A DNA stretch of 64,000 nt from Halobacterium jilantaiense. Lineage in GTDB: Archaea; Halobacteriota; Halobacteria; Halobacteriales; Halobacteriaceae. A program made the position numbers and the translations under genes. Within the stretch, counting starts at the first letter, position 1. Each line of letters starts with the position of its first letter. The stretch is from positions 2,515,393 to 2,579,392 of the forward strand of contig NZ_FOJA01000001.1 in assembly GCF_900110535.1 (NCBI RefSeq), in the 5' to 3' direction. Shown here one piece after another: positions 1 through 64,000 of the stretch. A model generated the notes under the pieces. That model made no database searches. It saw only the letters and a program-made list of their open reading frames with translations, and was not told where the DNA came from.

Positions 1-428
1 TTCACCTGGACGCCGAGGAGCGCGACGCGTTCCTGGGTGCCGGTGGCACTGGCGTGGTCTCGTTCGCGGACGCGAGCGGGCCGCCGCACTCGATTCCGGT
101 CTCGTACGGGTACGACGACGACACGGAGTCGTTCTTCTTCCGGCTCGCGTACCACGCGGACACGGAGAAGCCCGACCCCGAGGACGCCGCGGTGTCGTTC
201 GTCGTGTACGGGGAGACCGACGAGGGGTGGCGCAGCGTAGTGGCGAAAGGCGACCTGGAGTCGACCGACGAGGACGCCGTCTCGACGTCGGCGCTGGAGG
301 CGCTCCGGCGCGTGGACATCCCGCTCGTGGACGTCTTCGAGCGGGCACCCGTGGAGACGGATTTCGAGTTCTTCCGGCTGCAGCCGACCGAGTTCACGGG
401 ACGGAAGGAGGCACCCCCCGACGAGTGA
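1..428 (+). CDS. PPOX-fold (pyridoxamine 5'-phosphate oxidase family) protein, 5' truncated
   Basis: The frame is open from the first complete codon at base 3 to a TGA ending at 428, giving 141 visible residues, so the true start lies before the window. The visible part holds the split-barrel pattern of small FMN-binding PPOX proteins: PHSIPVSYGYD, then FFFRLAYHADTEK, then AAVSFVVYG. Family members bind flavin or F420, but the substrate here is unknown. A GTG at 54 is an internal codon and is unlikely to be the start, because family sequence continues upstream of it (RDAFLGAGGTGVVSFAD). No partner gene follows closely. Confidence 0.7.
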   Translation, partial: HLDAEERDAFLGAGGTGVVSFADASGPPHSIPVSYGYDDDTESFFFRLAYHADTEKPDPEDAAVSFVVYGETDEGWRSVVAKGDLESTDEDAVSTSALEALRRVDIPLVDVFERAPVETDFEFFRLQPTEFTGRKEAPPDE

Positions 429-522
429 CGCGCCGGGCGACCGCCGCGGGGAGCGAGCGCGACTCGCCGAAATCGGGGCCGGACGCCACACGAGTTTTCC
501 AGATTGGTCGCGTACGTCCGGT

Positions 523-1605
523 ATGTCCGTACTGTCCGACGCGACCGGGTTCGGCGAGCGCGTCTTCTCGGAGTTCTCCGAGAAGAACGTCCCGTTCATG
601 GCGGCGGGGCTCGCGTACAACGCCTTCGTCTCGCTCGCGCCGCTGCTCGTCGTGTTGTTCCTCGTGGTGTCAGTCGTGGGCGGCGGCCTCGAGGACCGCG
701 TCGTGACGGCCAGCGGGACGTGGCTGCCCGGCCCCATCGCGGACGTCGTCCAGCAGGTGTTCCAGGGCGACGCCGCAGGCGGGACCGCCTCCGTCGTCGG
801 TCTCGTCGTGGTGCTGTGGGGGACGCTGAAGATTTTCCGCGGGCTGGACACCGCGTTCTCGGAGATCTACGAGACGACCGGCGAGAGCAGCTTCGTGGAC
901 ACGCTGAAGGACGGCGTCGTCGTGTTCGTCGCGCTGGTCGCTGCAGTCGTCGTCACGGTCGGTGCGGCTGCCGTCTTCGCGGCGTTCTCCGAGACGGTGC
1001 CGTACGTCGACGCGCTGACGCCGCTGGTGCTGGTCGCGGGGCTCGTCCTCGCGTTCTACCCGATGTTCTACGTCTTCCCCGACGTGGACCTCGGCTGGCG
1101 CAGCGTGCTGCCGGGCGTGCTGTTCGCGGCGGTCGGCTGGGCGGCGTTCCAGGCGCTCTTCCAGGTGTACCTCGCGTTCAGCGACCCGACCGCGGGGAGC
1201 TTCTTCGGCGGCGTCGTCATCGTCGTCACGTACCTCTACTTCTCGGCGTTCGTGTTGCTGCTGGGCGCGGTCGTCAACGCCGTGGTCGGGAACTACTCCT
1301 CGGGGACACCCGGCGGTGTCGGCGGCGGTGCGGTGGGGTACGACACGGACGTCGACGACTCGATGCGCGGCGACCGACTGGCGAAGTACCTCCAGGACCT
1401 CCGCGAGGACATCACGGGCCACTACCGGGGGATGCGGCCGCGCACGGACGGCCTGCCGCGCCGCGAGCGCCCCGGCGGTGACGTCGACGTCATCGAACAG
1501 CACAGCGAGGACGCCGACGGGGAGACCCGGCGCGTCACCCTCACGTGGCAGGCGTCCGGTGACGACAAGAAGTCGGGCGACGCAGCCGATTCGGGGGTGC
1601 GCTGA
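523..1605 (+). CDS. YihY/BrkB-type membrane protein
   Basis: This 360-residue protein has the YihY (formerly RNase BN/BrkB) pattern. An amphipathic N-terminus ends in FMAAGLAYNAFVSLAPLLVV, followed by about six membrane segments to roughly residue 270 and a hydrophilic, charged cytoplasmic tail of about 90 residues. The molecular function of the family is unsettled; some members were once misannotated as ribonuclease BN. The ATG at 523 follows an AT-richer patch near 495 that may be the promoter. The next gene starts 12 bases after the stop, so the two may be co-transcribed. Confidence 0.85.
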   Translation: MSVLSDATGFGERVFSEFSEKNVPFMAAGLAYNAFVSLAPLLVVLFLVVSVVGGGLEDRVVTASGTWLPGPIADVVQQVFQGDAAGGTASVVGLVVVLWGTLKIFRGLDTAFSEIYETTGESSFVDTLKDGVVVFVALVAAVVVTVGAAAVFAAFSETVPYVDALTPLVLVAGLVLAFYPMFYVFPDVDLGWRSVLPGVLFAAVGWAAFQALFQVYLAFSDPTAGSFFGGVVIVVTYLYFSAFVLLLGAVVNAVVGNYSSGTPGGVGGGAVGYDTDVDDSMRGDRLAKYLQDLREDITGHYRGMRPRTDGLPRRERPGGDVDVIEQHSEDADGETRRVTLTWQASGDDKKSGDAADSGVR

Positions 1606-1617
1606 CCGGGGCCAACG

Positions 1618-2274
1618 ATGACTGGTGACTCACACCCCGACCCCGGATTCCCCGAGGTCCTCACTACGCAACGCCTGCGTCTGGAGCGCTGCTGCCGCGA
1701 GAACGTTCCCGTCCTGGAGCTCTATCGCGCGGCCTCCGACCGGAATCCGCACATCGACGCGGTGACCGAACACCTCACCTGGGAGCCACACGAGTCGGTG
1801 CAGGCCTCGCGGGAGACGCTCGCGCACTTCGAGCAGACCTGGGCGGACGGCGACATCGCGACGTACGCCGTCCGACCGAAGGCGTCGGAGCCGACGCCGG
1901 ACTCCCTGACGGGGTCGCTCGACGGCGAGCGCGGCGTCCTCGCGGGCACCTGCGCGCTGACCTGCGACTGGGCTGCGGACTGCGCGACGCTCGGCGTCTG
2001 GCTGCGCAAGGAGTACTGGGGGCGCGGCTACTCCGGGGAGCGCGCCGACGCGCTGCTCGAACTCGCGTTCGACCGCCTCGACTTCGGCGTCGTCGCCGTG
2101 TGCCACGACGCCGGCAACGAGCAGTCCCGGCGCGCCATCGAGTCGTACGTCGAGCGCCACGGCGGCCGCCGCGAGGGACTGTTACGGAACGTCGCTGCCG
2201 GGTCGGAGGGCGGCGTCGACCAGGTGCGGTACACGATCTCCCAGTCGGAGTGGCGGACCGCCGGCCGGAAGTGA
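1618..2274 (+). CDS. GNAT N-acetyltransferase, RimJ/RimL-like
   Basis: This 218-residue protein opens with LTTQRLRLERCCRENV, typical of RimJ/RimL-type acetyltransferases. It has the core LGVWLRKEYWGRGYSGERADALLELAF (residues about 122-148), in which the WGRGY loop is the acetyl-CoA pyrophosphate-binding element. A later VCHDAGNEQSRRAIE segment fits the conserved asparagine region. The acceptor is unknown; relatives modify protein N-termini or small molecules. It lies just downstream of the YihY gene on the same strand. Confidence 0.85.
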   Translation: MTGDSHPDPGFPEVLTTQRLRLERCCRENVPVLELYRAASDRNPHIDAVTEHLTWEPHESVQASRETLAHFEQTWADGDIATYAVRPKASEPTPDSLTGSLDGERGVLAGTCALTCDWAADCATLGVWLRKEYWGRGYSGERADALLELAFDRLDFGVVAVCHDAGNEQSRRAIESYVERHGGRREGLLRNVAAGSEGGVDQVRYTISQSEWRTAGRK

Positions 2275-2302
2275 CTTCCCGGAGCCTCGCGCAGGGCGGG
2301 AC

Positions 2303-2875
2303 ATGGATTCAGTCGAGACGACGCCGACGGAACAGTCGAGCATCGGGGCGGGCGCTGTAACCGGGGCTGTGGTCTACGTGGTCGGCTACCTCGTCACGTA
2401 CCTCTGGCAAGGAAACTCGGTCTCAGAGTCGTTCGAAGTCATCAATTTCCTCGTGGAGTTGGCTGGCGGTGACCCGATTCCCACCTGGCAGGTCGTCGGC
2501 TGGCTGTACTACAACGCCCACAACGTCGCGTTCACGACGCCCGCGCTCGGCAGCGGCCGGACGGCCCAGAACCTCGTCGCGGACGGGAACGCGCCGATGC
2601 TGCTGTACCTCGTCCCGGTCGTCGTCCTGCTGCTGGCCGGGTTCGTCGTCGCGCGGTACGCCGACGCGACCGACGTCGAGTCCGGCGCTCGCGCGGGCGT
2701 CACCGTCGCTGCGGGCTACGCCGTGCTCGCGGCAATCGGCCTGTTCGTCTTCCGGTACTCGGTCGGCGACGCCACCGTCCACGTCGACTACGCGCTCGGT
2801 GTGCTGCTCGCCGGCATCGTCTACCCCGTGGTATTCGGCGCGCTCGGCGGCGTGCTCGGTGCGGTGACGCGCTAG
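2303..2875 (+). CDS. Haloarchaeal four-helix membrane protein of unknown function
   Basis: This 190-residue protein has four hydrophobic segments, at about residues 15-35, 93-116, 130-150 and 161-188. A less hydrophobic loop lies between the first two (WQGNSVSESFEVINFLVELAGG). It resembles haloarchaeal conserved membrane proteins with no assigned function. No catalytic motif or transporter signature was seen. Its end overlaps the end of the convergent acetyltransferase gene by four bases. Confidence 0.7.
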   Translation: MDSVETTPTEQSSIGAGAVTGAVVYVVGYLVTYLWQGNSVSESFEVINFLVELAGGDPIPTWQVVGWLYYNAHNVAFTTPALGSGRTAQNLVADGNAPMLLYLVPVVVLLLAGFVVARYADATDVESGARAGVTVAAGYAVLAAIGLFVFRYSVGDATVHVDYALGVLLAGIVYPVVFGALGGVLGAVTR

Positions 2876-3354
2876 AGGTCGCGGGCGACCATCTCACCCC
2901 AGTGCTCGAAACCGTACCGCTCGTAGAACGACTGCGCGCGCTCGTTCTCGCGGTCGACGTCCAGCACCATGCGGTCGAGCGGGAGGTGCTGGTCCCGCGC
3001 GACGGAGATGGCTGCCGCCATCAGGTCGTCGGCCACGCCCTCCCCGCGGTGGGCCGGCTCGACGTAAATCTCGTTCAGGACGGCGGCGTCCCAGACGAAC
3101 GACAGCGACTCGGGGAGGACGAACGCGTATCCGACGAGGCCGCCGTCGCGCTCGGCGACCTGGACGCAGCCGGCGTCCTCGTCGACGCAGCGCGCGACCC
3201 AGTCCAGCCACCGCCGGCGATAGTCGTCGGTGAGCTTCGCGTCGTATCTGTCTCCTTTCTCGTCGCTGCCCGTGTTCTCGCCGAGGCCGGTCTCGAAGCC
3301 GCGTTTGAGCTCCCAGAGAGCGTCCCCATCTCCCGGCTCGTAGGGTCTGACCAT
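2872..3354 (-). CDS. GNAT N-acetyltransferase
   Basis: This 160-residue single-domain GNAT begins MVRPYEPGDGDALWELKRGFE. It contains the acetyl-CoA loop AHRGEGVADDLMAAAISVA (about residues 100-118) and the late family signature VDRENERAQSFYERYGFEHW. All parts of a complete GNAT fold are present. The acceptor cannot be deduced. It is convergent with the membrane protein gene and reads away from the membrane-bound hydrolase gene's 3' end at 3402. Confidence 0.87.
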   Translation of the reverse strand: MVRPYEPGDGDALWELKRGFETGLGENTGSDEKGDRYDAKLTDDYRRRWLDWVARCVDEDAGCVQVAERDGGLVGYAFVLPESLSFVWDAAVLNEIYVEPAHRGEGVADDLMAAAISVARDQHLPLDRMVLDVDRENERAQSFYERYGFEHWGEMVARDL

Positions 3355-3401
3355 GCGCTGGCTTCCGGCCGCCCCGAGTTAGCGGTTGCCCTCCCGGCGG
3401 C

Positions 3402-4022
3402 TCACTCCCGCCGCCAGCGCCCGACGACCGCGACGGCGGCGGCTGCCACGACGACCAGTTGCATCCCGGAGGAGACGACGGGGAACAGCCGCTCGGCGTT
3501 CTCGGGGTCCTCGCCGCGCGCGACGTCGACGCCGGTCTGGTAGTGGACGTCCGCGGTCGTGCCGACGACGCTGTCGGCCTCCTCGCCGCTGAGTTCGACG
3601 AACGTCTGAACCACGCCGCGCTGGTTCGACAGCTGGAGGTCGCCGTCGAACGCGTAGAATGTGTCGTGGACCGGGTAGAGGACGTTCACGCCGTTCGTCA
3701 TCAGGTCGGGGGCGATGCCGCCGACGGCGAGCGCAACGACGCCGACACCGGCGACGTGTGGGCCGCGGTCGCCGAACCGCGCCCGCAGCCAGGAGTCGGC
3801 CTGCCGGGCGTCCCAGGCGACGAGGACGCCGAGTAACAGCGGTAGCAGGGCTGTGTGCAGGAGTGCGCGGTGGCCGCCGGGCACCCAGAGCCCAAGGAAC
3901 GTGTCGAGGTCGGGGAGCGCTGCGAACGCGCAGACGGCGGCCAGGGCGCGGGCGTCGAACGCGCGGAGCAGCGCCGTCGCCACGAGCGCCCCGAAGGCGA
4001 CGTGGACGACCGTCGAGGGCAT
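3402..4022 (-). CDS. Membrane-bound metal-dependent hydrolase (YdjM/LexA-regulated-like)
   Basis: This 206-residue protein starts at MPSTVVHVAFGAL. The histidine in the first helix, the DLDTFLG segment and the HRALLHTALLP segment fit the YdjM-type inner-membrane hydrolase family, in which His/Asp residues are thought to bind metal. At least four membrane helices are visible, and the C-terminus is a single hydrophobic anchor followed by GRWRRE. The frame stays open further upstream, but that part has no family similarity and overlaps the divergent regulator's promoter, so the ATG at 4022 was chosen. Confidence 0.75.
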   Translation of the reverse strand: MPSTVVHVAFGALVATALLRAFDARALAAVCAFAALPDLDTFLGLWVPGGHRALLHTALLPLLLGVLVAWDARQADSWLRARFGDRGPHVAGVGVVALAVGGIAPDLMTNGVNVLYPVHDTFYAFDGDLQLSNQRGVVQTFVELSGEEADSVVGTTADVHYQTGVDVARGEDPENAERLFPVVSSGMQLVVVAAAAVAVVGRWRRE

Positions 4023-4059
4023 GCGTGAGAGTCGGTGCCATTGGGCAATGTTTCTTGCC

Positions 4060-4077
4060 GTTCGACGTTTGCCGAAC
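4060..4077. promoter_or_regulatory. Inverted repeat GTTCG-N8-CGAAC upstream of the XRE regulator
   Basis: GTTCG at 4060-4064 and CGAAC at 4073-4077 form a dyad about 43 bases before the start of the XRE-type regulator at 4120, just upstream of a T-rich TATA candidate (4085-4094). A related TTCGAC dyad lies before HMG-CoA synthase at 6289-6304. It may be an autoregulatory operator; this is inference. Confidence 0.35.
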
Positions 4078-4119
4078 TCGGTCGGTAGGTTTTTCCCCGG
4101 TTGCTCGCCACATCCGGAC

Positions 4120-4827
4120 ATGGACGAGGACCCCCGGGAGGGGCTCGCGGTGCGCATCGCCGGCGAAGTCACGCTCAGCGACGACCCCGGCGCGACGCTC
4201 CGCAAGTGGCGCACCGACTTCGACGTCTCCCAGACCACGCTCGCCGAGGAACTCGATGTCTCCTCGTCGGTGGTCTCGGACTACGAGAGCGGCCGCCGGA
4301 AGAGCCCGGGTATCGCGCTCGTCAGCCGCCTCGTCAACGCCCTGCTGGACATCGACGAGCGCCGCGGCGGCACCCACATCGGGCAGTTCGCTCGCGTGCT
4401 GTCGGCGGGCTTCGACAGCGACGTCGTTCTCGACCTCCGCGAGTACCCGGCGACCATCGCGCTCGACGACCTCTGGGCGAGCGTCGACGCCACCGAGGTC
4501 GTGCGCGGCGACCGCGACACCGTCTCCGGCCACACCGTCATCGACTCCATCGCGGCCATCCGCCGGCTCTCCGGCGACGGCTTCTACCGGCTCTACGGCC
4601 AGTCCACGAGCCGCGTCCTCGGGTTCACGAACGTCTCCCGCGGCGAGAGCCCGCTGGTCGCGATGCGCGTCGTCGACCCGACCCCGAGCGCCGTCCTCCT
4701 CCACGGGCTCTCCCCGGACGAACTCTGGGAGCACGCGCCCGCGCTCGCGAACCGCGACGGCTTCTCGCTGGCCGTGACCGAGATGCCGGTCGACGAGATG
4801 CTCGCCGCGCTCCGCGGTCACGCCTGA
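4120..4827 (+). CDS. XRE-type transcriptional regulator next to HMG-CoA synthase
   Basis: This 235-residue protein has an N-terminal helix-turn-helix (about residues 26-75; VSQTTLAEELDVSSSVVSDY is the recognition unit, followed by ESGRRKSPG). A C-terminal domain of about 150 residues ends with GFTNVSRGESPLVAMRVVDP and a conserved-looking LLHGLSPDELWEHA segment. Archaeal regulators of this architecture (COG1709-like, from memory) are often found beside mevalonate-pathway HMG-CoA synthase, and here the two genes converge with 78 bases between them. The ATG at 4120 has a T-rich TATA candidate about 27 bases upstream, giving a leaderless transcript. Control of isoprenoid lipid synthesis is an inference from position. 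Confidence 0.8.
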   Translation: MDEDPREGLAVRIAGEVTLSDDPGATLRKWRTDFDVSQTTLAEELDVSSSVVSDYESGRRKSPGIALVSRLVNALLDIDERRGGTHIGQFARVLSAGFDSDVVLDLREYPATIALDDLWASVDATEVVRGDRDTVSGHTVIDSIAAIRRLSGDGFYRLYGQSTSRVLGFTNVSRGESPLVAMRVVDPTPSAVLLHGLSPDELWEHAPALANRDGFSLAVTEMPVDEMLAALRGHA

Positions 4828-4905
4828 CAGACCGTCCTCGCGCGCGTCGCAGTCGCGGCTCTCGTCTCCCGCACCCAGCGACGCGAAAATCAGTCGCGCG
4901 GACCG

Positions 4906-6243
4906 CTACTCGACGTACGTGTACTTCCGCTCGTTCATCGGGCCCCAGCCGTCGAAGACGAACTCGCTGTCGGGCTGCGTGAACGGCTCCAGCTCCACGC
5001 TCTTCTCGTGGTTGTGGCGGTCGTGGACCTGCTCGTACTCGTCGAAACTGATGTCGTAGCGCGCGGCAATCTGCTCGTCGACGTTCGACGCCGCGACCGA
5101 CTCCTCGAAGCCGTCTTGGACTGTCTCCGCGTGGATTTCGGCCTGTGCGCCGGAGCCGTAGGAGGCCACGAGCAGCTTCTGGCCCGCGAGGTCGATGTCG
5201 TTCTCCGCGGCGTGTTTGAGCGCGCTGAACCGCGCGATGTGGACGGAGCCCGTGTACCAGTTTCCGACCTGACTGGAGATGGAGAGCGTCGGCTCGATGG
5301 TGTCGGCGTACCACTCACGGTACGCGTCCGTGTCGGTCAGCCCGTCGACGTACTCGCTGATGGCGTCCTCGAAGGACTCCTGGTCGTCGAAGTCGTCGCG
5401 GCGGGGCTGCCGGCCGATGTCCTCAGCGAGTTCGTCCTCGATTTCGGTGCCGCGAATCATGTGGCGGTAGCCCAGCACGGCCGCCTTCCGCACCATCCCC
5501 GGGAACGGCGTGTGGAACGGGATGTACGCGTAGTCGTCGGGGTGGGAGGCACCCATCACGCCCTCGAAGTCCTGCAGCGCTTCCCGCATCCGCGCGAGGT
5601 ACACCTGCATCGAGCGCTTGCCGTCCACGCTCGGGAACTGCTGGTTCGGCTTCAGGAAGTCCGTCTCGTCCGCGGAGCCGTAGCCCTGCTCCGTCGAGAG
5701 TTCGACGACGTCCGGGTCCTCGGTAATCCACATCGCGACCGCGCCCGCGCCCTGGGTCGCCTCCCCGGAGGAGTCACGGGCGTACAGCGCGGTGTCCGTC
5801 GCCACGACGAGCGCGCCCCGGCCGCGGTTCCGGCCCGCGAGAATCCAGTTCACGGCGTCGTCGAGGCTCTGGGTGCCGGCGATGCACGCGAACTTGCGTT
5901 CGCCCTTGTTCGCGTGGTGGAAGTCGCCGTCGTACACCTGTTCGAGGCAGCCCGCGATGTACGTCGACACCGGCTTCGAGTTGTCGAACGCCGACTCCGT
6001 CGCCACGTCGATTCGGCCCACGTCGTCGGGCTGGAGGCCCTTGCGCTCCATCAGCCGGTGGGCGGCGTTCGCGCCCATCGTCACGATGTCCTCGTAGGCG
6101 TCCGGGAACGACGACGCGTGCAGCCCCAGTCCCTTCGTGTACTTCTCGGGGTCGTCGCCCATCTCCGGCGCGAACGTCTCCGCGAGGTCGAGTTTCAGCT
6201 TCCCCGTCCAGATTTCGATGGCGTCGATGCCGACGCTTGTCAT
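4906..6243 (-). CDS. hmgB: Hydroxymethylglutaryl-CoA synthase
   Basis: This 445-residue enzyme condenses acetyl-CoA and acetoacetyl-CoA to HMG-CoA, the entry to the mevalonate pathway for archaeal lipids and carotenoids. Catalytic residues are visible: Glu83 in ATESAFDN, nucleophilic Cys120 in KFACIAGTQ and His244 in IPFHTPFPGM. Its length fits the eukaryotic-like long form found in haloarchaea. The gene stands alone, with no thiolase or DUF35 partner beside it. On the minus strand a CATAAGCC TATA-like element lies about 27 bases before the ATG, and a perfect TTCGAC palindrome lies just upstream of it. Confidence 0.95.
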   Translation of the reverse strand: MTSVGIDAIEIWTGKLKLDLAETFAPEMGDDPEKYTKGLGLHASSFPDAYEDIVTMGANAAHRLMERKGLQPDDVGRIDVATESAFDNSKPVSTYIAGCLEQVYDGDFHHANKGERKFACIAGTQSLDDAVNWILAGRNRGRGALVVATDTALYARDSSGEATQGAGAVAMWITEDPDVVELSTEQGYGSADETDFLKPNQQFPSVDGKRSMQVYLARMREALQDFEGVMGASHPDDYAYIPFHTPFPGMVRKAAVLGYRHMIRGTEIEDELAEDIGRQPRRDDFDDQESFEDAISEYVDGLTDTDAYREWYADTIEPTLSISSQVGNWYTGSVHIARFSALKHAAENDIDLAGQKLLVASYGSGAQAEIHAETVQDGFEESVAASNVDEQIAARYDISFDEYEQVHDRHNHEKSVELEPFTQPDSEFVFDGWGPMNERKYTYVE

Positions 6244-6288
6244 AGCCGGGCGTACTCAGGAGGGGCTTATGGGCTTGTCGATAGGCAT

Positions 6289-6304
6289 TTCGACAGAAGT
6301 CGAA
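6289..6304. promoter_or_regulatory. Perfect palindrome TTCGAC-AGAA-GTCGAA upstream of hmgB
   Basis: The two 6-base arms are exact reverse complements separated by four bases. The dyad ends about 46 bases upstream of the hmgB start, immediately upstream of its TATA candidate, a normal place for an archaeal activator or repressor. It may be bound by the neighbouring XRE regulator, whose own promoter has a related dyad. Confidence 0.4.
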
Positions 6305-6307
6305 TAC

Positions 6308-8332
6308 CTACGTGACGTGGAAGACAGTATCACTGCCGGTGTTCCCGTCGGCGTCCCTGACCGTGACGGTCACCACGTAGACGATGTCCGGGGCCCCCCT
6401 GAGTCTGAACGACCCCGTCGCGCTCTCGCCGCTGACCCCCCTAGACGCCGTCAGCGTCGGCCCGCTGAACAGCGGCGCGGCCTCCACGGACACCCTCTCG
6501 AGGTCGCCGTCGCCGTTCGCCGTTGCCGAGTAACTCACGCCGAACTGGCCGCTGCTCCCGCGATTCGAGGTTTCGGTTATCGTGGCCGACGGCGCCGACC
6601 CACCACCGCCGCCACCCTCGTCGTCTCCGGATGAGGCGCTGGGGTAGACTACGAACGAGTCGGTCTCGCGGACGCCGTCGCGCTCGTAGGAGACGGCGAC
6701 TCGGAAGTTCTCGTCAGTCACGTTCACGGCCTCCGGCGTATCCGTCGTCACGCCGCGGTAGAACTCCCCGACCTCGATGGTCGCGGTCTCACCGCTGCTG
6801 ATTCCTAGCCCCGCATTCAGGACGGTCGTCTCGCTTGTCGAGAAATCGTCGCCGATTGCGGTCCGCTCCGTCCGGCTCTCCTCGACGGACAGCGTCAGCC
6901 CCCGCGAACCGACGTAGCCGTACTCGCCGGTGCCCGTCGGCACGTCGACGGTGACGTTCTCTTCGGTTGTGTTCGCGTACAGTTCGCTCTGCCGGCGTCC
7001 CTCGCTCGTCGCGGCGTCGGACAGTCCATCGATTTCGTCGTCCTCCGGCAGCACGGTCACGTCGGTGAGATTGACTTGGCTCGCGTGGTCGTTCCGGACG
7101 GTGAAGTTGAAGCCGCCGGTCGTGTCGCCACCGTCCTGGCCGTCGAACGACCGCGAATCGTTCAGGTAGACGACCGCCCCGCCACTCCCGTTGACCGACG
7201 CGGAGGAGGATCCGACCGTCTCGTTCACAGTCCGCTGCTTGAACGTCCCCTCGCCGTTCACGAGTCCGAACGTCACTTCGGTCTCGGGTTGGTCGCCGTC
7301 CACATCGAACGTCACTCGCCCGTCCTCGTTGGTTCGCTTCTCCCCGTCATCGTCATCGAACACGCTCGGCTCTGACGTGTTCACCCGTGTCCCAGACACT
7401 GGGTTGTTGTACTCGTCGCGCGCCTCGACCGTGACGCTGTCGTCGTCGCTCTCGACGAGCGTGAGGTAGTGCGGTGGCGGATTCGTCGCGTCGCTGCCGA
7501 CGCCGACCTTCGCGGTGCGGAGCGTGAACGGTCCGCTCCAGTCGATACTGAGCGTCACTCGGTCGGTGCCGTTCTGGGTGACGGTGACGTTCGGATTATC
7601 GCCGAGGCTCGTGCTGTTCCGCAGCACGCTCGCGTTCACGACGGTCGGAATCGTGACGTTCACGGGCTGTCCCGGAGTCTCTGGCTGGACCTGCACTCGC
7701 TGGGCGGGCGCGCTCAGGGCGCTCGGATTCACCGCGACCGAGGACGACCGCGACGTGCCCAGCGAGCCGTTCAGCGCGACGAGCGACACCGTCCGGGTCT
7801 GTTCGTCGACGAGCAGCTGGTCGGTCAGCGGCACCGACGTGTTCTGCTCGGGGTAGTAGTTCGACAGCAGAGACGCCTCGTAGCGCAGCCGCGGGGCGTT
7901 CCGGTACTCGTTGTACCCGGGGACGAACGACAGCGCCTTCGTCGGCTGCGCCCACGAGCCGTCCAGATACTGCCGGGTCTCGTTGTTCGTCGCGTTCACG
8001 TTCGACACCTCGATGCGGGGGTCGTCGTAGGTGTCCGTCCTGAGCGTGCCCGCGGCCGGCGGCGGGTTCACGAGGAAGACGCGGTTCGGGTACTCGGTGC
8101 CGAGAGAGACCGTCGCCGGGCGCGCGTTCCCGGTCTCGGCTGTCGACACGAGCGCGTTCCGCACGTCGACGAGCTGCCCCTGAACCTGCTGGCTGTGGCG
8201 GTACTCGACGTCGGCGTTCTCCGCCGGGACGACCGTCGCTTGGTAGACCGAGAGGGCGATAATGATGGTGGCGAAGAGTAAGACTGCCCCCACCTGGACC
8301 GTCACCCCCCGGGTGTCGTCCCTGAATCGCAC
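6308..8332 (-). CDS. Pilin-like secreted surface protein (DUF7289-type) with an Ig-like insert
   Basis: This 674-residue protein starts with a type IV pilin/archaellin-like signal. A charged stretch ending in DDTRG is followed by the hydrophobic VTVQVGAVLLFATIIIALSV, which fits cleavage by a PibD-type peptidase and anchoring of the N-terminal helix. The rest is Asn/Thr/Ser-rich with many N-glycosylation sequons. A segment near residues 285-335 (VTVEARDEYNNPVSGTRV, then EDGRVTFDVDG) matches a bacterial Ig-like (Big-1) fold. Near residue 575 there is a GGGGGGS linker before a final beta-rich domain. It is probably a cell-surface or pseudopilus-type protein. TATA-like TTTATA lies about 30 bases upstream. 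Confidence 0.75.
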   Translation of the reverse strand: MRFRDDTRGVTVQVGAVLLFATIIIALSVYQATVVPAENADVEYRHSQQVQGQLVDVRNALVSTAETGNARPATVSLGTEYPNRVFLVNPPPAAGTLRTDTYDDPRIEVSNVNATNNETRQYLDGSWAQPTKALSFVPGYNEYRNAPRLRYEASLLSNYYPEQNTSVPLTDQLLVDEQTRTVSLVALNGSLGTSRSSSVAVNPSALSAPAQRVQVQPETPGQPVNVTIPTVVNASVLRNSTSLGDNPNVTVTQNGTDRVTLSIDWSGPFTLRTAKVGVGSDATNPPPHYLTLVESDDDSVTVEARDEYNNPVSGTRVNTSEPSVFDDDDGEKRTNEDGRVTFDVDGDQPETEVTFGLVNGEGTFKQRTVNETVGSSSASVNGSGGAVVYLNDSRSFDGQDGGDTTGGFNFTVRNDHASQVNLTDVTVLPEDDEIDGLSDAATSEGRRQSELYANTTEENVTVDVPTGTGEYGYVGSRGLTLSVEESRTERTAIGDDFSTSETTVLNAGLGISSGETATIEVGEFYRGVTTDTPEAVNVTDENFRVAVSYERDGVRETDSFVVYPSASSGDDEGGGGGGSAPSATITETSNRGSSGQFGVSYSATANGDGDLERVSVEAAPLFSGPTLTASRGVSGESATGSFRLRGAPDIVYVVTVTVRDADGNTGSDTVFHVT

Positions 8333-8381
8333 GGTTGGGTGAAGTCGGGAGCCGAGGGGTATAAACGCGGCGGCTACCGGG

Positions 8382-8963
8382 TCAGTCGTCGTCGTCTTCG
8401 ATGACTTCGGGGTCCGAGAGCGCGCTCTGGAGGCTGTCGAGACCGTTGACCCACTCCGTGACGAGGCCGTACTCCACGTCCTCCAGCAGCGTCATGTCGA
8501 GATCGTCGCCGTCGATGACGCGGGTGCCGCCGGCCGCGACGAGGCCGAGCGCGCGGTCGAGGTCCTCCTCGCTCTCGGCGTCGACGGCCGCGTGGACGTA
8601 CTCGTCGACGGACGCCTCGTCGGCGGGGCCGTCGGCGACGTACTGTTCGGCGCTGTAGAAGACGGCGACGAGGCTCGTCTGGACGCCGTCGACGAGCATC
8701 AGCTTGTCCTCGTCGTCGAACGCGGGCTCGGCGAGCACGACCTCGCGGATGTCCGCGAGCTCGTCCATCCCCTCGTCCTGTCCGAGCTCGTCGTCGTCGT
8801 ACGCCTTCAGAATCTTCGCGACCGCGATGGCGACGTCGTCCTGGAGGTTCAGGAGGAGACGCGCCGAGTCCTCGTCTTCGGGGTCCAGTTCCTCCTCGCG
8901 GAGGCGGTCGAGCCAGTTCTGCCAGCGTTCCTCGGAGTAGAACTCCTCTTCGGGGGCGCTCAT
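8382..8963 (-). CDS. DUF2150 family protein
   Basis: This acidic, helical 193-residue protein, MSAPEEEFYSEERWQNWLDRL to the C-terminal EVIEDDDD, matches the archaeal DUF2150 family of unknown function. It has no membrane segment, signal peptide or catalytic motif. The frame is open nine codons further upstream, but the ATG at 8963 begins the conserved part. It lies downstream of tatD on the same strand, with a GC hairpin between them. Confidence 0.75.
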   Translation of the reverse strand: MSAPEEEFYSEERWQNWLDRLREEELDPEDEDSARLLLNLQDDVAIAVAKILKAYDDDELGQDEGMDELADIREVVLAEPAFDDEDKLMLVDGVQTSLVAVFYSAEQYVADGPADEASVDEYVHAAVDAESEEDLDRALGLVAAGGTRVIDGDDLDMTLLEDVEYGLVTEWVNGLDSLQSALSDPEVIEDDDD

Positions 8964-9068
8964 ACCCGAACGGCCGGCCGCGCGAGACAAAGGCCTTTCC
9001 TTCAGCGGAGCAGCCCCTGCGTTCGCCGCTACGGGCTCTGCTGGCGCGATAGCGCCAACGGAGAGGAC

Positions 9069-9911
9069 TCAGTCCAGCGTTGCCCGCGTATCGATGCCGT
9101 AGACGGCCTCCGGCGTTTCGACGTGCGCGATCCGGACTGCGTCGTCGTGGCCGTCCTCCAGCAGCCAGCGGACGCGCCGCGGGACAGTCTTCGGTCCCAT
9201 GACTGCGCCCGGTCGGTCGGCGTCGTCCACGAAGTCCGTCTCCATCAGGAACGGCTCGCCCGCCTCGACGGCCGCTTCGAGGTAGTCCTTCTCGCACATC
9301 ACGCTCGGCGTGCAGCCCGCGAGCCGGCCGCTCGCGTAGTGTTTCACCACCTTCTCCGGCGCGAGCCCGGCGTCCGCCGCCCACTCCGCGACCCCAGTCA
9401 GGTCGCTCGTGGCTTCGGTGTGTAACTGGAGTGAGACGCCGACGTCCGCCGCGCGCTCGCAGGCGTGCCGGATGACGTCGTTGGACGCCGCCCAGACTGC
9501 GTCGCTCACGTCGTAGTGCGGCCGGCCGGACTTCAGCGCGACCGCGCGCCCCTCGCTCGCGACGTCCGCGGCCTCGTCGATGCCGGCACACATCAGGTCG
9601 CGGGCCGCTTCCGGGGTGAACCCGCGCTCGTCCACCAGCCGAGATATCAGGCCGGGGTGGACGCCGAGCACCGGCCACGCATCGCCGTCCAGAATCTCGC
9701 GCGCTTCGTCGACCAGCCGCACCGTCTCCTCGAACACGGGCCGGAAGTCCGGCCCCGACTCGGGTTCGACGCCGAGGTGCCAGGAGGGCTTGTTCACGAC
9801 GAGCAGGTGCGTGCCGCCCGCTCGCGCGAAGTCGCGGACGGCGTCGAGCCCTTGGTTCTCGGCGTCGAGGTGGAGGTGGTCGTCGAGCACCGGCGTCTCG
9901 AACTCGGTCAT
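9069..9911 (-). CDS. TatD-type metal-dependent hydrolase, haloarchaeal variant
   Basis: This 280-residue TIM-barrel amidohydrolase has H12-L-H14 in the first strand, H164 in LQLHTEA, H191 in KVVKHYASG and D226 in LMETDF, the expected metal ligands of the TatD family. The second-metal position, usually a glutamate in a GEIGLD-type motif, seems to be filled by VALKSGRPHYD with Lys127. TatD enzymes are DNases or D-amino-acyl-tRNA deacylase-like hydrolases; the lysine variant may have another substrate. The ATG at 9911 starts the family match. Confidence 0.8.
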   Translation of the reverse strand: MTEFETPVLDDHLHLDAENQGLDAVRDFARAGGTHLLVVNKPSWHLGVEPESGPDFRPVFEETVRLVDEAREILDGDAWPVLGVHPGLISRLVDERGFTPEAARDLMCAGIDEAADVASEGRAVALKSGRPHYDVSDAVWAASNDVIRHACERAADVGVSLQLHTEATSDLTGVAEWAADAGLAPEKVVKHYASGRLAGCTPSVMCEKDYLEAAVEAGEPFLMETDFVDDADRPGAVMGPKTVPRRVRWLLEDGHDDAVRIAHVETPEAVYGIDTRATLD

Positions 9912-10048
9912 GGCGGCGCGTTCGCGCTCGCAGCCCGAAAGCCTGTTCGTCGCGAGCCGACGCCCGACTGCTGCAGGCGGTGAAACCCCTGCGAACCCTT
10001 AACTCGGATGCCGCGGAATCCCCGGGTGGACACTCCGTCCTGACTCAC

Positions 10049-10756
10049 ATGCAGGTAGACATCACCCACCAGCCGTCGTACGCTCACCTCGTCGTCGACC
10101 TCGACCCCGGCGAGTCCATCCTCGCCGAACCCGGCGCGATGGTCAGCCACTCCCCCGAGGTCAGCATCGAGACGTCGACCACCCGCGGCGGCCTCCTGAG
10201 CTCCGCGAAGTCGATGCTCGGCGGCGAGTCCGCGTTCGCAAACGAGTTCCTCGCCGAGCACGAACCCGGCCGCGTCACGCTCGCGCCGCCGAAACCCGGC
10301 GACATCGCCCAGCACGACCTCGACAGCGAGACGCTGTACGCGGTCGACGGCGCGTTCCTCGCGTCCGACCCGGGCCTCGACGTGTCCTCGGAGTTCGGCG
10401 GCCTGAAGTCGCTGCTCGCAGGCGCGAGCATCACGCCGCTCGCGCTCTCGGGCACCGGCACGGTGTTCCTCGAAGCGTTCGGCGGCGTCGAACGCGTCGA
10501 CCTCGACCCCGGCGAGTCGTACGTCGTCGACAACGAACACGTCGTCGCGTGGGAGGAGACCGTCGACTTCGACGCCCGGCGCGTCGGCGGCCTGAAGTCG
10601 ACGCTGCTCAGCGGCGAAGGCCTCGTGATGGAGTTCACTGGCGGCGGTTCCGTCTGGTACCAGACCCGTGGCCTCGACGCGTTCACGAGCGTCATCGCCG
10701 GGGCGCTGCCCGCAGCCGAGGCCGACTCCGACGGCGGTATCGACATCGACATCTGA
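10049..10756 (+). CDS. AIM24/TIGR00266 family protein
   Basis: This 235-residue beta-rich protein begins MQVDITHQPSYAHLVVDLDPGESILAEPGAM and carries repeated segments (GGLLSSAKSML, GGLKSLLAGASI, GGLKSTLLSGEG) typical of the AIM24/TIGR00266 fold. The family has no firm biochemical role; in mitochondria AIM24 affects membrane organisation. The frame is open 23 codons further upstream, but the ATG at 10049 starts the conserved part. TTAA near 9999 could be the TATA box, leaving a short leader. Confidence 0.8.
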   Translation: MQVDITHQPSYAHLVVDLDPGESILAEPGAMVSHSPEVSIETSTTRGGLLSSAKSMLGGESAFANEFLAEHEPGRVTLAPPKPGDIAQHDLDSETLYAVDGAFLASDPGLDVSSEFGGLKSLLAGASITPLALSGTGTVFLEAFGGVERVDLDPGESYVVDNEHVVAWEETVDFDARRVGGLKSTLLSGEGLVMEFTGGGSVWYQTRGLDAFTSVIAGALPAAEADSDGGIDIDI

Positions 10757-10789
10757 GGCGAAGCACCACTGTCGCCTCGCTTTCTCCGC

Positions 10790-11242
10790 CTACTCGTCGT
10801 CGCCGAGCACCACGGCGTCCGTCGCCGCGTGTCGAAGCGCGTCCGAGCGGCCGTGTTCACCGGGCGCGATGGCGAGCGTGCGGACGCCGCGGCGCTCGGC
10901 CTGCTCGAACACCGGCTTGAAGTCCGTGTCCCGGGACGCCACCGCGAGCACGTCCACGCCGTCGTCGAGCACCAGTTCGGTGGCGTCGACGGCGAGTTTC
11001 ACGTCTACGTCCCCGCTGGTCACGCGCACGTCGTAGCCGCGGGCTTCGCCCGCCTGGATGAGCGACGGCGTCGCGTGTTCGTCGAGGTACAGCCGGGTCA
11101 CTGCCAGCGCGCCCACCTCGCTGGCCGCGTCCCGCACGTCGTCTAAGTCCACGTCGAACTCCTCGCGGAGCACGTTCGGGCCGTCGACGAACAGCGCCAC
11201 GCCGCCCGCGTCGGTCCCGAGCAGCTCCCGCAGTCGGTCCAT
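10790..11242 (-). CDS. NYN domain ribonuclease-like protein (TIGR00288 type)
   Basis: This 150-residue NYN/PIN-like domain has conserved acidic residues in VALFVDGPNVLREEF, DVDVKLAVDATELVLDDGVD and VASRDTDFKPVFEQA, the expected metal-binding set for this nuclease fold. The late LAIAPGE segment also fits. Members are thought to act on RNA, but the target is unknown. The ATG at 11242 was chosen; upstream sequence in the frame has no family similarity. It is divergent from the membrane protein at 11336. Confidence 0.82.
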   Translation of the reverse strand: MDRLRELLGTDAGGVALFVDGPNVLREEFDVDLDDVRDAASEVGALAVTRLYLDEHATPSLIQAGEARGYDVRVTSGDVDVKLAVDATELVLDDGVDVLAVASRDTDFKPVFEQAERRGVRTLAIAPGEHGRSDALRHAATDAVVLGDDE

Positions 11243-11335
11243 ACGCCACCTCGGAGACGGCCAGCCAAGAGCGTGCCGGAACGCTGCAACAAAGCTGGCG
11301 GTACACTTCCCGGTCTCTACACCGACACGTGGTGT

Positions 11336-11827
11336 ATGTCGCTCTCTCCAGTTCCGACCGTCGAGGAAGCGCGGTACGCGTCCGTCGACGAACCGATCAC
11401 CGCCCGCGTCGTGCTCGCGGCGTTCGCGGGCGGGCTGGCCGGACTCGTCGCCATGGCACCGGTCGTCGCCGGCGTCCCGCTGGTGCTCGGCGTGTTCGAG
11501 GTCGACCCGCTGCTGGAAGTGATTCCACTGGTCGACGGCGGCCCGCTCGTCGGCGTCCTCGTCTTCGCGCTCGGCGGCGTCTTCGCGCTCCCGCTGTTCT
11601 TCGTCGTCACCGCGACTTTCCTCCCGCCGCGGGAGCCGCGGTGGGCGCGCGGCGTCACGATGAGCACGCTGTTCTGGGTCACGTTCCTCTACCTGTTCTG
11701 GCCCGGCGGCGACACCCTCACGGACGCCGTCTTCCTCGTCGTCACGCTGGTCGGTCACTGGCTGTACGGCGTCGTCCTCGGCGTGATGACGCACACGCTC
11801 ACGGGCATCCCGGAGCACGACGTCTGA
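11336..11827 (+). CDS. Haloarchaeal four-helix membrane protein (DUF6789-like)
   Basis: This 163-residue protein has about four membrane helices: residues 25-48, 65-90, 105-122 and 126-150. The start MSLSPVPTVEEARY at 11336 leaves a short soluble N-terminus. The C-terminal VGHWLYGVVLGVMTH resembles DUF6789-type proteins. Its function is unknown. It is followed by the glycine-cleavage gene gcvT after about 50 bases that hold gcvT's own promoter. Confidence 0.65.
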   Translation: MSLSPVPTVEEARYASVDEPITARVVLAAFAGGLAGLVAMAPVVAGVPLVLGVFEVDPLLEVIPLVDGGPLVGVLVFALGGVFALPLFFVVTATFLPPREPRWARGVTMSTLFWVTFLYLFWPGGDTLTDAVFLVVTLVGHWLYGVVLGVMTHTLTGIPEHDV

Positions 11828-11878
11828 GGGCGTTCCGATTTACGAAAGCCTTACTTCCCGGGCGACGACCCTCGGAGT

Positions 11879-12976
11879 ATGGGTCTTCGAACGCCGCCGC
11901 TGTACGGCAGGCACGAGGACCGCGGGGCCTCCTTCACGGAGTTCGGCGGCTGGAACATGCCAGTCGACTTCGCGGGCATCCAGGAGGAACACGCCGCGGT
12001 CCGCGAGGCCGCGGGCATCTTCGACGTCTCCCACATGGGGGAAATCGAGGTGTCCGGGCCTGACGCCGAACACCTGATGCAGCGGCTCACCACCAACGAC
12101 GTCGCCTCGCTCGACCCCGGGGACGCCCAGTACGCCGCCATCACGGACGACAACGGCGTCATGCACGACGACACCGTCGTCTACCGGCTCCCAGACGGCC
12201 GGGACGCCGAGTTCCTGTTCGTCCCGAACGCCGGCCACGACGAGGACGCCTACGACCGCTGGACGGACTACCGCGACGACGAGGGCCTCGACGCCACCGT
12301 CGAGAACGTCACCGACGACTACGGCATGGTCGCGGTCCAGGGTCCCGACGCGCCCGCCCTCGTCGCCGACCGCGCGGGCGAGGACGCACTGGACCTCTCG
12401 ATGTTCGAGGCGACGGACGCCGACGTGGCGGGCGTCGACGCGCTCGTCGCGAACACCGGCTACACGGGCGAAGCCGGCTTCGAACTCGTGTTCCCCGCCG
12501 ACGGCGCTGGTGCCGTCTGGGGCGCGTTCGCGAACGACTGTCAGCCCTGCGGGCTCGGGGCCCGCGACACGCTCCGCATGGAGTACGGCTTCCTGCTCTC
12601 GGGCCAGGACTTCCACCCCGAGGACGAACCCCGGACGCCCCTCGAAGCGGGCATCGGATTCGTCGTCGACCTCGACACCGAGTTCGTCGGCCGCGACGCC
12701 ATCGCCGCTCAGGAGGACGCGGGCCTCGACCAGCAGTTCGTCGGCCTCACCCTCGACGAGCGCGGCGTCCCCCGGCACGGCTACGACATCACCACCCCCG
12801 ACGGCGACGACATCGGCGTCGTCACGAGCGGCACCATGAGCCCAACGCTGGGCGAGCCCATCGGCCTCGGCTACGTCGACACCGACCACGCCGAGGACGG
12901 CACGACCGTCCACGTCCAGGTCCGCGGCACCGGCAAACAGGCGACCATCACCACACCCCCCTTCCTAGACCAATGA
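11879..12976 (+). CDS. gcvT: Aminomethyltransferase, glycine cleavage T protein
   Basis: This 365-residue T protein transfers the methylene group from aminomethyl-lipoyl H protein to a tetrahydropterin, releasing ammonia. Family hallmarks are the N-terminal [24 protein letters not shown], then [11 protein letters not shown], and [13 protein letters not shown] followed by [18 protein letters not shown] at about 11850 lies 27 bases before the ATG, giving a leaderless start. Its stop overlaps the gcvH start in ATGA, so the two are translationally coupled. Confidence 0.96.
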
Positions 12977-13347
12977 GCTTCGACGTACCCGAACACCTGC
13001 ACTACCTCGAATCGCACGAGTGGATCGACCCCGAGACCGGCCGCGTCGGCATCAGCGACTTCGCGCAGGACGAACTCGGCGACGTGGTCTTCGTCGAACT
13101 CCCCGGCGTCGGCGACGACGTCGACGCCGGCGGCGAGTTCGGCGTCGTCGAATCAATCAAGGCCGTCTCCGACATCTACGCCCCCGTCTCGGGCGAAGTC
13201 ACGGCCGTCAACGACGACCTCGCCGACGACCCCGAACTCGTCAACGACGACCCGTTCGGCGACGGCTGGCTCGTCGAACTGGACTTCGACGACGCCGACC
13301 TCGACGACACCCTCGACGCCGACGAGTACGAAGAGCAGATCGCCTAG
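12973..13347 (+). CDS. gcvH: Glycine cleavage H protein (lipoyl carrier)
   Basis: This 124-residue carrier protein shuttles the aminomethyl intermediate among P, T and L proteins. The lipoyl-lysine is Lys63 in [18 protein letters not shown]. The full length is close to the usual size (about 125-130). Its start overlaps the gcvT stop by four bases. It is followed by a strong hairpin, so the gcvT-gcvH transcript probably ends before gcvPA. Confidence 0.96.
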
Positions 13348-13365
13348 GTACCTTTTGCTGCGGTC

Positions 13366-13382
13366 GCGCGCCTTCGGCGCGC
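13366..13382 (+). terminator. GC hairpin after gcvH
   Basis: GCGCGCC-TTC-GGCGCGC is a perfect 7-bp stem with a 3-base loop, 19 bases after the gcvH stop. The preceding TTTTG run is on the wrong side for a classical terminator, but termination or 3'-end stabilisation for gcvT-gcvH is likely. Confidence 0.4.
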
Positions 13383-13423
13383 TCCCTGGCAAAAGCTACG
13401 CTAAAAGCACTTCTCACCACCTC

Positions 13424-13442
13424 GGCCGCGCAGCGCGCGGCC
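13424..13442. repeat. Perfect 8-bp GC inverted repeat
   Basis: GGCCGCGC-AGC-GCGCGGCC forms a perfect stem. It is the second strong hairpin in the gcvH-gcvPA gap and may be a spacer-type palindromic repeat. Confidence 0.5.
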
Positions 13443-13637
13443 TCGATGGTTCGTCGGCCTGCGCCACTCGCTCTGCTCGTTCGCGCAGTCGGTGGTTCTC
13501 GCTTCGCTCCGAACCGCCCGCCGCTCGGCTCGCGGATGCTGGCTGTCGGCTGGCGCGATGGCGAGCTTCTCGTTGGCTGTCGGGACGCAATTGCTGCCAC
13601 CCAACCACTCGTTCGTGAGTAAGGCGTGACGCAGTGG

Positions 13638-13647
13638 TTTAAATATA
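13638..13647 (+). promoter_or_regulatory. TATA box for gcvPA-gcvPB
   Basis: TTTAAATATA is the best TATA match in the gcv region. It predicts initiation near 13668 and a leader of about 100 bases before the gcvPA start, unusually long for a haloarchaeon. Confidence 0.6.
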
Positions 13648-13771
13648 TGCACGAAGCTGTACAGTTTCGGGGTTCGACCCGTTCCGGAACCGGGAGTATC
13701 ATTACCGCGTGGTCGCTAGCGTTCGGCATGGTAGCTACCGGAACCGTCTGCGTCGCGGGAGGAGGGCGACG

Positions 13772-15094
13772 ATGAGCGGGAGTCCGTACGCCGCCCCCTC
13801 GGAGGCGGACACCGAGGCGATGCTCGATGCCGTCGGCGTCGACGACGTCGACGAACTGTTCGACATCCCCGAGTCGGTGCGCTTCGACGGCGAGTTCGGC
13901 ATCGACGCCAAGTCCGAGCAGGCGGCGCTCCGCGAGACGAAGCGCCGGCTGTCGAAGAACGACGACCTGACGGAGTTCCTCGGGCGCGGCCACTACGAGC
14001 ACTACGTCCCGTCGCTGGTCGACAGCGTCTCCCAGCGCTCGGAGTTCATCACCTCCTACACCCAGTACCAGCCGGAGGTCACGCAGGGGTTCCTCCAGGT
14101 GCTGTTCGAGTACCAGAGTCTCCTCGTCGAGCTCACGGGCCTCGGCATCGCGAACTGCTCGATGTACGACGAGGCGACCGCGCTCGCCGAGGCCGCGCTG
14201 CTCGCCAAGCGCGTGCGCGCCGCAGACGGCCACCGCGTGCTCGTCCCCGAGTACGTCCGCGACAACTACGTCAGCGTCCTCAAGAACTACACCGGCGGCT
14301 CGGACGTCACCGTCGAACGCTACGGCACCGACGACGGTAACGTGGACCTCGCCGCCCTCGAAGCCACGGTCGACGACGACGTGGTGATGGTGTACGCCGA
14401 GAACCCCACGACGCTCGGGACCGTCGAGGAGAATCTGGGTGCCGTCGGAGACCTCGCCGACGACCACGACGCCCTGTTCTGTCTCGGCTCGGACCCCGTC
14501 GCGATGTCCGTCCTCCAGCGCCCCGTCGACGTCGGCGCGGACGTCGTCGTCGGCGACGCCAGCGTGCTCGGGATGCCGACGAGCTACGGCACGGGCCTCG
14601 GCGTGTTCGCCACGCGCGAGGAGTTCCTCCGGCAGGTCCCCGGCCGGCTCGTCGGCGTCAGCGAGGACGAAGACGGCACGCGGGCGTTCACGCTCACGCT
14701 CCAGACGCGCGAACAGCACATCCGGAAGGAGCGCGCGACCTCCAACATCTGCACGAACCAGGCGTGGGTCGCGCTCCGCGCCGGCATCCACGCCGCGTGG
14801 CTGGGGGCCGACGGCCTCGTCGACCTCGCGAACGAACTCGTTGAACTCCCCCGGGACCTCGCCGCCGACCTGAACGAGATTCGCGGAATCCAAGCCCCCA
14901 TCCACGACCGCCACCACGTCCGTGAGTTCCAGGCGCGAACCGACCAGCCCGCCCCCGCCGTCGCCAGCGACCTCGAATCCGAAGGGTTCGCGGTCCACGC
15001 CGTCGACAACCACATCCTACAGGTGTGTATCACGGACGCGAACGCGCACGCGGCCGACGAGTTCGTCGCCGCAGTCAGGGAGGTGACCGAGTGA
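13772..15094 (+). CDS. gcvPA: Glycine dehydrogenase (decarboxylating) subunit 1
   Basis: This 440-residue N-terminal half of the split P protein begins [18 protein letters not shown]. It has family features such as [36 protein letters not shown] and [16 protein letters not shown]. With GcvPB it decarboxylates glycine and loads H protein. The frame is open 21 codons upstream, but the conserved part starts at the ATG at 13772, preceded by a GGAGG element at 13760-13764. Its stop overlaps the gcvPB start (TGATG). Confidence 0.95.
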
Positions 15095-16512
15095 TGGAGC
15101 ACTACGACCAGGCCCGATACGGGCCCGCGGACGACGACACGAACGAGCCGCTGCTCAGCGAGAAAGACCAGACGAGCGTCGACGTCGACTCGCCGCTCCC
15201 CGACGACCTCACGCGCGACGAAATCGAGTTGCCGAGCGTCGAAGAGCCCGAGCTCGCCCGGCACTACGTCCGGCTGAGCCAGCAGAACTACGGTGTCGAC
15301 TCCGGCCCGTACCCGCTGGGCTCCTGCACGATGAAGTACAATCCCCGGTTCACCGAGGACGCCGCCGCGCTCCCGGCCGCCGCCGTCCACCCGGACCGCT
15401 CGGCGGGCTCCCTTCAGGGGACCCTCGAACTCATGGCGGACCTTCAGGATTACCTCGGCCGCATCGGCGGCATGGACGCCGTCACGCTCCAGCCGCCCGC
15501 GGGCGCGGCCGGCGAGTTCACCGGCATCCTGCTCGCCGAGGCCTACCACGAGGCCAACGGCGAGGGCCACCGCGACGAGGTCGTCGTCCCCGACGCCGCC
15601 CACGGCACGAACTTCGCGTCCGCGGCGCTCGGTGGCTACGACGTCGTGGAGATTCCGTCGGGCGACGACGGCCGCGTCGACCTCGACGCCCTCGAAGCCG
15701 CGCTCGGCGAGAACACTGCCGCACTGATGCTCACGAACCCGAACACGCTCGGGCTGTTCGAGCGCGATATCGAGACCGTCGCGGAGATGGTCCACGACGC
15801 CGGCGGCCTCCTCTACTACGACGGCGCGAACCTGAACGCGCTCCTCGGCCGTGCGCGCCCCGGCGACATGGGCTTCGACATCATGCACTTCAACGTCCAC
15901 AAGACGTTCGCCACCCCGCACGGCGGCGGCGGTCCGGGTGCCGGGCCCGTCGGCGTCACCGAGGACCTCGCCGAGTTCCTCCCAGATCCCCACATCAGGG
16001 AGGGCACGAATGGGTACGAGCTGTACACGCCCGAGCGCTCCGTCGGGAAGGTCCACGGCTTCCAGGGCAACTGGCCGGTGCTCGTGAAGGCGTTCGCGTA
16101 CATCGACCGGCTCGGCGACGACGGCCTCGGCGACGCCTCCGCGAAGGCCGTCCTGAACGCGAACTACCTCGCCGAACAGCTCGACTACGACATCCCGCTC
16201 GGGCCGTTCCACCACGAGTTCGTCGCGAGCGCGGGCGACCAGGACGCCGCGGACGTTGCCAAGCGGATGCTCGACTACGGCGTCCACCCGCCGACGACGA
16301 AGTGGCCCGAACTCGTCGACGAGGCGCTGATGACCGAGCCGACCGAGATTGAGACGAAATCGGGTCTCGACGACCTCGCCGACGCGTTCAACGCGGTCGC
16401 GGGCGAGGACGACGAGACGCTCGCGTCCGCGCCGAACCGGACGACCGCCCGCCGAATCGACCAGACGGCCGCCGCCCGGAACCCCCGGCTGTCCTGGCAC
16501 GACCTCGACTGA
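15094..16512 (+). CDS. gcvPB: Glycine dehydrogenase (decarboxylating) subunit 2
   Basis: This 472-residue PLP-binding half of the split P protein has Lys270 in IMHFNVHKTFATPHGGGGPG as the PLP Schiff-base lysine. The N-terminal PLGSCTMKYNPR and the central LQPPAGAAGEFTGI are family signatures. It forms the active P protein with GcvPA, whose stop it overlaps by one base. No lipoamide dehydrogenase (L protein) gene lies in the window. Confidence 0.96.
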   Translation: MEHYDQARYGPADDDTNEPLLSEKDQTSVDVDSPLPDDLTRDEIELPSVEEPELARHYVRLSQQNYGVDSGPYPLGSCTMKYNPRFTEDAAALPAAAVHPDRSAGSLQGTLELMADLQDYLGRIGGMDAVTLQPPAGAAGEFTGILLAEAYHEANGEGHRDEVVVPDAAHGTNFASAALGGYDVVEIPSGDDGRVDLDALEAALGENTAALMLTNPNTLGLFERDIETVAEMVHDAGGLLYYDGANLNALLGRARPGDMGFDIMHFNVHKTFATPHGGGGPGAGPVGVTEDLAEFLPDPHIREGTNGYELYTPERSVGKVHGFQGNWPVLVKAFAYIDRLGDDGLGDASAKAVLNANYLAEQLDYDIPLGPFHHEFVASAGDQDAADVAKRMLDYGVHPPTTKWPELVDEALMTEPTEIETKSGLDDLADAFNAVAGEDDETLASAPNRTTARRIDQTAAARNPRLSWHDLD

Positions 16513-16576
16513 CCGGCCGCAGACTGCGGTAGCGCCGCTCTAGACTCGCTGCGGCCCCGTCTGGCGCGCGTTCGAG

Positions 16577-17050
16577 TCACTCGCTGCTAGTGCTGTCCGA
16601 ACCGGGGGCGTCGTCTCCGCCGTCCGGTGACTCCGCCACGTGGACGGTCACGTCGCCGTCGGTCGAGACGCCGACCTTGACCGGGACCGCGAGCTGATTC
16701 TGGGACGCCGCCGCCGACAGTTCCTCGTAGAGCACCGAGTACAGCTTCGGGCGGGGGTACGCGACCGTGACGCCCGCTTCGTCACTGCGCGCGTACACCT
16801 CGTCGACGAGGTCGTCGAAGCTCTCGCCGGCCGGGGCGGTGAACTGGACGGACGCGCGCAGCGTCGCCACCAGTTCGAGCGTCCGCTCGGCCTTCTCGAT
16901 GTTCGCTCGCGCCGCGCGCTCGACAGCGCTGACGTTCGAGTCCGTCGTGCCGAGTCGGTCGGCCACCTCTCGCTGCGTGTACCCCTGCTGCCGGAGTTCG
17001 AGGACCTCCACCTGCCGGTCCGTCAGGACCGTGTTCTCCGTCGCGACCAC
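16577..17050 (-). CDS. Tfx-type DNA-binding protein
   Basis: The reading begins VVATENTVLTDRQVEVLELRQQGYTQREVADRLGTTDSNVSAVER, the Tfx-type basic helix-turn-helix, followed by RAARANIEKAERTLELV and a C-terminal domain of about 90 residues. Tfx was described in a methanogen as a regulator of the molybdenum formylmethanofuran dehydrogenase operon; its haloarchaeal targets are unknown. The GTG at 17050 was chosen because a CTTAA element lies about 27 bases upstream and the family match starts there; an ATG at 17107 is in the same frame. Length is 157 residues. Confidence 0.75.
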   Translation of the reverse strand: MVATENTVLTDRQVEVLELRQQGYTQREVADRLGTTDSNVSAVERAARANIEKAERTLELVATLRASVQFTAPAGESFDDLVDEVYARSDEAGVTVAYPRPKLYSVLYEELSAAASQNQLAVPVKVGVSTDGDVTVHVAESPDGGDDAPGSDSTSSE

Positions 17051-17359
17051 GCCGTGTCGAATGGAACCGTTCGAGTTAAGCCTAGTGAGCGGCCGAACGT
17101 GGGTCACTGCGCCGTCGCTCGGCCTCCTCTCTTTCGTTCCGTCCTCCCTCGCCGCTGCGGCTATCGTTGTGCTCCTGCTCTGACTCGTCGAATCAGCGGT
17201 CGGGCGGACAGACGGCTTCTCGTAGATACAGGTCGTCAGCCTGGCACTACTACTCGCGGCGGACCGTGAGTGAGTATCGTGAATCGGGACTGCGGTTGCT
17301 GGAGCAGTCCGTCTCTCGCGATGAACGGGTTAATTGTGGTGCTCCATATACGCATTCAA
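17051..17359. other. Intergenic region with divergent promoters
   Basis: No gene is supported. The left end holds the CTTAA promoter element of the Tfx-type gene and the right end holds CCATATA (17344-17350) before the small membrane protein gene. The middle contains nothing recognisable. Confidence 0.5.
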
Positions 17360-17626
17360 ATGAGTCGGGACTCGGATACGTGGCTTCGAGTCGGAGCCTG
17401 GGGACAGTTAGCGACGATCGCGCTCGCAGTCGCGTTCTGGTCTCTCGGAGCGTCCACCGCGCTCTACGCGACCTGTCTCGGGTACGTGTTAGTCACTGTC
17501 ACAGGCATCGTCGGGGTCGCCAGGAACGCGTCGGCCTTCGTCGGCCCGCTCGTCTATCCGTTCGTCGTTCCGGGATTCGTCCCGCTGTACTACTTCGCCG
17601 TCCATCAGACACCAGCAAGCGAATAG
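17360..17626 (+). CDS. Small membrane protein of unknown function
   Basis: This 88-residue protein begins MSRDSDTWLRVGAWGQLA and has three hydrophobic segments (about residues 14-30, 31-47 and 60-77). No motif or family was recognised. The frame is open 30 codons further upstream, but the ATG at 17360 is the best start because CCATATA lies just before it. It could be a small orphan membrane protein. Confidence 0.5.
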   Translation: MSRDSDTWLRVGAWGQLATIALAVAFWSLGASTALYATCLGYVLVTVTGIVGVARNASAFVGPLVYPFVVPGFVPLYYFAVHQTPASE

Positions 17627-18186
17627 ACCCACACGGCAAGCCACCTGCCAGTTCTCCAGAGAGCCGGAGTTCGACAGCGCCCTGTTAGCAAGCACATCTC
17701 AAAGTGGCCTGGCATTCGGGCATCCGCTTGTGAGCAGGTTTTTGCGGTGGCTCAGTTCTGCCGAGTGAACGCCTCAGACCTGTGCAGTATTCCTTGCGTC
17801 TGCAGCACGCCGAACCCCCAATTTGATATTGCGATATAAAATTTATTTGCTACGTCTCTGCGGGCGCTCGCCGGTGCCAGACACCGGAAACGGCCAAAAC
17901 TCCTCGCGAACCCGGGACTCGCCCCGCTCGTTCGGCTACGCAGCTGAGCCGTCCGAGCGCCCCGGCTCGGCCGACGAATTGGACGGGACACCGGAGCTTA
18001 GTTGGCTGTCCGCTCGGCTCGCCGAACCGTCAGGCCCCCAAGTCGTCACACGCACGCGCGAGTCGGCGCGTTCCAGCACTCCTCAGTGGCTGGGACGCCA
18101 GCCGGCTCCTCGGCGGTGCCCTGGGTTCGTCGACACGGACGCACCGCTGGCGGTACGAGTGCACGCAGAACAGCGGTCCAGTCGGA
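17627..18186. other. Gene-poor region with an AT-rich patch
   Basis: These 560 bases have open frames, but none has haloarchaeal protein composition or a recognisable family. At 17820-17850 there is a sharply AT-rich patch with several TATA-like words (GATATAAAATTTATT), out of character with the GC-rich surroundings. It could be a promoter for an unannotated small RNA, or a remnant of transferred DNA. Confidence 0.4.
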
Positions 18187-18354
18187 CTACGCCGACGCCG
18201 AGGAGATGTCGCCGTTGATGCGGATGAAGCCGAACGAGCACTCCGGGCAGGCCCACTTCGTCTTCAGGCCGAGGTGGAGGTTCGTCGCGGCGGTCCGGTA
18301 GAACGTCCGCTCCTCGCCGCAGTTCGGGCAGTCGTGGTCGAGTTCGCTAGCCAT
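18187..18354 (-). CDS. Small zinc-ribbon protein (DUF7838-like)
   Basis: This 55-residue protein, MASELDHDCPNCGEERTFYR to NGDISSASA, has two CPxC pairs, CPNC near residue 9 and CPEC near residue 36. The central TNLHLGLKTKW links them. It matches small haloarchaeal zinc-ribbon proteins of unknown function that may bind nucleic acid or proteins. The ATG at 18354 begins the conserved part. Confidence 0.72.
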   Translation of the reverse strand: MASELDHDCPNCGEERTFYRTAATNLHLGLKTKWACPECSFGFIRINGDISSASA

Positions 18355-18654
18355 ACTGTCTACTGGCCCTGCCAGCCAATTCAACGTACTGATTTTCCCG
18401 AACTCACCGGCCCGGCGTCCACGATAAATCACATGCCGCGATACGGAATGTGTGGGGTGCGTCTCCGTGAACCCGACACTGGGCTTCGATGGCCCGAGCA
18501 GGCTCAGGTCGCTGGCGGGATGTCTCCCTCGCGCGTCGCCCGGCCGAGCCAGTGGCTGTGACACTCACGCAAATGTTTCACGATGGCGCGTGTGCGTGTT
18601 GATTTCGAGGGAAACGCATAGTTATCTACACGCCGACGCTCCACCCACGCACTG
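18355..18654. other. Intergenic region between the divergent zinc-ribbon and CBS-HEPN genes
   Basis: No gene is supported. At 18618-18628 the AT-rich CATAGTTATCT lies about 27 bases before the CBS-HEPN start and is probably its TATA box. The rest shows no structure. Confidence 0.45.
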
Positions 18655-19389
18655 ATGTACACAATCGCTGAGTTGCCGATCGACAACCCGCTCCAGACCG
18701 TCGAGTACGACCTCGGACTCGAGTCGGCGCTTCGCCGGATGTTCGAGGATGGCTACACGCAGATCGGCGTCGAACGGGACGGCGAGCTGGTCGGAATCGT
18801 CACGTACCGGTCAGTCGTCCGGACGCTCCTCGCGTTCCACCAGCTGGAGGTCGGGCACAAGACACTGGACAAGATATCGGTCGGGGCGGCGGTCGAGGAC
18901 GCCCACACCATCAGCGAGGACGAGAATCTGCTGTCCGTCTTCGACGCGCTCGCGGAGTACACGTACATCGTGGTCGAGCGGGACGACCAGTGGCGTATCC
19001 TGACCGACTACGACCTGCTGACGCGGCTGAAACAGATGCTCGAGCCGTTCCTGTTGATCGAGTCGATCGAGATGCAGTTACGGAGCATCTTCACGCGTGT
19101 GTTCGGGGACTCGCTGTCGGAACAGCTGGCAGAGACGTTCGACGACGAGCATCCGCTGCCGACGCCGGCGTCCGTCGAGCACTGTAGCTACGCGCACTAC
19201 GCCCAGTTCCTCTCTATTCACTGGGAGGAGTTCGAACCGCTGTTCGACGACCAGCAGGACGTGATTCGCGAGCTCGTGCTCGAAATCGGTGACATGCGGA
19301 ATCGGCTCTTCCACTTCCGAATCGACGACCCGGACGAGTTCGACCGGGACCTGCTGCGGTTCGGGCAGTCGTACTTCTCTTCGGTGTGA
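18655..19389 (+). CDS. CBS domain protein with a C-terminal HEPN-like domain
   Basis: This 244-residue protein has a pair of CBS motifs (about residues 1-60 and 72-125; MFEDGYTQIGVERDGELVGIVTY and YTYIVVERDDQWRILTDYD), the usual nucleotide-sensing module. From about residue 130 the chain is helical, and it contains R215-N-R-L-F-H220, an Rx4H signature of HEPN ribonucleases. Similar CBS-HEPN proteins are annotated as Swt1-like or of unknown function. A nucleotide-controlled RNase is plausible but unproven; no antitoxin partner adjoins it. The start has a TATA box 27 bases upstream. Confidence 0.68.
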   Translation: MYTIAELPIDNPLQTVEYDLGLESALRRMFEDGYTQIGVERDGELVGIVTYRSVVRTLLAFHQLEVGHKTLDKISVGAAVEDAHTISEDENLLSVFDALAEYTYIVVERDDQWRILTDYDLLTRLKQMLEPFLLIESIEMQLRSIFTRVFGDSLSEQLAETFDDEHPLPTPASVEHCSYAHYAQFLSIHWEEFEPLFDDQQDVIRELVLEIGDMRNRLFHFRIDDPDEFDRDLLRFGQSYFSSV

Positions 19390-19534
19390 GCACGGCCACT
19401 CTCGGGCGTTCGTCCGTGGGACGTGAGCTGTCGCCGTGCGCCGAGCGAACTGGACTCGGTTTCCGTCGGCGGTCGGGCTGTCCCGCCGACTGTCTGACGC
19501 CACACACTTCCTCCGAGGAACCGTAGGCTCGCGT

Positions 19535-19813
19535 ATGACAGAACCGGATACCGTGCGCGTGTGGCTGGTGGAGCGGACGTACTCGGACGACGAACAGAAT
19601 CTGATTATTCTCACGTACGCGACCCCGGACGGCCGGCAGTACTTCCGGAAGGAGCGCGCGCTCACGAGTTTCAGCGACACGCGGGACACGACGGCGGCGG
19701 TCGACGCCGACCCCGACAATCTCGGCGAGGTGTCTGACGAGGACGAGCGCGAGCGGTACGCGGCCGAGGCGCGGCGGATGGCCGACGAACACGACCCCGG
19801 GGACGCCATCTGA
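19535..19813 (+). CDS. Haloarchaeal protein of unknown function
   Basis: This acidic 92-residue protein starts MTEPDTVRVWLVERTYSDDEQNLIILTYATPDGRQYFRKERALTSF and ends in an Asp/Glu-rich helix. It resembles conserved small haloarchaeal proteins of unknown function; no catalytic motif was found. The ATG at 19535 starts the conserved part. Confidence 0.6.
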   Translation: MTEPDTVRVWLVERTYSDDEQNLIILTYATPDGRQYFRKERALTSFSDTRDTTAAVDADPDNLGEVSDEDERERYAAEARRMADEHDPGDAI

Positions 19814-19908
19814 GACGAGCGTTCACGGAGACGACGACGCGGAATGCGCGACGTTTCGAAGCCGCCCGCGAGCTTTTATGACCCGACCGCACGTGTTACG
19901 ACTAACAG

Positions 19909-20202
19909 ATGTGTCGAGAGACGAAGCGCGAACCGGCGTGGGTGTCGGCGATCCGCGTCGCGCTCTTGGAGGGCCGCGTGACGGTGGACAGCGTCATCGA
20001 GGAGGCGAACCTCGTGGCCGGGCGGGAGCGGACCGTGCGCGACGTCCTCTCGACGATGGCCGACCGCGAACTGCTCGTGCCCACCGGGGACGGGGGAGAT
20101 GCCTACCTGCCCGGGCCGGTGTTGCTGGAGTCCGACCGGTTCGGGCTCGACTTCGACCGGGCGTCGGACGGCGGCGCTCACCGGTGGAATTCGTCCGTCT
20201 GA
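19909..20202 (+). CDS. Small winged-helix-like protein
   Basis: This 97-residue protein begins MCRETKREPAWVSAIRVALLEGRVTVDSVIEEANL. The segment up to RTVRDVLSTMADRELLVPT looks like a winged helix-turn-helix without an effector domain. TTTTATG at about 19873 is a likely TATA box. It is a candidate DNA-binding regulator of unknown target, 98 bases before the AbrB-type gene. Confidence 0.55.
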   Translation: MCRETKREPAWVSAIRVALLEGRVTVDSVIEEANLVAGRERTVRDVLSTMADRELLVPTGDGGDAYLPGPVLLESDRFGLDFDRASDGGAHRWNSSV

Positions 20203-20244
20203 GCGCTCCGGTCGCCTCGATGGCGGACTGCTGTTGCGTCCCGG

Positions 20245-20284
20245 CGCTACGCCTACACGTAGCGTAAGCTATGTAGGCGCTACG
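20245..20284 (+). promoter_or_regulatory. Triple CGCTACG operator-like repeat before the AbrB-type gene
   Basis: CGCTACG occurs at 20245-20251 and 20278-20284, and its reverse complement CGTAGCG at 20258-20264. The first two copies form a perfect 7-bp inverted repeat around CCTACA. GCCTACA and TGTAGGC form a second overlapping dyad. The block ends 16 bases before the AbrB-type start, so autoregulation is likely. Confidence 0.5.
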
Positions 20285-20300
20285 TCCGTGGCGTGAATTG

Positions 20301-20459
20301 ATGGGTACGCTCGCCGACACCAAGGTCTCGGAGAAGAACCTCACGACCATCCCGAAGCCGGTGCGGAACTTCCTCGACGTGGGCGCTGGCGATCGCGTGG
20401 AGTGGCACGTCGAGGACGGCAACATCGTTGTCCGGAAGGTCGTCGCCGGGGACGACTGA
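20301..20459 (+). CDS. AbrB/SpoVT-type DNA-binding protein
   Basis: The 52-residue reading MGTLADTKVSEKNLTTIPKP, then VRNFLDVGAGDRVEW and NIVVRKV, is a complete swapped-hairpin AbrB domain. TIPKPVRNFL is the diagnostic segment. These small proteins act as transition-state-like regulators or as antitoxins (MazE/VapB-like). No toxin gene adjoins it. The operator-like repeat immediately upstream is the strongest clue to its action. Confidence 0.82.
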   Translation: MGTLADTKVSEKNLTTIPKPVRNFLDVGAGDRVEWHVEDGNIVVRKVVAGDD

Positions 20460-20685
20460 CAGACGGCGGCGCGATTGGCGGCCCGTGGCCCGTCGGCGTT
20501 TTCTCGGAGTTCCGTTCTGTCGCTTCTGACTCCTTCCCGCGTTAGTCGTTCCTGCGGCCTGATACGGTCCTTAGACGGCCTGTATCGTCGATTCTCTCCG
20601 CCAACCGTCAATTGTTGCCAAATGTTTATTGTGATGGCATGTCTTGTCACACACCAGGGTAATAGTATGCACATAGCGGCCCAGT
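20460..20685. other. Upstream region of the CO dehydrogenase operon
   Basis: No gene is supported. TGCCA (20616-20620) and TGGCA (20635-20639) form a 5-bp dyad with 14 intervening bases, about 45 bases upstream of the cox TATA box, and GATAC/GTATC arms lie near 20562-20588. Either could be a regulator site, but both are short. Confidence 0.35.
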
Positions 20686-20692
20686 ATAAAAG
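20686..20692 (+). promoter_or_regulatory. TATA box of the cox operon
   Basis: TATAAAA lies 51 bases before the coxG start and predicts initiation near 20715, leaving a leader of about 28 bases that contains GGGAGG. It is one of the strongest TATA boxes in the window. Confidence 0.65.
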
Positions 20693-20742
20693 GCGGGCGG
20701 GGCGAGGCACAGACCGACGACGCGAGAGGGAGGCGTAGACCG

Positions 20743-21336
20743 ATGGAGTTCGACGGCGAGTTCGAACTCGAGGACGTGCCGCCGGACCAGGCGTGGGTAG
20801 TACTCTCGGACCCCATCGCGGTCCGGGACGCGCTGAAGGGCTGTCAGTACATCACGCCGATGGACGACGACTTCGAGTGGGATTCCTACGAGCCGGTCGA
20901 GGACGTCGAGACGCTCCCGGAGGCCGACCCCGAGGTCGTCGCGGGCCGCGCGTTCAAGGAGGGCGTGACCTACGCCGCGCTGATGCAGGTCGGCGTCGGC
21001 AGCGTGAAGCCGAAGTTCGAGACGTCGGTGTCCATCGACGAGCGCGACGGCGAGAACTTCGAGATGGTCGCCACCGGTTCCGGGTCGGCCAGCGGCAGCA
21101 GCTTCAGCATGGAGTCCGGGATGATCATCCACCCGAGCGAGGACGGAGAGGGCTCCCGCATCGAGTGGTGGACTGACGCGGACGTCTCTGGCCGCATCGC
21201 GCAGCTCGGCGGCCGCGTCATCAACCCGGTCGCGAACAAGATTGTGAACAACTTCTTCACCGCCATCGAGTCCGAGATGAGCGACGTCGAGGAGACCGAA
21301 TCCGGCGTTACGGACCGAATCCGGGGGATGTTCTGA
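20743..21336 (+). CDS. coxG: CoxG-type protein (SRPBCC fold), CODH operon
   Basis: This 197-residue SRPBCC/CoxG protein begins MEFDGEFELEDVPPDQAWVVLSDPIAVRDALKGCQYI and has the cavity-fold signature through FETSVSIDERDGENFEMVATGSGSASG. Bacterial CoxG is linked to CO dehydrogenase at the membrane and has been reported to handle quinone. Here there is no C-terminal membrane helix; the chain ends EETESGVTDRIRGMF. It is the first gene of the cox operon and its stop overlaps the coxM start (TGATG). Confidence 0.85.
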   Translation: MEFDGEFELEDVPPDQAWVVLSDPIAVRDALKGCQYITPMDDDFEWDSYEPVEDVETLPEADPEVVAGRAFKEGVTYAALMQVGVGSVKPKFETSVSIDERDGENFEMVATGSGSASGSSFSMESGMIIHPSEDGEGSRIEWWTDADVSGRIAQLGGRVINPVANKIVNNFFTAIESEMSDVEETESGVTDRIRGMF

Positions 21337-22223
21337 TGAAGTCGGCACCGTTCGAACACCACGAACCGTCGACGGTCGAGGAGACGGTCAGCCTCCTCGA
21401 GAGCCTGGACGAACCGACGATTCTCGCCGGCGGGCAGAGCCTCGTGCCGATGCTGCGGTTCCGGCTCGCGAACCCGGACGTCGTCGTCGACATCAACGGC
21501 GTCGACGACCTCGACTACTTCCACGAGGACGACGGCTACCTGAAACTCGGCGCGCTCGCTCGACACGCCGATGTCGAGGACTCGGACCTCGTCGCCGAGA
21601 AGTACGGGAGCTTCGCGGACGCGGCACCGCTGATTGCGGACCCCCAGATTCGAAACCGCGGCACCGTCGTCGGCTCTGTCGCGCAGGCCGACCCGAAAGG
21701 CGACTGGGGCTCGATTCTGCTCGCCCACGACGGCGACGTGGTCGCCCACGGGCCGGACGGCGAGCGCGTGATTCCAGCGGACGAGTTCTTCCTGCTGCCG
21801 TACGACACGACGCTCGGCGACGAGGAACTCATCACGGAAGTCAGAGTACCGACCCCGCAGCCCAGCGAGGGGAGCGCGTACCACAAGCTCAAGCGGAAGA
21901 CCGGCGACTACGCGATGGCCGGCGTCGCGGCGCGCCTGCTTCTCGACGACGACGGCCGCGTCGACACGGCGAGACTCGGCATGACGGCCGTCGACATCAC
22001 GAACGCGCGCGCGACGGACGCCGAAGCCCACGTCGAGGGCGAGCGGCCGACCGCGGAGCTGTTCGAGGAGGCGGGCGAGCTGGCGGCCGAGGAGTCGAAT
22101 CCGGAGTCGGACGAACACGGCGACGCGAGCTACAAGGAGCGGATGGTCGACGTGCTCGCCCAGCGCGCGCTGGGTGACGCCGCGGAGCGCGCCGGCCTCG
22201 TCAAACGGAGGGTTTCACAGTGA
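21336..22223 (+). CDS. coxM: CO dehydrogenase medium (FAD) subunit
   Basis: This 295-residue flavoprotein has the CoxM FAD motifs: [18 protein letters not shown] (about residues 29-46) and [19 protein letters not shown] (about residues 107-125). It passes electrons from the 2Fe-2S clusters of CoxS to the acceptor. The conserved C-terminal CO-dehydrogenase flavoprotein domain ends [15 protein letters not shown]. Its stop overlaps coxS by four bases, giving the M-S-L order of true CODH operons. Confidence 0.95.
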
Positions 22224-22840
22224 GCGACGAACGCGAAATCACGCTGACAGTCAACGGCACCGAACACACCGTCGAGGTCGAGCCGCGACGCCTGCTCGTC
22301 CACACCATCCGGGAGGACCTGGACATGACGGGCACGCACATCGGCTGCGACACGGGCAACTGCGGGGCCTGCACGGTACTGAAAGACGGCGAACCGATCA
22401 AGTCCTGTCTGATGTTCGCGGCGCAGGCCGACGGTGCCGAACTGATGACCGTCGAGGGGATGGAGGACCTCCCGGAAGCGACGGACCTCCACCCGCTCCA
22501 GGAGGGCTTCAGGGAGGAGCACGGCCTGCAGTGTGGCTACTGCACGCCCGGGATGCTCATGTCCGGGAAGGCGCTGCTGGACGAGAACCCGGACCCCGAG
22601 GAAGAAGAGATTCGCGAGGCCATCAGCGGCAACCTCTGTCGCTGCACGGGCTACCAGAACATCGTCAGCTCCATCGAGTACGCGGCCGACGAACTCGCGG
22701 ACCGCGCGGCGACCGACGGCGGCGCAGTCACGGCCGCCACCGACGACGCGGACGCGGCCTGCGGAGCGTCGGGCTGTGGCTGTGGCCAGTCGGCGGACCT
22801 GTTCGAGCGAGAGTACCCCACGGAGGACACCGACCGATGA
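22220..22840 (+). CDS. coxS: CO dehydrogenase small (2Fe-2S) subunit with a cysteine-rich tail
   Basis: This 206-residue subunit binds two 2Fe-2S clusters. The N-terminal plant-type set is C43, C48, C51 and C63 ([16 protein letters not shown]). The second is C105, C108, C140 and C142 (CGYCTPGM and [12 protein letters not shown]). CoxS is usually about 160 residues; this one has an extra tail with C181, C186 and C188 ([10 protein letters not shown]). The start is GTG at 22220, overlapping coxM by four bases. Confidence 0.96.
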
Positions 22841-25335
22841 GCAGCGAACACGAGAACACACCAGACGCCGACACGGAGTATCAACACGCCGAAGACGACG
22901 GCCCGCAGCCCGAGAAGCACTGCGGGCACGGCCGCGGTGGGATGGGCGAAGAGGTCAGCCGGAAGGAGGACAAGCGCTTCATCACCGGCCGCGGGAACTA
23001 CGTCGACGACATCAAGAAGCCGGGCATGCTGCACTGCGAAATCGTCCGCAGCCCGCACGCTCACGCCCGCGTGAAGGACATCGACGGGTCCCGGGCCGAG
23101 GCGATGGACGACGTCGTCGCGGTACTCACCGCCGAGGACCTGCTGGAACACGACCTGGCGACGATGCCGACGCTGATGGACGACACGCAGGACGTCCTCG
23201 TCAACGATAAGGTCAAGTTCCAGTCTCAGGAGGTCGCGGCGGTCATCGCGAAAGACCGGTACGCGGCGAAAGACGGCGCAGAGCGGGTCGAAGTCGACTA
23301 CGAGGTACTCGACCCGGTCGTGGACGCCGCGGACGCCCTCGAGGAGGACGCGCCGCTCATCCGGGACGAACTGGACGACCAGGAGGACAACCACATCTTC
23401 GACTGGGAGACCGGCGACCGGGAAGCCACCGAGGCGGTCTTCGACGACGCCGCGGTCACAATCGAGGAGGACATGGAGTACCAGCGGCTCCACCCCGCGC
23501 CGATTGAGACGTGTGGCGCGGTCGCGGACTGGGACCCCGGGATGGACAAGATGACGGTCCACATGACCTCGCAGGCACCCCACGCCCACCGGACCCTGTT
23601 CTCGCAGGTGTCGGGCATCCCCGAGCACAAGGTCCGAATCGTCAGCCCCGACGTGGGCGGCGGCTTCGGGAACAAGGTCCCCATCTATCCGGGCTACGTC
23701 GTCGCCGCGGCGGCGTCGTACGTCTTAGAGGAGCCCGTGAAGTGGGTCGAGGAGCGCTCGGAGAACATCCAGACGACGGGGTTCGCCCGCGACTACGACA
23801 TGACCGGCGAGCTCGCCGCCACCGAGGACGGCGAGATTACGGGCGTGAAAGTCGACGTGCTGGCGAACCACGGCGCGTACAACGCGGCCGCCCAGCCGTC
23901 GAAGTTCCCGGCGGGGTTCTTCAACATCTTCACCGGGTCCTACGACATCGAGGCGGCCTACGGGTCGCTGACGGCGGCGTTCACGAACACGGCACCGGGC
24001 GGCGTCGCGTACCGGTGTTCGTTCCGCGTGACGGAGGCCGTCTACCTCATCGAGCGGCTGGTGAAGGTGCTGGCGGACGAACTCGACGTCGACCCCGCCG
24101 AGATTCGGCGGAAGAACTTCATCCCGTCGGAGGCCTTCCCGTACGAGTCCGCGACGGGCTGGAACTACGACTCCGGGGACTACGAGAAGGCCCTGGACAA
24201 GGCCCTGGAGATGGCCGACTACGACCACTACCGGGAGGAACAGCAGCGCCGCATCGAGGAGGACGCGGACAAGCTGCTGGGCATCGGCATCTCGTCGTTC
24301 ACGGAGGTCGTGGGCGCGGGGCCGGGCAAGCAGTGTGACATCGCCGGCATCGAGATGTTCGACTCCGCGGACCTGCGCGTGAACCCGACCGGCAACGCCG
24401 TCCTGCGAGTAGGCGTCCAGACGCAGGGGCAGGGCCACGAGACGACGTTCGCCCAGATTGTCGCCGAGGAGCTCGGGATGGACGTGGACAGCATCACCGT
24501 CGAGCACGGCGACACCGACACCGAACCCTACGGGCTGGGGACGTACGGCTCGCGGTCCACGCCGGTCGCGGGCGCTGCGGCCGCCGTCGCCGCCCGGAAG
24601 GTCCGGGACAAGGCCAAATCCATCGCCGCGAACGAGCTGGAGGCCGCCGAGGAGGACATCGAGTGGGACCGCGAGTCCGGCGAGTTCCACGTCGCGGGCG
24701 CGCCCGACCGCTCCATCACCATCACCGAAATCGCGGCCGGCGCGTACATGAACCACCCCGACAGCGAGGAGCCGGGACTGGAGGCGACGAACTACTACGA
24801 CCCGCCGGAGATGACCTACCCGTTCGGCTCCTACATCGTGGTCGTGGAGGTCGACCGGGAGACCGGCGAGGTCGACTTCGAGAAGTTCGTCGCAGTCGAC
24901 GACTGCGGGAACCGCATCAACCCGATGATCATCGAGGGCCAGATTCACGGCGGGCTCGCGCAGGGCATCGGCACCGCGATGATGGAGGAGGTCACCTACG
25001 ACGACAACGGCAACGTCACCGGCGGTGACTTCATGAACTACCTGCTGCCGACCGCCAACGAGATTCCGAACTTCGAGACGGGGCACACGGTGACGCCGTC
25101 CCCGCATCACCCCATCGGTGCGAAGGGCGTCGGCGAATCCCCAACAGTCGGGTCGCCGCCCGCCATCGTGAACGCGGTGACGGACGCGATGACGCACGCG
25201 GGCGTCTCCCACGTGGAGATGCCGATGACGCCGGACGTCGTCTGGGAGCACCTCGACGAGGTCGGGCTGGCCCAGAAGCCGGGCCAGAACGTGGAGTTCG
25301 AACTGGACGAGGCCGGGGGACCGGCCGACGATTGA
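22837..25335 (+). CDS. coxL: CO dehydrogenase large (Mo/Cu) subunit, form I
   Basis: This 832-residue molybdenum hydroxylase subunit oxidises CO with water to CO2. The sequence VAYRCSFR contains Cys394, the position that binds copper in the CuSMo site of form I CoxL; form II enzymes differ here. Glu767 in [10 protein letters not shown] is the expected catalytic glutamate. The first 50 residues include [20 protein letters not shown], as in other CoxL proteins. The ATG at 22837 overlaps the coxS stop. A long open reading opposite to it is not a gene. Confidence 0.97.
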
Positions 25336-25447
25336 CCGGACCGATGTCCGCGACGACGCGCCGCGTCCGGTGGTCGACAGTCGAACCGACCGGCCGCCGG
25401 AGTCCGGCGGCCGCGAGTGACCGCTGTCGGCACCACAACCGGTCGAC

Positions 25448-26554
25448 ATGACGGGCGAGGAGCCACCGCGGAGGGCCGACACCGGCGTGGACGTGTCGGC
25501 GGTGGAGGCCGACCTCGCCGCGCGCGACCAGCCGTACGCGCGAGCGACCGTCGTGCGCCGCGAGCCGCCGGTGTCCGCGAACGTCGGCGACCGCGCCGTC
25601 GTCACCTCTGACGGCGACCTGCACGGCTGGGTCGGCGGCGCGGCGTGCGCCCAGTCAATCGTCACACGAGAGGCGAAACGCACCATCGAGTCCGGCGAGG
25701 CGCGGCTCGTCGGCATCGCGCCGGACCCGGAGACGGTCGCGCGGTCGGGGCTGGACGCGTACCCGATGCGGTGCCACAGCGAGGGCGTCCTGGAGGTGTT
25801 CCTCGAACCGGTCGCGCCGACCACGAACCTCGTCGTCGTCGGGGACTCACCGGTCGCGCAGTCGCTGGCTCGGCTCGCGAGCGAACTCGATGTCGACGTG
25901 ACGCTCGTCGTCGACGACGCCGACGCGGCCCGCGACGTTCCCGAGGCGACGGCGATTCTGGGGACGGTCGACCCGTCCGAGGTGGCCGACGCCGTCGGCG
26001 ACGCGCCACTGGTCGTGGCCGCGTCGATGGGGCAGTACGACGCTCGCGGCGTCGCAGCCGGCGTGCTGGCGGACGCGCCCTACGTCGGGCTGGTCGCGAG
26101 CGACGAGCGCGCGGCCGAGGACACGGAGCGCGCGTCCGACCTCGCGGGCGTCGACGTGGAGGCCGTCCGGGCAGCGGTGACGAACCCGGCGGGCGTCGAC
26201 ATCGCCGCGTACGCGCCGGCGGAGATTGCGGCGAGCCTGCTGGCGGAAGTCGTCGACGTGACGTCGCGGACGCCGTCGGACGTCGCCGCCGCGCAGGCCG
26301 GCACCGAGACGGAGGAGTCCGCCGACGCCGCGACCGGCGACGACAGCGGCGACGAGTCGGACGGCGACGAGCCGACCGACGCCCCGGCGTCCGCGGTCGA
26401 CCCGGTCTGCGGGATGACGGTCGAGGACACCGGAGACGCACCCTCGGTCGAGCACGACGGCGAGACGTACTACTTCTGCTGTCACGGCTGCGCGGACTCG
26501 TTCCGCGACGAGCCCGACTCGTACCTCGGCGACGACCCGGAGGTGGAGGCGTGA
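25448..26554 (+). CDS. XdhC/CoxI-type maturation protein fused to a YHS metal-binding domain
   Basis: This 368-residue protein has an XdhC/CoxI-like part (N-terminal WVGGAACAQSIVTREAK, then a Rossmann-like region NLVVVGDSPVAQSLARLA) that in relatives inserts sulfido groups into molybdenum cofactor enzymes. An Asp/Thr-rich linker (about residues 283-318) leads to a C-terminal YHS/TRASH-like domain with C321 (DPVCGM), C344, C345, H346 and C348 (YFCCHGC). That domain could bring copper to the CoxL site. It lies 112 bases after coxL, and its stop overlaps coxD. Confidence 0.82.
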   Translation: MTGEEPPRRADTGVDVSAVEADLAARDQPYARATVVRREPPVSANVGDRAVVTSDGDLHGWVGGAACAQSIVTREAKRTIESGEARLVGIAPDPETVARSGLDAYPMRCHSEGVLEVFLEPVAPTTNLVVVGDSPVAQSLARLASELDVDVTLVVDDADAARDVPEATAILGTVDPSEVADAVGDAPLVVAASMGQYDARGVAAGVLADAPYVGLVASDERAAEDTERASDLAGVDVEAVRAAVTNPAGVDIAAYAPAEIAASLLAEVVDVTSRTPSDVAAAQAGTETEESADAATGDDSGDESDGDEPTDAPASAVDPVCGMTVEDTGDAPSVEHDGETYYFCCHGCADSFRDEPDSYLGDDPEVEA

Positions 26555-27537
26555 GCGACGACGAGCCGGCGTTCGCGTCGCTGACCGAGTCCGGCCTCCG
26601 CGAGCGCTTCGAGGCCGACGACTACATCGCGGACGACACGACGGTGACGACGGTGTCGCTCGCGCTCCGGCTCGGCCGGCCCCTGCTCGTCGAGGGGCCG
26701 CCGGGCAGCGGGAAGACCGAACTCGGGAAGACGCTCGCGCGGAGCTTCGACACGGAGCTCATCCGCCTCCAGTGCTACGAGGGGCTGACGGCGGAGAACG
26801 CGCTCTACGAGTGGAACTACACGAAGCAGCTGCTCGCGGTGCAGGCCGACGAGCGCGGCGTCGCCGACGGCGCGCCCGGCGGCGAGACCGAGGAGCCGTC
26901 GGCGTCCGCGGAGGCTCCGAGCGCGCCGTCGGTGTTCGACGACGAGTTCCTGCTCGAACGCCCGCTGCTCCGCGCGCTCCGCGCCGAGGGCGACTACCCG
27001 CCGGTGTTGCTCGTCGACGAGATCGACCGGGCGGACGAGGCCTTCGAGGCGTTCCTCCTCGAACTGCTGTCGGACTTCCAGGTGTCGATTCCCGAACTCG
27101 GCACCGTGCGCGCCGACCAGCCGCCGGTGGTCGTGCTCACGTCGAACCAGACGCGCGGGCTCAGCGACGCGCTCAAACGCCGGTGTCTCTACCTGCACGT
27201 GGAGCCACCGGACTTCGAGACGGAGTACCAGATTGTCCGCCGGAAAGTGCCAGAACTCGACGCTGCGGTCGCCACCGAGGTGTGCGCGGTCGTCGGGCGG
27301 CTGCGCGAGGAGTCGTTCCTCAAGCAGCCCGGGGTGGCAGAGACCCTCGACTGGGCGCGCGCGGTCGCCGCGCTCCGGCTCGACGACGACCCCGGGTCGC
27401 TGGCGGCCGCGGACATCGAGCGCACCATCGGCTGCCTGCTGAAGGAAGCCACCGACGTCACGAACGTCGACACCGACCTCCTCGAACAGCTCGAAGCCGC
27501 GGCCGCGGCGGCCGACGAGCGACCCGCAGACGACTGA
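26551..27537 (+). CDS. coxD: MoxR-type AAA+ ATPase, CoxD
   Basis: This 328-residue AAA+ protein has Walker A GPPGSGKT at residues 49-56, Walker B VLLVDEIDRAD, and sensor VVLTSNQTRGL followed by LKRRCLYLHVE. CoxD helps build the CuSMoO2 centre of CODH. The GTG at 26551 was chosen because it overlaps the preceding stop in GTGA and starts the conserved part. Between residues 108 and 128 there is an Ala/Glu-rich insert. CoxE follows after a 2-base gap. Confidence 0.9.
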   Translation: MSDDEPAFASLTESGLRERFEADDYIADDTTVTTVSLALRLGRPLLVEGPPGSGKTELGKTLARSFDTELIRLQCYEGLTAENALYEWNYTKQLLAVQADERGVADGAPGGETEEPSASAEAPSAPSVFDDEFLLERPLLRALRAEGDYPPVLLVDEIDRADEAFEAFLLELLSDFQVSIPELGTVRADQPPVVVLTSNQTRGLSDALKRRCLYLHVEPPDFETEYQIVRRKVPELDAAVATEVCAVVGRLREESFLKQPGVAETLDWARAVAALRLDDDPGSLAAADIERTIGCLLKEATDVTNVDTDLLEQLEAAAAAADERPADD

Positions 27538-27539
27538 CG

Positions 27540-28895
27540 ATGGCGGGAGACCGGGAGGACACGCCGGACGGAGCCGGACTGGACCACGTGGGGATGGAGG
27601 GCGTCCCCGACTTCGAGGCGGCCCGCGAGCACGTGCTCGTGGAACTCGTCCGGCTGGTCGCGACCCTCCGCGGGGACGGCGTCACCGTCCCGGCCACCGG
27701 CCTTCTAGATGCGGCGCGCGCGCTGTCCGTCGTCGGCCTCGGCGACGAGCAGCAGGTCGCGGCGGCGCTCCGCGCGACGCTCGTCTCCGAGAGCGCGGAC
27801 CGCTCGGCGTTCGAGGACGCGTTCCCGGAGTTCTGGCACCGGCTCCGGAGCGGCCTCGACCGCATCGCGACCGCGCACGACGGCCCGTCGCCGGACGACG
27901 GGAGCGAGGACGACCGGGAGACGCCGGGCGACGCCGGCGACAGCGATGACCCGGACACGCTGTCGGACGGCGACCCGCCCGACCTCGACAGTGACGGGGA
28001 CGGCGGCGGTGACGTGGCGGTCCGGATTCCGACCGACCGCGCGCACGCCTCCGGCGACCGACCGACGGAGTCTGACGGGAGCGACGCGCGCCGGTACAGC
28101 GCGGCCGGCGGGAGCGAACTCGTCGACGAGGCGGTGCCGGCGGCCGACTCGACCGAGGTCGCGGCCGTCGAGCGGTTCGTGGACGCGCTCGCGACGCTCC
28201 CGGGCCGCCGCACCCGCCGCGCCACGGACGGCCCGAGGCTGGACGCCCGCGCCGCCCTGCGAGCGAGCCTCGAGACGGGCGGCGCGCCCCTCGACGTTCC
28301 CCGCGAGGACCACGAACTGAGCGAACTGCGGTGTTGCCTGCTCGTGGACGTCAGCGGGTCCGTACTGGACACCGTCGACCGCGGCGCGCTGCTGGCGCTC
28401 GTCGACCGGTTCGCGTCGACGGCGCTGGACGCCCGCGTGTTCTTCTTCGACACCGAGGTCGCCGAGGTAACGGAGACGGTGTCCCGCGCACAGGGGTCGA
28501 CGGCCGCGGCGCTGCGCGCGGCGGCCGTCGAGTGGGGCGGCGGCACGAAAATCGGGGCAGCCTTCGACCGGGTCCGCCGGGAGGCTCCCCACGCCGTCGA
28601 CCACCGCACCGTCGTGGTCGTCGTGAGCGACGGGCTGGACGTCGGCGACCCGGACCTCCTCACCGACGGCATCACGTGGCTCGCCGACCGCGCGGGCGGC
28701 GTCGTCTGGCTGAATCCGCTCGCCGTCTCCCGCGAGTTCGAGCCGTCGGCCCGCGGCATGGCGACCGTCGAACCGTATCTGGACGCCCTGTTCGGGTTCG
28801 CGACGGCGGCGGACCTCGCGGGGGCGGCCCGGCAGCTCGAACGCCGCGGCCTCGACGGCCCGGTGGGCTACGAGTTCGACGCGCGTCCGTCGTGA
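27540..28895 (+). CDS. coxE: VWA domain protein, CoxE
   Basis: This 451-residue VWA protein contains the MIDAS motif DVSGS in RCCLLVDVSGSVLDT, about residues 262-276, with later VVVVSDGLDV. An Asp-rich linker (about residues 115-165) separates the helical N-terminus from the VWA domain. CoxE works with the MoxR partner CoxD in CODH maturation. The ATG at 27540 follows the coxD stop by two bases. It is the last gene of the cox operon and converges on cbiZ. Confidence 0.9.
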   Translation: MAGDREDTPDGAGLDHVGMEGVPDFEAAREHVLVELVRLVATLRGDGVTVPATGLLDAARALSVVGLGDEQQVAAALRATLVSESADRSAFEDAFPEFWHRLRSGLDRIATAHDGPSPDDGSEDDRETPGDAGDSDDPDTLSDGDPPDLDSDGDGGGDVAVRIPTDRAHASGDRPTESDGSDARRYSAAGGSELVDEAVPAADSTEVAAVERFVDALATLPGRRTRRATDGPRLDARAALRASLETGGAPLDVPREDHELSELRCCLLVDVSGSVLDTVDRGALLALVDRFASTALDARVFFFDTEVAEVTETVSRAQGSTAAALRAAAVEWGGGTKIGAAFDRVRREAPHAVDHRTVVVVVSDGLDVGDPDLLTDGITWLADRAGGVVWLNPLAVSREFEPSARGMATVEPYLDALFGFATAADLAGAARQLERRGLDGPVGYEFDARPS

Positions 28896-28907
28896 CCTGC
28901 CCCGCGG

Positions 28908-29615
28908 TCACTCGCTCGGCGAGACGACGTCTGCCCGGACGTCCGTGCTGACGCCGTGGCGGGCGTCGTCGACGGAGTCGGGCAGTTCCTCGTCCTCGTA
29001 GCGGCTGTCGAGGCTCGCGCGGACGGCGTCCCGGACGCAGGCGCGGGCGGCAGCGCCGACGCGGGTCGCGCTCCCGGAGAACGCCGACGGCTCCCCCGCG
29101 GGGTCGCAGGCCGCGACGACGGCGTCGCTGGTCGTTCCGGGGAACCCCGCGGTGGCGAGCAGCGTGGCGGTCTTCGCCTCCGCCGCGACGGCGACGAGGT
29201 TCGCGAGCGCGGCGTCGTCGAGGCGGCGGGTCGTCCCGACGACGACGTTCACGGTGCCGGCGACGGGGTCGGGGTCGTTCGGGAGCGCGCCGCCGTCGGC
29301 GTCCATCGGGAGCGCGGCGGGGTTCGAGACGCCGACGGTCGCGGCGGCCGCGACCGGGCCACACCGCGCGAGGCGGGCGTGGCGCTGCGCGACGCCAGTG
29401 AGGAGGACCGGTGCGGCGTCGCGGGTCGGGAATCCCGCGTCGGCGAGGCGGTCAGCGACGTATTCGTCGATGCTGTCGGGCTGCCAGCCCTCGGGGACCG
29501 TGACGTTGTACGCGTGGTCCGCAACGCTGGTGCCGCCGTCCCAGCCGGTCGACAGCCAGCGCGTCTCGGGTCGTTCGAGGGCGAGTACGTCGTCCCGGAT
29601 CGTCGACTCAAACAT
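28908..29615 (-). CDS. cbiZ: Adenosylcobinamide amidohydrolase
   Basis: This 235-residue CbiZ begins MFESTIRDDVLALERPETRWLSTGWDGG and contains CbiZ features such as AYNVTVPEGW and VNVVVGTTRRLDDAALANLV. It opens the amide bond of adenosylcobinamide to adenosylcobyric acid, allowing salvage of incomplete corrinoids through CbiB. It is the last gene of the ten-gene cob operon, overlapping the cobD stop by 8 bases. The ATG at 29615 begins the conserved part. Confidence 0.92.
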   Translation of the reverse strand: MFESTIRDDVLALERPETRWLSTGWDGGTSVADHAYNVTVPEGWQPDSIDEYVADRLADAGFPTRDAAPVLLTGVAQRHARLARCGPVAAAATVGVSNPAALPMDADGGALPNDPDPVAGTVNVVVGTTRRLDDAALANLVAVAAEAKTATLLATAGFPGTTSDAVVAACDPAGEPSAFSGSATRVGAAARACVRDAVRASLDSRYEDEELPDSVDDARHGVSTDVRADVVSPSE

Positions 29616-30618
29616 CCCCGAGCACCGCCAGCAACTGGTCGTTCTCGTCGGGCGTGCGGACGGCGACGCGGACGTGGCTGTCGAGGCCGCGGAACGTCGT
29701 CGCGTCCCGCACGGCGACGCCGCGGTCCCGGGTCGCGGCCACGAGCGCGCCGACGTCCCGGTCGCCGACGTCCAGCAGGAGGAATGGCGCACGCGACTCG
29801 CGGACGGCGAACCGCTCAGAGAGCGCGTTCCGGAGGCGCTCGCGCTCGCTCGCGACCCGCTGGCGGGTCTCCGCGACGAACTCGGTCTGGCGCATCGCGT
29901 GCGCGCCGACGGCGGCGGCGGGCGTCCCGAGGTTCCAGGCGCGGCGGGCGGTCCGGAGGTCGGCGAGCCGGTCGCCGTCCGCGACGAGGAAGCCCGCCCG
30001 CAGCCCGGGGAGGCCGAACAGCTTGGTGAGCGAGCGCGCGACGACGACACCCTCCGTGCCCGCGAGCGAGGGGGCGTCGGTGAAGCCGAGGAACGCCTCG
30101 TCGACGAGCAGCTCGGTGTCGGCGGCCCGGCAGCGCGCCGCGAACTCGCGGAGGGCGTCGCGGTCGGATAGTCTCCCTGTGGGGTTGTTCGGGTTACAGA
30201 CGATTGCGGTCGCGTGGTCGCTCGGGTCGGCGTCCAGAATCTCGTCGTGAGGGACGAACTCGGGGGTCGCGCCCTGGAGCTCGACCTCGCGGGCGTACTC
30301 GCCGAAACTCGGGTAGGGAACGAGCACGCTGTCACCGGGTTCGACCCGCGTCTCGATGGCGAGCCGGAGCCCGGCGAGGCCGCCCGGCGTCTGGACGACG
30401 CGCTCGGGGTCCACGCCGACGTAGTCGCCCGCCGCCGCCCGGAACTCGGGGTAGCTGTCGTCGGGATAGCGCGCCGCGTCGTCGAGCGCATCCTCGTACA
30501 CTGCTCGGGTGCCGGGCGGCGTCCGGGGGTTGACGTTCGCGCTGAAGTCCAGCACGTCCGGGTCGTCGCTCCCGCCGTGGGGCACCCGGCTCGCGCCGCG
30601 AACGGCGTCAGGGTCCAT
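29608..30618 (-). CDS. cobD: L-threonine-O-3-phosphate decarboxylase
   Basis: This 336-residue PLP enzyme makes aminopropanol phosphate for the lower ligand arm. Lys199 in ARSLTKLFGLPGLRAG is the PLP-binding lysine, with FSANVNP at 25-31 and CNPNNPTG at 141-148 as aminotransferase class I motifs. Its end overlaps cbiZ by 8 bases and its start lies over the cobY stop region, as in the rest of the operon. Confidence 0.92.
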   Translation of the reverse strand: MDPDAVRGASRVPHGGSDDPDVLDFSANVNPRTPPGTRAVYEDALDDAARYPDDSYPEFRAAAGDYVGVDPERVVQTPGGLAGLRLAIETRVEPGDSVLVPYPSFGEYAREVELQGATPEFVPHDEILDADPSDHATAIVCNPNNPTGRLSDRDALREFAARCRAADTELLVDEAFLGFTDAPSLAGTEGVVVARSLTKLFGLPGLRAGFLVADGDRLADLRTARRAWNLGTPAAAVGAHAMRQTEFVAETRQRVASERERLRNALSERFAVRESRAPFLLLDVGDRDVGALVAATRDRGVAVRDATTFRGLDSHVRVAVRTPDENDQLLAVLGDV

Positions 30619-31198
30619 CGGCTCCCTCCACGGCCCCGCCGCAGTTCTCTCCTGCGGTCCCGGCGAGCAGTCGCTCCGCGAGCGCGGCGTCGCTCCGGCG
30701 GTTCACGTTCACGGCGAGCCGCGCGTCCCAGCTCCGCACCACCGAGTCCTCGTCGTCGGCGACGACGTTCACGCCGGTCGGCACCCAGGGGCCGTCGCTG
30801 TCGGTGCTCGCGCCGAGGGTGTCCTTCAGCGCGACCGGGACGCGAACGCTCGTGGAGCCGTCGGCGGCGTCGAGGACCGCGTCGACGGCGTCACCGTCTA
30901 CGAGCGGGAGGTCGGCGGCGACCGTGAGGACCGGCGTGCCGACCGCGTCGAGGGCCGCGCCGAGGTCCGCGACGTACCCCTCGCCCGGCGTCTCGACCAC
31001 GGGGAGGTCGCCGGTGACGTGCTCTCGGGTGTCGGGCGCGTGCGGCGAGACGACGGCGTACGCGGTGTCGACGCGGCTGTCGGCGAGCGCGTCACGCACC
31101 CGGTCGACCATCGGCCGTCCCGCCACCTCGAACAGCGGCTTCTCGGCGTCGCTGTCGAGGCGGGTGCCGCGGCCGCCACACATCAGGAGAGCGTCCAC
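30608..31198 (-). CDS. cobY: Archaeal GTP:adenosylcobinamide-phosphate guanylyltransferase
   Basis: This 196-residue archaeal CobY replaces bacterial CobU and activates adenosylcobinamide phosphate with GTP. The N-terminal VDALLMCGGRGTRLDSDAEKPL is the nucleotidyltransferase signature, with AEKPL as the conserved lysine region. A GTG start at 31198 gives the family N-terminus and overlaps the cobS stop by 16 bases; an ATG five codons later would cut into the motif. Confidence 0.92.
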   Translation of the reverse strand: MDALLMCGGRGTRLDSDAEKPLFEVAGRPMVDRVRDALADSRVDTAYAVVSPHAPDTREHVTGDLPVVETPGEGYVADLGAALDAVGTPVLTVAADLPLVDGDAVDAVLDAADGSTSVRVPVALKDTLGASTDSDGPWVPTGVNVVADDEDSVVRSWDARLAVNVNRRSDAALAERLLAGTAGENCGGAVEGADGP

Positions 31199-31938
31199 AC
31201 GACCACCCCCGCGTGGAGCCCGACGACGCGACCGACCTCGTTCACGGCACCGAAGACGTCGCCGTTCGCACCGCCGAGGAGGCCGGTGAGCCACCGGAGC
31301 GTGCCGACGCCGGCTGCGACCGCGCCTGCGAGCGCGCCGAACGCGGCGGGCGACGGCCACGACAGCAGGGCAGCGGGCAGTGCGACGGCCAGCGCGGGCG
31401 CGAGGTCCGTGCTCGCCGCGCGCCCGGTGAACTGCGCGCCGAGGCCGTCGTGTGGCGCGACGCCGAGGCAGGCGACGGCCGCCATCCCCGCTTTCGCGCC
31501 GACCTCCGCGGCGACGACGACGGCGAGCGCGACCCGGACGGGCAGTCCGGCCACGCCGAGCGCGCCGAGCCCGAGGCCCGCGACGACGAGCGCGACCGCA
31601 GCGACCGCGCCGACGCCGACCGTCGTGTCCTTCAGGACCTCGCGACGGTCGGCCCGGTCGCCGTGGACGACGGCGGCGTCCCCGGCGTCAGCGACGCCGT
31701 CGAGGTGGTTGATGCCGGTGACGGCGACGACCGCGAGCAGATAGGCGAGCGCGACAGTCGAGACCGGGAGCCCGGCAGTGCCGAACAGGAACGGGACCGA
31801 GAGGAGCGCGCCCACGACGTAGCCGGCGAGCGGGAACGCCCATGGGGACTCGCTGAACGCGCCCCACGCGGCGTCGGTGTGCCCGACCGGCAGCCGCGTG
31901 AGGAACACGAGCGCGCCGCGCAGCGCACTCAGGACCAC
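31183..31938 (-). CDS. cobS: Adenosylcobinamide-GDP ribazoletransferase
   Basis: This 251-residue membrane enzyme joins adenosyl-GDP-cobinamide to alpha-ribazole (phosphate). The family motif GINHLDGVADAGDA is at about residues 66-79. Five or more membrane segments are visible. A GTG at 31938 begins VVLSALRGALVFLTRLPVG, the usual N-terminus; upstream sequence lies inside cbiB, which it overlaps by 10 bases. Confidence 0.92.
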   Translation of the reverse strand: MVLSALRGALVFLTRLPVGHTDAAWGAFSESPWAFPLAGYVVGALLSVPFLFGTAGLPVSTVALAYLLAVVAVTGINHLDGVADAGDAAVVHGDRADRREVLKDTTVGVGAVAAVALVVAGLGLGALGVAGLPVRVALAVVVAAEVGAKAGMAAVACLGVAPHDGLGAQFTGRAASTDLAPALAVALPAALLSWPSPAAFGALAGAVAAGVGTLRWLTGLLGGANGDVFGAVNEVGRVVGLHAGVVVWTLS

Positions 31939-32858
31939 GCGACCACCCCCGAGCCGGCGGCGTAGGCGACCAGCCCGGTCAGCAGGTAGGCGAGCACGCC
32001 CGCGACGCCGACGTCGCGGACGCCACGCTGGCTCTCCGCCGCGGTCGGGAACTCCGCCCCGAGCGGCAGGTCGTAGACGCCCGGTTTGGCGAGCCGGCGG
32101 CCGAGGACGGCCGCGAGCGTCGCCATCGGCCACCCCGAGTTCGGGGACGGCGGCGCGGCGGCGTAGTCGCGAGCCCGGGCGAGCGCATCCGGGTCGCGCG
32201 CCGCCGCTGCGACCAGCAGGGCGCTCAGGCGCGCGGGCAGCCACATCACGGCGTCGTCGAGGCGCGCGCTCGGCGTGCCGACGCGCTTGCTGCGGTAGCC
32301 GAGCATGGAGTCGAGCGTGTTCACGGCCTTCACCCAGGCCGCCAGCCCCGCGGCGACGGGCAGCGAGACGAGTGCGCCCGCGGCGAACGCGAGCAGCGGC
32401 GCGACGAGCCCGTCGGCGAGGTTCTCCGCCGCGCTCTCGACGGCCGCGCTCCGGAGTTCGCCGGCCGAGAGGTCGGTCGAGTCGCGGCCCGCCAGCGACC
32501 GCAGGCGCTCGCGCGCCCCAGCGGGGTCGTCGCCCGTCGCGGCGACGACGGCCCGCGCCTCACCGAGCAGCATCCGGAGGCTCGTCGCCGAGAACAGCGC
32601 GAGCCCCGCCACAGCCCCCGCAGCCAGTTCTCCCGCCTCCGCTGCGACCGCCACCAGCCCGGCGACCGCGCCGGCCGCCGCCAGCGGGAGGGCGACGGCG
32701 ACGAGCGCGCCGACCGCGAGCGGGCGCGTCCACTCGCGGTCGAACGGGGCGATAGCCCGCCCGAGCCACGCGACTGGGTGGAGTCGGGTCGGCGGCTCCG
32801 CGACCGCGGCTTCGAGCGCGAACGCCACCGCGACCGCGCCGGCGGCCGCCGCGCTCAC
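31929..32858 (-). CDS. cbiB: Adenosylcobinamide-phosphate synthase
   Basis: This 309-residue membrane protein attaches aminopropanol phosphate to adenosylcobyric acid. CbiB motifs are RLHPVAWLGRAIA (about residues 25-37), KAVNTLDSMLGYRS and PNSGWPMATLAAVL. The start is GTG at 32858, overlapping the HAD gene's stop by four bases (GTGA). It sits between the HAD hydrolase and cobS in the operon. Confidence 0.93.
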   Translation of the reverse strand: MSAAAAGAVAVAFALEAAVAEPPTRLHPVAWLGRAIAPFDREWTRPLAVGALVAVALPLAAAGAVAGLVAVAAEAGELAAGAVAGLALFSATSLRMLLGEARAVVAATGDDPAGARERLRSLAGRDSTDLSAGELRSAAVESAAENLADGLVAPLLAFAAGALVSLPVAAGLAAWVKAVNTLDSMLGYRSKRVGTPSARLDDAVMWLPARLSALLVAAAARDPDALARARDYAAAPPSPNSGWPMATLAAVLGRRLAKPGVYDLPLGAEFPTAAESQRGVRDVGVAGVLAYLLTGLVAYAAGSGVVAWS

Positions 32859-33475
32859 GCGAATCCCTCCAGTTCACCGGGGACCTCGCGCAGGTCCGTC
32901 TCGGTCAGCAGTATCGCGTGCCCGCCGACGGCTTCGACGCCGCCGTCCGCCTCCGGGTCGTCGCCGACGTGAACGAGGTCCTCGGGGTCGGTGTCGAGCG
33001 CCCCGGCGACGGCCCGGAACGCCCGCTCGTCGGGCTTCCGCCAGCCGCAGTCGACGCTCACCACGACGGCGTCGAACTCGCCGGCGAGGTCGGCTCCGGT
33101 GAGCGCTCGCTCCACGAGGCCGGGGACGCTGCAGTTCGACAGCACGGCGACCGGGCCGCGCTCCCGGGCCGCTTCGACGGCCGCGAGCGCGCCCTCGCGG
33201 CGCTGGACCGGGCGGTCGAACGCCTCGACAGTCGCCTCACGAACCGTCTCCGCGTCGGCGTCGACGCCGCGGCTCGCGAGCGCGGCCGCGACGTGGTCTG
33301 GGAGCGGGTACTCGGCTCCCCGCGCCACTTCGGCGTGTGGCTCCCGGTAGGCGGCAGTCCAGTCCTCGGGCACGCGCACGCCCCGGTCGGCGAGCGCGTC
33401 CGCGACCGCCGACGCCGGCTCCTCGGGGCGCTGCGCGTCCACGAGCGTCCCGAAGCAGTCGAACGAGGTCGTCAC
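32855..33475 (-). CDS. HAD-family phosphatase in the cobalamin operon
   Basis: This 206-residue HAD hydrolase has a full catalytic set: nucleophile motif SFDCFGTLVD near residue 4, motif II LSNCS, motif III lysine in GWRKPDERAF and motif IV VGDDPEAD. The GTG at 33475 (VTTSFDCF) was chosen because a CAAGT-NN-ACTTG dyad and a TATA-like stretch lie just upstream; an ATG at 33523 gives a 16-residue extension. Its place between cbiP and cbiB suggests a phosphatase step of cobalamin synthesis, such as removal of the 5'-phosphate of alpha-ribazole; that is inference. Confidence 0.8.
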   Translation of the reverse strand: MTTSFDCFGTLVDAQRPEEPASAVADALADRGVRVPEDWTAAYREPHAEVARGAEYPLPDHVAAALASRGVDADAETVREATVEAFDRPVQRREGALAAVEAARERGPVAVLSNCSVPGLVERALTGADLAGEFDAVVVSVDCGWRKPDERAFRAVAGALDTDPEDLVHVGDDPEADGGVEAVGGHAILLTETDLREVPGELEGFA

Positions 33476-33486
33476 TACGCGTTGCT

Positions 33487-33505
33487 TACTGCAAGTAGAC
33501 TTGAA
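33487..33505 (-). promoter_or_regulatory. Candidate cobalamin-regulon dyad before the HAD gene
   Basis: Read on the minus strand, the core CAAGT-CT-ACTTG is a perfect 5-bp palindrome around two bases. It aligns without gaps to the dyads before cobN and cbiT. It lies 11 bases before the chosen GTG, implying an internal promoter in the cob operon. Confidence 0.5.
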
Positions 33506-33526
33506 TCGGTCGGTCGCGGCCATCGG

Positions 33527-35080
33527 TCACCCCGGGAGGCCGAGCGCGGCGAGGTCGACGTGTTCGCGGACGAGAGCGGCGGCCGCGTCGTACGGCGACC
33601 CGGGGTCGACGCCGGCCGCCGGTCGGCCGCGGTTCGCGTGTGCGAAGACGGCGTCCACGAACCCCTCGCGGGCGGCGTCGTTCTCGAAGAGCCCGTGGAG
33701 GTACGTGCCGAGGACGCGGTCGACCGCCGCGCTCGTCGGCCCCACGGGGTTCGGGAGGTCGTCGGGGACGCGGGTGCGGCCCGCGTGAATCTCGTAGCCC
33801 GAGACGCCGCCAGTCGCGTCGCCCAGCGCCTCGCAGGCGTCCAGTGTCCGGGAGACAGCTTCGACGCGCTTGTCGGCGCGGAAGTCGGACTCGACAGGCA
33901 GCAGACCGACGCCCTCGACGGTCTCGACGTCGCCGGTGGATTCGCGGTCGGCGTTCGTGATGCGCTCGCCGAGCAGCTGGTAGCCGCCGCAGAGCCCGAC
34001 GACCGGGCCGTCGAACGCGCGGAGTTCGTCGCCGAACCCGGCCGCTCGGAGCTCCCGGAGGTCGTCGACGGTGTTCTTCGTGCCCGGGAGCACGACGGCG
34101 TCAGCGCCGGCGAGCGAGCCGTCCGGCGGGACGTAGCTGACTCGGACGCCCGGCGTGCGAGCGAGCGGTTCGAGGTCGGTGGCGTTCGAGATGCGCGACA
34201 GCCGGGGGACGGCGACCGTGACGGACCGGGCGTCCGGTACGCCGTCGTCGGTGCCCCGGGTCGCTTCGGTCTCGCCGTCCGGCAGGGAGACGGAGTCCTC
34301 CTCGGGGAGCCCCGGGTCGTCGTAGGGGAGCACGCCCAGAATCGGGACGCCGGTGCGCTCCTCGATTTCGGCGATGCCCGGCTCCAGGAGGCCCGGGTCG
34401 CCCCGGAACTTCGTGACGACGGCCCCGGCGACCCGGTCGCGCACGTCCCCGGGGAGCAGTTCGAGCGTGCCGTAGAGGCTCGCGAACGCGCCGCCGCGCT
34501 CGATGTCCACGACGAGCAGGATTGCCGCGTCTGCGAACCGCGCCACCTCCAGATTCGCCAAATCGCGGTCCTGGAGGTTTATCTCGGCGATGCTGCCCGC
34601 GCCCTCCGCCACCACGACATCGTTGGCGTCGGCGAGGCGCTCGTGGGCGGCGACGGCGGTTTCGCGGGCGTCGGCCCAGTGTTCGTCGTAGTAGTCGCCG
34701 GCGGCGTAGTGGCCGACGGCCTGCCCGTCGAGGACGACCTGGCTCTCGGCGTCCCCCCGGGGTTTGAGGAGGACCGGGTTGTGGTCGGTCGACGCCGGCG
34801 TCCTCGCCGCCCGGGCCTGAACGTACTGGGAGACGCCGATTTCGCCCCAGGCGGCGTCGCGGTCCGCGCCCGCGGCGACCGGGACGGCGCGAGCGTTGTT
34901 GCTCATGTTCTGGGCTTTGAACGGCGCGACGGCGACGCCGCGGTCGGCGAGGTGCCGGCAGAGCCCGGCCGCCACCGTGCTCTTCCCGACGTGGGACGCC
35001 GTCCCGGCGACGAGGACGGTTCGGCAGTCCGCCGCTCGCTCCTCCTCGCGGTCGCTGCCGTCCGCGCCGTCGGTCGTCAT
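33527..35080 (-). CDS. cbiP: Cobyric acid synthase
   Basis: This 517-residue amidotransferase makes adenosylcobyric acid by four amidations. The N-terminal GTASHVGKS (residues 26-34) and [13 protein letters not shown] bind ATP and substrate. The C-terminal glutaminase domain has nucleophile Cys364 in [10 protein letters not shown] and later GYEIHAGRT with the partner histidine. It starts one base after the cobA stop, in the minus-strand operon. Confidence 0.95.
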
Positions 35081-35081
35081 C

Positions 35082-35750
35082 TCAGAACTCGGTGCCCTTC
35101 CGGGCGCTGTGGCCGTTCTCGATGGGGTGGCGCTGCTTGCGCACCTCGGTCACGAGGTCCGCCTCGTCGAGGAGGTAGGTCGGCTCCTCGTGGCTCCCGG
35201 TGAGCACGAGTTCGAGGCCGTCGGGCTTGTCCCGGATCAGGTCCAGCACGTCCTCCAGGTCGACGAGCCCGCGGCCCGCCGCGTACAGAATCTCGTCCAG
35301 AATCAGCATGTGGACGCCGTCCTCGGGGTCGCCGTCGAGCGGAAGCGACCCGTCGACGCCCCTGGACGCGTCGACGATTTCTCGGGCGCGGGCGAGGCCG
35401 CCCTGTGCGCGGGCCTCGTGTTCGTCGTCGTCGCTGCCGTCGTGGAAGCCGTGCCAGCCGTAGTGCCCGGAGTTCTCGTAGCTCGCGCCCGGCAGCGCCT
35501 CGAGGGCAGCGTACTCGCCGCGCACGTCCTCGACGGTGCTCGTCCCGCCTTTCATGAACTGGAGGAGGTGGACGCGGTAGCCGTGGCCGGCCGCCCGCAG
35601 CCCCATCCCGAGGGCGGCCGTCGTCTTCCCCTTGCCGTCGCCCCACCACGCCTGCACGAGCCCGAACTCCTCGGGCTCGCCGGGCGCAATCTCGGTCGGT
35701 CGGAGCGGGTCGTCGGTGCCGTGCTCGTCGTCGGTGGTGTCGTCGGTCAT
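35082..35750 (-). CDS. cobA: Cob(I)yrinic acid a,c-diamide adenosyltransferase, CobA type
   Basis: This 222-residue P-loop corrinoid adenosyltransferase has [15 protein letters not shown] at residues 35-49, with GDGKGKTT as the inverted P-loop of CobA/BtuR/Cob[12 protein letters not shown] and VLTGSHEEP are further family motifs. It adds the 5'-deoxyadenosyl group to reduced corrinoid. The ATG at 35750 overlaps the cbiA stop by four bases. A second, unrelated adenosyltransferase (pduO) lies at 61066. Confidence 0.95.
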
Positions 35751-37045
35751 AGTGAATCGAGGAAGCGGTCGAAGGCGCTGCTCTCGGCGTGGACGTGCGC
35801 GTACGTGCCGAGGGTGTCGTACTCTGTGAGGCCGTCCCGGTCGCCCGTGATGCCGTCGCCGCGCTCGACGTCGAACGCGAACCGGGCGTCGCCGGCCACG
35901 TCGCCCTCGGAGTAGTGGAACTCGTGGCCGCGCAGCCGGTCACCCGCACTCGCCGTGAGCGTGTCCCCGCGCGCCCGGAGTTTCACGTGGTCGAGGGCCT
36001 GGTAGCGCTCGCGCATCGTCACGTCCGCGGGCAGCACGCCCGCCATCGCGTGCGAGTCGCCGTCCGTCGTCGTCAGTGACTCCGCGAGCGCCATCAGGCC
36101 GCCGCACTCGCCGAGAACGGGGAGACCGTCCGCGGCCCGGTCGGCGAGCGCGTCGAGCGCGGGCGAGTCCGCGAGCGCGTCGGCGTGCAACTCGGGGTAG
36201 CCGCCGGGGAGGTAGACGCCGTCGCAGTCGGGGAGGTCGTCGCCCGCGACGGGCGAGAACGGCACCACGTCGGCGCGCGCCCGGAGGCGCTGCCGGGTCG
36301 CTGGGTACTCGAAGCAGAACGCCGCGTCGTCGGCGACCGCCACCCGGTTCTCGGTGGCCGGGCCGGGCGCTGCGGGCTCCGGCCGGGGCGGCTCCCGGGC
36401 CAGATCGACGAGCCGCTCGGCGTCGACGTGCTCGGCGGCCGCGTCCAGTGCGTCGGGGTCGACCGGCGCTTCGTCGCCCATCCGGAGGCCGAGATGGCGC
36501 TCGGGGATTTCGAGGGCGTCGACGGGCGGAATCCGGCCGAGGTAGTCGACGCCGTCCGGGAGCGCGTCCCGGATGCCGGCTTCGTGGCGGCCGCCGTGGG
36601 CGCGCTGGGCGAGCACGCCGACCACGTCCACGTTGACGCCGGCTTCGGCGGCGTATTCCCGGAAGCCGAGGGCCGTCGCGCCGACGCTCTGCATCCCGGC
36701 GCTGGCGTCCGCGACCAGCACGACCGGGAGGTCGAGGACTTCGGCCACACCCGCCGTACTCGCCACGGAGCCGTCGTAGAGCCCCATCATCCCCTCGACG
36801 ACGCAGACGTCGCCCTCGCCCCGGTAGTAGGTCCGGCGCGTTCCGGCTTCGCCCGCGAGCCACGGGTCGAGCGAGCGCGAGGGTTTCTCCGCGACCGCCT
36901 CGTGGTGGCTCGGGTCGATGAAGTCCGGGCCGGCCTTCGCCGGCTGGGGGTCGTAGCCGGCGTCGTCGAGCGCGCGCAGGACCGCGAGCGTCGCCACGGT
37001 CTTCCCGACGCCCGAGGCGGTCCCGCCGAGGACGAACCCTCTCAC
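35747..37045 (-). CDS. cbiA: Cobyrinic acid a,c-diamide synthase
   Basis: This 432-residue ATP-dependent amidotransferase amidates the a and c side chains. The P-loop-like [13 protein letters not shown] is near residue 6 and [14 protein letters not shown] follows. The glutaminase domain has Cys in [13 protein letters not shown] and a late [17 protein letters not shown] start at 37045 gives the expected N-terminus and overlaps the cobT stop by four bases. Confidence 0.93.
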
Positions 37046-38067
37046 GCCGGTTCCTCCACCGGGTCGGTCACGCGGTCGTAGACCTCGACGATAGACTCTC
37101 GGACCGCGTCCATGCCGAGGTCCGCCTCGGCGGCGAGCGCGAGCGCGCCGCCCATCCCGACGCCTTCTTTCGCTTCGCCGGCGAGGTAGGCCGCCATCGC
37201 CGGGTGCGAGTCGCGCGCCTCGAAGCCGGGGTCGGTGACAGTGAGGTCGAGGGATTGGTCGGCGGCGAGGTCGCGGATGCGCGCGGAGTCGTCGCCGGCG
37301 ACGAACGACGTAGTCGCGAGTTCGAGGCCGTCCTCGACCCCGGCGTGGCGGACGAGCGCGCCGGCGGTGGCGAGCTGCGTGCCGCCCGCGAGCGTCACGT
37401 CCGCGTCGGCGTCGAGCGCGCCCGCTGCGAGCCCCGAGACCGCGGCGAGCACGGGGTCGCCCATCCGGCGGACGGCCTCCGTGGGCTCGCCGGCGAGGTC
37501 GCCGGCGTCGAGGTCGCTGGCGGCGAGCCCCGCGTCGACGACCTCGCGTTTGAGTTCGAGCGGGTTCTCCGGGAGCGAGGAGGAGACGGCGCGGCGCTCC
37601 CCGAGCGCGGCGAGGACGCCCATCGCCGTCGTGGTGCCGCCGGGCACGGTCTCGGCGACGACGAGGCGGTCCGCGGGGAGGTCGCTGCCGAGCGTTCGCG
37701 CCGTCTCGAAAATCTCTGCGGCGTCGGGCACCGGTTCGGAGTCGCGGACGTCGCCGCCCCGCGCCGCACCGAGGTCGATAGTCGGCGCACCGGTTGGTTC
37801 GGCGAGCCCCGCGTCGAGGACGACGGTCTCGAAGCCCAGCCGCTCGCGGACGGCGCGCGTGACGACCGCCGGAGTCGGGCACCCGGTGGGGCTGACGGGG
37901 ACGACGGGAGCGCGCGCCGTCCGGCCGTACGCGAGCAGTTCGGCGTCCGCGCTGGGCGTGTGGGCCATGAGCGTCGGGTCGGCACCGGCCGCGCTGATGC
38001 CCTCGATTGCGGCCGTCTGCGTCGACCCCGCGGCGAGCGCGAACAGCGTATCGGACGTACCGGACAT
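37042..38067 (-). CDS. cobT: Archaeal CobT-type nicotinate-nucleotide-dimethylbenzimidazole phosphoribosyltransferase
   Basis: This 341-residue protein belongs to the archaeal CobT-like family (TIGR00303 type), with [34 protein letters not shown] and [13 protein letters not shown]. It activates the lower-ligand base to its alpha-riboside phosphate. It is the first gene of the ten-gene operon. On the minus strand AATTAAA lies about 27 bases before the ATG, which indicates a leaderless transcript, and the candidate regulon dyad overlaps that element. Confidence 0.88.
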
Positions 38068-38081
38068 GCCTACCCAGAGAA

Positions 38082-38100
38082 CACAACCGGACTTTAATTC
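38082..38100 (+). promoter_or_regulatory. Candidate cobalamin-regulon dyad at the cobT promoter
   Basis: CACAACC-GG-ACTTTAAT matches the CAACC-NN-ACTTK form of the dyad. It lies 15-33 bases before the cobT ATG and overlaps the AATTAAA TATA element, so a bound protein could block cobT transcription. Confidence 0.5.
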
Positions 38101-38186
38101 AGCGGTCGTGTCTTCAGGTCTGCCTTGGTTCGGCTCGGTCAGCGCAAGCTATTAGGGGGTCTCGCGACACCACGTAATCAATCGGA

Positions 38187-38215
38187 GTTGGGCTAATACA
38201 ACCCAACTTTATACA
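38187..38215 (+). promoter_or_regulatory. Promoter and candidate regulon dyad before the CbiX-like gene
   Basis: CAACC-CA-ACTTT lies inside 38197-38215, and GTTGGG/CCCAAC arms (38187-38192 and 38202-38207) form an overlapping inverted repeat. CTAATACA at 38193-38200 is a TATA-like element about 22 bases before the ATG at 38219. Confidence 0.5.
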
Positions 38216-38218
38216 CCC

Positions 38219-38992
38219 ATGACACGCGACGCGCTCGTCCTCCTCGGCCGGGACACGCCCCACGCCCGCGAAACGCTCGCCACGCACGCCCGGCGGCTCC
38301 GCGACCGCGGCGTCGCGGACGCCGTCCACGCCTGCCACTACGAACACGAACCGCGGCGGGACCTCCGCGACCCGCTGGCTCGCGTCGACGCCGACCGCGC
38401 GTTCGCGGTGCCGATGACCGCCGCGCACGCCCGCGAAACCACCGTCGACGTCCCCGCGGCGCTGGCTCGCGTCGACGCCGCCGTCCACTACTGCGAGCCC
38501 GTCTGCCGCAGCGGTGCCGTCACGGACGCCCTCCACGACCGCGCCACCGAAGCCGCCGCCGGCGACCCCGCCGCGGTCGGCCTCGTCGCGCTCGGTGCCA
38601 GCTCCCAGCCCTACCACCGGCAGGTCGCCGAGTACCACGCCGCGCGCCTCCGCGAGCGCGGCGACTACGAGGATGTCTCCACCGCCTTCCTCGTTCAGAA
38701 CCCCGCCGCCGAGTGCCTGCGGTACAACCTCGACGCCGACGACGCGGTCGCCGTCCCCCTGTTCGTCGCCGGCAGCGACGCCACCGACCGCGACATCCCC
38801 GACCGGCTCGAACTCGACCGGGGCGGCCTCGCGTACGCCGACGTCCTCGGCACCCACCCCCGGCTCACGGACGCCGTGGCGGGGCTGGTCGCCGAGAAGC
38901 GCGTCCTCGCCGAGCGCGAGGACGCCGAGAGCGTCGACGACTCGCTGACCGCGGACGCGACCGCGTTCGCCGCGGACGGCGAGGGGCGATAA
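38219..38992 (+). CDS. CbiX-like (sirohydrochlorin cobaltochelatase fold) protein, degenerate first motif
   Basis: This 257-residue protein has two chelatase-like halves, MTRDALVLLGRDTPHARETL and later GLVALGASSQPYHRQV. CbiX enzymes use a histidine in a GHGSR-type motif; here that site reads LLGRDTP with Arg11, while a second histidine, His70 in MTAAHARET, is kept. It may be a chelatase relative with another role, or metal handling rather than insertion. It is transcribed divergently from cobT behind a candidate regulon dyad. Confidence 0.7.
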   Translation: MTRDALVLLGRDTPHARETLATHARRLRDRGVADAVHACHYEHEPRRDLRDPLARVDADRAFAVPMTAAHARETTVDVPAALARVDAAVHYCEPVCRSGAVTDALHDRATEAAAGDPAAVGLVALGASSQPYHRQVAEYHAARLRERGDYEDVSTAFLVQNPAAECLRYNLDADDAVAVPLFVAGSDATDRDIPDRLELDRGGLAYADVLGTHPRLTDAVAGLVAEKRVLAEREDAESVDDSLTADATAFAADGEGR

Positions 38993-39072
38993 CCGGGCTG
39001 CGGCGTCGACCCCGGCCGCCGGCAATCTGTCGCAGCCGAAACTATTAACGTCGTTCTGTGCGGACTGCCGCC

Positions 39073-39270
39073 GTGACCGACTACTCGCCGCCCGCCCTCC
39101 CCCGGTCGTGGACTATCGGTATCGTCGCCACCCTCGGTGCCGTGTTCGCGTACTCGGTGCTGGTGGCTCGCCAGCCGCTACTCGGCCTCCTCCCCTCGCT
39201 CGTCGTCGGTGTCGGCTACTTCGCGTGGCGGGTGCTCGCCGCGCTCGAAGCGATTGCGGCCAGCGACTGA
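39073..39270 (+). CDS. Small two-helix membrane protein
   Basis: This 65-residue protein, starting at a GTG (reads TDYSPPALPRSW), has two hydrophobic segments (about residues 12-30 and 34-55). ATTAAC at 39043-39048 lies about 27 bases upstream. It has no recognisable family. An upstream GTG at 39058 is possible but sits only 14 bases from the TATA element. It is convergent with cbiE. Confidence 0.5.
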   Translation: MTDYSPPALPRSWTIGIVATLGAVFAYSVLVARQPLLGLLPSLVVGVGYFAWRVLAALEAIAASD

Positions 39271-39276
39271 CGACAG

Positions 39277-40029
39277 CTACTCCCGGCGCACCGCCAGCAC
39301 CGACAGGTCCGAGAACGGCGTCTCCTCGCCCGCGTGCGCCGCGAGGTCGCCGAGCGTCGACCGCGTGACTGCCTCGTCGTCGTGGGTCAGTCGCTCCAGC
39401 ACGAGCGCGTCCAGCGACGGGTCCGCGCCAGCGTCCAGCAGGTCGGCCGCCACGTCGCCCGGCATCAGGTCGAAGGGCCGCGGCAGCACGAGCAGGTGGC
39501 GGTCACCGACCCGGTCCCGGAGCCGCGCGAGGTCCGCAGTCAGGTCGCCGCTCTTGTGCAGGGTGACGAACTCGGTGTCCTCCATCGGCGTGCGCGCCCT
39601 GCTCGCGGCCACCTGGAGCGACGAAATGCCCGGAACGACCCGGACGGGCGCGCCGACGGCCCGCTCGACTTTCCCGACGAACTGGTAGCCGGAGTGGTTC
39701 GGATCGCCCATCAGCACCGCCGTCCCGCGCTCGCCCGCCGCCACGCGGTCGGCGAACGCCGACAGCGTCTCGCCCTCGTCGCGGTAGCCACACGTCAGCA
39801 GGTCGGCGTCCGTCAGGCCGCCGACGAAGTCGACGACCGTCTCGAAGCCCACCACGACGTCCGCCTCGCGAATCGCGCGCTCGCCGCGGGGCGTCAGGAA
39901 CGCCGTGTTCCCGGGACCAATGCCGACGGCGTGGACGGTTCGCTCGCCGTCTCCGGGGACCGCCTCGGGCCGCCGCGCGGCGAAGTCAGCCGGGTCGGGC
40001 CCCGAGTCGAGGTCGTAGTCGTCGCTCAT
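39277..40029 (-). CDS. cbiE: Cobalt-precorrin-7 (C5)-methyltransferase
   Basis: This 250-residue SAM methyltransferase of the CbiE/CobL N-terminal type contains HAVGIGPGNTAFLTPRGERA, VLMGDPNHSGYQF and VVPGISSLQVAASRA. It methylates C5 of the corrin precursor; CbiT, encoded at 58019, carries out the C15 methylation and decarboxylation. It is the last gene of cobN-cbiC-cbiE; its start overlaps the cbiC stop by four bases. Confidence 0.9.
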   Translation of the reverse strand: MSDDYDLDSGPDPADFAARRPEAVPGDGERTVHAVGIGPGNTAFLTPRGERAIREADVVVGFETVVDFVGGLTDADLLTCGYRDEGETLSAFADRVAAGERGTAVLMGDPNHSGYQFVGKVERAVGAPVRVVPGISSLQVAASRARTPMEDTEFVTLHKSGDLTADLARLRDRVGDRHLLVLPRPFDLMPGDVAADLLDAGADPSLDALVLERLTHDDEAVTRSTLGDLAAHAGEETPFSDLSVLAVRRE

Positions 40030-40736
40030 CGGCCGTCCAGCGTCTCGTCGCCGTCGCGCACGTCGCTGGCGACGTGGACCAGTTCGTTCGTCAGCCCCGC
40101 GGCGAGGCCGCTGCCGCCGCGCCGCCCGACGTTCGTGATGGCGGGGACGCCGTGCTCGCCGGCGACCTCGCGCAGGCGCTGTCGGCTCTCCGCGGCCTTC
40201 ACGAAGCCGACCGGCGTCGCGACGACGACCGCCGGCCGGGTGCCGTCCTCGATGCAGTCCGCGAGCGCGAGCGCCGCCGTCGGCGCGTTCCCGATCACGG
40301 CGATTGCGCCGTCGTAGACGCCCTGTCTGTCGAGTTCGAGGACGGACGCGGCGGTCCGCGTCATCCCCGTCTCGGCCGCGAGGTCCGCGCCGTTCCCGAT
40401 GGCCTTCCGCACCTCGCAGTCGTGGCCGCGGCCCGTGATGCCCGCTTTCACCATCGTGATGTCCGTCACGATGGGGGCCTCGTCGAGGACGGCCCGAGCG
40501 CCCGCGCGAACGGGCTGCGAGTCGTCGCCGCCCGTGAACCGCACCAGGTGCTGGAACTCGGGGTCGCCGGTCGCGTGCACGGACTTCTGGCGAACGCGGT
40601 CGGCGAGCGTCTCGTCGGGCACCAGCTCGCGCACGCGGTCCATGCTCGTCTCCGCAATCTCCATCGCGTTCGCCGTCGTCGCGCCGAGGTCGGCGTACGC
40701 CTCGAAGTCGCCGTCCGCGTCGCCGTCAGTCGTCAT
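40026..40736 (-). CDS. cbiC: Cobalt-precorrin-8 methylmutase
   Basis: This 236-residue CbiC/CobH protein moves a methyl group from C11 to C12. MDRVRELVPDETLADRVRQKSVHATGDPEF contains the catalytic histidine (KSVHATGDP). VTDITMVKAGITGR and AVIGNAPTAALALA are family motifs. Its start overlaps the cobN stop by 11 bases. Confidence 0.94.
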   Translation of the reverse strand: MTTDGDADGDFEAYADLGATTANAMEIAETSMDRVRELVPDETLADRVRQKSVHATGDPEFQHLVRFTGGDDSQPVRAGARAVLDEAPIVTDITMVKAGITGRGHDCEVRKAIGNGADLAAETGMTRTAASVLELDRQGVYDGAIAVIGNAPTAALALADCIEDGTRPAVVVATPVGFVKAAESRQRLREVAGEHGVPAITNVGRRGGSGLAAGLTNELVHVASDVRDGDETLDGR

Positions 40737-43700
40737 CAGCGTTCACCTCCGAGGTGTCCGTGTCGGCGGCCTCGCCGTCCGCCGGCCCGCTGGACGCCCT
40801 CGCTTCCAGGTCGCCCTCCACCTGCATGTTCAGGTCGCGCAGCCGTTCCTCGGTGTCCTCGTCGGCGTCCCAGAGGTCGCGCTCGACGGCTTCCAGGAGC
40901 GTGTCCGTGATGGACGACAGCGCCCACGGGTTCACGTCCCGCATCCAGTCCTGGCGCTCGCTGTCGAAGGCGTACTGCTCGGCCACGTCGTCCCAGAGCC
41001 GGTCCGAGACGACGCCGGTGGTCGCGTCCCAGCCGAGGGTCACGTCGACTGTCGAGGAGAGGTCGCCGGCCCCCTTGTAGCCGTGGTCCTCCATCGAGTC
41101 CAGCCAGTCGGGGTTGAGGACGCGGGCGCGCATCGCCTTCCGGACCTTCTGTTCGTTCGTGTACACGTCGACGTTGTCGGGGTCGCTGGAGTCACCGACG
41201 TAGGAGGCCGGCTCCTCGCCGGACTCCTCGGCGACCGCGGTGATGAAGCCGCCGTGGAACGCGTACCAGTCCGAGGAGTCGAACTCGTCTTGCTCCATCG
41301 TGTCCTCGATTTTCACCGTCGCGTCGACGTTCCCGAGGCGGCGCTCGAAGGCGTCGTGGGCCTCGCTGACGCGGCCCCGCGACCCCATCGCGTAGCCGCC
41401 CCACTGCACGTAGACGTCGGCGAGGTCCGAGCGGTCCTCCCACTCGCCTTCGTCGACCGCCTTGTTCGTCCCCGCGCCGTAGCCGCCGGGCCGCGTCGTG
41501 AACACGCGGTGTTTCGCCGCCGCTTCGGGGTTCTCGACGCCCTCGGCTTCGAGTTCGGCCGCCTCCGCCTCGACGTGTTTCTTCACGTAGTTCCGGTCGT
41601 GGGGTTCGTCGAGGTCGACGACCGCGTCGACGGCGTCGTGAATCACGCCCGCGGCCTGCGGGAACGCGTCCCGGAACAGCCCCGAGACCCGGGTCGTCAC
41701 GTCGATTCGCGGTCGGTCGAGTTCGTCCAGCGGAATCGGCTCCACGTCGTCGACGCGGCCGGCGTCCGTCCAGACCGGCCGGACGCCCATCAGGCCGAGC
41801 ACCTGCGCGATGGTCTCCCCGCGCGTTCGGACAGTCGGGGTGCCCCACGCGACGACCCCGATTTCCTCGGGGTACTCGCCCTCGTCTTCCCGGTGGCGCT
41901 CCGCGACGCCGTCGGCGACTTCCTTCCCCACGTCCCACGCCGTTCTGGCGGGGACCTTCCGGGGGTCAAGCGTGTAGAAGTTCCGGCCGGTCGGCAGGAG
42001 GTCGACGCCGCCCCGCGTGGGCGCGCCGCTCCCGCCCGGTTCGACGTACTCGCCGTTCAGCGCGTCCGCCGTCTGGGGAATCTCGGTCTCCGCGCCGAAC
42101 ACCCGCGGCGCGGCCTCCTCGCAGATGAACTCCAGCACCTCGCGCAGGTCGTCGTGCGCGCCGGACTGCGCTCGCGCGTCCCCGAGCGTGTCGATGTCGA
42201 CCACGAGGAGGTTCATGTTCACCTCGTCGTCGGGACCGGCCTCGACGTTCGACGCCGGCACGTCGAAGCCCTCTGCGGCGAGCGTCGCCACGAGGTCGAC
42301 GCTCGTCTCGTACACCTCGTCGGCGGCCTCGGCGTACGTCATGCCGAGGTCGTCGCTGTACTCCCCCGGCGAGTCGAGCATCGTATCGTAGTCCACGCCC
42401 AGCACGCCCGCGACCGATTCGCGGAGCGACGGTGCGCCCGGGTTCTCCAGGCGCGTGAGCGCGACGAGGTACTCCACGAGCCGGTCGCCGTCGGGCGCTT
42501 CGCCCATCGTGTGGAGCCCCATGCGGATCTGGGTGGTCTTCACGTCCGTGACGTACTCGTGGACGCGCTCGACCAGTTCGTCGATGTCCACGTCGTCGCC
42601 GTCCACGTCGCCGTCTGCGAGCGACGTGCCGGCTTCGTCCGGGCCGCGCACGTCGGCTTTCTCGGCGATTTCCCCCGCAATTCCGAGTTCGACCGCGAGG
42701 TCGAGGTCGTCGACCTGCTCGCGGATGCGGTCGGCGAGGTGAGCCTCGGCGTCCGCGCCGCTCCCGGTGCCCGCTTCCCGGTAGCGCGAGGCCAACTCCT
42801 CCAACTCGGCGAGTTCGTCGTACGTGCCGGCGGTGCGCATGACGGGCGTGAGGTAGTCCACGACCGCGGCGTACGACCGGCGCTTGGCCTGCGTGCCCTC
42901 CCCGGGGTTGTTGACGATGTACGGGTAGACGTTCGGCAGGTCCCCGAGCAGCGCGTCGGGCGCGCTCTCGGCGTCGAGGCCGACGGTCTTCCCCGGCAAC
43001 CACTCCAGGCTCCCGTGCGTGCCGAGGTGGACGACGGCGTCCGCGTCGAAGTCCTCGCGGAGCCACGCGTAGAACGCGTAGTAGTCGTGGGGCGGCTGGA
43101 GGTCGCTGTCGTGGTAGACCTTCTCCGGGTCCATGCCGAAGCCGCGGGGCGGCTGAACGGTGACGAGGACGTTCCCGTACTCGACGCCGGGAATCGCGAA
43201 CGGACGCTCGGGCGGGTCGCCCCACTCCTCGACCACGTTCTCGCGGAACTCGGGGTCGGCGTCCGCCCACCAGTCCGCGTACTCGTCCGTGGAGACCACG
43301 TCGACGCTGTGCTCGCGCACGTCCTCGGGCGCGACCCAGCGGTCGTCCAGCGTGAGCTGGCTGGTCAACTGTTCGATGAGCGCCTGCCCCTCGGGTGGGG
43401 TCGCTCCACCGAGGTCGTACCCCCTCTCGACTAGCTCGTCGAGCAGATTCACCGTGCTCTCGGGCGTGTCGAGGCCGAACGCGGTGCCGATGCCGTCGTC
43501 GCTCGGCGGGTAGTTGTGGAGCACGACCGCGACCTGCTTCTCGTCGTTGTCGAGGTGCCGCAGCCGCGCCCAGTTCACGGTGAGGCTGGTGGCGTGCTCG
43601 ACGCGGTCCTCGATCGGGAAGTGCTGTTTCGGCGCGGAGCCGATGCCCGCGTCGTCGTCGGTGCGCTCCTTGCCCGAAATCGGGTGCGTGATGACGTTCC

Positions 43701-44676
43701 CGTCGAACTCCGGCAGCGCGACCGAGAGCGCGAGTTCGAAGCCCATCACGCCCGTGTCCGCCGAGTCGTAGCGGGACCGCGAGCGCATCGTCGTCACCGT
43801 CTGGAGGACGGGGACGCCGAGGCGGTCGAGGAACACGTCCTCGGCCGAATCGCCCTCGTCGCTCGCCGACCGGCCGCGCTCGTCCATCGACAGCGAGAAC
43901 ATGAACGAGGAGAGGACGGCGTCGACGACCGGCTCACCGTCGGCGGTTCCACCACCTCCAGTTCGAGGCGTCTCCGACGCCTCGCCGTCAATCAGCCACT
44001 CGTCGGTCACCCACTCGGCGTCTTCCTGTTCGTCGCTGTCCGTCGCCGGATTGCAGAAGACGGGGAGCGCGTTCGCGCCCTGTGCCTCCAGCGAGCGGAC
44101 GAGCGCGTCGACGTAGCGGGTGTTCTCGTGGGTCCAGTGGGACTCGTAGAACCAGACCGCGACGGTCGGCTGCTCGGGGTCGAAGGTCGCGCGCAGCTCG
44201 TCGTACTCGACGCCGGGGTGGTCGGGGTGGTAGACGCCCTCGGTGGGGAGCGCGACGGGGGCGTCGTACGCGAACTCGCTGGCCGAGTAGCGGTCCGCGA
44301 GGAAGCGCAGGCAGTTGGCGACGTTTGCCGTGCCGCCCCGTTCGAGGTACTCGTAGACGGTGTCCCGGTCCTCGGCGGCGACGGTTGTGTCCTCGACGGC
44401 GTACGCGTCGCCCGTGGACTTCACGACGAGCGGGACGCCGGCGTCCGCGAGCCGTCGGGTGGCGCGGTCGTAGCCGGGCATGCTGTCCTCGGCACCGTGC
44501 AGCCAGAACACGGCGGCGTCGGCCCCGGCCGCGGCGTCGAGGAACGCCTCGACGTCGGTGTCGTCGTCGAGGTCGCTCTCCGAGCGCGCGACGAGGTCCG
44601 CGTCGACGCGCTCGGCGGCCGCCTGGATGGAGCCGAGTTCGTTCTCGGTCGCCGTGTAGAGTGCAATCTCAGACAT
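40726..44676 (-). CDS. cobN: Cobaltochelatase large subunit, CobN
   Basis: This 1316-residue CobN inserts cobalt into the ring with help of an ATPase pair. Length and landmarks fit: N-terminal ALYTATENELGSIQAAAERV, YDAPVALPTEGVYHPD, VHLGTHGSLEWLPGKTVGL, TLDPRKVPARTAWDVGKEVAD and near the C-terminus YAFDSERQDWMRDVNPWAL. The only ATPase partner nearby is the ChlID fusion transcribed divergently. TTGTAATA at 44701-44708 is the likely TATA box on the minus strand. Confidence 0.95.
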   Translation of the reverse strand: MSEIALYTATENELGSIQAAAERVDADLVARSESDLDDDTDVEAFLDAAAGADAAVFWLHGAEDSMPGYDRATRRLADAGVPLVVKSTGDAYAVEDTTVAAEDRDTVYEYLERGGTANVANCLRFLADRYSASEFAYDAPVALPTEGVYHPDHPGVEYDELRATFDPEQPTVAVWFYESHWTHENTRYVDALVRSLEAQGANALPVFCNPATDSDEQEDAEWVTDEWLIDGEASETPRTGGGGTADGEPVVDAVLSSFMFSLSMDERGRSASDEGDSAEDVFLDRLGVPVLQTVTTMRSRSRYDSADTGVMGFELALSVALPEFDGNVITHPISGKERTDDDAGIGSAPKQHFPIEDRVEHATSLTVNWARLRHLDNDEKQVAVVLHNYPPSDDGIGTAFGLDTPESTVNLLDELVERGYDLGGATPPEGQALIEQLTSQLTLDDRWVAPEDVREHSVDVVSTDEYADWWADADPEFRENVVEEWGDPPERPFAIPGVEYGNVLVTVQPPRGFGMDPEKVYHDSDLQPPHDYYAFYAWLREDFDADAVVHLGTHGSLEWLPGKTVGLDAESAPDALLGDLPNVYPYIVNNPGEGTQAKRRSYAAVVDYLTPVMRTAGTYDELAELEELASRYREAGTGSGADAEAHLADRIREQVDDLDLAVELGIAGEIAEKADVRGPDEAGTSLADGDVDGDDVDIDELVERVHEYVTDVKTTQIRMGLHTMGEAPDGDRLVEYLVALTRLENPGAPSLRESVAGVLGVDYDTMLDSPGEYSDDLGMTYAEAADEVYETSVDLVATLAAEGFDVPASNVEAGPDDEVNMNLLVVDIDTLGDARAQSGAHDDLREVLEFICEEAAPRVFGAETEIPQTADALNGEYVEPGGSGAPTRGGVDLLPTGRNFYTLDPRKVPARTAWDVGKEVADGVAERHREDEGEYPEEIGVVAWGTPTVRTRGETIAQVLGLMGVRPVWTDAGRVDDVEPIPLDELDRPRIDVTTRVSGLFRDAFPQAAGVIHDAVDAVVDLDEPHDRNYVKKHVEAEAAELEAEGVENPEAAAKHRVFTTRPGGYGAGTNKAVDEGEWEDRSDLADVYVQWGGYAMGSRGRVSEAHDAFERRLGNVDATVKIEDTMEQDEFDSSDWYAFHGGFITAVAEESGEEPASYVGDSSDPDNVDVYTNEQKVRKAMRARVLNPDWLDSMEDHGYKGAGDLSSTVDVTLGWDATTGVVSDRLWDDVAEQYAFDSERQDWMRDVNPWALSSITDTLLEAVERDLWDADEDTEERLRDLNMQVEGDLEARASSGPADGEAADTDTSEVNADDD

Positions 44677-44700
44677 AACTCTGTTAAACCCTCATTGCGG

Positions 44701-44719
44701 TATTACAAGTATGGTTGAA
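44701..44719 (-). promoter_or_regulatory. Candidate regulon dyad between cobN and chlID
   Basis: Read on the minus strand the core is CAACC-AT-ACTTG. It begins 24 bases before the cobN start, overlaps cobN's TATA element and covers the start codon of the divergent chlID gene. A protein bound here could control both. Confidence 0.6.
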
Positions 44720-46882
44720 CTAGGAAACGGCAAAAAGGTGTCGCCCGGCGACCGGGCGAGCGTGCCGTTCCCCGCCGTCGTCGGGCAGCAGGACCTCAAG
44801 ACGGCCCTGCTCACCGTCGCCGCCGACGACGCCCTCGACGGCCTGCTCGTCGCCGGCGAGAAGGGCACGGCGAAGTCCACGGCCGCCCGCGCGCTCGCCG
44901 ACCTCCTCCCCGACCAGCGCGCCGTCGCCGACTGTCCCTACGGCTGCCCGCCGGACGACCCGGACCGCCAGTGCGCGGACTGCCGCGACCGCGACGACCC
45001 GCCGGTCGAGACCCGCGCCGTCCCGTTCGTCACGCTCCCCCTCGGTGCCGCCCGCGACCGCGTCGTCGGCTCGCTGTCCGTCACCGACGCCCTGGCCGGC
45101 GACGCCGAGTTCAACCCAGGTTTACTCGCGCGGGCGAACCGGGGCATCCTCTACGTTGACGAGGTGAATCTCCTCGACGACCACCTCGTGGACGTCCTGC
45201 TGGACGCCGCCGCCGCCGGCGTCAACCGCGTCGAGCGCGACGGCGTCAGCGTCACCCACCCCGCCGATTTCACGCTCGTCGGGACGATGAACCCCGAGGA
45301 GGGCGACCTCCGGCCGCAGTTCCGCGACCGGTTCGCCCTCCACGTCGCCGTCGCTGGCAGCGACGACCTGGACGACCGCGTCGAAATCCTCGACCGCGCG
45401 CTCGACGGCTTCGACGGCGACTACGCCGCGGAGACCAGCGCCGTCCGCGACCGCCTGCTCGACGCCCGCGACCTGCTCCCCGAGGTCGACCTCCCCGACT
45501 CGCTGGCGCGCGAGGTCGCCGAACTCTGTCGCGACGCGGGGGTCGACGGCCACCGCGCGGACCTCGCGACGGCCCGGGCCGCGCGCACCCTCGCCGCGCT
45601 CGACGGCCGCCCCACGGTCACCGAGGCCGACGTCCAGCGCGCCGCCGAGTTCGCGCTCCCGCACCGCCTCCAGTCCCGGCCGTTCGAGGACGCCCCGGAC
45701 CCCGAGGAGGTCGTCGACGACCACTTCGCGGACGGCGACGACGACCCGGAACACAGCGACAGCGACGACGCCACCGAACCGAGCGAGGACATGGACGGTG
45801 ACGGTGGCGAGGGTGCAGACGGTGACGAGAGAGGGGATGCGGACGCTGACGACAGCGAGAACGCACCCGACGGCGGTGGCGGTCCGGACGCCGGAGACGG
45901 GGAGCCGACGGAGACCGGCGACGGGGACGGCGAGGAGCCACAGCCCGGGCCGGCGGCGACCGGCGGCGACGGCGGCTCTGCGGGGGACGGCCGCGACAGC
46001 GAGCGCGACGGGCGCGACGATTCGGGGGACGGCGAGTCGGACCGCGGCGGCGATGACTCTGAGGAGGCGGTGCCGCTCGTGCCCGGTCAGCCGCGCGCCG
46101 AGGCAGCCGACCCCGGTGACGCTGCCGCGCCAGAGCCGGCGTCGCCGACGGCCGAGCAGGCGGCGGGCGACGGTCGCGCGACGGCGACGCCGAGTACGGA
46201 GGGCCGCGGCCCGCGCGTGCGGACCGAGCGCGCGTCGGCGACCGACAGCGTGGACGCGGCGGCGTCGGTCCGGGCGGCCGCCGCGCGCGGGAGCGACAGC
46301 GTCGAGTCCCGCGACCTCCGGCAGTCCGTCCGTTCGGGGTCGGCGTCCGCGCTCGTGGTGTTCGCGGTGGACGCCAGCGCGTCGATGCGCGGGCCGATGC
46401 GCGCCGCGAAGGGCGTCGCGCTCGACCTGCTGCGGGACGCCTACGAGCGCCGCGACGAGGTCGCCGTCGTGACGTTCGCCGGCGAGGACGCGGACGTGGT
46501 GCTCCCGCCGACGGACAGCGTGACGCTCGCCGCGCGCCACCTCAAGTCGCTGCCGACGGGCGACAGGACGCCGCTGCCGGCGGGCCTGCGGGCGGCCGAC
46601 GAGGTGGTGGCGCGCGCGGACCCGGACGCCGCCGTCGTGGTCGTCGTCACGGACGGGCGCGCGAACGGCGGGACCGACCAGCCGACCAGCGACACCCGAG
46701 CGGCGGCGAGCGCGCTCGCGGACCGCGACGCCGAGGTGCTCGTCGTGGACGCCGGCGACGGCGACCGGGCGAGCCTCGTCGACGACGTGGTGCGGGCGGC
46801 CGACGGCGAGCGCGTACCGCTGGACGCGCTGACGCCCGAACGGGTGGCGGCGTCCGTCGACGCCGGGGCCCGTCGCGACTGA
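44711..46882 (+). CDS. ChlI-ChlD fusion (cobaltochelatase ATPase/VWA subunit)
   Basis: This 723-residue protein combines an AAA+ domain of the BchI/ChlI type (Walker A GEKGTAKST at about 49-57, VPFVTLPLGAARDRVVGSL, LLARANRGILYVDEVNLLDDHLVDVLLD) with a C-terminal VWA domain (MIDAS VFAVDASASMRGPM, then VTDGRANGGT). A CPYGCPPDDPDRQCADC insert in the AAA+ part may bind zinc. A highly acidic Asp/Gly-rich linker (about residues 335-470) joins the two. It probably provides both ATPase and VWA parts for CobN. The ATG at 44711 has GTTAAAC 27 bases upstream. Confidence 0.9.
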   Translation: MVELGNGKKVSPGDRASVPFPAVVGQQDLKTALLTVAADDALDGLLVAGEKGTAKSTAARALADLLPDQRAVADCPYGCPPDDPDRQCADCRDRDDPPVETRAVPFVTLPLGAARDRVVGSLSVTDALAGDAEFNPGLLARANRGILYVDEVNLLDDHLVDVLLDAAAAGVNRVERDGVSVTHPADFTLVGTMNPEEGDLRPQFRDRFALHVAVAGSDDLDDRVEILDRALDGFDGDYAAETSAVRDRLLDARDLLPEVDLPDSLAREVAELCRDAGVDGHRADLATARAARTLAALDGRPTVTEADVQRAAEFALPHRLQSRPFEDAPDPEEVVDDHFADGDDDPEHSDSDDATEPSEDMDGDGGEGADGDERGDADADDSENAPDGGGGPDAGDGEPTETGDGDGEEPQPGPAATGGDGGSAGDGRDSERDGRDDSGDGESDRGGDDSEEAVPLVPGQPRAEAADPGDAAAPEPASPTAEQAAGDGRATATPSTEGRGPRVRTERASATDSVDAAASVRAAAARGSDSVESRDLRQSVRSGSASALVVFAVDASASMRGPMRAAKGVALDLLRDAYERRDEVAVVTFAGEDADVVLPPTDSVTLAARHLKSLPTGDRTPLPAGLRAADEVVARADPDAAVVVVVTDGRANGGTDQPTSDTRAAASALADRDAEVLVVDAGDGDRASLVDDVVRAADGERVPLDALTPERVAASVDAGARRD

Positions 46883-46894
46883 CCCCGGAAGCTT

Positions 46895-46935
46895 TACAAC
46901 CAGACTTTGATTATACGCAACCGTAGTTTACAATG
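46895..46935 (+). promoter_or_regulatory. Two tandem candidate regulon dyads before cbtB
   Basis: CAACC-AG-ACTTT lies in 46895-46913, and a related CAACC-GT-AGTTT begins 21 bases later and reaches the cbtB start codon. TTTGATTA at the end of the first copy is the likely TATA box. Two sites could let a repressor tightly shut cobalt uptake. Confidence 0.5.
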
Positions 46936-47112
46936 AGTGTCGGAACAGACACCGTCCACGGTCGCATCACTCGCTTCGAGCCGACGCGTACACAGCTCCT
47001 CGGGCTGACGCTCGCGGTGCTCCTGGGTGCCGTTCTCCTGTTCGCCCAGACGCCGATGCTCCACGACAGCATGCACAACTTCCGGCACGCAGCCGGCATC
47101 ACTTGCCACTGA
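46933..47112 (+). CDS. cbtB: Cobalt transporter subunit CbtB
   Basis: This 59-residue protein, MSVGTDTVHGRITRFEPTRT with a single helix LGLTLAVLLGAVLLF, ends with the CbtB signature LHDSMHNFRHAAGITCH, rich in metal ligands. CbtB works with the membrane protein CbtA, which starts four bases after its stop. It is too short to be noticed by length alone but the family pattern is clear. Confidence 0.9.
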   Translation: MSVGTDTVHGRITRFEPTRTQLLGLTLAVLLGAVLLFAQTPMLHDSMHNFRHAAGITCH

Positions 47113-47116
47113 CTCG

Positions 47117-47836
47117 ATGCTCTCGACCTCCCTCGAACGGGGCGCGCTCGCCGGTGTCGCCGGCGGCCTGGTCCACGGGCTGTTCGTCTGGCTCGTCGGC
47201 ACCCCCCTGATTCGGCTGGCGGAGACCCACGAGCACCACCACGGCGGCGAGCCCGCCGTCTCCGCCGCAGTCGCGTCCGTCACGAGCGTCGCCGGCGGCG
47301 TCCTCTTCGGGGTGGTGCTCGGTGTGGTCGTGTTCGGACTGGCGCACTACGTCCTCGAACCGGCGCTGCCCGACGGCGCTGGCGCGCGCAGCCTCCTGCT
47401 CGGCGCAGCGGGCTTCGTCACCGTCTCTGGCGCGCCGTGGGTCGCGCTCCCCCCACAGCCACCGGGCGTCGAGGCCGCGCTCGCGACCGACGTTCGGCTC
47501 GGCATCTACGTCGGCATGATGGCGCTGGGCGCGCTCGCGTGCGCGCTCGCCTGGCGGGCGTACACAGCCGCCCGCGACCGGCGCTGGGCGCGAGCCGCCG
47601 CCCTCGGTGCCGTCGCGGTCGCCGTGCTCCCGGCCGCCGGCGTCCTCACCCCGCCCGCCGTCGCAGCCAGCCCGGTGCCGGCCACGCTCACGACGGCGTT
47701 CCGCTGGACGACGGTGTTCGGTCAGGTCGCGCTCTGGTTCGTCCTCGCCGCCACCCACGCGTGGCTGGTCGGCCGAGTCGACGACCCGGTCGAACACGAC
47801 GCGCTCACCGACGACGCGCTCGCGTCGGCCGACTGA
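47117..47836 (+). CDS. cbtA: Cobalt transporter subunit CbtA
   Basis: This 239-residue protein has about five membrane helices and begins MLSTSLERGALAGVAGGLVHGLFVWLVGTPLI. The loop THEHHHGGE is a likely metal-binding site. With CbtB it is thought to import cobalt. A 2Fe-2S protein gene follows one base after its stop. Upstream in-frame sequence belongs to cbtB's region, so the ATG at 47117 was chosen. Confidence 0.9.
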   Translation: MLSTSLERGALAGVAGGLVHGLFVWLVGTPLIRLAETHEHHHGGEPAVSAAVASVTSVAGGVLFGVVLGVVVFGLAHYVLEPALPDGAGARSLLLGAAGFVTVSGAPWVALPPQPPGVEAALATDVRLGIYVGMMALGALACALAWRAYTAARDRRWARAAALGAVAVAVLPAAGVLTPPAVAASPVPATLTTAFRWTTVFGQVALWFVLAATHAWLVGRVDDPVEHDALTDDALASAD

Positions 47837-47837
47837 A

Positions 47838-48185
47838 ATGCAGCGCCGAACCTCCGAGGTTCGGGCGTCCGGCCGCACCGACCACGTGCTGGTCTGCACC
47901 CACGCCCGCGATAGCGAGCACGCCGCCTGCGCGGGTGCGGACGGACAGGCCGTCTACGACGCCGTCGCGGAGTGGCTCCGCGACCGCGGCGTCCTCTGGT
48001 CGGAGGTCCAGCTCGCGGAGACCTCCTGTCTGGCGCTGTGCAGCGCCGACGGGACGGCGGTGGCCGTCCATCCGCGCGGCGAGTGGTACTCGGACGTGAC
48101 GCCGGCGGACGTGCCCGCGCTGCTCGAAGACCTGTTCGGTGCCGACGCGGGCGACCTCGGGGACGGCGTGGCAGCCGAGGACTGA
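47838..48185 (+). CDS. Thioredoxin-like 2Fe-2S protein
   Basis: This 115-residue protein has cysteine pairs in VLVCTHARDSEHAACAGADG and ETSCLALCSADG, the pattern of thioredoxin-like 2Fe-2S ferredoxins, and the ending VAVHPRGEWYSDVTPADVP. It resembles the C-terminal part of CbiX at 49853-51076. It is the third gene of the cbtB-cbtA unit and could supply electrons for corrin-ring or cobalt reduction. Confidence 0.8.
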   Translation: MQRRTSEVRASGRTDHVLVCTHARDSEHAACAGADGQAVYDAVAEWLRDRGVLWSEVQLAETSCLALCSADGTAVAVHPRGEWYSDVTPADVPALLEDLFGADAGDLGDGVAAED

Positions 48186-48262
48186 CTGCCGGGCACCAGT
48201 CGGCGAACGGCAGGACAAAACGATTCTCCACGGGACTGCAGACGACCAGCAGTGCGGCCGCG

Positions 48263-49507
48263 CTACCGCGGCCACTGGTGGAGGCGGTACGCCCCCCGGG
48301 ACGCCTCGGCGTCGTGGTACGCGACCGGCTCCTCGACTGCGACACACCGGTCGCCGGTCAGCGCCGCCGCCGTCCCGACGCCGCCCAGCGACTGTCGCGT
48401 CCGCAGGCCGTCGACGACGTGCGCGACGCACACGCCGTGCCGGTCGGCGTCCCGGTCGCGGAAGTGCTGGGCGACCGGGACCGCGACGTGCGCGCCGTCG
48501 GTCGCAATCTCGTGTGCGAACCCGCCCGCGTCGCCGGTGAACGAGTGGTCGCCGTCCGGTGTCACGCCGACCACGGCGTGTTCGTTCGGGTGGCGCGCGT
48601 CCGTCTCGCGGCCGTCACCGTCCGGGTACGTGTTCCCCGTGACGAAGACGACGCCCTCGCCAGTCGCGTGGACGTGATTCGGGTACGCGTACACCGTCTC
48701 GTCGCCGCGCTCGACCGGCCGGCCGAGGTCGACGGCCCACCGGACGCCGTCGCCGTCGAGGCAGTACCCGCGGTAGTCGGCGTGGCTGGCGGCGACCACG
48801 CGCCCGGGCGCGAGGGCCACGTCGCCGACGCGCCGGTCGCCGTCTCCCGGCGGGTCCCAGCGCCGCCGTTCCGCGCCAGTCGCGGGGTCGAGAACGACGA
48901 GGCCGGCGTCCCAGTCGCCGGGGCAGCGGTTGTACGCGACGGCGAGTCGGTCCCCGCCGTCGGCGGCGAGGCTGATGGGGGAGGCGTCGGCCGCATGCCG
49001 CCACGCGACGCTGCCGTCGGGGTCGAGAGCGGCCACGACACTCCGGAAGCACCGGCCGCCGTCGGGGCCGCGCTCGTAGCGGCGCGCGGCGACGAACGCG
49101 CGCTCGCCGCCGTCGGGCACAGCGATGTCGACGACGAACGGCAGGTAGAACCGGGTGCGTTTCTGCGGGCTGCCGACGTCGTCGGCGGTCCGGTACCGCC
49201 ACCGCACGTCGCCGGTGTCGCGGTCGTGCAGCCGAATCTCGCCGGCCGCGCCGCGCTCGCCGGCGAGGACGCCGTCTGCGAACGGGGCAAGGGCGACCAC
49301 GCTGCCGCGGTCGTCCGCGTCGTCGCCCTCGTCGCGCCACACCTCACGAAGGTCGTCGTCGAACGCCGCGACGGTGCCGTCCGCGAGGCCGGCGACGACG
49401 CCGTCGTCGGTGAGACAGACACTCGACCGGCGGCCGAGCTGCCGGGAGCCGCTCGGCTGCACGTCGCCGAGGTCGGCGACCGTGCTACTCGTCTGCCGGG
49501 AAGGCAT
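48263..49507 (-). CDS. PQQ-type beta-propeller protein in the cbiH operon
   Basis: This 414-residue protein has repeated beta-propeller blades (for example LTDDGVVAGLADGTVAAFDDDLREVW, IRLHDRDTGDVRWRYRT and AALDPDGSVAWRHA), as in BamB/PQQ-repeat proteins. It has no signal peptide, so it is probably cytoplasmic. It is the last gene of the minus-strand cbiH-cbiX operon and overlaps the DUF3209 stop by 23 bases. Its function in cobalamin synthesis is unknown. The ATG at 49507 starts the region; a larger upstream frame overlaps the preceding gene. Confidence 0.75.
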   Translation of the reverse strand: MPSRQTSSTVADLGDVQPSGSRQLGRRSSVCLTDDGVVAGLADGTVAAFDDDLREVWRDEGDDADDRGSVVALAPFADGVLAGERGAAGEIRLHDRDTGDVRWRYRTADDVGSPQKRTRFYLPFVVDIAVPDGGERAFVAARRYERGPDGGRCFRSVVAALDPDGSVAWRHAADASPISLAADGGDRLAVAYNRCPGDWDAGLVVLDPATGAERRRWDPPGDGDRRVGDVALAPGRVVAASHADYRGYCLDGDGVRWAVDLGRPVERGDETVYAYPNHVHATGEGVVFVTGNTYPDGDGRETDARHPNEHAVVGVTPDGDHSFTGDAGGFAHEIATDGAHVAVPVAQHFRDRDADRHGVCVAHVVDGLRTRQSLGGVGTAAALTGDRCVAVEEPVAYHDAEASRGAYRLHQWPR

Positions 49508-49856
49508 CGTGCAGCGAGTGGTGGGTCTCGCCGAGGTCGTCGAGGAATCCCGTGCCGTGGTCGACGACCCGGGCGAGCGACCGCTCGGCGTCCCGAACCG
49601 CGACCAGCCGCCCACGGAGGTAGTCGTACTCGGGGTCGGCCTCGTCGGCTGCGGCGACCTGCTCTTCGAGGTCGACGAGCGCGGCGTCGAGGTGCCGCTG
49701 GAGGTCGGACAGCGAGTCCGCTTCCGCCAGCCCCTCGATGGGGCCGTCCAGTTCGCCGTCCAGTTCCTTCTCGGCGTGCTCGCGGGCGCTCCGGTCGCTG
49801 GTGCCGAGGACGTTCATCAGGCCGAGTCGCAGCGCTTCGAGTTCGTGGCAGGTCAT
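49485..49856 (-). CDS. DUF3209 family protein, cobalamin-operon associated
   Basis: This helical, acidic 123-residue protein, MTCHELEALRLGLMNVLGTSDRSAREHAEKELDG onward, matches DUF3209, a family usually next to cbiX. No catalytic motif is known. Its start overlaps the cbiX stop by four bases, consistent with a role at or near CbiX, perhaps as a partner. Confidence 0.82.
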   Translation of the reverse strand: MTCHELEALRLGLMNVLGTSDRSAREHAEKELDGELDGPIEGLAEADSLSDLQRHLDAALVDLEEQVAAADEADPEYDYLRGRLVAVRDAERSLARVVDHGTGFLDDLGETHHSLHDAFPADE

Positions 49857-51076
49857 AGTAGCTGTGAGTCGAGGTCGGAGACGATGCGGTCGCGGTCGAC
49901 GTGCGACGAGACGATTCGGTCGGCGTCCTCGGGGTCGACGCGCTGGTACCAGACGCCGTCCGGGTAGACGGCGACGTTCGGGCCGTCGCCGCACTGCCCG
50001 AGACACGAGGTGCGCGTGACCCGGAGGCTGCCGTCCTCGGCGTCCCGGGCTGCCTGCCGGAGGCGTTCGAGGACGGCGGGCGCGCCGTCGGCGGCACACG
50101 TCTGGTTCGTGCAGACGGCGACGTGGCGGTCGGGCGCGTCGTGGGCGTGCGGGTCGTCGGCGACGTTCTCGCGGTCCTCGTGGGCTTCCTGGTGGTTGAG
50201 GGCGCGCAGCATTGCCTTCGCGCCACCCACGTCCTCCTCGTAGCCGTCGAGTTCCACCTTGTACTTGCAGGTGTCACAGGACATCTCGACGCTCCCCGTC
50301 CGGGCTTCCTGCCAGCGGTCCGCGAGCACGTCCAGCAGCCGCGAGTCCGTGCCAAGCGGGTCGCCGCAGGCGGCGTCGACGTACGGGTAGTCGGCGTCGA
50401 AGTCGTCGGTCCCGTCGCGGATGCGGCCCGTGAGCACGCCGTCGCCGAGCATGTACGGCACGACGACGACGGCGTCCGGCCGGTGTTTCGCCACGTCGTG
50501 GAGCGTGTCGTCGAGTGTCGGCTCGGTCACGCCGATGAACGTCGCGTCGACCCGGGAGAACTCGCGGCCCTCGTACAGCAGCCGGGCGAGCTTGTGCACG
50601 TCGGCGTTCGCGTCCGGGTCGCTGGAGCCTCGCGCGCACAGCACGACCGCCACGTCGTCGCGCTCGCGGTCGACGCCGAGGTCGGCCTCGACGCTCGCTG
50701 CGCGGTCGTCTAGCAGGTCGACGATGGCGGGGTGGACGCCGAGATGCGCGCCGTTCTCGAAGGCCACGTCCGGGTGCTCGCTGCGGGCACGCTGGAGCGC
50801 CGCGGGCACGTCGTTCTTCACGTGGCTGGCGGCGAACAGCGACAGGTGGACGACCGAGATGCTGGAGACGGCGGGCGCGAGCGCGTCGATGGCGTCCGGA
50901 ATCGACGGCTCCGCGAGTTCGAGGAAGCCGGCGTCGACTGGCACGCCGAGCCGTCCTTCGAGGTCGGCGGCAAGCGTGCGCACCTGCTCGTTCGACGCCT
51001 CGCGGCGGGAGCCGTGGCCGACCAGCAACACCGCCTCGTCGTTCAGGCTCCCGGTCGGACTGTCCGTGCGGCTCAC
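49853..51076 (-). CDS. cbiX: Sirohydrochlorin cobaltochelatase CbiX with a 2Fe-2S domain
   Basis: This 407-residue protein has two chelatase halves: LLVGHGSRREASNEQ with His21 and a second His85 in FAASHVKNDVP, then VVLCARGSSDPDANADVHKLA. The middle SCDTCKYKVEL may bind metal. The C-terminal 110 residues have CTNQTC and TSCLGQCGDGP, a thioredoxin-like 2Fe-2S domain. CbiX inserts cobalt early in the anaerobic-type pathway. A GTG at 51076 begins the protein and overlaps the preceding stop by four bases. Confidence 0.92.
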   Translation of the reverse strand: MSRTDSPTGSLNDEAVLLVGHGSRREASNEQVRTLAADLEGRLGVPVDAGFLELAEPSIPDAIDALAPAVSSISVVHLSLFAASHVKNDVPAALQRARSEHPDVAFENGAHLGVHPAIVDLLDDRAASVEADLGVDRERDDVAVVLCARGSSDPDANADVHKLARLLYEGREFSRVDATFIGVTEPTLDDTLHDVAKHRPDAVVVVPYMLGDGVLTGRIRDGTDDFDADYPYVDAACGDPLGTDSRLLDVLADRWQEARTGSVEMSCDTCKYKVELDGYEEDVGGAKAMLRALNHQEAHEDRENVADDPHAHDAPDRHVAVCTNQTCAADGAPAVLERLRQAARDAEDGSLRVTRTSCLGQCGDGPNVAVYPDGVWYQRVDPEDADRIVSSHVDRDRIVSDLDSQLL

Positions 51077-51780
51077 GACTCCGCGCCCTCCAGCGTGGCG
51101 TCCACGTCCTCGGCCTGTTCGAGGCTCCGGCGGAGCTTCCGGCGGCGCGACGGCGCGAACAGTCCCGAGTCCGTACTGCCCTCGTAGAGCCACGCGCCGA
51201 GTTCCGGCACGGCGTCGTCCTCGACGCTGAAGTAGTACCCCGAGGACGCGTCCGAGAGGTCGCCGCGCGGCGCGTCGGGCGGCGCGTCGTCGAGCAGCGA
51301 CTGGACCGTCTCCAAGAGCGCGCGGTCCTCGTGGACGAACGAGAGGCCGACGGTGCCCGACGACGACTTGAAGCAGACCGTCCCGCAGGACTCGACGAGC
51401 CCGCGCAGCAGCTGGCGCTCGTGTCCCTCGAAGGCGTCCAGCCGGTAGCCGCCAGCCGCCCCGTCGATGGGGAGGCCGAACGCGGCCGCCGCGCGCTCGG
51501 CGAGGCCGCCGAACACCTGAACAGTGTACTCGTCTTCGCGGCGCGTAATCGAGGTGTCGTGGGCGTACTCGCGCTCCCGGACCCGGTGGTCGGTCTCGGT
51601 CTGCGCGCCGCCCGCGACGGCCGCCAGCCGCTCGGCCGCCGCCTCGTCGGTCGTCTCCACGCGCACGCAGGACTCGGTGAGGTCTCCCGAGCCGGCGACG
51701 CAGCCCCAGAAGTACGCGGTCTCGGGGTGTGCGGCGAGCGCCGAGTCCGGCACCTCGACCCGCGGCGCGTCGGCGCTCAT
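51073..51780 (-). CDS. LAGLIDADG-like protein in the cobalamin operon
   Basis: This 235-residue protein shows two dodecapeptide-like segments: F24-W-G-C-V-A-G-S-G-D33 and L125-R-G-L-V-E-S-C-G-T134, spaced as in single-chain LAGLIDADG proteins. Each is followed by a beta-rich section (SSSGTVGLSFVHEDRALLETVQSLLDDA), and the end AWLYEGSTDSGLFAPSRRRKLRRS resembles the homing-endonuclease C-terminus. The catalytic acidic residue is Ser31 in the first copy and Cys132 in the second, so nuclease activity is unlikely. It overlaps neighbours on both sides by four bases. It may be a domesticated protein with a structural or regulatory role. Confidence 0.65.
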   Translation of the reverse strand: MSADAPRVEVPDSALAAHPETAYFWGCVAGSGDLTESCVRVETTDEAAAERLAAVAGGAQTETDHRVREREYAHDTSITRREDEYTVQVFGGLAERAAAAFGLPIDGAAGGYRLDAFEGHERQLLRGLVESCGTVCFKSSSGTVGLSFVHEDRALLETVQSLLDDAPPDAPRGDLSDASSGYYFSVEDDAVPELGAWLYEGSTDSGLFAPSRRRKLRRSLEQAEDVDATLEGAES

Positions 51781-52022
51781 CGCTTCCCCTCCACGGCTTC
51801 GACGGTGATGGCGTCGAGCGGGCACGCCGCGGCGGCGTCCTCGGCGTCCGCGACGCGCTCGTCGTCGAACGTCCCGACGACGGTCTCGTCGGTCTGTTCG
51901 ACGCTGCCTTCGTCCGTGTCGAAGGTCGCGAGGCCGTCGTCGTCCTCGACGAACCGCGAATCCCGGGTCAGACACGCGAACACGCCGTCGCAGGCGTCGC
52001 GGTCGATAGTCACCCGGTACAT
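51777..52022 (-). CDS. Small ferredoxin in the cbiH operon
   Basis: This 81-residue protein, MYRVTIDRDACDGVFACLTRDSRF to DAAAACPLDAITVE, has C11-x5-C17 and later CP, the pattern of a small 3Fe-4S or 4Fe-4S ferredoxin. The middle is very acidic. It starts one base into the cbiH2 stop (TGATG) and overlaps the LAGLIDADG-like gene start. It probably feeds electrons to a cobalamin step such as CbiX or ring contraction. Confidence 0.85.
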   Translation of the reverse strand: MYRVTIDRDACDGVFACLTRDSRFVEDDDGLATFDTDEGSVEQTDETVVGTFDDERVADAEDAAAACPLDAITVEAVEGKR

Positions 52023-52990
52023 CAGTAGTCGTACTTCGTCTCGTAGCCCCGCGGCGTGACCATCCGGTCGTCGAAGACGTACGTGTCCTCGTTGCCGACG
52101 ACGACTGTGGTTGTCATGTCCACGAGGTCGGTCTCGCCGTACGATTCGAGTTCGCCGAGCGTCGTGATTTCGACTTCCTCGTCCTCGCGGCCCGCGCCGT
52201 GGACGATGCCCACGGGCGTGTCGTCGTCGCGGTGCTCGCGCAGAATCTCGCAGGCCGTCTCGAAGTTCTCCCGACGCTTCCGGCTCCACGGATTGTAGAT
52301 GGCGATGGTGAACCCCTCGCCCGCGACGGCGTGCAGCCGCGACTCGATTTCGGGCATCGGCGTCAGGTGGTCCGACAGCGAGACGCTCACCGAGTCGTTC
52401 ACGAGCGGCGCGCCCAGCCGCGCCCCGCAGGACTGCGCCGCGGGCACGCCCGGCACGACCTCGAAGTCGAGCATCGACGGGGTCGCGCCCTTCGACTCCA
52501 CGATTTCCAGCGCCAGCCCCGCCAGCGCGTACACGTTCGGGTCGCCGCTCCCGACGATGGCGACGTCGTTGCCGGCGAGCGCGCGGTCGATCGCCTCCTC
52601 GGTGCGCGAGACTTCACCACACATCGGCGTGTCGTAGATGTCCTCGGCGTCGTCGGTGATGTCGTCGGGCAGCAGGTCGATGTACGTCGTGTACCCGACG
52701 ATGTGCTCGGCGTCGGCGAGTGCGGCTTTCGCGCGGTCGGTCATCCCCTCGGGCTGGCCGGGACCGAGGCCCACGGCCGTCAGCTGCCCGGGCTCGGCGT
52801 CGAAGTCGTCGACGGTCGACCCGACTTTCTCCTCCGTACTCGACGACGCGCCGCACGCCGAGGACGAGTCGCTCGAACTACTGGACGACCCGCCGCACGT
52901 CGACTCGCTGCTCGTCTCGCTCGTGCTCGCGCCGCCGCACGTACTGGTCGATTCCTCCGTCTCGGTCGTGGTGGTGTCGTCAGTGCTCAT
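52022..52990 (-). CDS. cbiH: Precorrin-3B/cobalt-factor III C17-methyltransferase, second copy, Cys-rich N-terminus
   Basis: This 322-residue protein has the CbiH/CobJ methyltransferase fold: QLTAVGLGPGQPEGMTDRAK, VGSGDPNVYALAGLALE, VVPGVPAAQSCGARLGAPLVND and ERTIAIYNPWSRKRRE-like FTIAIYNPWSRKRRENF. The first 55 residues are a Ser/Thr-rich low-complexity region with three Cys-Gly words (TCGGAST, TCGGSSS, ACGASSS). It is the second of two adjacent CbiH paralogues and starts one base into the first copy's stop. Confidence 0.9.
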   Translation of the reverse strand: MSTDDTTTTETEESTSTCGGASTSETSSESTCGGSSSSSSDSSSACGASSSTEEKVGSTVDDFDAEPGQLTAVGLGPGQPEGMTDRAKAALADAEHIVGYTTYIDLLPDDITDDAEDIYDTPMCGEVSRTEEAIDRALAGNDVAIVGSGDPNVYALAGLALEIVESKGATPSMLDFEVVPGVPAAQSCGARLGAPLVNDSVSVSLSDHLTPMPEIESRLHAVAGEGFTIAIYNPWSRKRRENFETACEILREHRDDDTPVGIVHGAGREDEEVEITTLGELESYGETDLVDMTTTVVVGNEDTYVFDDRMVTPRGYETKYDY

Positions 52991-53820
52991 CAGAAGTCCT
53001 CCACGTCACGCCCGCCGCGCGGGGTGACGAGGTGTTCGCGGTGGTCGTTCTCCCATACCTCCGTCTCGTGGGTCCCGACGAGAATCGAGGTGCCCATGCC
53101 GCCGACCTTCTCGCTGTGGTCGGCGACCTCGCCGAGCGTCGTCACGGTGTGCGTCTCGCCGTCAGTGTTCCGGCCGGCGTCGCCGCGGCCCGCGTCGTTC
53201 ACGATGGCGACGGGCACGTCGTCGGCGCGCTCCTCGCGCAGTACGCCGACGGCGCGCTCGTAGTCCCGCCAGCAGTTGTAGAGGACGACGACGAACCCGC
53301 TGATGGCGGCGGCCCGGAGCTTCTCCTCGATTTCGTCCCAGCCCCGCCACTTGTCGGACAGCGAGATGGTGCAGAAGTCGTTGGACAGCGGCGCGCCGAG
53401 GTTCGCCGCGCCGCCGAGCGCCGCCGTGACGCCCGGCACGATCTCGATGGGGACGTCGTAGGCTCCGTCCTCCTCGGCCATCAGGTAGACGAGGTCGGAC
53501 TTCCCGTAGACGTTCGGGTCGCCGCCGGAGACGTGGGCCACGTCCTCGCCGTCGCGGACGCGCTCGAAGGCCTCCCGGGCGAGTTCGACCTGCCGCCCCA
53601 TCGTCGACCGGACGACCTCCTGGTCGGGGCGCTCGTCCGACCCCTCGGGCGGCAGCGTGCCGTCCCGTCGCAGGAACTCCTGGTAGAGGTTCGACGCGAC
53701 CACGCAGTCCGCCGTCTGGACCACGTCTTTCGCGCGCTGGGTCATCCCGCCCGGCAGCCCCGGGCCGATGCCGACGACGTACAGTGTGCCGTAGTCGTCG
53801 GGCGGCTCCGCGCCCGTCAT
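52990..53820 (-). CDS. cbiH: Precorrin-3B/cobalt-factor III C17-methyltransferase, first copy
   Basis: This 276-residue CbiH begins MTGAEPPDDYGTLYVVGIGPGLPGG and has VSGGDPNVYGKSDLVYLM, VPGVTAALGGAANLGAPLSND and VVLYNCWRDYERAV. The family methylates C17 and contracts the ring. It heads the seven-gene operon. Its ATG overlaps the stop of a 17-codon upstream ORF in ATGA. An in-frame upstream GTG would add about 20 residues, but alignment with the cbiT leader argues against it. Confidence 0.92.
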   Translation of the reverse strand: MTGAEPPDDYGTLYVVGIGPGLPGGMTQRAKDVVQTADCVVASNLYQEFLRRDGTLPPEGSDERPDQEVVRSTMGRQVELAREAFERVRDGEDVAHVSGGDPNVYGKSDLVYLMAEEDGAYDVPIEIVPGVTAALGGAANLGAPLSNDFCTISLSDKWRGWDEIEEKLRAAAISGFVVVLYNCWRDYERAVGVLREERADDVPVAIVNDAGRGDAGRNTDGETHTVTTLGEVADHSEKVGGMGTSILVGTHETEVWENDHREHLVTPRGGRDVEDF

Positions 53821-53870
53821 ACCGGCATTGGCCGGCGCTGTCGTCCGACCTCGTATCTGTTGGAACGCAT
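53817..53870 (-). CDS. Possible 17-codon upstream ORF before cbiH1
   Basis: An ATG at 53870 opens a 17-codon ORF, MRSNRYEVGRQRRPMPV, whose stop overlaps the cbiH1 start (ATGA). The region before it aligns base for base with the region before the leaderless cbiT start, including ACTGTCGTTGTG, and this ATG aligns to the cbiT start. If the cbiH1 transcript starts in the same place, this ORF would be read first and could couple to cbiH1 translation. Its Arg-rich sequence has no known family. Confidence 0.35.
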   Translation of the reverse strand: MRSNRYEVGRQRRPMPV

Positions 53871-53895
53871 CGGGAAACACAACGACAGTTTCGGG

Positions 53896-53914
53896 TAAAA
53901 CAATTATGGTTGAA
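53896..53914 (-). promoter_or_regulatory. Candidate regulon dyad before cbiH1
   Basis: Read on the minus strand the core is CAACC-AT-AATTG. It is closely like the cbiT site, and the following 12 bases ACTGTCGTTGTG are also shared. The distance to the upstream ORF start equals that from the cbiT site to the cbiT start. Confidence 0.6.
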
Positions 53915-53983
53915 TTAAGACAACCGTGATGGTTCTCGGGAGCGCTGCTTTTTTCTAGGCCAAAATAGTGAAAACGACAATAG

Positions 53984-55333
53984 ATGAGTGGGGCGACCCG
54001 ATTGGGGCTCTTCGGCGTCATCCACATGGACGACGTCGAGAAGGTCACCGCGGAACTGGACTCCTTCACCGGTGACGCCGACGCACTGTTTCTGGAGTAT
54101 CCCCGCGAACCGACCGACATGTGGACGTGGGCCGCCGCGGCGCTTCGGCTGCCCGCCTTTGTCGTCGGTGCGCTGTTCGTGCAACTGTTCGTTCAGGGGC
54201 CGCTGTTCGTGCTCCTAACCCGGGACCTGTTCCCCTCGGAGTTCGTCGCCACGAGTCGGGTCGCAGACCGCCTGAACCTGGCGGTCCACCGAGTGGACGA
54301 GCACCCGGTTCAGGGGGCCAGTTCGGCCGGCTGGACGGTCGTCCTCCTGAACTGGCTGCTCGTGCTCCCGGTCGCACTGTTCGAACCCCCGGCCGTCGCG
54401 GTTACGTTCGTCGGTATCGCCCTCGCGTCGCTGGTTCCGGGACTCGTCCGTCGAGCCGACTACCGACTCTCGGCGCTCGTGCTGTTCGTCCTCGGGCTGC
54501 TCGGATTCACCGCGCTCCTGCTACACGGTTCCGCATCGTACCTGCTTCTGGTCGTCGGGGCCGTCGGATTCGGCCACTACGTCCGAACCGGCATCGGCCA
54601 CCGGAACGACGTGATGCTCGACCGGGTCGCGGCAATCGCGGACGACGAGGCGTACGAAGAAGCCGTCCTCGTCACCGGGAAAGGCCACCTCGCAGGCCTG
54701 GCCCGAAACGCCACCAGCCACGCGTTCACGGTCTCCCGCGTCCACGTCTCCTACTGGCGGGACGACGGGGAGACGCTGGTGTCGTTCGCTCCCGACGAAC
54801 TCCCCGAACTCGCCAGCGACGGGCCCGCATTCCGGCGACGGCTCCGAACCCTATTCAGCGCCCTCCGAACCCAACGCCGACGAATCGTCGCGGCGGTCGT
54901 CGACGGCGCAATCCTGGCCGTGCTGTGGTTCGCCGCGGTCGTCGTCGGATACCTGCTGTTCGAACCGGCCGGCTACGCCGTCATGGGGATAGCGGCTTAC
55001 GTCGTCCCTATGAGCTATCACGCGGTGCTGGAGCGCATCTGGGGTCGGACCCTCGGGAAGCGGCTGCTCGGACTCGTCGTCACTGACACGGACGGTAGCT
55101 CCCTCTCGACGCGACAGGCCGTCCTCCGGAACGCCGGCCGGCCCGTCGGTCTCGTCGTCGGCTACGTCTTCGGTGGCACTGTGATGCTCAACACCGCACG
55201 CAACCAGACTCCGGGTGACTTGCTCGCCGGGACCGTCGTCGGCCGACCTGAGGCGCTACGGCCCCCCGATGGCGAGGAGGCGACACCGTCTCGCGTCGAC
55301 TCCGGACGAACGCCAGCCGCAGCCTCACGCTAG
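53984..55333 (+). CDS. TraB/PrgY-like protein fused to an RDD membrane domain
   Basis: This 449-residue protein has an N-terminal TraB-like piece (LGLFGVIHMDDVEKVTAELDSF then LFLEYPREP), split by about five membrane helices. A segment VLVTGKGHLAGLARN (around residue 235) completes the TraB pattern. After residue about 300 there is an RDD domain (RRIVAAVVDGAILAVLWF, LGKRLLGLVV). The role is unknown. It reads on the plus strand between two minus-strand cobalamin operons, so it looks like a separate insertion. Confidence 0.7.
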   Translation: MSGATRLGLFGVIHMDDVEKVTAELDSFTGDADALFLEYPREPTDMWTWAAAALRLPAFVVGALFVQLFVQGPLFVLLTRDLFPSEFVATSRVADRLNLAVHRVDEHPVQGASSAGWTVVLLNWLLVLPVALFEPPAVAVTFVGIALASLVPGLVRRADYRLSALVLFVLGLLGFTALLLHGSASYLLLVVGAVGFGHYVRTGIGHRNDVMLDRVAAIADDEAYEEAVLVTGKGHLAGLARNATSHAFTVSRVHVSYWRDDGETLVSFAPDELPELASDGPAFRRRLRTLFSALRTQRRRIVAAVVDGAILAVLWFAAVVVGYLLFEPAGYAVMGIAAYVVPMSYHAVLERIWGRTLGKRLLGLVVTDTDGSSLSTRQAVLRNAGRPVGLVVGYVFGGTVMLNTARNQTPGDLLAGTVVGRPEALRPPDGEEATPSRVDSGRTPAAASR

Positions 55334-55472
55334 TCGAGTCCGACCCGGCGACTGACGGCGAACCGGTGGGCACGCTCCTGGGGCCGGACACCGCGGAGTA
55401 GCCGTCGTCCCGACGGGGAATCGACAGAACAGGAGTCGACAGAGACGACGGTCGACTGGGCAGTCTGAGGCG

Positions 55473-56444
55473 CTACGTTCCGACCGCTACCGTTACCGCC
55501 TCGTCGTAGCGCTCCTTCTCGACGAGCAGGTCGTGGTCGCGGCCGCCGGCGATGGCGGACGCCTCCGCGATGCCGGGCCAGCCGATGAGTTCCTTCGAGC
55601 GCGAGGGCGTCGGGCCCTCGTGAGCTTCGAGGGTCTCCTTCTCGAAGGCGACGACGCCGAGGTCGAGTTCCTCGGCGGCGGCGAGCAGGCCGTCTTCCTC
55701 GGCTTTCCGGGTGCCAGTCGCGACGAACTCCACGTCGCCGAGGTCGTAGTCCGTGTCTTCGAGGCTGGCTTCCCAGGCGTCGAGGAACTGCGCCTTGTTC
55801 GCGCCGGAGACGCTGCCGGTACCGAGGACGATGCCGTCCTCGCTGTTCCGCTTCAGCACCGTCACGTCGTCGCCGACGAGGACGGCCCGGGGGCCGTCCA
55901 GCCGAGCGACCGGTCCGAGATTCTCGTCGAGGACGGCGAGGTTCGTGGCGACCGTCGAGTCGCCGTTCACGACGTGGGTGTCGAGGGCCTTCGCGCGCTC
56001 CTCGACGCCCTGCTTGCCCGCTGCCTCCGACGCCGTCGTCATCGCCGGGACCGCCCCCATCGAGGCGAGGTCGTCGGCGACCTGGTTCGCGCCGTGGTGA
56101 CCGCCCGTCAGCGGAATCGCCCACGTGAGTTCCTCGTCCACGACGACCACCGCCGGGTCGTCCCACTTGTCGTCGAGCAGGCCGGCGGTCTTCCGCATCG
56201 CGATGCCGGAGGCCATCAGGCCGACGAAGCAGTCGTACTCGCCCCAGTGCTCGGCGAACACGTCGCCGTGGTACTCCAGAATCTCGATGGAGTCGTAGCG
56301 GTCGCCGATGCCGTCGACGATGGCCTCGGCAGTGTCCATCTTCCGCTCGAACGCCACGATGGCGATGTCTTCGGCGACTTCGCCGTCGGAGTCCGGCGTC
56401 GAACAGTGCCCCCCGGAGTCGTCGGTGTCGTTGTCCGTGCTCAT
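55473..56444 (-). CDS. cbiG: Cobalt-precorrin-5A hydrolase CbiG
   Basis: This 323-residue CbiG has the family pattern IAIVAFERKMDTAEAIVD, VGLMASGIAMRKTAGLL, WAIPLTGGHHGANQVADDLA and the C-terminal domain VEFVATGTRKAEEDGLLAAA, GVVAFEKETL. It releases the acetaldehyde from C20 after ring contraction. A short acidic N-terminus of about 25 residues precedes the core. It is the last gene of the cbiT-cbiL-cbiF-cbiG operon, two bases after the cbiF stop. Confidence 0.93.
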   Translation of the reverse strand: MSTDNDTDDSGGHCSTPDSDGEVAEDIAIVAFERKMDTAEAIVDGIGDRYDSIEILEYHGDVFAEHWGEYDCFVGLMASGIAMRKTAGLLDDKWDDPAVVVVDEELTWAIPLTGGHHGANQVADDLASMGAVPAMTTASEAAGKQGVEERAKALDTHVVNGDSTVATNLAVLDENLGPVARLDGPRAVLVGDDVTVLKRNSEDGIVLGTGSVSGANKAQFLDAWEASLEDTDYDLGDVEFVATGTRKAEEDGLLAAAEELDLGVVAFEKETLEAHEGPTPSRSKELIGWPGIAEASAIAGGRDHDLLVEKERYDEAVTVAVGT

Positions 56445-56446
56445 TG

Positions 56447-57316
56447 TCAGTCGTCCGCCTCGCTCTCGGTGTCGCCGCGGTTCGCCCAGTCGCCGTAGAG
56501 GTACGAGCGCTCGTAGTTCGCGCCGGCACCCGCGTCGCCGATTACGACGAGCGCGGAGGCGCGGTAGCCCGCGTCCTCGACGCGCTCTCCGATGGTCTCG
56601 ACCGTGCCCTCGATGACATCCTCGTCCGGCCACGACGCGTGGTAGACGACGGTGACAGGTGTGTCCGGGTCGTGGCCGTCGGCGAGCAGGCGGTCCATCA
56701 CGTCCGGGATGGCGTGTGTGCCGAGGTAGATGCAGGTCGTCACGTCACCCATCTCCACGAACTCCGAGACGTGGTCGTCCTCGGCGTCGAGCGTCCGGCC
56801 CTGCGGGCGCGTGAACGCGACGTGGTTCGCGGTGCCGTTCAGCGTCAACTGCGTCCTGAGCGTCGCCGCGGCCGCGAACGCCGAGGTGACGCCCGGCACG
56901 ATGTACGTCGGCACGCCCTCGCGTTCGAGGGCGTCCATCTGCTCCAGCGCCGCGCCGTAAACCGCCGGGTCGCCGCTGTGCAGTCGGACGACCGTCTCGC
57001 CGGCCTCGTGGGCGTCCCGCATCAGGGGAATCAGCTCCTCTAGGTCCTTGCCGACCGAAGAGACGGTCTCGGCGTCGGCACAGTACTCGTCGAGGAGTTC
57101 GCTGTTCACCAGCGACCCCGCGTGGACGACGAGGTCCGCCTCCTCGACGAGCTCTTTTCCGGTCACCGTGAGCAGCCCCGGGTCGCCCGGGCCGGCACCG
57201 ACGAACGGGATGCCGTCCTGCACGTCGCCGGCAGTGTGGTCGTAGACGCGGGGGTCGCGGCCGCGCTGGCGCTGCTCGCTCGCGGCGTCGATAGCGTCCT
57301 GTGGGTCCTCAGTCAT
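56447..57316 (-). CDS. cbiF: Precorrin-4/cobalt-precorrin-4 C11-methyltransferase
   Basis: This 289-residue SAM methyltransferase has GIPFVGAGPGDPGLLTVTGKELVEEADLVVHAGSLVN, RLHSGDPAVYGAALEQM and IVPGVTSAFAAAATL, the CbiF/CobM pattern. It methylates C11. The start overlaps the cbiL stop by eight bases. Confidence 0.95.
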   Translation of the reverse strand: MTEDPQDAIDAASEQRQRGRDPRVYDHTAGDVQDGIPFVGAGPGDPGLLTVTGKELVEEADLVVHAGSLVNSELLDEYCADAETVSSVGKDLEELIPLMRDAHEAGETVVRLHSGDPAVYGAALEQMDALEREGVPTYIVPGVTSAFAAAATLRTQLTLNGTANHVAFTRPQGRTLDAEDDHVSEFVEMGDVTTCIYLGTHAIPDVMDRLLADGHDPDTPVTVVYHASWPDEDVIEGTVETIGERVEDAGYRASALVVIGDAGAGANYERSYLYGDWANRGDTESEADD

Positions 57317-58022
57317 CGCCGGCCACCTCGTCGCCGCGCGCGTCCTCGAACGCGGTCGGCCGGTCCTTCTGGAGGCCGGCGCGCTCGGCGTACGCGAGCG
57401 TGTAGTAGTCGCGCTCAGCAATCTCCTCGGGGTCCGAAGTGACCGTGGTGTCGCCCTGCTCCATGAACAGCCGGCGGCCGTAGGTCACGTCGTAGCCGTC
57501 GTCCACGAGGCCCTCGTGGGTCGCCGGGGCGTCCGTGACCTTGAACAGAACCATGCGGTCGGGACCGGTCGGGGATTTGCCCTGCGAGGCCTCGCGGAGC
57601 GCGAGCCCCGCGCCGGCGTCGACCTCCACGCCGAGCGCGGTGGTGAACGCGCTGACGGCGCTGACTCCCGGGACCGTCTCCACGTCGACCTCGGGGTGGA
57701 AGGCGTCGAGCGTGCGCCGGAGGTGGCCGAACGTGGAGTAGACGTTCGGGTCGCCGAGCGTGACGAACGCGGCGTCGCCGTCACGGGCGCGCGGCGCGAC
57801 CTCGCTGGCGGCGTCGCGCCACGCTGTCCGGAGTTCCTCGGGGTCGCGGGTCATCGGGAAGTCGAGGTCCCCGATGCGGCGCTCCGGGATGTGGTCGGTG
57901 ACGACCGACTTCGAGAGCCGGCCGGGCGAGTACACCACGTCGGCGTCCTCGAGGACGCGCTTCCCGCGCACGGTGACGAGGTCCGACTCGCCGGGGCCGA
58001 GGCCGACGCCGTAGAGCGTCAT
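57309..58022 (-). CDS. cbiL: Cobalt-factor II/precorrin-2 C20-methyltransferase
   Basis: This 237-residue protein begins MTLYGVGLGPGESDLVTVRGKRVL and has AFVTLGDPNVYSTFGHLRRTL and VPGVSAVSAFTTALG, the CbiL/CobI pattern. It methylates C20 early in ring synthesis. The start overlaps the cbiT stop by four bases. Confidence 0.94.
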   Translation of the reverse strand: MTLYGVGLGPGESDLVTVRGKRVLEDADVVYSPGRLSKSVVTDHIPERRIGDLDFPMTRDPEELRTAWRDAASEVAPRARDGDAAFVTLGDPNVYSTFGHLRRTLDAFHPEVDVETVPGVSAVSAFTTALGVEVDAGAGLALREASQGKSPTGPDRMVLFKVTDAPATHEGLVDDGYDVTYGRRLFMEQGDTTVTSDPEEIAERDYYTLAYAERAGLQKDRPTAFEDARGDEVAGDD

Positions 58023-58594
58023 CGGTCGGCCTCCGTCGGCTCACCGTCGTCGCCGGTGGCGCTCCCGACGAGCATGTAGACGGGGTTCTCCGAGTCGAAC
58101 GAGGTCGCGCCGGCGAGTTCGTAGCCGTGGCTCACCTGGAGCTGCACGACCTCGTCGAGGAGGCCGCGCTCGCGGAACGCGCGGGTGGCGTCGCCGGCGA
58201 CCTCCAGCCGGGAGACGTTCATCACGACGCGGTCGACCCCGGTCTCGACGGCGTGGTCGAGGACGCCCTCGTAGTTCCGGCTGCCGCCGAGGAACAGCGC
58301 GTCGGCGTCCTCGGGGAGGCCGTCGGGCGCTTCGGCGTTCCGGAGGTCGACGGCGTCTGCCAGTCCGTTGGCGTCGAGGTTCTTGCGCGTGGTCTCCAGC
58401 CGGTCGGCTTTCCGTTCGAGGGCGGTGACGCGGCCGGCGTCTCGGGCGGCCTCCGCGGTCACCGCGCCCGTGCAGGACCCGACCTCGACGAAGTGGTCGT
58501 CGGGGCCGAGCGAGAGCTTCGACCGGAGGACGGCCCGGACCTCGGGTTTGGTCGGGCCGGCCTTGGCGTCGTGTGGGAGTCGTGTCTGTGCCAT
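58019..58594 (-). CDS. cbiT: Cobalt-precorrin-6B C15-methyltransferase (decarboxylating)
   Basis: This 191-residue SAM methyltransferase has the class I glycine motif VEVGSCTGAVTAEAA (about residues 36-50) and begins MAQTRLPHDAKAGPTKPEVRAVL, where PTKPEVR is typical of CbiT. It methylates C15 and removes the C12 acetate carboxyl. It leads the minus-strand operon with a leaderless promoter carrying the candidate regulon dyad. Confidence 0.93.
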   Translation of the reverse strand: MAQTRLPHDAKAGPTKPEVRAVLRSKLSLGPDDHFVEVGSCTGAVTAEAARDAGRVTALERKADRLETTRKNLDANGLADAVDLRNAEAPDGLPEDADALFLGGSRNYEGVLDHAVETGVDRVVMNVSRLEVAGDATRAFRERGLLDEVVQLQVSHGYELAGATSFDSENPVYMLVGSATGDDGEPTEADR

Positions 58595-58619
58595 CGACGA
58601 GCACAACGACAGTAGCGCC

Positions 58620-58638
58620 CAAAACAATTTTGGTTGTA
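58620..58638 (-). promoter_or_regulatory. Candidate regulon dyad before cbiT
   Basis: Read on the minus strand the core is CAACC-AA-AATTG. It begins 25 bases before the cbiT ATG and aligns without gaps to the site before cbiH1. Confidence 0.6.
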
Positions 58639-58704
58639 CTAGGGAAAGTTGACTTTCGGAAACTGCCGGTAGAACCGCCACAGCGCCGCCACCGCGAGGA
58701 GTTA

Positions 58705-58723
58705 CACAAAAATACTTGAATTC
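58705..58723 (+). promoter_or_regulatory. Dyad variant at the promoter of the wHTH regulator
   Basis: CAAAA-AT-ACTTG (58707-58718) keeps the conserved CAA and ACTTG parts of the regulon dyad and overlaps the TATA-like AAAAATACT. It suggests autoregulation of the adjacent regulator; AT-richness could also explain the match. Confidence 0.4.
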
Positions 58724-58743
58724 GCGGCACCTCGATGCGGGCG

Positions 58744-59556
58744 ATGGCCGACTCACCGAGCAACGGGGAACTGGGCGTCCTCCGGAGCAAGCGGAACGCG
58801 ACCCGGTACCAGATACTCGTCGAAATCGCCGAGCGCCAGCCCGCGGTCAGCCAGCAGGAGATCGCCGACGAAATCGGCGTCACCGCGCAAGCGGTCAGCG
58901 ACTACCTCGGCGACCTCGTCGAGGAAGGCCACGCGCGCAAGCACGGCCGCGGCCGCTACGAGGTCACGAAGGAGGGCGTCGACTGGCTCATCTCCCAGAC
59001 CGACGACCTCCGTTCGTTCGTCGAGTACGTCTCGGAGAACGTCCTCGAAGAGGTCGAGGTCGACACCGCCATCGCGACGGCCGCCATCGAGGAAGGCGAG
59101 CGCGTCTCGCTCTCCATGCGGGACGGCGTGATGCACGCGACGCCCGGCGACGCCGGCAGCGCGACCGCGGTCGCAGTCACCGACGCAGACGCCGGTCAGG
59201 ACGTCGGTGCCGCCGAGTTCGAGGGGATGCTCGCCTACGACCCGGGCGAGGTCACCGTGCTCTCCACGCCGGCCGTCCAGCGCGGCGGCAGCGCGGCGCT
59301 CCCCGAGGACGCCGTCGCCGACCGCCTCGCCGCCCACGACCTCGTCGTCGCGGCGGGCGTCGAAGCGCTGGTCGCGGTCAGGGACGCCGGCGTCGAACCC
59401 GACGTCCGGTTCGGCACCGCCAGCGCGGTGCCGGCCGCCGCCAGCCGCGGGCTCTCCGTCCTCCTCGTCGTGAGCGCCGACCTGCTCTCCGAACACACGG
59501 ACCCGCTGCGCGAGCGCAACCTCGGCTACGAGGTCGTCGAACCCGGTGCCGACTGA
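58744..59556 (+). CDS. MarR/wHTH-type regulator beside the cobalamin cluster
   Basis: This 270-residue protein has an N-terminal winged helix (LRSKRNATRYQILVEIAERQPAVSQQEIADEIGVTAQAVSDYL) and a long C-terminal domain with repeated Val/Ala-rich segments (SLSMRDGVMHATPGDAG, VAVTDADAGQDVG, VRFGTASAVPAAASRG). The C-terminal domain resembles an effector domain of a haloarchaeal regulator family (DUF7839-like). An ATG at 58735 would add three residues. It is divergent from cbiT and has a dyad variant in its own promoter, so it is the best local candidate for the cobalamin regulator. Confidence 0.78.
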   Translation: MADSPSNGELGVLRSKRNATRYQILVEIAERQPAVSQQEIADEIGVTAQAVSDYLGDLVEEGHARKHGRGRYEVTKEGVDWLISQTDDLRSFVEYVSENVLEEVEVDTAIATAAIEEGERVSLSMRDGVMHATPGDAGSATAVAVTDADAGQDVGAAEFEGMLAYDPGEVTVLSTPAVQRGGSAALPEDAVADRLAAHDLVVAAGVEALVAVRDAGVEPDVRFGTASAVPAAASRGLSVLLVVSADLLSEHTDPLRERNLGYEVVEPGAD

Positions 59557-59725
59557 CCGCGAGCGCCCGCGCTGATTCTGCCCGGCCTACCTGCCCGGAT
59601 TCGGGCTGTCGGGGCCGATTGTGGGGGTCTGACTGGGGTCCGTCGACAGACGTTTGTAGTCAGACGCCCAAATTCGTGGTATGGTTTCACTCGGCACGAC
59701 AGCCTGGGGTGGGGGGTGACTGCGC

Positions 59726-60436
59726 GTGTTCGCCCCCAACGCCAGAACGACGTCGCCGTACGACCTCGTCGCCGCCGCACAGCGCCTCCGCCACGCCGCC
59801 CACCACGAGCGTGAGGCCGACGCCCTCTTCGACTCGCTGGCGGACGTCACCGACGGCGTGCTGGGTGTGCTGCGCGACGACCAGGACGCCGCGCTCGCGT
59901 TCTGGCTGAACGTCCACGGCGCGCTCGTCGACCGCGGCCGGAGCGGCGACCGGGCGCGCTGCGAGGTCGCGGGCGAGACGCTGACCGCCGACGACGTGAA
60001 ACACGGGGTCCTCCGCGCGAACCGCTGGAAGTACGGCTTCGGCTACCTCCCGGACCCGCTGCCCGGGGACTTCCTGCGACGACACCGACTCCGGGAACTG
60101 GACGAACGCGTCCACTTCGCGACGCTCACCGCCCGCCACGTCCCCGGCATGGCGGTGACGTTCACGGCCGCGAACGTCGACGACGAACTGTACTCGCTCA
60201 CGCGACGGTACCTCCAGGAGGCCGCCGAGTACGACCCCGAGCGCGGCGTCGTCGCGGTGCCGCGCGTCTGCTTCTGGTACCGCGGGGACTTCGGGGGCGC
60301 GTCGGGCGTGCTGTCGCTGCTCGCCACCCACGGCGTCGTTCCCGTCGACGCCACGCCGCGGCTGACGTACGTCGCGCCCGCGGGCAGCGGCGACTCGGTC
60401 GTGCCGACGGAGCGGGCGCGCGGCGACGCCCAGTAG
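59726..60436 (+). CDS. DUF547 family protein
   Basis: This 236-residue protein contains the DUF547 features AFWLNVHGALVDRG, DDVKHGVLRANRWKYGFGYLPDPLPGDFLRRHRL, and RVHFATLTARHVPGM. The family has a cysteine-protease-like fold in some members, but its function is unknown. GTG at 59726 is the earliest possible start after an in-frame stop. The gene after it starts back to back on the other strand. Confidence 0.75.
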   Translation: MFAPNARTTSPYDLVAAAQRLRHAAHHEREADALFDSLADVTDGVLGVLRDDQDAALAFWLNVHGALVDRGRSGDRARCEVAGETLTADDVKHGVLRANRWKYGFGYLPDPLPGDFLRRHRLRELDERVHFATLTARHVPGMAVTFTAANVDDELYSLTRRYLQEAAEYDPERGVVAVPRVCFWYRGDFGGASGVLSLLATHGVVPVDATPRLTYVAPAGSGDSVVPTERARGDAQ

Positions 60437-60751
60437 TCAGTAGAGTTCGCCGCCCGGCGGCACGGCCTCGTCTGGGCCGACGAGCACGGGGTTGCCGTCC
60501 TCGTCCGGAACGCCGACAGTCAGCACCTCCGACTCGTAGCCGGCGATGTTCACCGTGCCGAGGTCGGTCGCACAGAGCACCTGCCGACCGACGAGTTCCT
60601 CGGGGTCGTAGTTGTAGCCGGTCTGGGCGGCGGACTGCACGGGCTCGCCGTCGTCGAGGTCGATATCGAGTTTCGCCAGTTCGGGTTTCCGGGCCTCCGG
60701 GAACGCCTCGGCGGCGACGACTTCGCCGACCGCGAACGTCGTGTCGAACAT
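60437..60751 (-). CDS. CsaA-type tRNA-binding domain protein
   Basis: This 104-residue protein, MFDTTFAVGEVVAAEAFPEARKPELAKLDIDL with YDPEELVGRQVLCATDLGTVNIAGYESEVLTVG, is a complete EMAPII/CsaA-like OB fold as found at the end of methionyl-tRNA synthetases and as free-standing CsaA. It probably binds tRNA or acts as a chaperone-like protein. The upstream in-frame extension has no family similarity; the ATG at 60751 was chosen. Confidence 0.85.
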   Translation of the reverse strand: MFDTTFAVGEVVAAEAFPEARKPELAKLDIDLDDGEPVQSAAQTGYNYDPEELVGRQVLCATDLGTVNIAGYESEVLTVGVPDEDGNPVLVGPDEAVPPGGELY

Positions 60752-60829
60752 GGTAGCTCGTCGCACGCGGCCCACCCACGTGAACGTGTGGGGACCAACA
60801 CCTATGGGCGCGCCGGCCCAACCCCGGGT

Positions 60830-61069
60830 ATGGCGCTGACCCTGTACGCACTCGACGGCTGCCCGTACTGCGAGACGGTCTCGGACGCGCTCGACGACCA
60901 CGGCATCGACTACGAGACGGAGTGGGTCGAGGCGATGCACTCCGAACGGAACGAAGTGAAGCGCGTGAGCGGCCAGCGCGGCGTGCCCGTGCTCGTGGAC
61001 GACGAGCGCGGCGTGACGATGGCCGAGAGCGAGAACATCCTGGGCTACGTGGAGGCGACGCTGGCGTGA
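60830..61069 (+). CDS. Glutaredoxin-like/GST N-terminal-type protein
   Basis: This 79-residue thioredoxin-fold protein begins MALTLYALDGCPYCETVSDAL with a CPYC redox motif, and has the cis-proline VPVLVDDERGVTMAESENIL. It may reduce disulfides or deliver sulfur. Its stop overlaps the pduO start in GTGA, implying co-expression with the adenosyltransferase. Confidence 0.87.
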   Translation: MALTLYALDGCPYCETVSDALDDHGIDYETEWVEAMHSERNEVKRVSGQRGVPVLVDDERGVTMAESENILGYVEATLA

Positions 61070-61602
61070 AAATCTACACCAAGCGCGGGGACGACGGCGA
61101 CACGGACCTCCGGACGATGGAGCGCGTGTCGAAGGCGAGCCCCCGAATCGAGGCCTACGGCACGGTCGACGAACTGAACGCCGCCGTGGGGGCCATCCGG
61201 CCGACCGGCGTCGACGACCTCGACGACTACCTGCGGGAGGTCCAGAACCACCTCCACGTCGCGCAGGCGGACTTCGCGAACCCGGAGCCCGACGAGGACG
61301 ACCCGCAGGTCCGCGAGGACCACGTAGACCAGGTCGAGGCGTGGATCGACGCCTGCGAGGAACAGCTGGAGCCGCTGGAGTCGTTCATCCTCCCGGGCGG
61401 CAGCGACGCGGGCGCGGCGCTCCATCAGGCGCGGGCGGTGTGCCGGCGCGCCGAGCGGCGCGCGGTCGCGCTCCAGGACCACGAGGACGACGTGAACGAG
61501 ACGGCCGTCTCCTACCTGAATCGGCTCTCGGACGCCCTCTTCGTGTTCGCGCGGCTGGCGAACGACGAGGCGGGTGTCCGCGAGGAGTCGCCGTCGTACT
61601 GA
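61066..61602 (+). CDS. pduO: Cob(I)alamin adenosyltransferase, PduO type
   Basis: This 178-residue enzyme begins KIYTKRGDDGDTDL after a GTG start and has VDELNAAVGAI, ESFILPGGSDAGAALHQARAVCRRAERRAV and YLNRLSDALFVFARL, all PduO hallmarks. It adenosylates cob(I)alamin with ATP and is a different fold from CobA at 35082. A GTG at 61066 gives the usual N-terminus and overlaps the glutaredoxin stop by four bases. Confidence 0.95.
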   Translation: MKIYTKRGDDGDTDLRTMERVSKASPRIEAYGTVDELNAAVGAIRPTGVDDLDDYLREVQNHLHVAQADFANPEPDEDDPQVREDHVDQVEAWIDACEEQLEPLESFILPGGSDAGAALHQARAVCRRAERRAVALQDHEDDVNETAVSYLNRLSDALFVFARLANDEAGVREESPSY

Positions 61603-61724
61603 CGGCGGGCGCGGACGAGGACAGATAGTGATGCCGACGTCCCTCTCCAGGGACGGCGAGTGCCGACCGATTCTCTGGCTGGGACAGACGCGCAACGGGC
61701 GGTCGGCGACGCCCGCTACACGGT

Positions 61725-61740
61725 TTTAGGTTACCCTAAA
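61725..61740. promoter_or_regulatory. Palindrome TTTAGG-TTAC-CCTAAA, DtxR-like box
   Basis: The two arms are perfect reverse complements. The pattern resembles the DtxR/IdeR metal-repressor consensus (TTAGGTTAGSCTAACCTAA). It lies 70 bases before the small helical protein gene at 61810. A further CTAAAA follows at 61745-61750. Confidence 0.4.
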
Positions 61741-61809
61741 GATACTAAAATCCTGCGGTGGCGGGCGCACTGGCGACAGCGCCAAGTACTCTGCCGACTT
61801 CTGTTGGGT

Positions 61810-62034
61810 ATGAACCGACACTTTACCGACGCAGCGTACTACGTCCGACGCGCCGCCGAAGAGGCTGCCACCGGCCTCCGAACGGAACTCCAGCCAGTCG
61901 AGGACCGCGCGCGCTCGCTGACCGGCCGCGAAGCCGAGCGCGACCCGACCACGCGCGAACGCGTGCGTCAGCGCGCCAGCTCCGCCGAACAGGAGGCCCG
62001 ACAGGCGGTTCGCCGCGTCCGCCAACGCACCTAG
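61810..62034 (+). CDS. Small helical protein (DUF7553-like)
   Basis: This 74-residue protein begins MNRHFTDAAYYVRRAAEEAATGL and is wholly helical, Arg/Glu-rich, ending RQAVRRVRQRT. It resembles small haloarchaeal helical proteins with no known function. A longer upstream frame exists but covers the DtxR-like palindrome. The ATG at 61810 begins the conserved part. Confidence 0.6.
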   Translation: MNRHFTDAAYYVRRAAEEAATGLRTELQPVEDRARSLTGREAERDPTTRERVRQRASSAEQEARQAVRRVRQRT

Positions 62035-62080
62035 GGAAACGCAAGTCTTAATGCCGGCCTCCGGGTACCAACTGGTGTCC

Positions 62081-62155
62081 GGGTCGGTGGTCTAGTCCGG
62101 TTATGACGGCTCCTTCACACGGAGCAGGTCGGCGGTTCAACTCCGCCCCGACCCA
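62081..62155 (+). tRNA. tRNA-Val (anticodon CAC)
   Basis: The acceptor stem GGGTCGG pairs with CCGACCC (62148-62154), followed by discriminator A. The anticodon arm GCTCC-TTCACAC-GGAGC gives anticodon CAC, decoding GTG valine codons. The T arm is GGCGG-TTCAACT-CCGCC. CCA is not encoded. The 35 bases before it contain CTTAATG as a TATA-like element. Confidence 0.92.
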
Positions 62156-62679
62156 CTTCTACCGAAGCAACGACCGCGAGCGACACGCTGGTCGCTCGCG
62201 TCGTTCGCGGGTGTATGCGGTCGGAAGGAGTTGAATCCTGCCAGTCGCGCGCAGCGAAGCGAGCACGTCTGGCTTCGGTTCAACTCTGCCCCGACCCACT
62301 ACTACTGTACTCACGCCACCGAGCACCGCGTAGCGTGTGCGTGATGATGGTGTGTAAGAACGTGGTCTCCTCACGGACTCTGCTGCGGCCACGGTCCTCC
62401 CGCCGCCAGTCGGTACGCGTGACGTTGGCGACCGGTGGGCGTGTTGCGGGTCTCGATACTCCGCCGGGCTGACGAGCGGGAGTGGACCCCGAGATTCGCG
62501 TCCGGTGCCCACCGGCACGGCGGAACGCAATCGGTGATTGATGGCTGGTTTGGTCTGTGCTAGATGCGAAATCACGGCTGGAATTGCCTCAGTATGCCTG
62601 GACAGTGAGCGGTGACCTTCTGCCACGTTCATCGGAGGAACCAAATCCACCGGAGGGAAATATCCGGTCAGATACGGGA
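62156..62679. other. Gene-free region after tRNA-Val
   Basis: No gene is supported in 524 bases. A copy of the tRNA's 3' end lies at 62276-62300. The spacer between the two copies contains a GCGAGCGAC/GTCGCTCGC inverted pair and a TTGAATCCTG sequence. The 3' part leads into the trkA promoter, with AAATATCC 22 bases before its ATG. Confidence 0.5.
62276..62300 (+). repeat. Duplicate of the tRNA-Val 3' end
   Basis: The 25 bases are identical to tRNA-Val 62133-62157 except for one position (ACTCC against ACTCT in the T arm). The spacing from the first copy is 143 bases. Integration of elements into tRNA 3' ends leaves such copies, so this may be an attachment-site scar. Confidence 0.6.
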
Positions 62680-64000
62680 ATGCGGGTGATAATTGCCGGC
62701 GCTGGTCAGGTGGGAACCAGGGTTGCAGCGGAACTCGATGCGGACCACGACGTCGTACTGATCGACACCGATGCCGAACGAATCGACAGGCTCAGCTACG
62801 ACCTCGACGTCCTCACGGTCACCGGCGACAGTTCGGCCATCGACACGCTCCGAGAGGCCGGCATCGAGGACGCCGACATCCTCATTGCGAGCACCGACAG
62901 TGACGAGATCAACATCCTCACGTGCGCTACGGCGAAGGCTCTCGCCGACGTGACGACAGTCGCCCGGGTCAAGGACGTGAAATACATCGACACCTGGGAC
63001 CAGGCCGAGAACGTCTTTGACGTCGATTTCATGGTCGGAACGAACCTGTTGACCGTCGCCGCCGCCGCCGGCGGGACCGGTCTGTCGGCCGCACGCAACT
63101 TCGACGTGTTCGCCGGCGGGATGGTCCAGATGGCCGAGTTCGAAGTCGGTGCCGACAGCCCGCTCGTGGACCAATCGGTACGTGAGGCCGACCAGTTCGA
63201 TGGGCTCACGTTCGCTGCGATTCTTCGAGGCGGAACGACCATCGTCCCGACCGGCGAGACGCGTATTCAGGCTGGAGACGACGTGGTCGTCGTGGGGCCG
63301 CCGCAGTCGGTACACGCGTTCGGAGCCGAACTGGCTTCCAGGGAGCCCGACGCGAAGAACGTCCTGGTCATCGGGGGAAGTGATGTCGGCTACCACACGG
63401 CCCGGCTGCTGGAGGAGCGCGGCCTCCGTCCCCATCTCGTGGCGGCGAACGCTGACCGCGCCAGGGAGCTCGCCGAACGGCTGTCCACCACCACGGTTCG
63501 AAACAGGGATCCGACCGACCGGGACTTTCTGGAGAGCGAACGGATGACAGACGTCGATGTCGTCGTCGCAGCCCTCGACCACGACAGTGAGGAGAACTTG
63601 TTGGCTGCCTTGCGGGCCCAGCGGCGGGGAGCAGACCGGTCGGTCGCCATCGTGGACCACGGTGAGTACGTCGATCTGTTCGAAGCGGCCGGCGTCGACG
63701 TCGCCGTGAATCCGCGCCGAGCGACGGCCACGGAGATTATCGAATTCGTTCGCGACCAGGACACGCAGAACGTCGCCCTGTTGGAAGACAATCAGGCGCA
63801 GGTGATCGAGATTCGGATCGACAGGGACAGCGTCCTCACGGGGCGACCGATCAGGGAGTCGGTCGGTGACCTCCCGGAGGGCGTCGTCGTGGGCGCGATT
63901 ACGCGAAACGGGAGTTTCCTCGTGCCGCGGGGTGACACCGTGATAGAGACCGGAGATCACGCCGTGATACTCGCGGACAGTGACGTCGTCGAAGAGACGA
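62680..64000 (+). CDS. trkA: TrkA-type potassium uptake NAD-binding protein, 3' truncated by the window
   Basis: The frame from ATG 62680 runs to the window end (440 complete codons). MRVIIAGAGQVGTRVAAEL is an NAD-binding Rossmann motif, TGDSSAIDTLREAGIEDADILIAST is the TrkA-N core, and ILRGGTTIVPTGETRIQAGDDVVVVG is a TrkA-C segment. A second Rossmann domain starts at NVLVIGGSDVGYHTARLL and a second TrkA-C domain at DRDSVLTGRPIRESVG. It probably gates a TrkH potassium channel, as needed for high-salt growth. The protein should end only a few residues past the window. Confidence 0.93.
   Translation, partial: MRVIIAGAGQVGTRVAAELDADHDVVLIDTDAERIDRLSYDLDVLTVTGDSSAIDTLREAGIEDADILIASTDSDEINILTCATAKALADVTTVARVKDVKYIDTWDQAENVFDVDFMVGTNLLTVAAAAGGTGLSAARNFDVFAGGMVQMAEFEVGADSPLVDQSVREADQFDGLTFAAILRGGTTIVPTGETRIQAGDDVVVVGPPQSVHAFGAELASREPDAKNVLVIGGSDVGYHTARLLEERGLRPHLVAANADRARELAERLSTTTVRNRDPTDRDFLESERMTDVDVVVAALDHDSEENLLAALRAQRRGADRSVAIVDHGEYVDLFEAAGVDVAVNPRRATATEIIEFVRDQDTQNVALLEDNQAQVIEIRIDRDSVLTGRPIRESVGDLPEGVVVGAITRNGSFLVPRGDTVIETGDHAVILADSDVVEET

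Follow-up and report, generated by a model that had tools for sequence, protein, structure and literature searches.

The gene on the forward strand at positions 25448-26554 of the window, by which we mean the whole 64,000-nucleotide stretch of Halobacterium jilantaiense DNA analyzed here, encodes a CoxF-type protein in which the XdhC/CoxI-family portion is fused to a C-terminal YHS/TRASH domain. We favor the view, at a probability of roughly 0.58, that it is the CoxF copper-insertion factor of form I (CuSMo) CODH equipped with its own tethered copper-holding module. The fusion accompanies form I CODH in both archaea and bacteria, spanning five phyla, and many of these organisms probably use YHS-bearing CoxF to load copper into their CODH.

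Domain composition, operon context and CoxF orthology

A preliminary description of this DNA had proposed that an XdhC/CoxI-like domain is joined to a YHS/TRASH-like domain within a form I cox operon, and both assignments were confirmed. The 368-aa open reading frame begins with ATG, ends with TGA, and yields four Pfam matches. PF02625 (XdhC_CoxI) scored 44.2 bits against a cut-off of 24.3 and covers residues 24-88 (25517-25711), while PF13478 (XdhC_C) scored 67.2 bits against 29.7 and corresponds to a Rossmann domain at residues 128-268 (25829-26251) with fold matches to 2we8 and 2we7. The YHS/TRASH domain occupies residues 317-361 (26396-26530) and was matched by PF04945 (YHS, 49.0 bits against 30.3, E 5.8e-13) and by the overlapping PF24273 (TRASH_HVO_1752_C, 30.8 bits against 27). 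Since each of these scores exceeds its curated cut-off, the domain matches are not attributable to chance. A Pfam scan to E 0.01 returned no match to the HMA domain of the Atx1/CopZ chaperones.

The surrounding genes are all encoded on the same strand in the order coxG-coxM-coxS-coxL-coxF-coxD-coxE, with the YHS fusion in the coxF position. Upstream lie coxG (20743-21336; PF06240), coxM (21336-22223; PF00941 and PF03450), coxS (22220-22840; PF01799 and PF00111) and coxL (22840-25335), which encodes the copper-containing target subunit. CoxL is of form I, as it scored 1209 bits against the TIGR02416 cut-off of 991 and contains the motif AYRCSFR. Downstream, the stop codon of the fusion gene overlaps the start of coxD within the tetranucleotide GTGA; the coxD-like gene (26551-27537) encodes a MoxR AAA ATPase, identified by Pfam and by its Walker A motif GPPGSGKT, and is followed by a coxE-like gene (27540-28895, ATG at 27540) for a VWA protein with PF05762 and a DxSxS motif (DVSGS). 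The region beyond coxE (28895-36000) contains cobalamin-type genes, whereas some 25 of the other form I loci of haloarchaea have a second XdhC gene, of CoxI type, after coxE. Outside of the window, the H. jilantaiense genome also contains a coxL-type gene of form II (C1:1767062-1769365), with neither XdhC nor YHS encoded within 8 kb of it.

When 113 XdhC domains were placed in a maximum-likelihood tree, they resolved into two sides, with an SH-aLRT value of 100 on the split between them. One side (62 rows) contains all of the fusions in the tree together with the CoxF proteins of Oligotropha, Rhizobium and Marivivens, while the other contains Oligotropha CoxI along with the XdhC proteins of form II operons and the second XdhC encoded by form I operons of haloarchaea. 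The window protein falls within the clade of Oligotropha CoxF and is therefore a CoxF orthologue; a CoxI identity was rejected, as Oligotropha CoxI is located in the opposite clade. A previous review likened CoxF to the XdhC proteins of other CODH operons and CoxI to PaoD (PMC2997495). In Oligotropha, coxE and coxF mutants produce CODH without copper, and sulfuration has been assigned to CoxD (PMC4240915). Because the tree groups the protein with CoxF and the mutants place CoxF in the copper step, the label of "CODH sulfur-insertion factor" that it had been given is probably wrong, although the XdhC part has been suggested to help retain sulfur on the molybdenum. Nor does a single protein need to carry both activities, as had been supposed, given that the copper step belongs to CoxF and CoxE and the sulfuration step to CoxD.

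The fusion among form I and form II loci

Copper is what distinguishes form I (CuSMo) from form II CODH, while sulfur on the molybdenum is a general need of this enzyme family. The form I (Cu-Mo) enzyme and its copper-free form II counterpart both occur in haloarchaea, which thus provide a natural control. CoxL was detected above the family cut-off in 31 of 392 haloarchaeal genomes, and all 31 of these intact form I proteins contain AYRCSFR, while 27 of the 28 haloarchaeal form II loci retrieved encode either AYRGAGR or PYRGAGR. The XdhC-YHS fusion was present in 30/31 form I loci versus 0/28 form II loci, and an XdhC lacking YHS is encoded in 12 of the latter; the Fisher values for this comparison are extreme but nominal only, as haloarchaeal genomes are related and hence not independent. 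When these 392 genomes were searched with the whole protein, CoxF-type matches fell in 32 of them, precisely those that have a form I coxL, and the remaining 360 gave no match to the whole fusion protein. The 32nd genome (G161) has a decayed form I cox operon (L087), in which coxL is spread across three frames and CoxF and YHS are encoded in separate frames. In the haloarchaeon G059 (L060 6710-8020), CoxF lacks the YHS domain and retains a long acidic tail, and the accompanying CoxL still contains AYRCSFR; this locus is a natural deletion test of the domain. A contig scan recovered only Halobacterium bonnevillei and one unrelated actinobacterial YHS protein. The deposited genome of a close relative, Halobacterium sp. 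PCN9 (L024/G005), encodes the same fusion and this strain oxidizes CO (PMC6548880); the architecture is thus present in a working CO oxidizer.

The fusion is not confined to haloarchaea. Form I coxL was found in 55 of 396 Actinomycetota genomes, and all 55 also yielded a CoxF match. From these, 40 form I loci were retrieved, of which 33 encode the fusion, three encode CoxF without YHS (L130, L131 and L141), two leave the contig inside CoxF, and two lack a neighboring XdhC gene; thus, the fusion is present in 33 of 36 assessable loci. Thirteen further actinobacterial genomes had a match, and in nine of them a truncated coxL adjoins it. The other four consist of one match at a contig end, two XdhC proteins without YHS, and a 135-aa XdhC-YHS fragment with no coxL within 9 kb (G613; L209 2642-3046), which is the sole unexplained match. 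For Chloroflexota, Deinococcota and Pseudomonadota the sample comprised plasmid records only, and the fusion is encoded in the form I operons on plasmids from Thermomicrobium roseum, Deinococcus sp. AJ005, Paraburkholderia aromaticivorans and Caballeronia. On plasmid p380k of Deinococcus sp. AJ005, a TIGR02466 gene is inserted between coxG and coxF. The alphaproteobacterial form I operons (Afipia, Rhizobium and Marivivens) encode CoxF without YHS. Outside of the Alphaproteobacteria, CoxF is commonly of the fused type in the loci sampled, and the occurrence of the fusion in 30/31 haloarchaeal and 33/36 actinobacterial form I operons as well as in other bacteria does not bear out the earlier supposition that such an arrangement is unusual.

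CoxF proteins without YHS accompany form I enzymes in Oligotropha and other Alphaproteobacteria, in three actinobacterial loci, Nonomuraea, and the haloarchaeon G059. In the tree these sequences are dispersed among the fused ones, a pattern which suggests that YHS was lost several times from a fused ancestor. Short Cys/His-rich tails were observed on two YHS-less CoxF proteins, encoded at L141 10200-11143 (G773) and L130 10075-11064 (G717) (SASGGGCCGHGSG; DQHCAAHGH), and these are possibly minimal substitute metal sites. That the fusion goes with form I could stem in part from the operon having been inherited as a unit.

Presumed metal ligands and predicted structure

Of the only six cysteines in the window protein, C67 and C109 lie in the XdhC part and C321, C344, C345 and C348 in the YHS part. 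Across 42 aligned fusions, the invariant residues were D318, P319, C321, F343, C344 and C348 in the YHS part and C67, C109, S111 and G113 in the XdhC part; the ligand columns of all copies were counted from an HMM alignment. The presumed ligands are accordingly D318 (26399-26401), C321 (26408-26410), C344 (26477-26479) and C348 (26489-26491), whose spacing follows the D/C-x2-C-xn-C-x3-C pattern of YHS/TRASH domains. All four are present in 31/31 haloarchaeal and 33/33 actinobacterial domains. The four other bacterial copies have N, N, D and S at position 318, and the Deinococcus domain has lost C321 and C344; where DPVCGM and FCC..C would be expected, this degenerate YHS (Deinococcus sp. AJ005, L118 6947-8008) reads SPVDGE and FTCANC. 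C345 (26480-26482) appears auxiliary to these ligands. Position 345 is Cys in 28/31 haloarchaeal, 15/33 actinobacterial and 4/4 other bacterial copies, amounting to 47/68 CODH-linked domains versus 2/41 other YHS domains, which mostly have Ser. The preliminary description had listed C321, C344, C345, H346 and C348 as the relevant residues, and all of these are indeed present; it had omitted the invariant D318, and H346 was rejected as a ligand because this position is not conserved, being His in 12/31 haloarchaeal copies and 0/37 bacterial copies.

Within the XdhC part, the C109-x-S111-x-G113 motif (25772-25786) aligns with the position of MCPSHGTM, the published putative copper motif of Oligotropha CoxF, and C109 is found in 62/62 rows of the CoxF clade. 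We dropped the idea that C109 is unique to CoxF, as a separate Cys occurs nearby in the other XdhC clade, in a region where the alignment is unreliable. The full MCPSHGTM motif occurs in 1/72 CoxF sequences and was rejected as a general CoxF feature, as was the published phytase motif RHGxR, which is also found in 1/72 sequences and only in Oligotropha; a route based on the phytase motif is therefore unlikely to be the general route for copper. RGD is present in 7/72 CoxF sequences.

The AlphaFold2 model of the window protein has an overall pLDDT of 87.7, and the acidic stretch between the XdhC and YHS parts, at approximately residues 276-310 (26273-26377), is predicted to be disordered, with pLDDT values mostly <50. 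The length of this linker ranges from 12 to 81 aa across homologues, and the YHS domain folded alone has a pLDDT of 85. With this disordered stretch before it, the domain looks tethered rather than packed. In a fold search, the XdhC part matched M. smegmatis 2we8, and the full-length model returned only XdhC structures and general Rossmann folds. A profile search with YHS returned phenol hydroxylase phN and ribosomal L24e, while phN, toluene monooxygenase and L24e topped the fold search with YHS alone, at modest scores. The identity of the bound metal is not deducible from the fold.

These structural relatives also provide an argument for viewing the YHS domain as a zinc-type or metal-free structural element that docks CoxF to CoxL, CoxE or CoxD, with its cysteines simply holding the fold. 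Neither of its best solved relatives by sequence and fold, phN and L24e, is a copper carrier, and YHS/TRASH folds elsewhere contain Cd, as in the L24e crystal, or no metal at all, as in toluene-4-hydroxylase (PMC4626032). We nevertheless consider a structural dock to be unlikely, since a four-ligand structural site would have no use for the Cys that is mostly found at position 345, the domain is restricted to a copper enzyme, and in the model the domain follows a long disordered linker and appears unpacked.

Copper supply to CODH and related systems

The YHS domain tracks form I only, and it is copper, not the sulfur on molybdenum, that separates the two forms; therefore, copper handling is the best reading of the domain. 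The earlier characterization of this YHS as copper-type stands to the extent that copper now appears to be its likeliest metal role. By analogy, binding of copper by the CODH-linked domains would also be expected from the Mycobacterium phlei adenylyl cyclase, whose YHS ligands are D178, C181, C204 and C208 and which Cu2+ activates, whereas Zn, Fe, Cr, Co and Ni do not (PMC4626032). As CoxF is already tied to copper insertion by the Oligotropha mutants, we favor an arm that supplies copper. In this mechanism, the XdhC part would dock on the molybdenum center of apo-CoxL or keep it sulfurated, with CoxD (sulfuration) and CoxE (the CoxF partner) presumably acting as they do in Oligotropha. The YHS domain, on its disordered linker, would hold a single copper ion through C321, C344 and C348 together with D318, assisted by C345 where it is present, and would then hand the ion on, perhaps by way of C109 in the XdhC part, to the Mo-SH/Cys site of CoxL. 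We infer delivery rather than sensing of copper, as well as its oxidation state and the relay path through C109. Some form I operons, including that of Oligotropha, encode a CoxF without YHS, which argues that the domain is helpful but not indispensable.

The same cyclase could be read in another way, as the only YHS domain with direct data is one that turns its enzyme on with copper (PMC4626032). If the CoxF domain were likewise a copper sensor, it would switch CoxF such that Mo-cofactor handling or CODH maturation awaits the metal. Sensor and supplier roles are difficult to tell apart from sequence, but we regard a sensor as rather improbable, given that CoxF is itself implicated in copper supply (PMC4240915) and that a sensor would not need the Cys at position 345. 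Least plausible of all is that the YHS cysteines carry persulfide sulfur for the CuSMo mu-sulfide or protect it, because even though XdhC proteins are tied to sulfurated Moco and a CC pair could bear a persulfide (PMC4240915), sulfurated molybdenum is needed family-wide and yet form II loci have XdhC without YHS, sulfuration is assigned to CoxD, and C345 is missing from about one third of the copies.

The route by which copper reaches the Mo-S-Cu site of aerobic CODH has been studied in one organism, whose CoxF is without YHS. The copper-supplying arm favored here places a candidate copper site with defined ligands beside most of the sampled form I enzymes, which renders the question of copper loading testable; YHS may also serve as a sequence marker for copper-loading CoxF, and YHS-CoxF could aid the heterologous production of active CODH. 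More tentatively, and leaning if anything slightly against it, we can envision the YHS copper arm as an ancestral and general Cu-donor module of form I CODH maturation, conserved across haloarchaea, Actinomycetota, Thermomicrobia, Deinococcota and Burkholderiales but repeatedly lost, such that Oligotropha CoxF would be a derived exception and its phytase/MCPSHGTM route would not be the one that loads CuSMo in most organisms. A literature search, confined largely to papers available without subscription, returned no description of YHS together with coxF or the XdhC family, and we provisionally regard the fusion as previously undescribed.

Among known systems, the CoxF of Oligotropha (Afipia) carboxidovorans OM5 shares with the window protein the XdhC_CoxI and XdhC_C domains, a form I operon with coxD and coxE, the same tree clade and the C-x-S-x-G motif, and the published role in copper insertion is that of the Oligotropha protein. 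It differs in its lack of YHS and in its phytase-like RHGxR and MCPSHGTM motifs, which are found in no fused protein. The CoxI/PaoD-type XdhC chaperones belong to the same Pfam families and bind or handle Moco, but they form a separate clade, never occur with YHS in the loci examined, and accompany both form I and form II enzymes. The YHS domain of the M. phlei cyclase has the identical D-x2-C-x22-C-x3-C spacing and is likewise C-terminal on its host enzyme, whereas that host is a cyclase, the proposed role is that of a sensor, and it is the CODH-linked domains that mostly have a Cys after the second ligand Cys. The YHS domains of copper P-type ATPases and haloarchaeal permeases share family and ligands, but mostly have Ser at the position of C345 and reside on other host proteins. 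CCS, the copper chaperone of SOD1, also combines a target-recognition part with a copper-binding part. The resemblance is one of analogy only, as CCS has unrelated folds and a different target, and the HMA domain is absent from the window protein.
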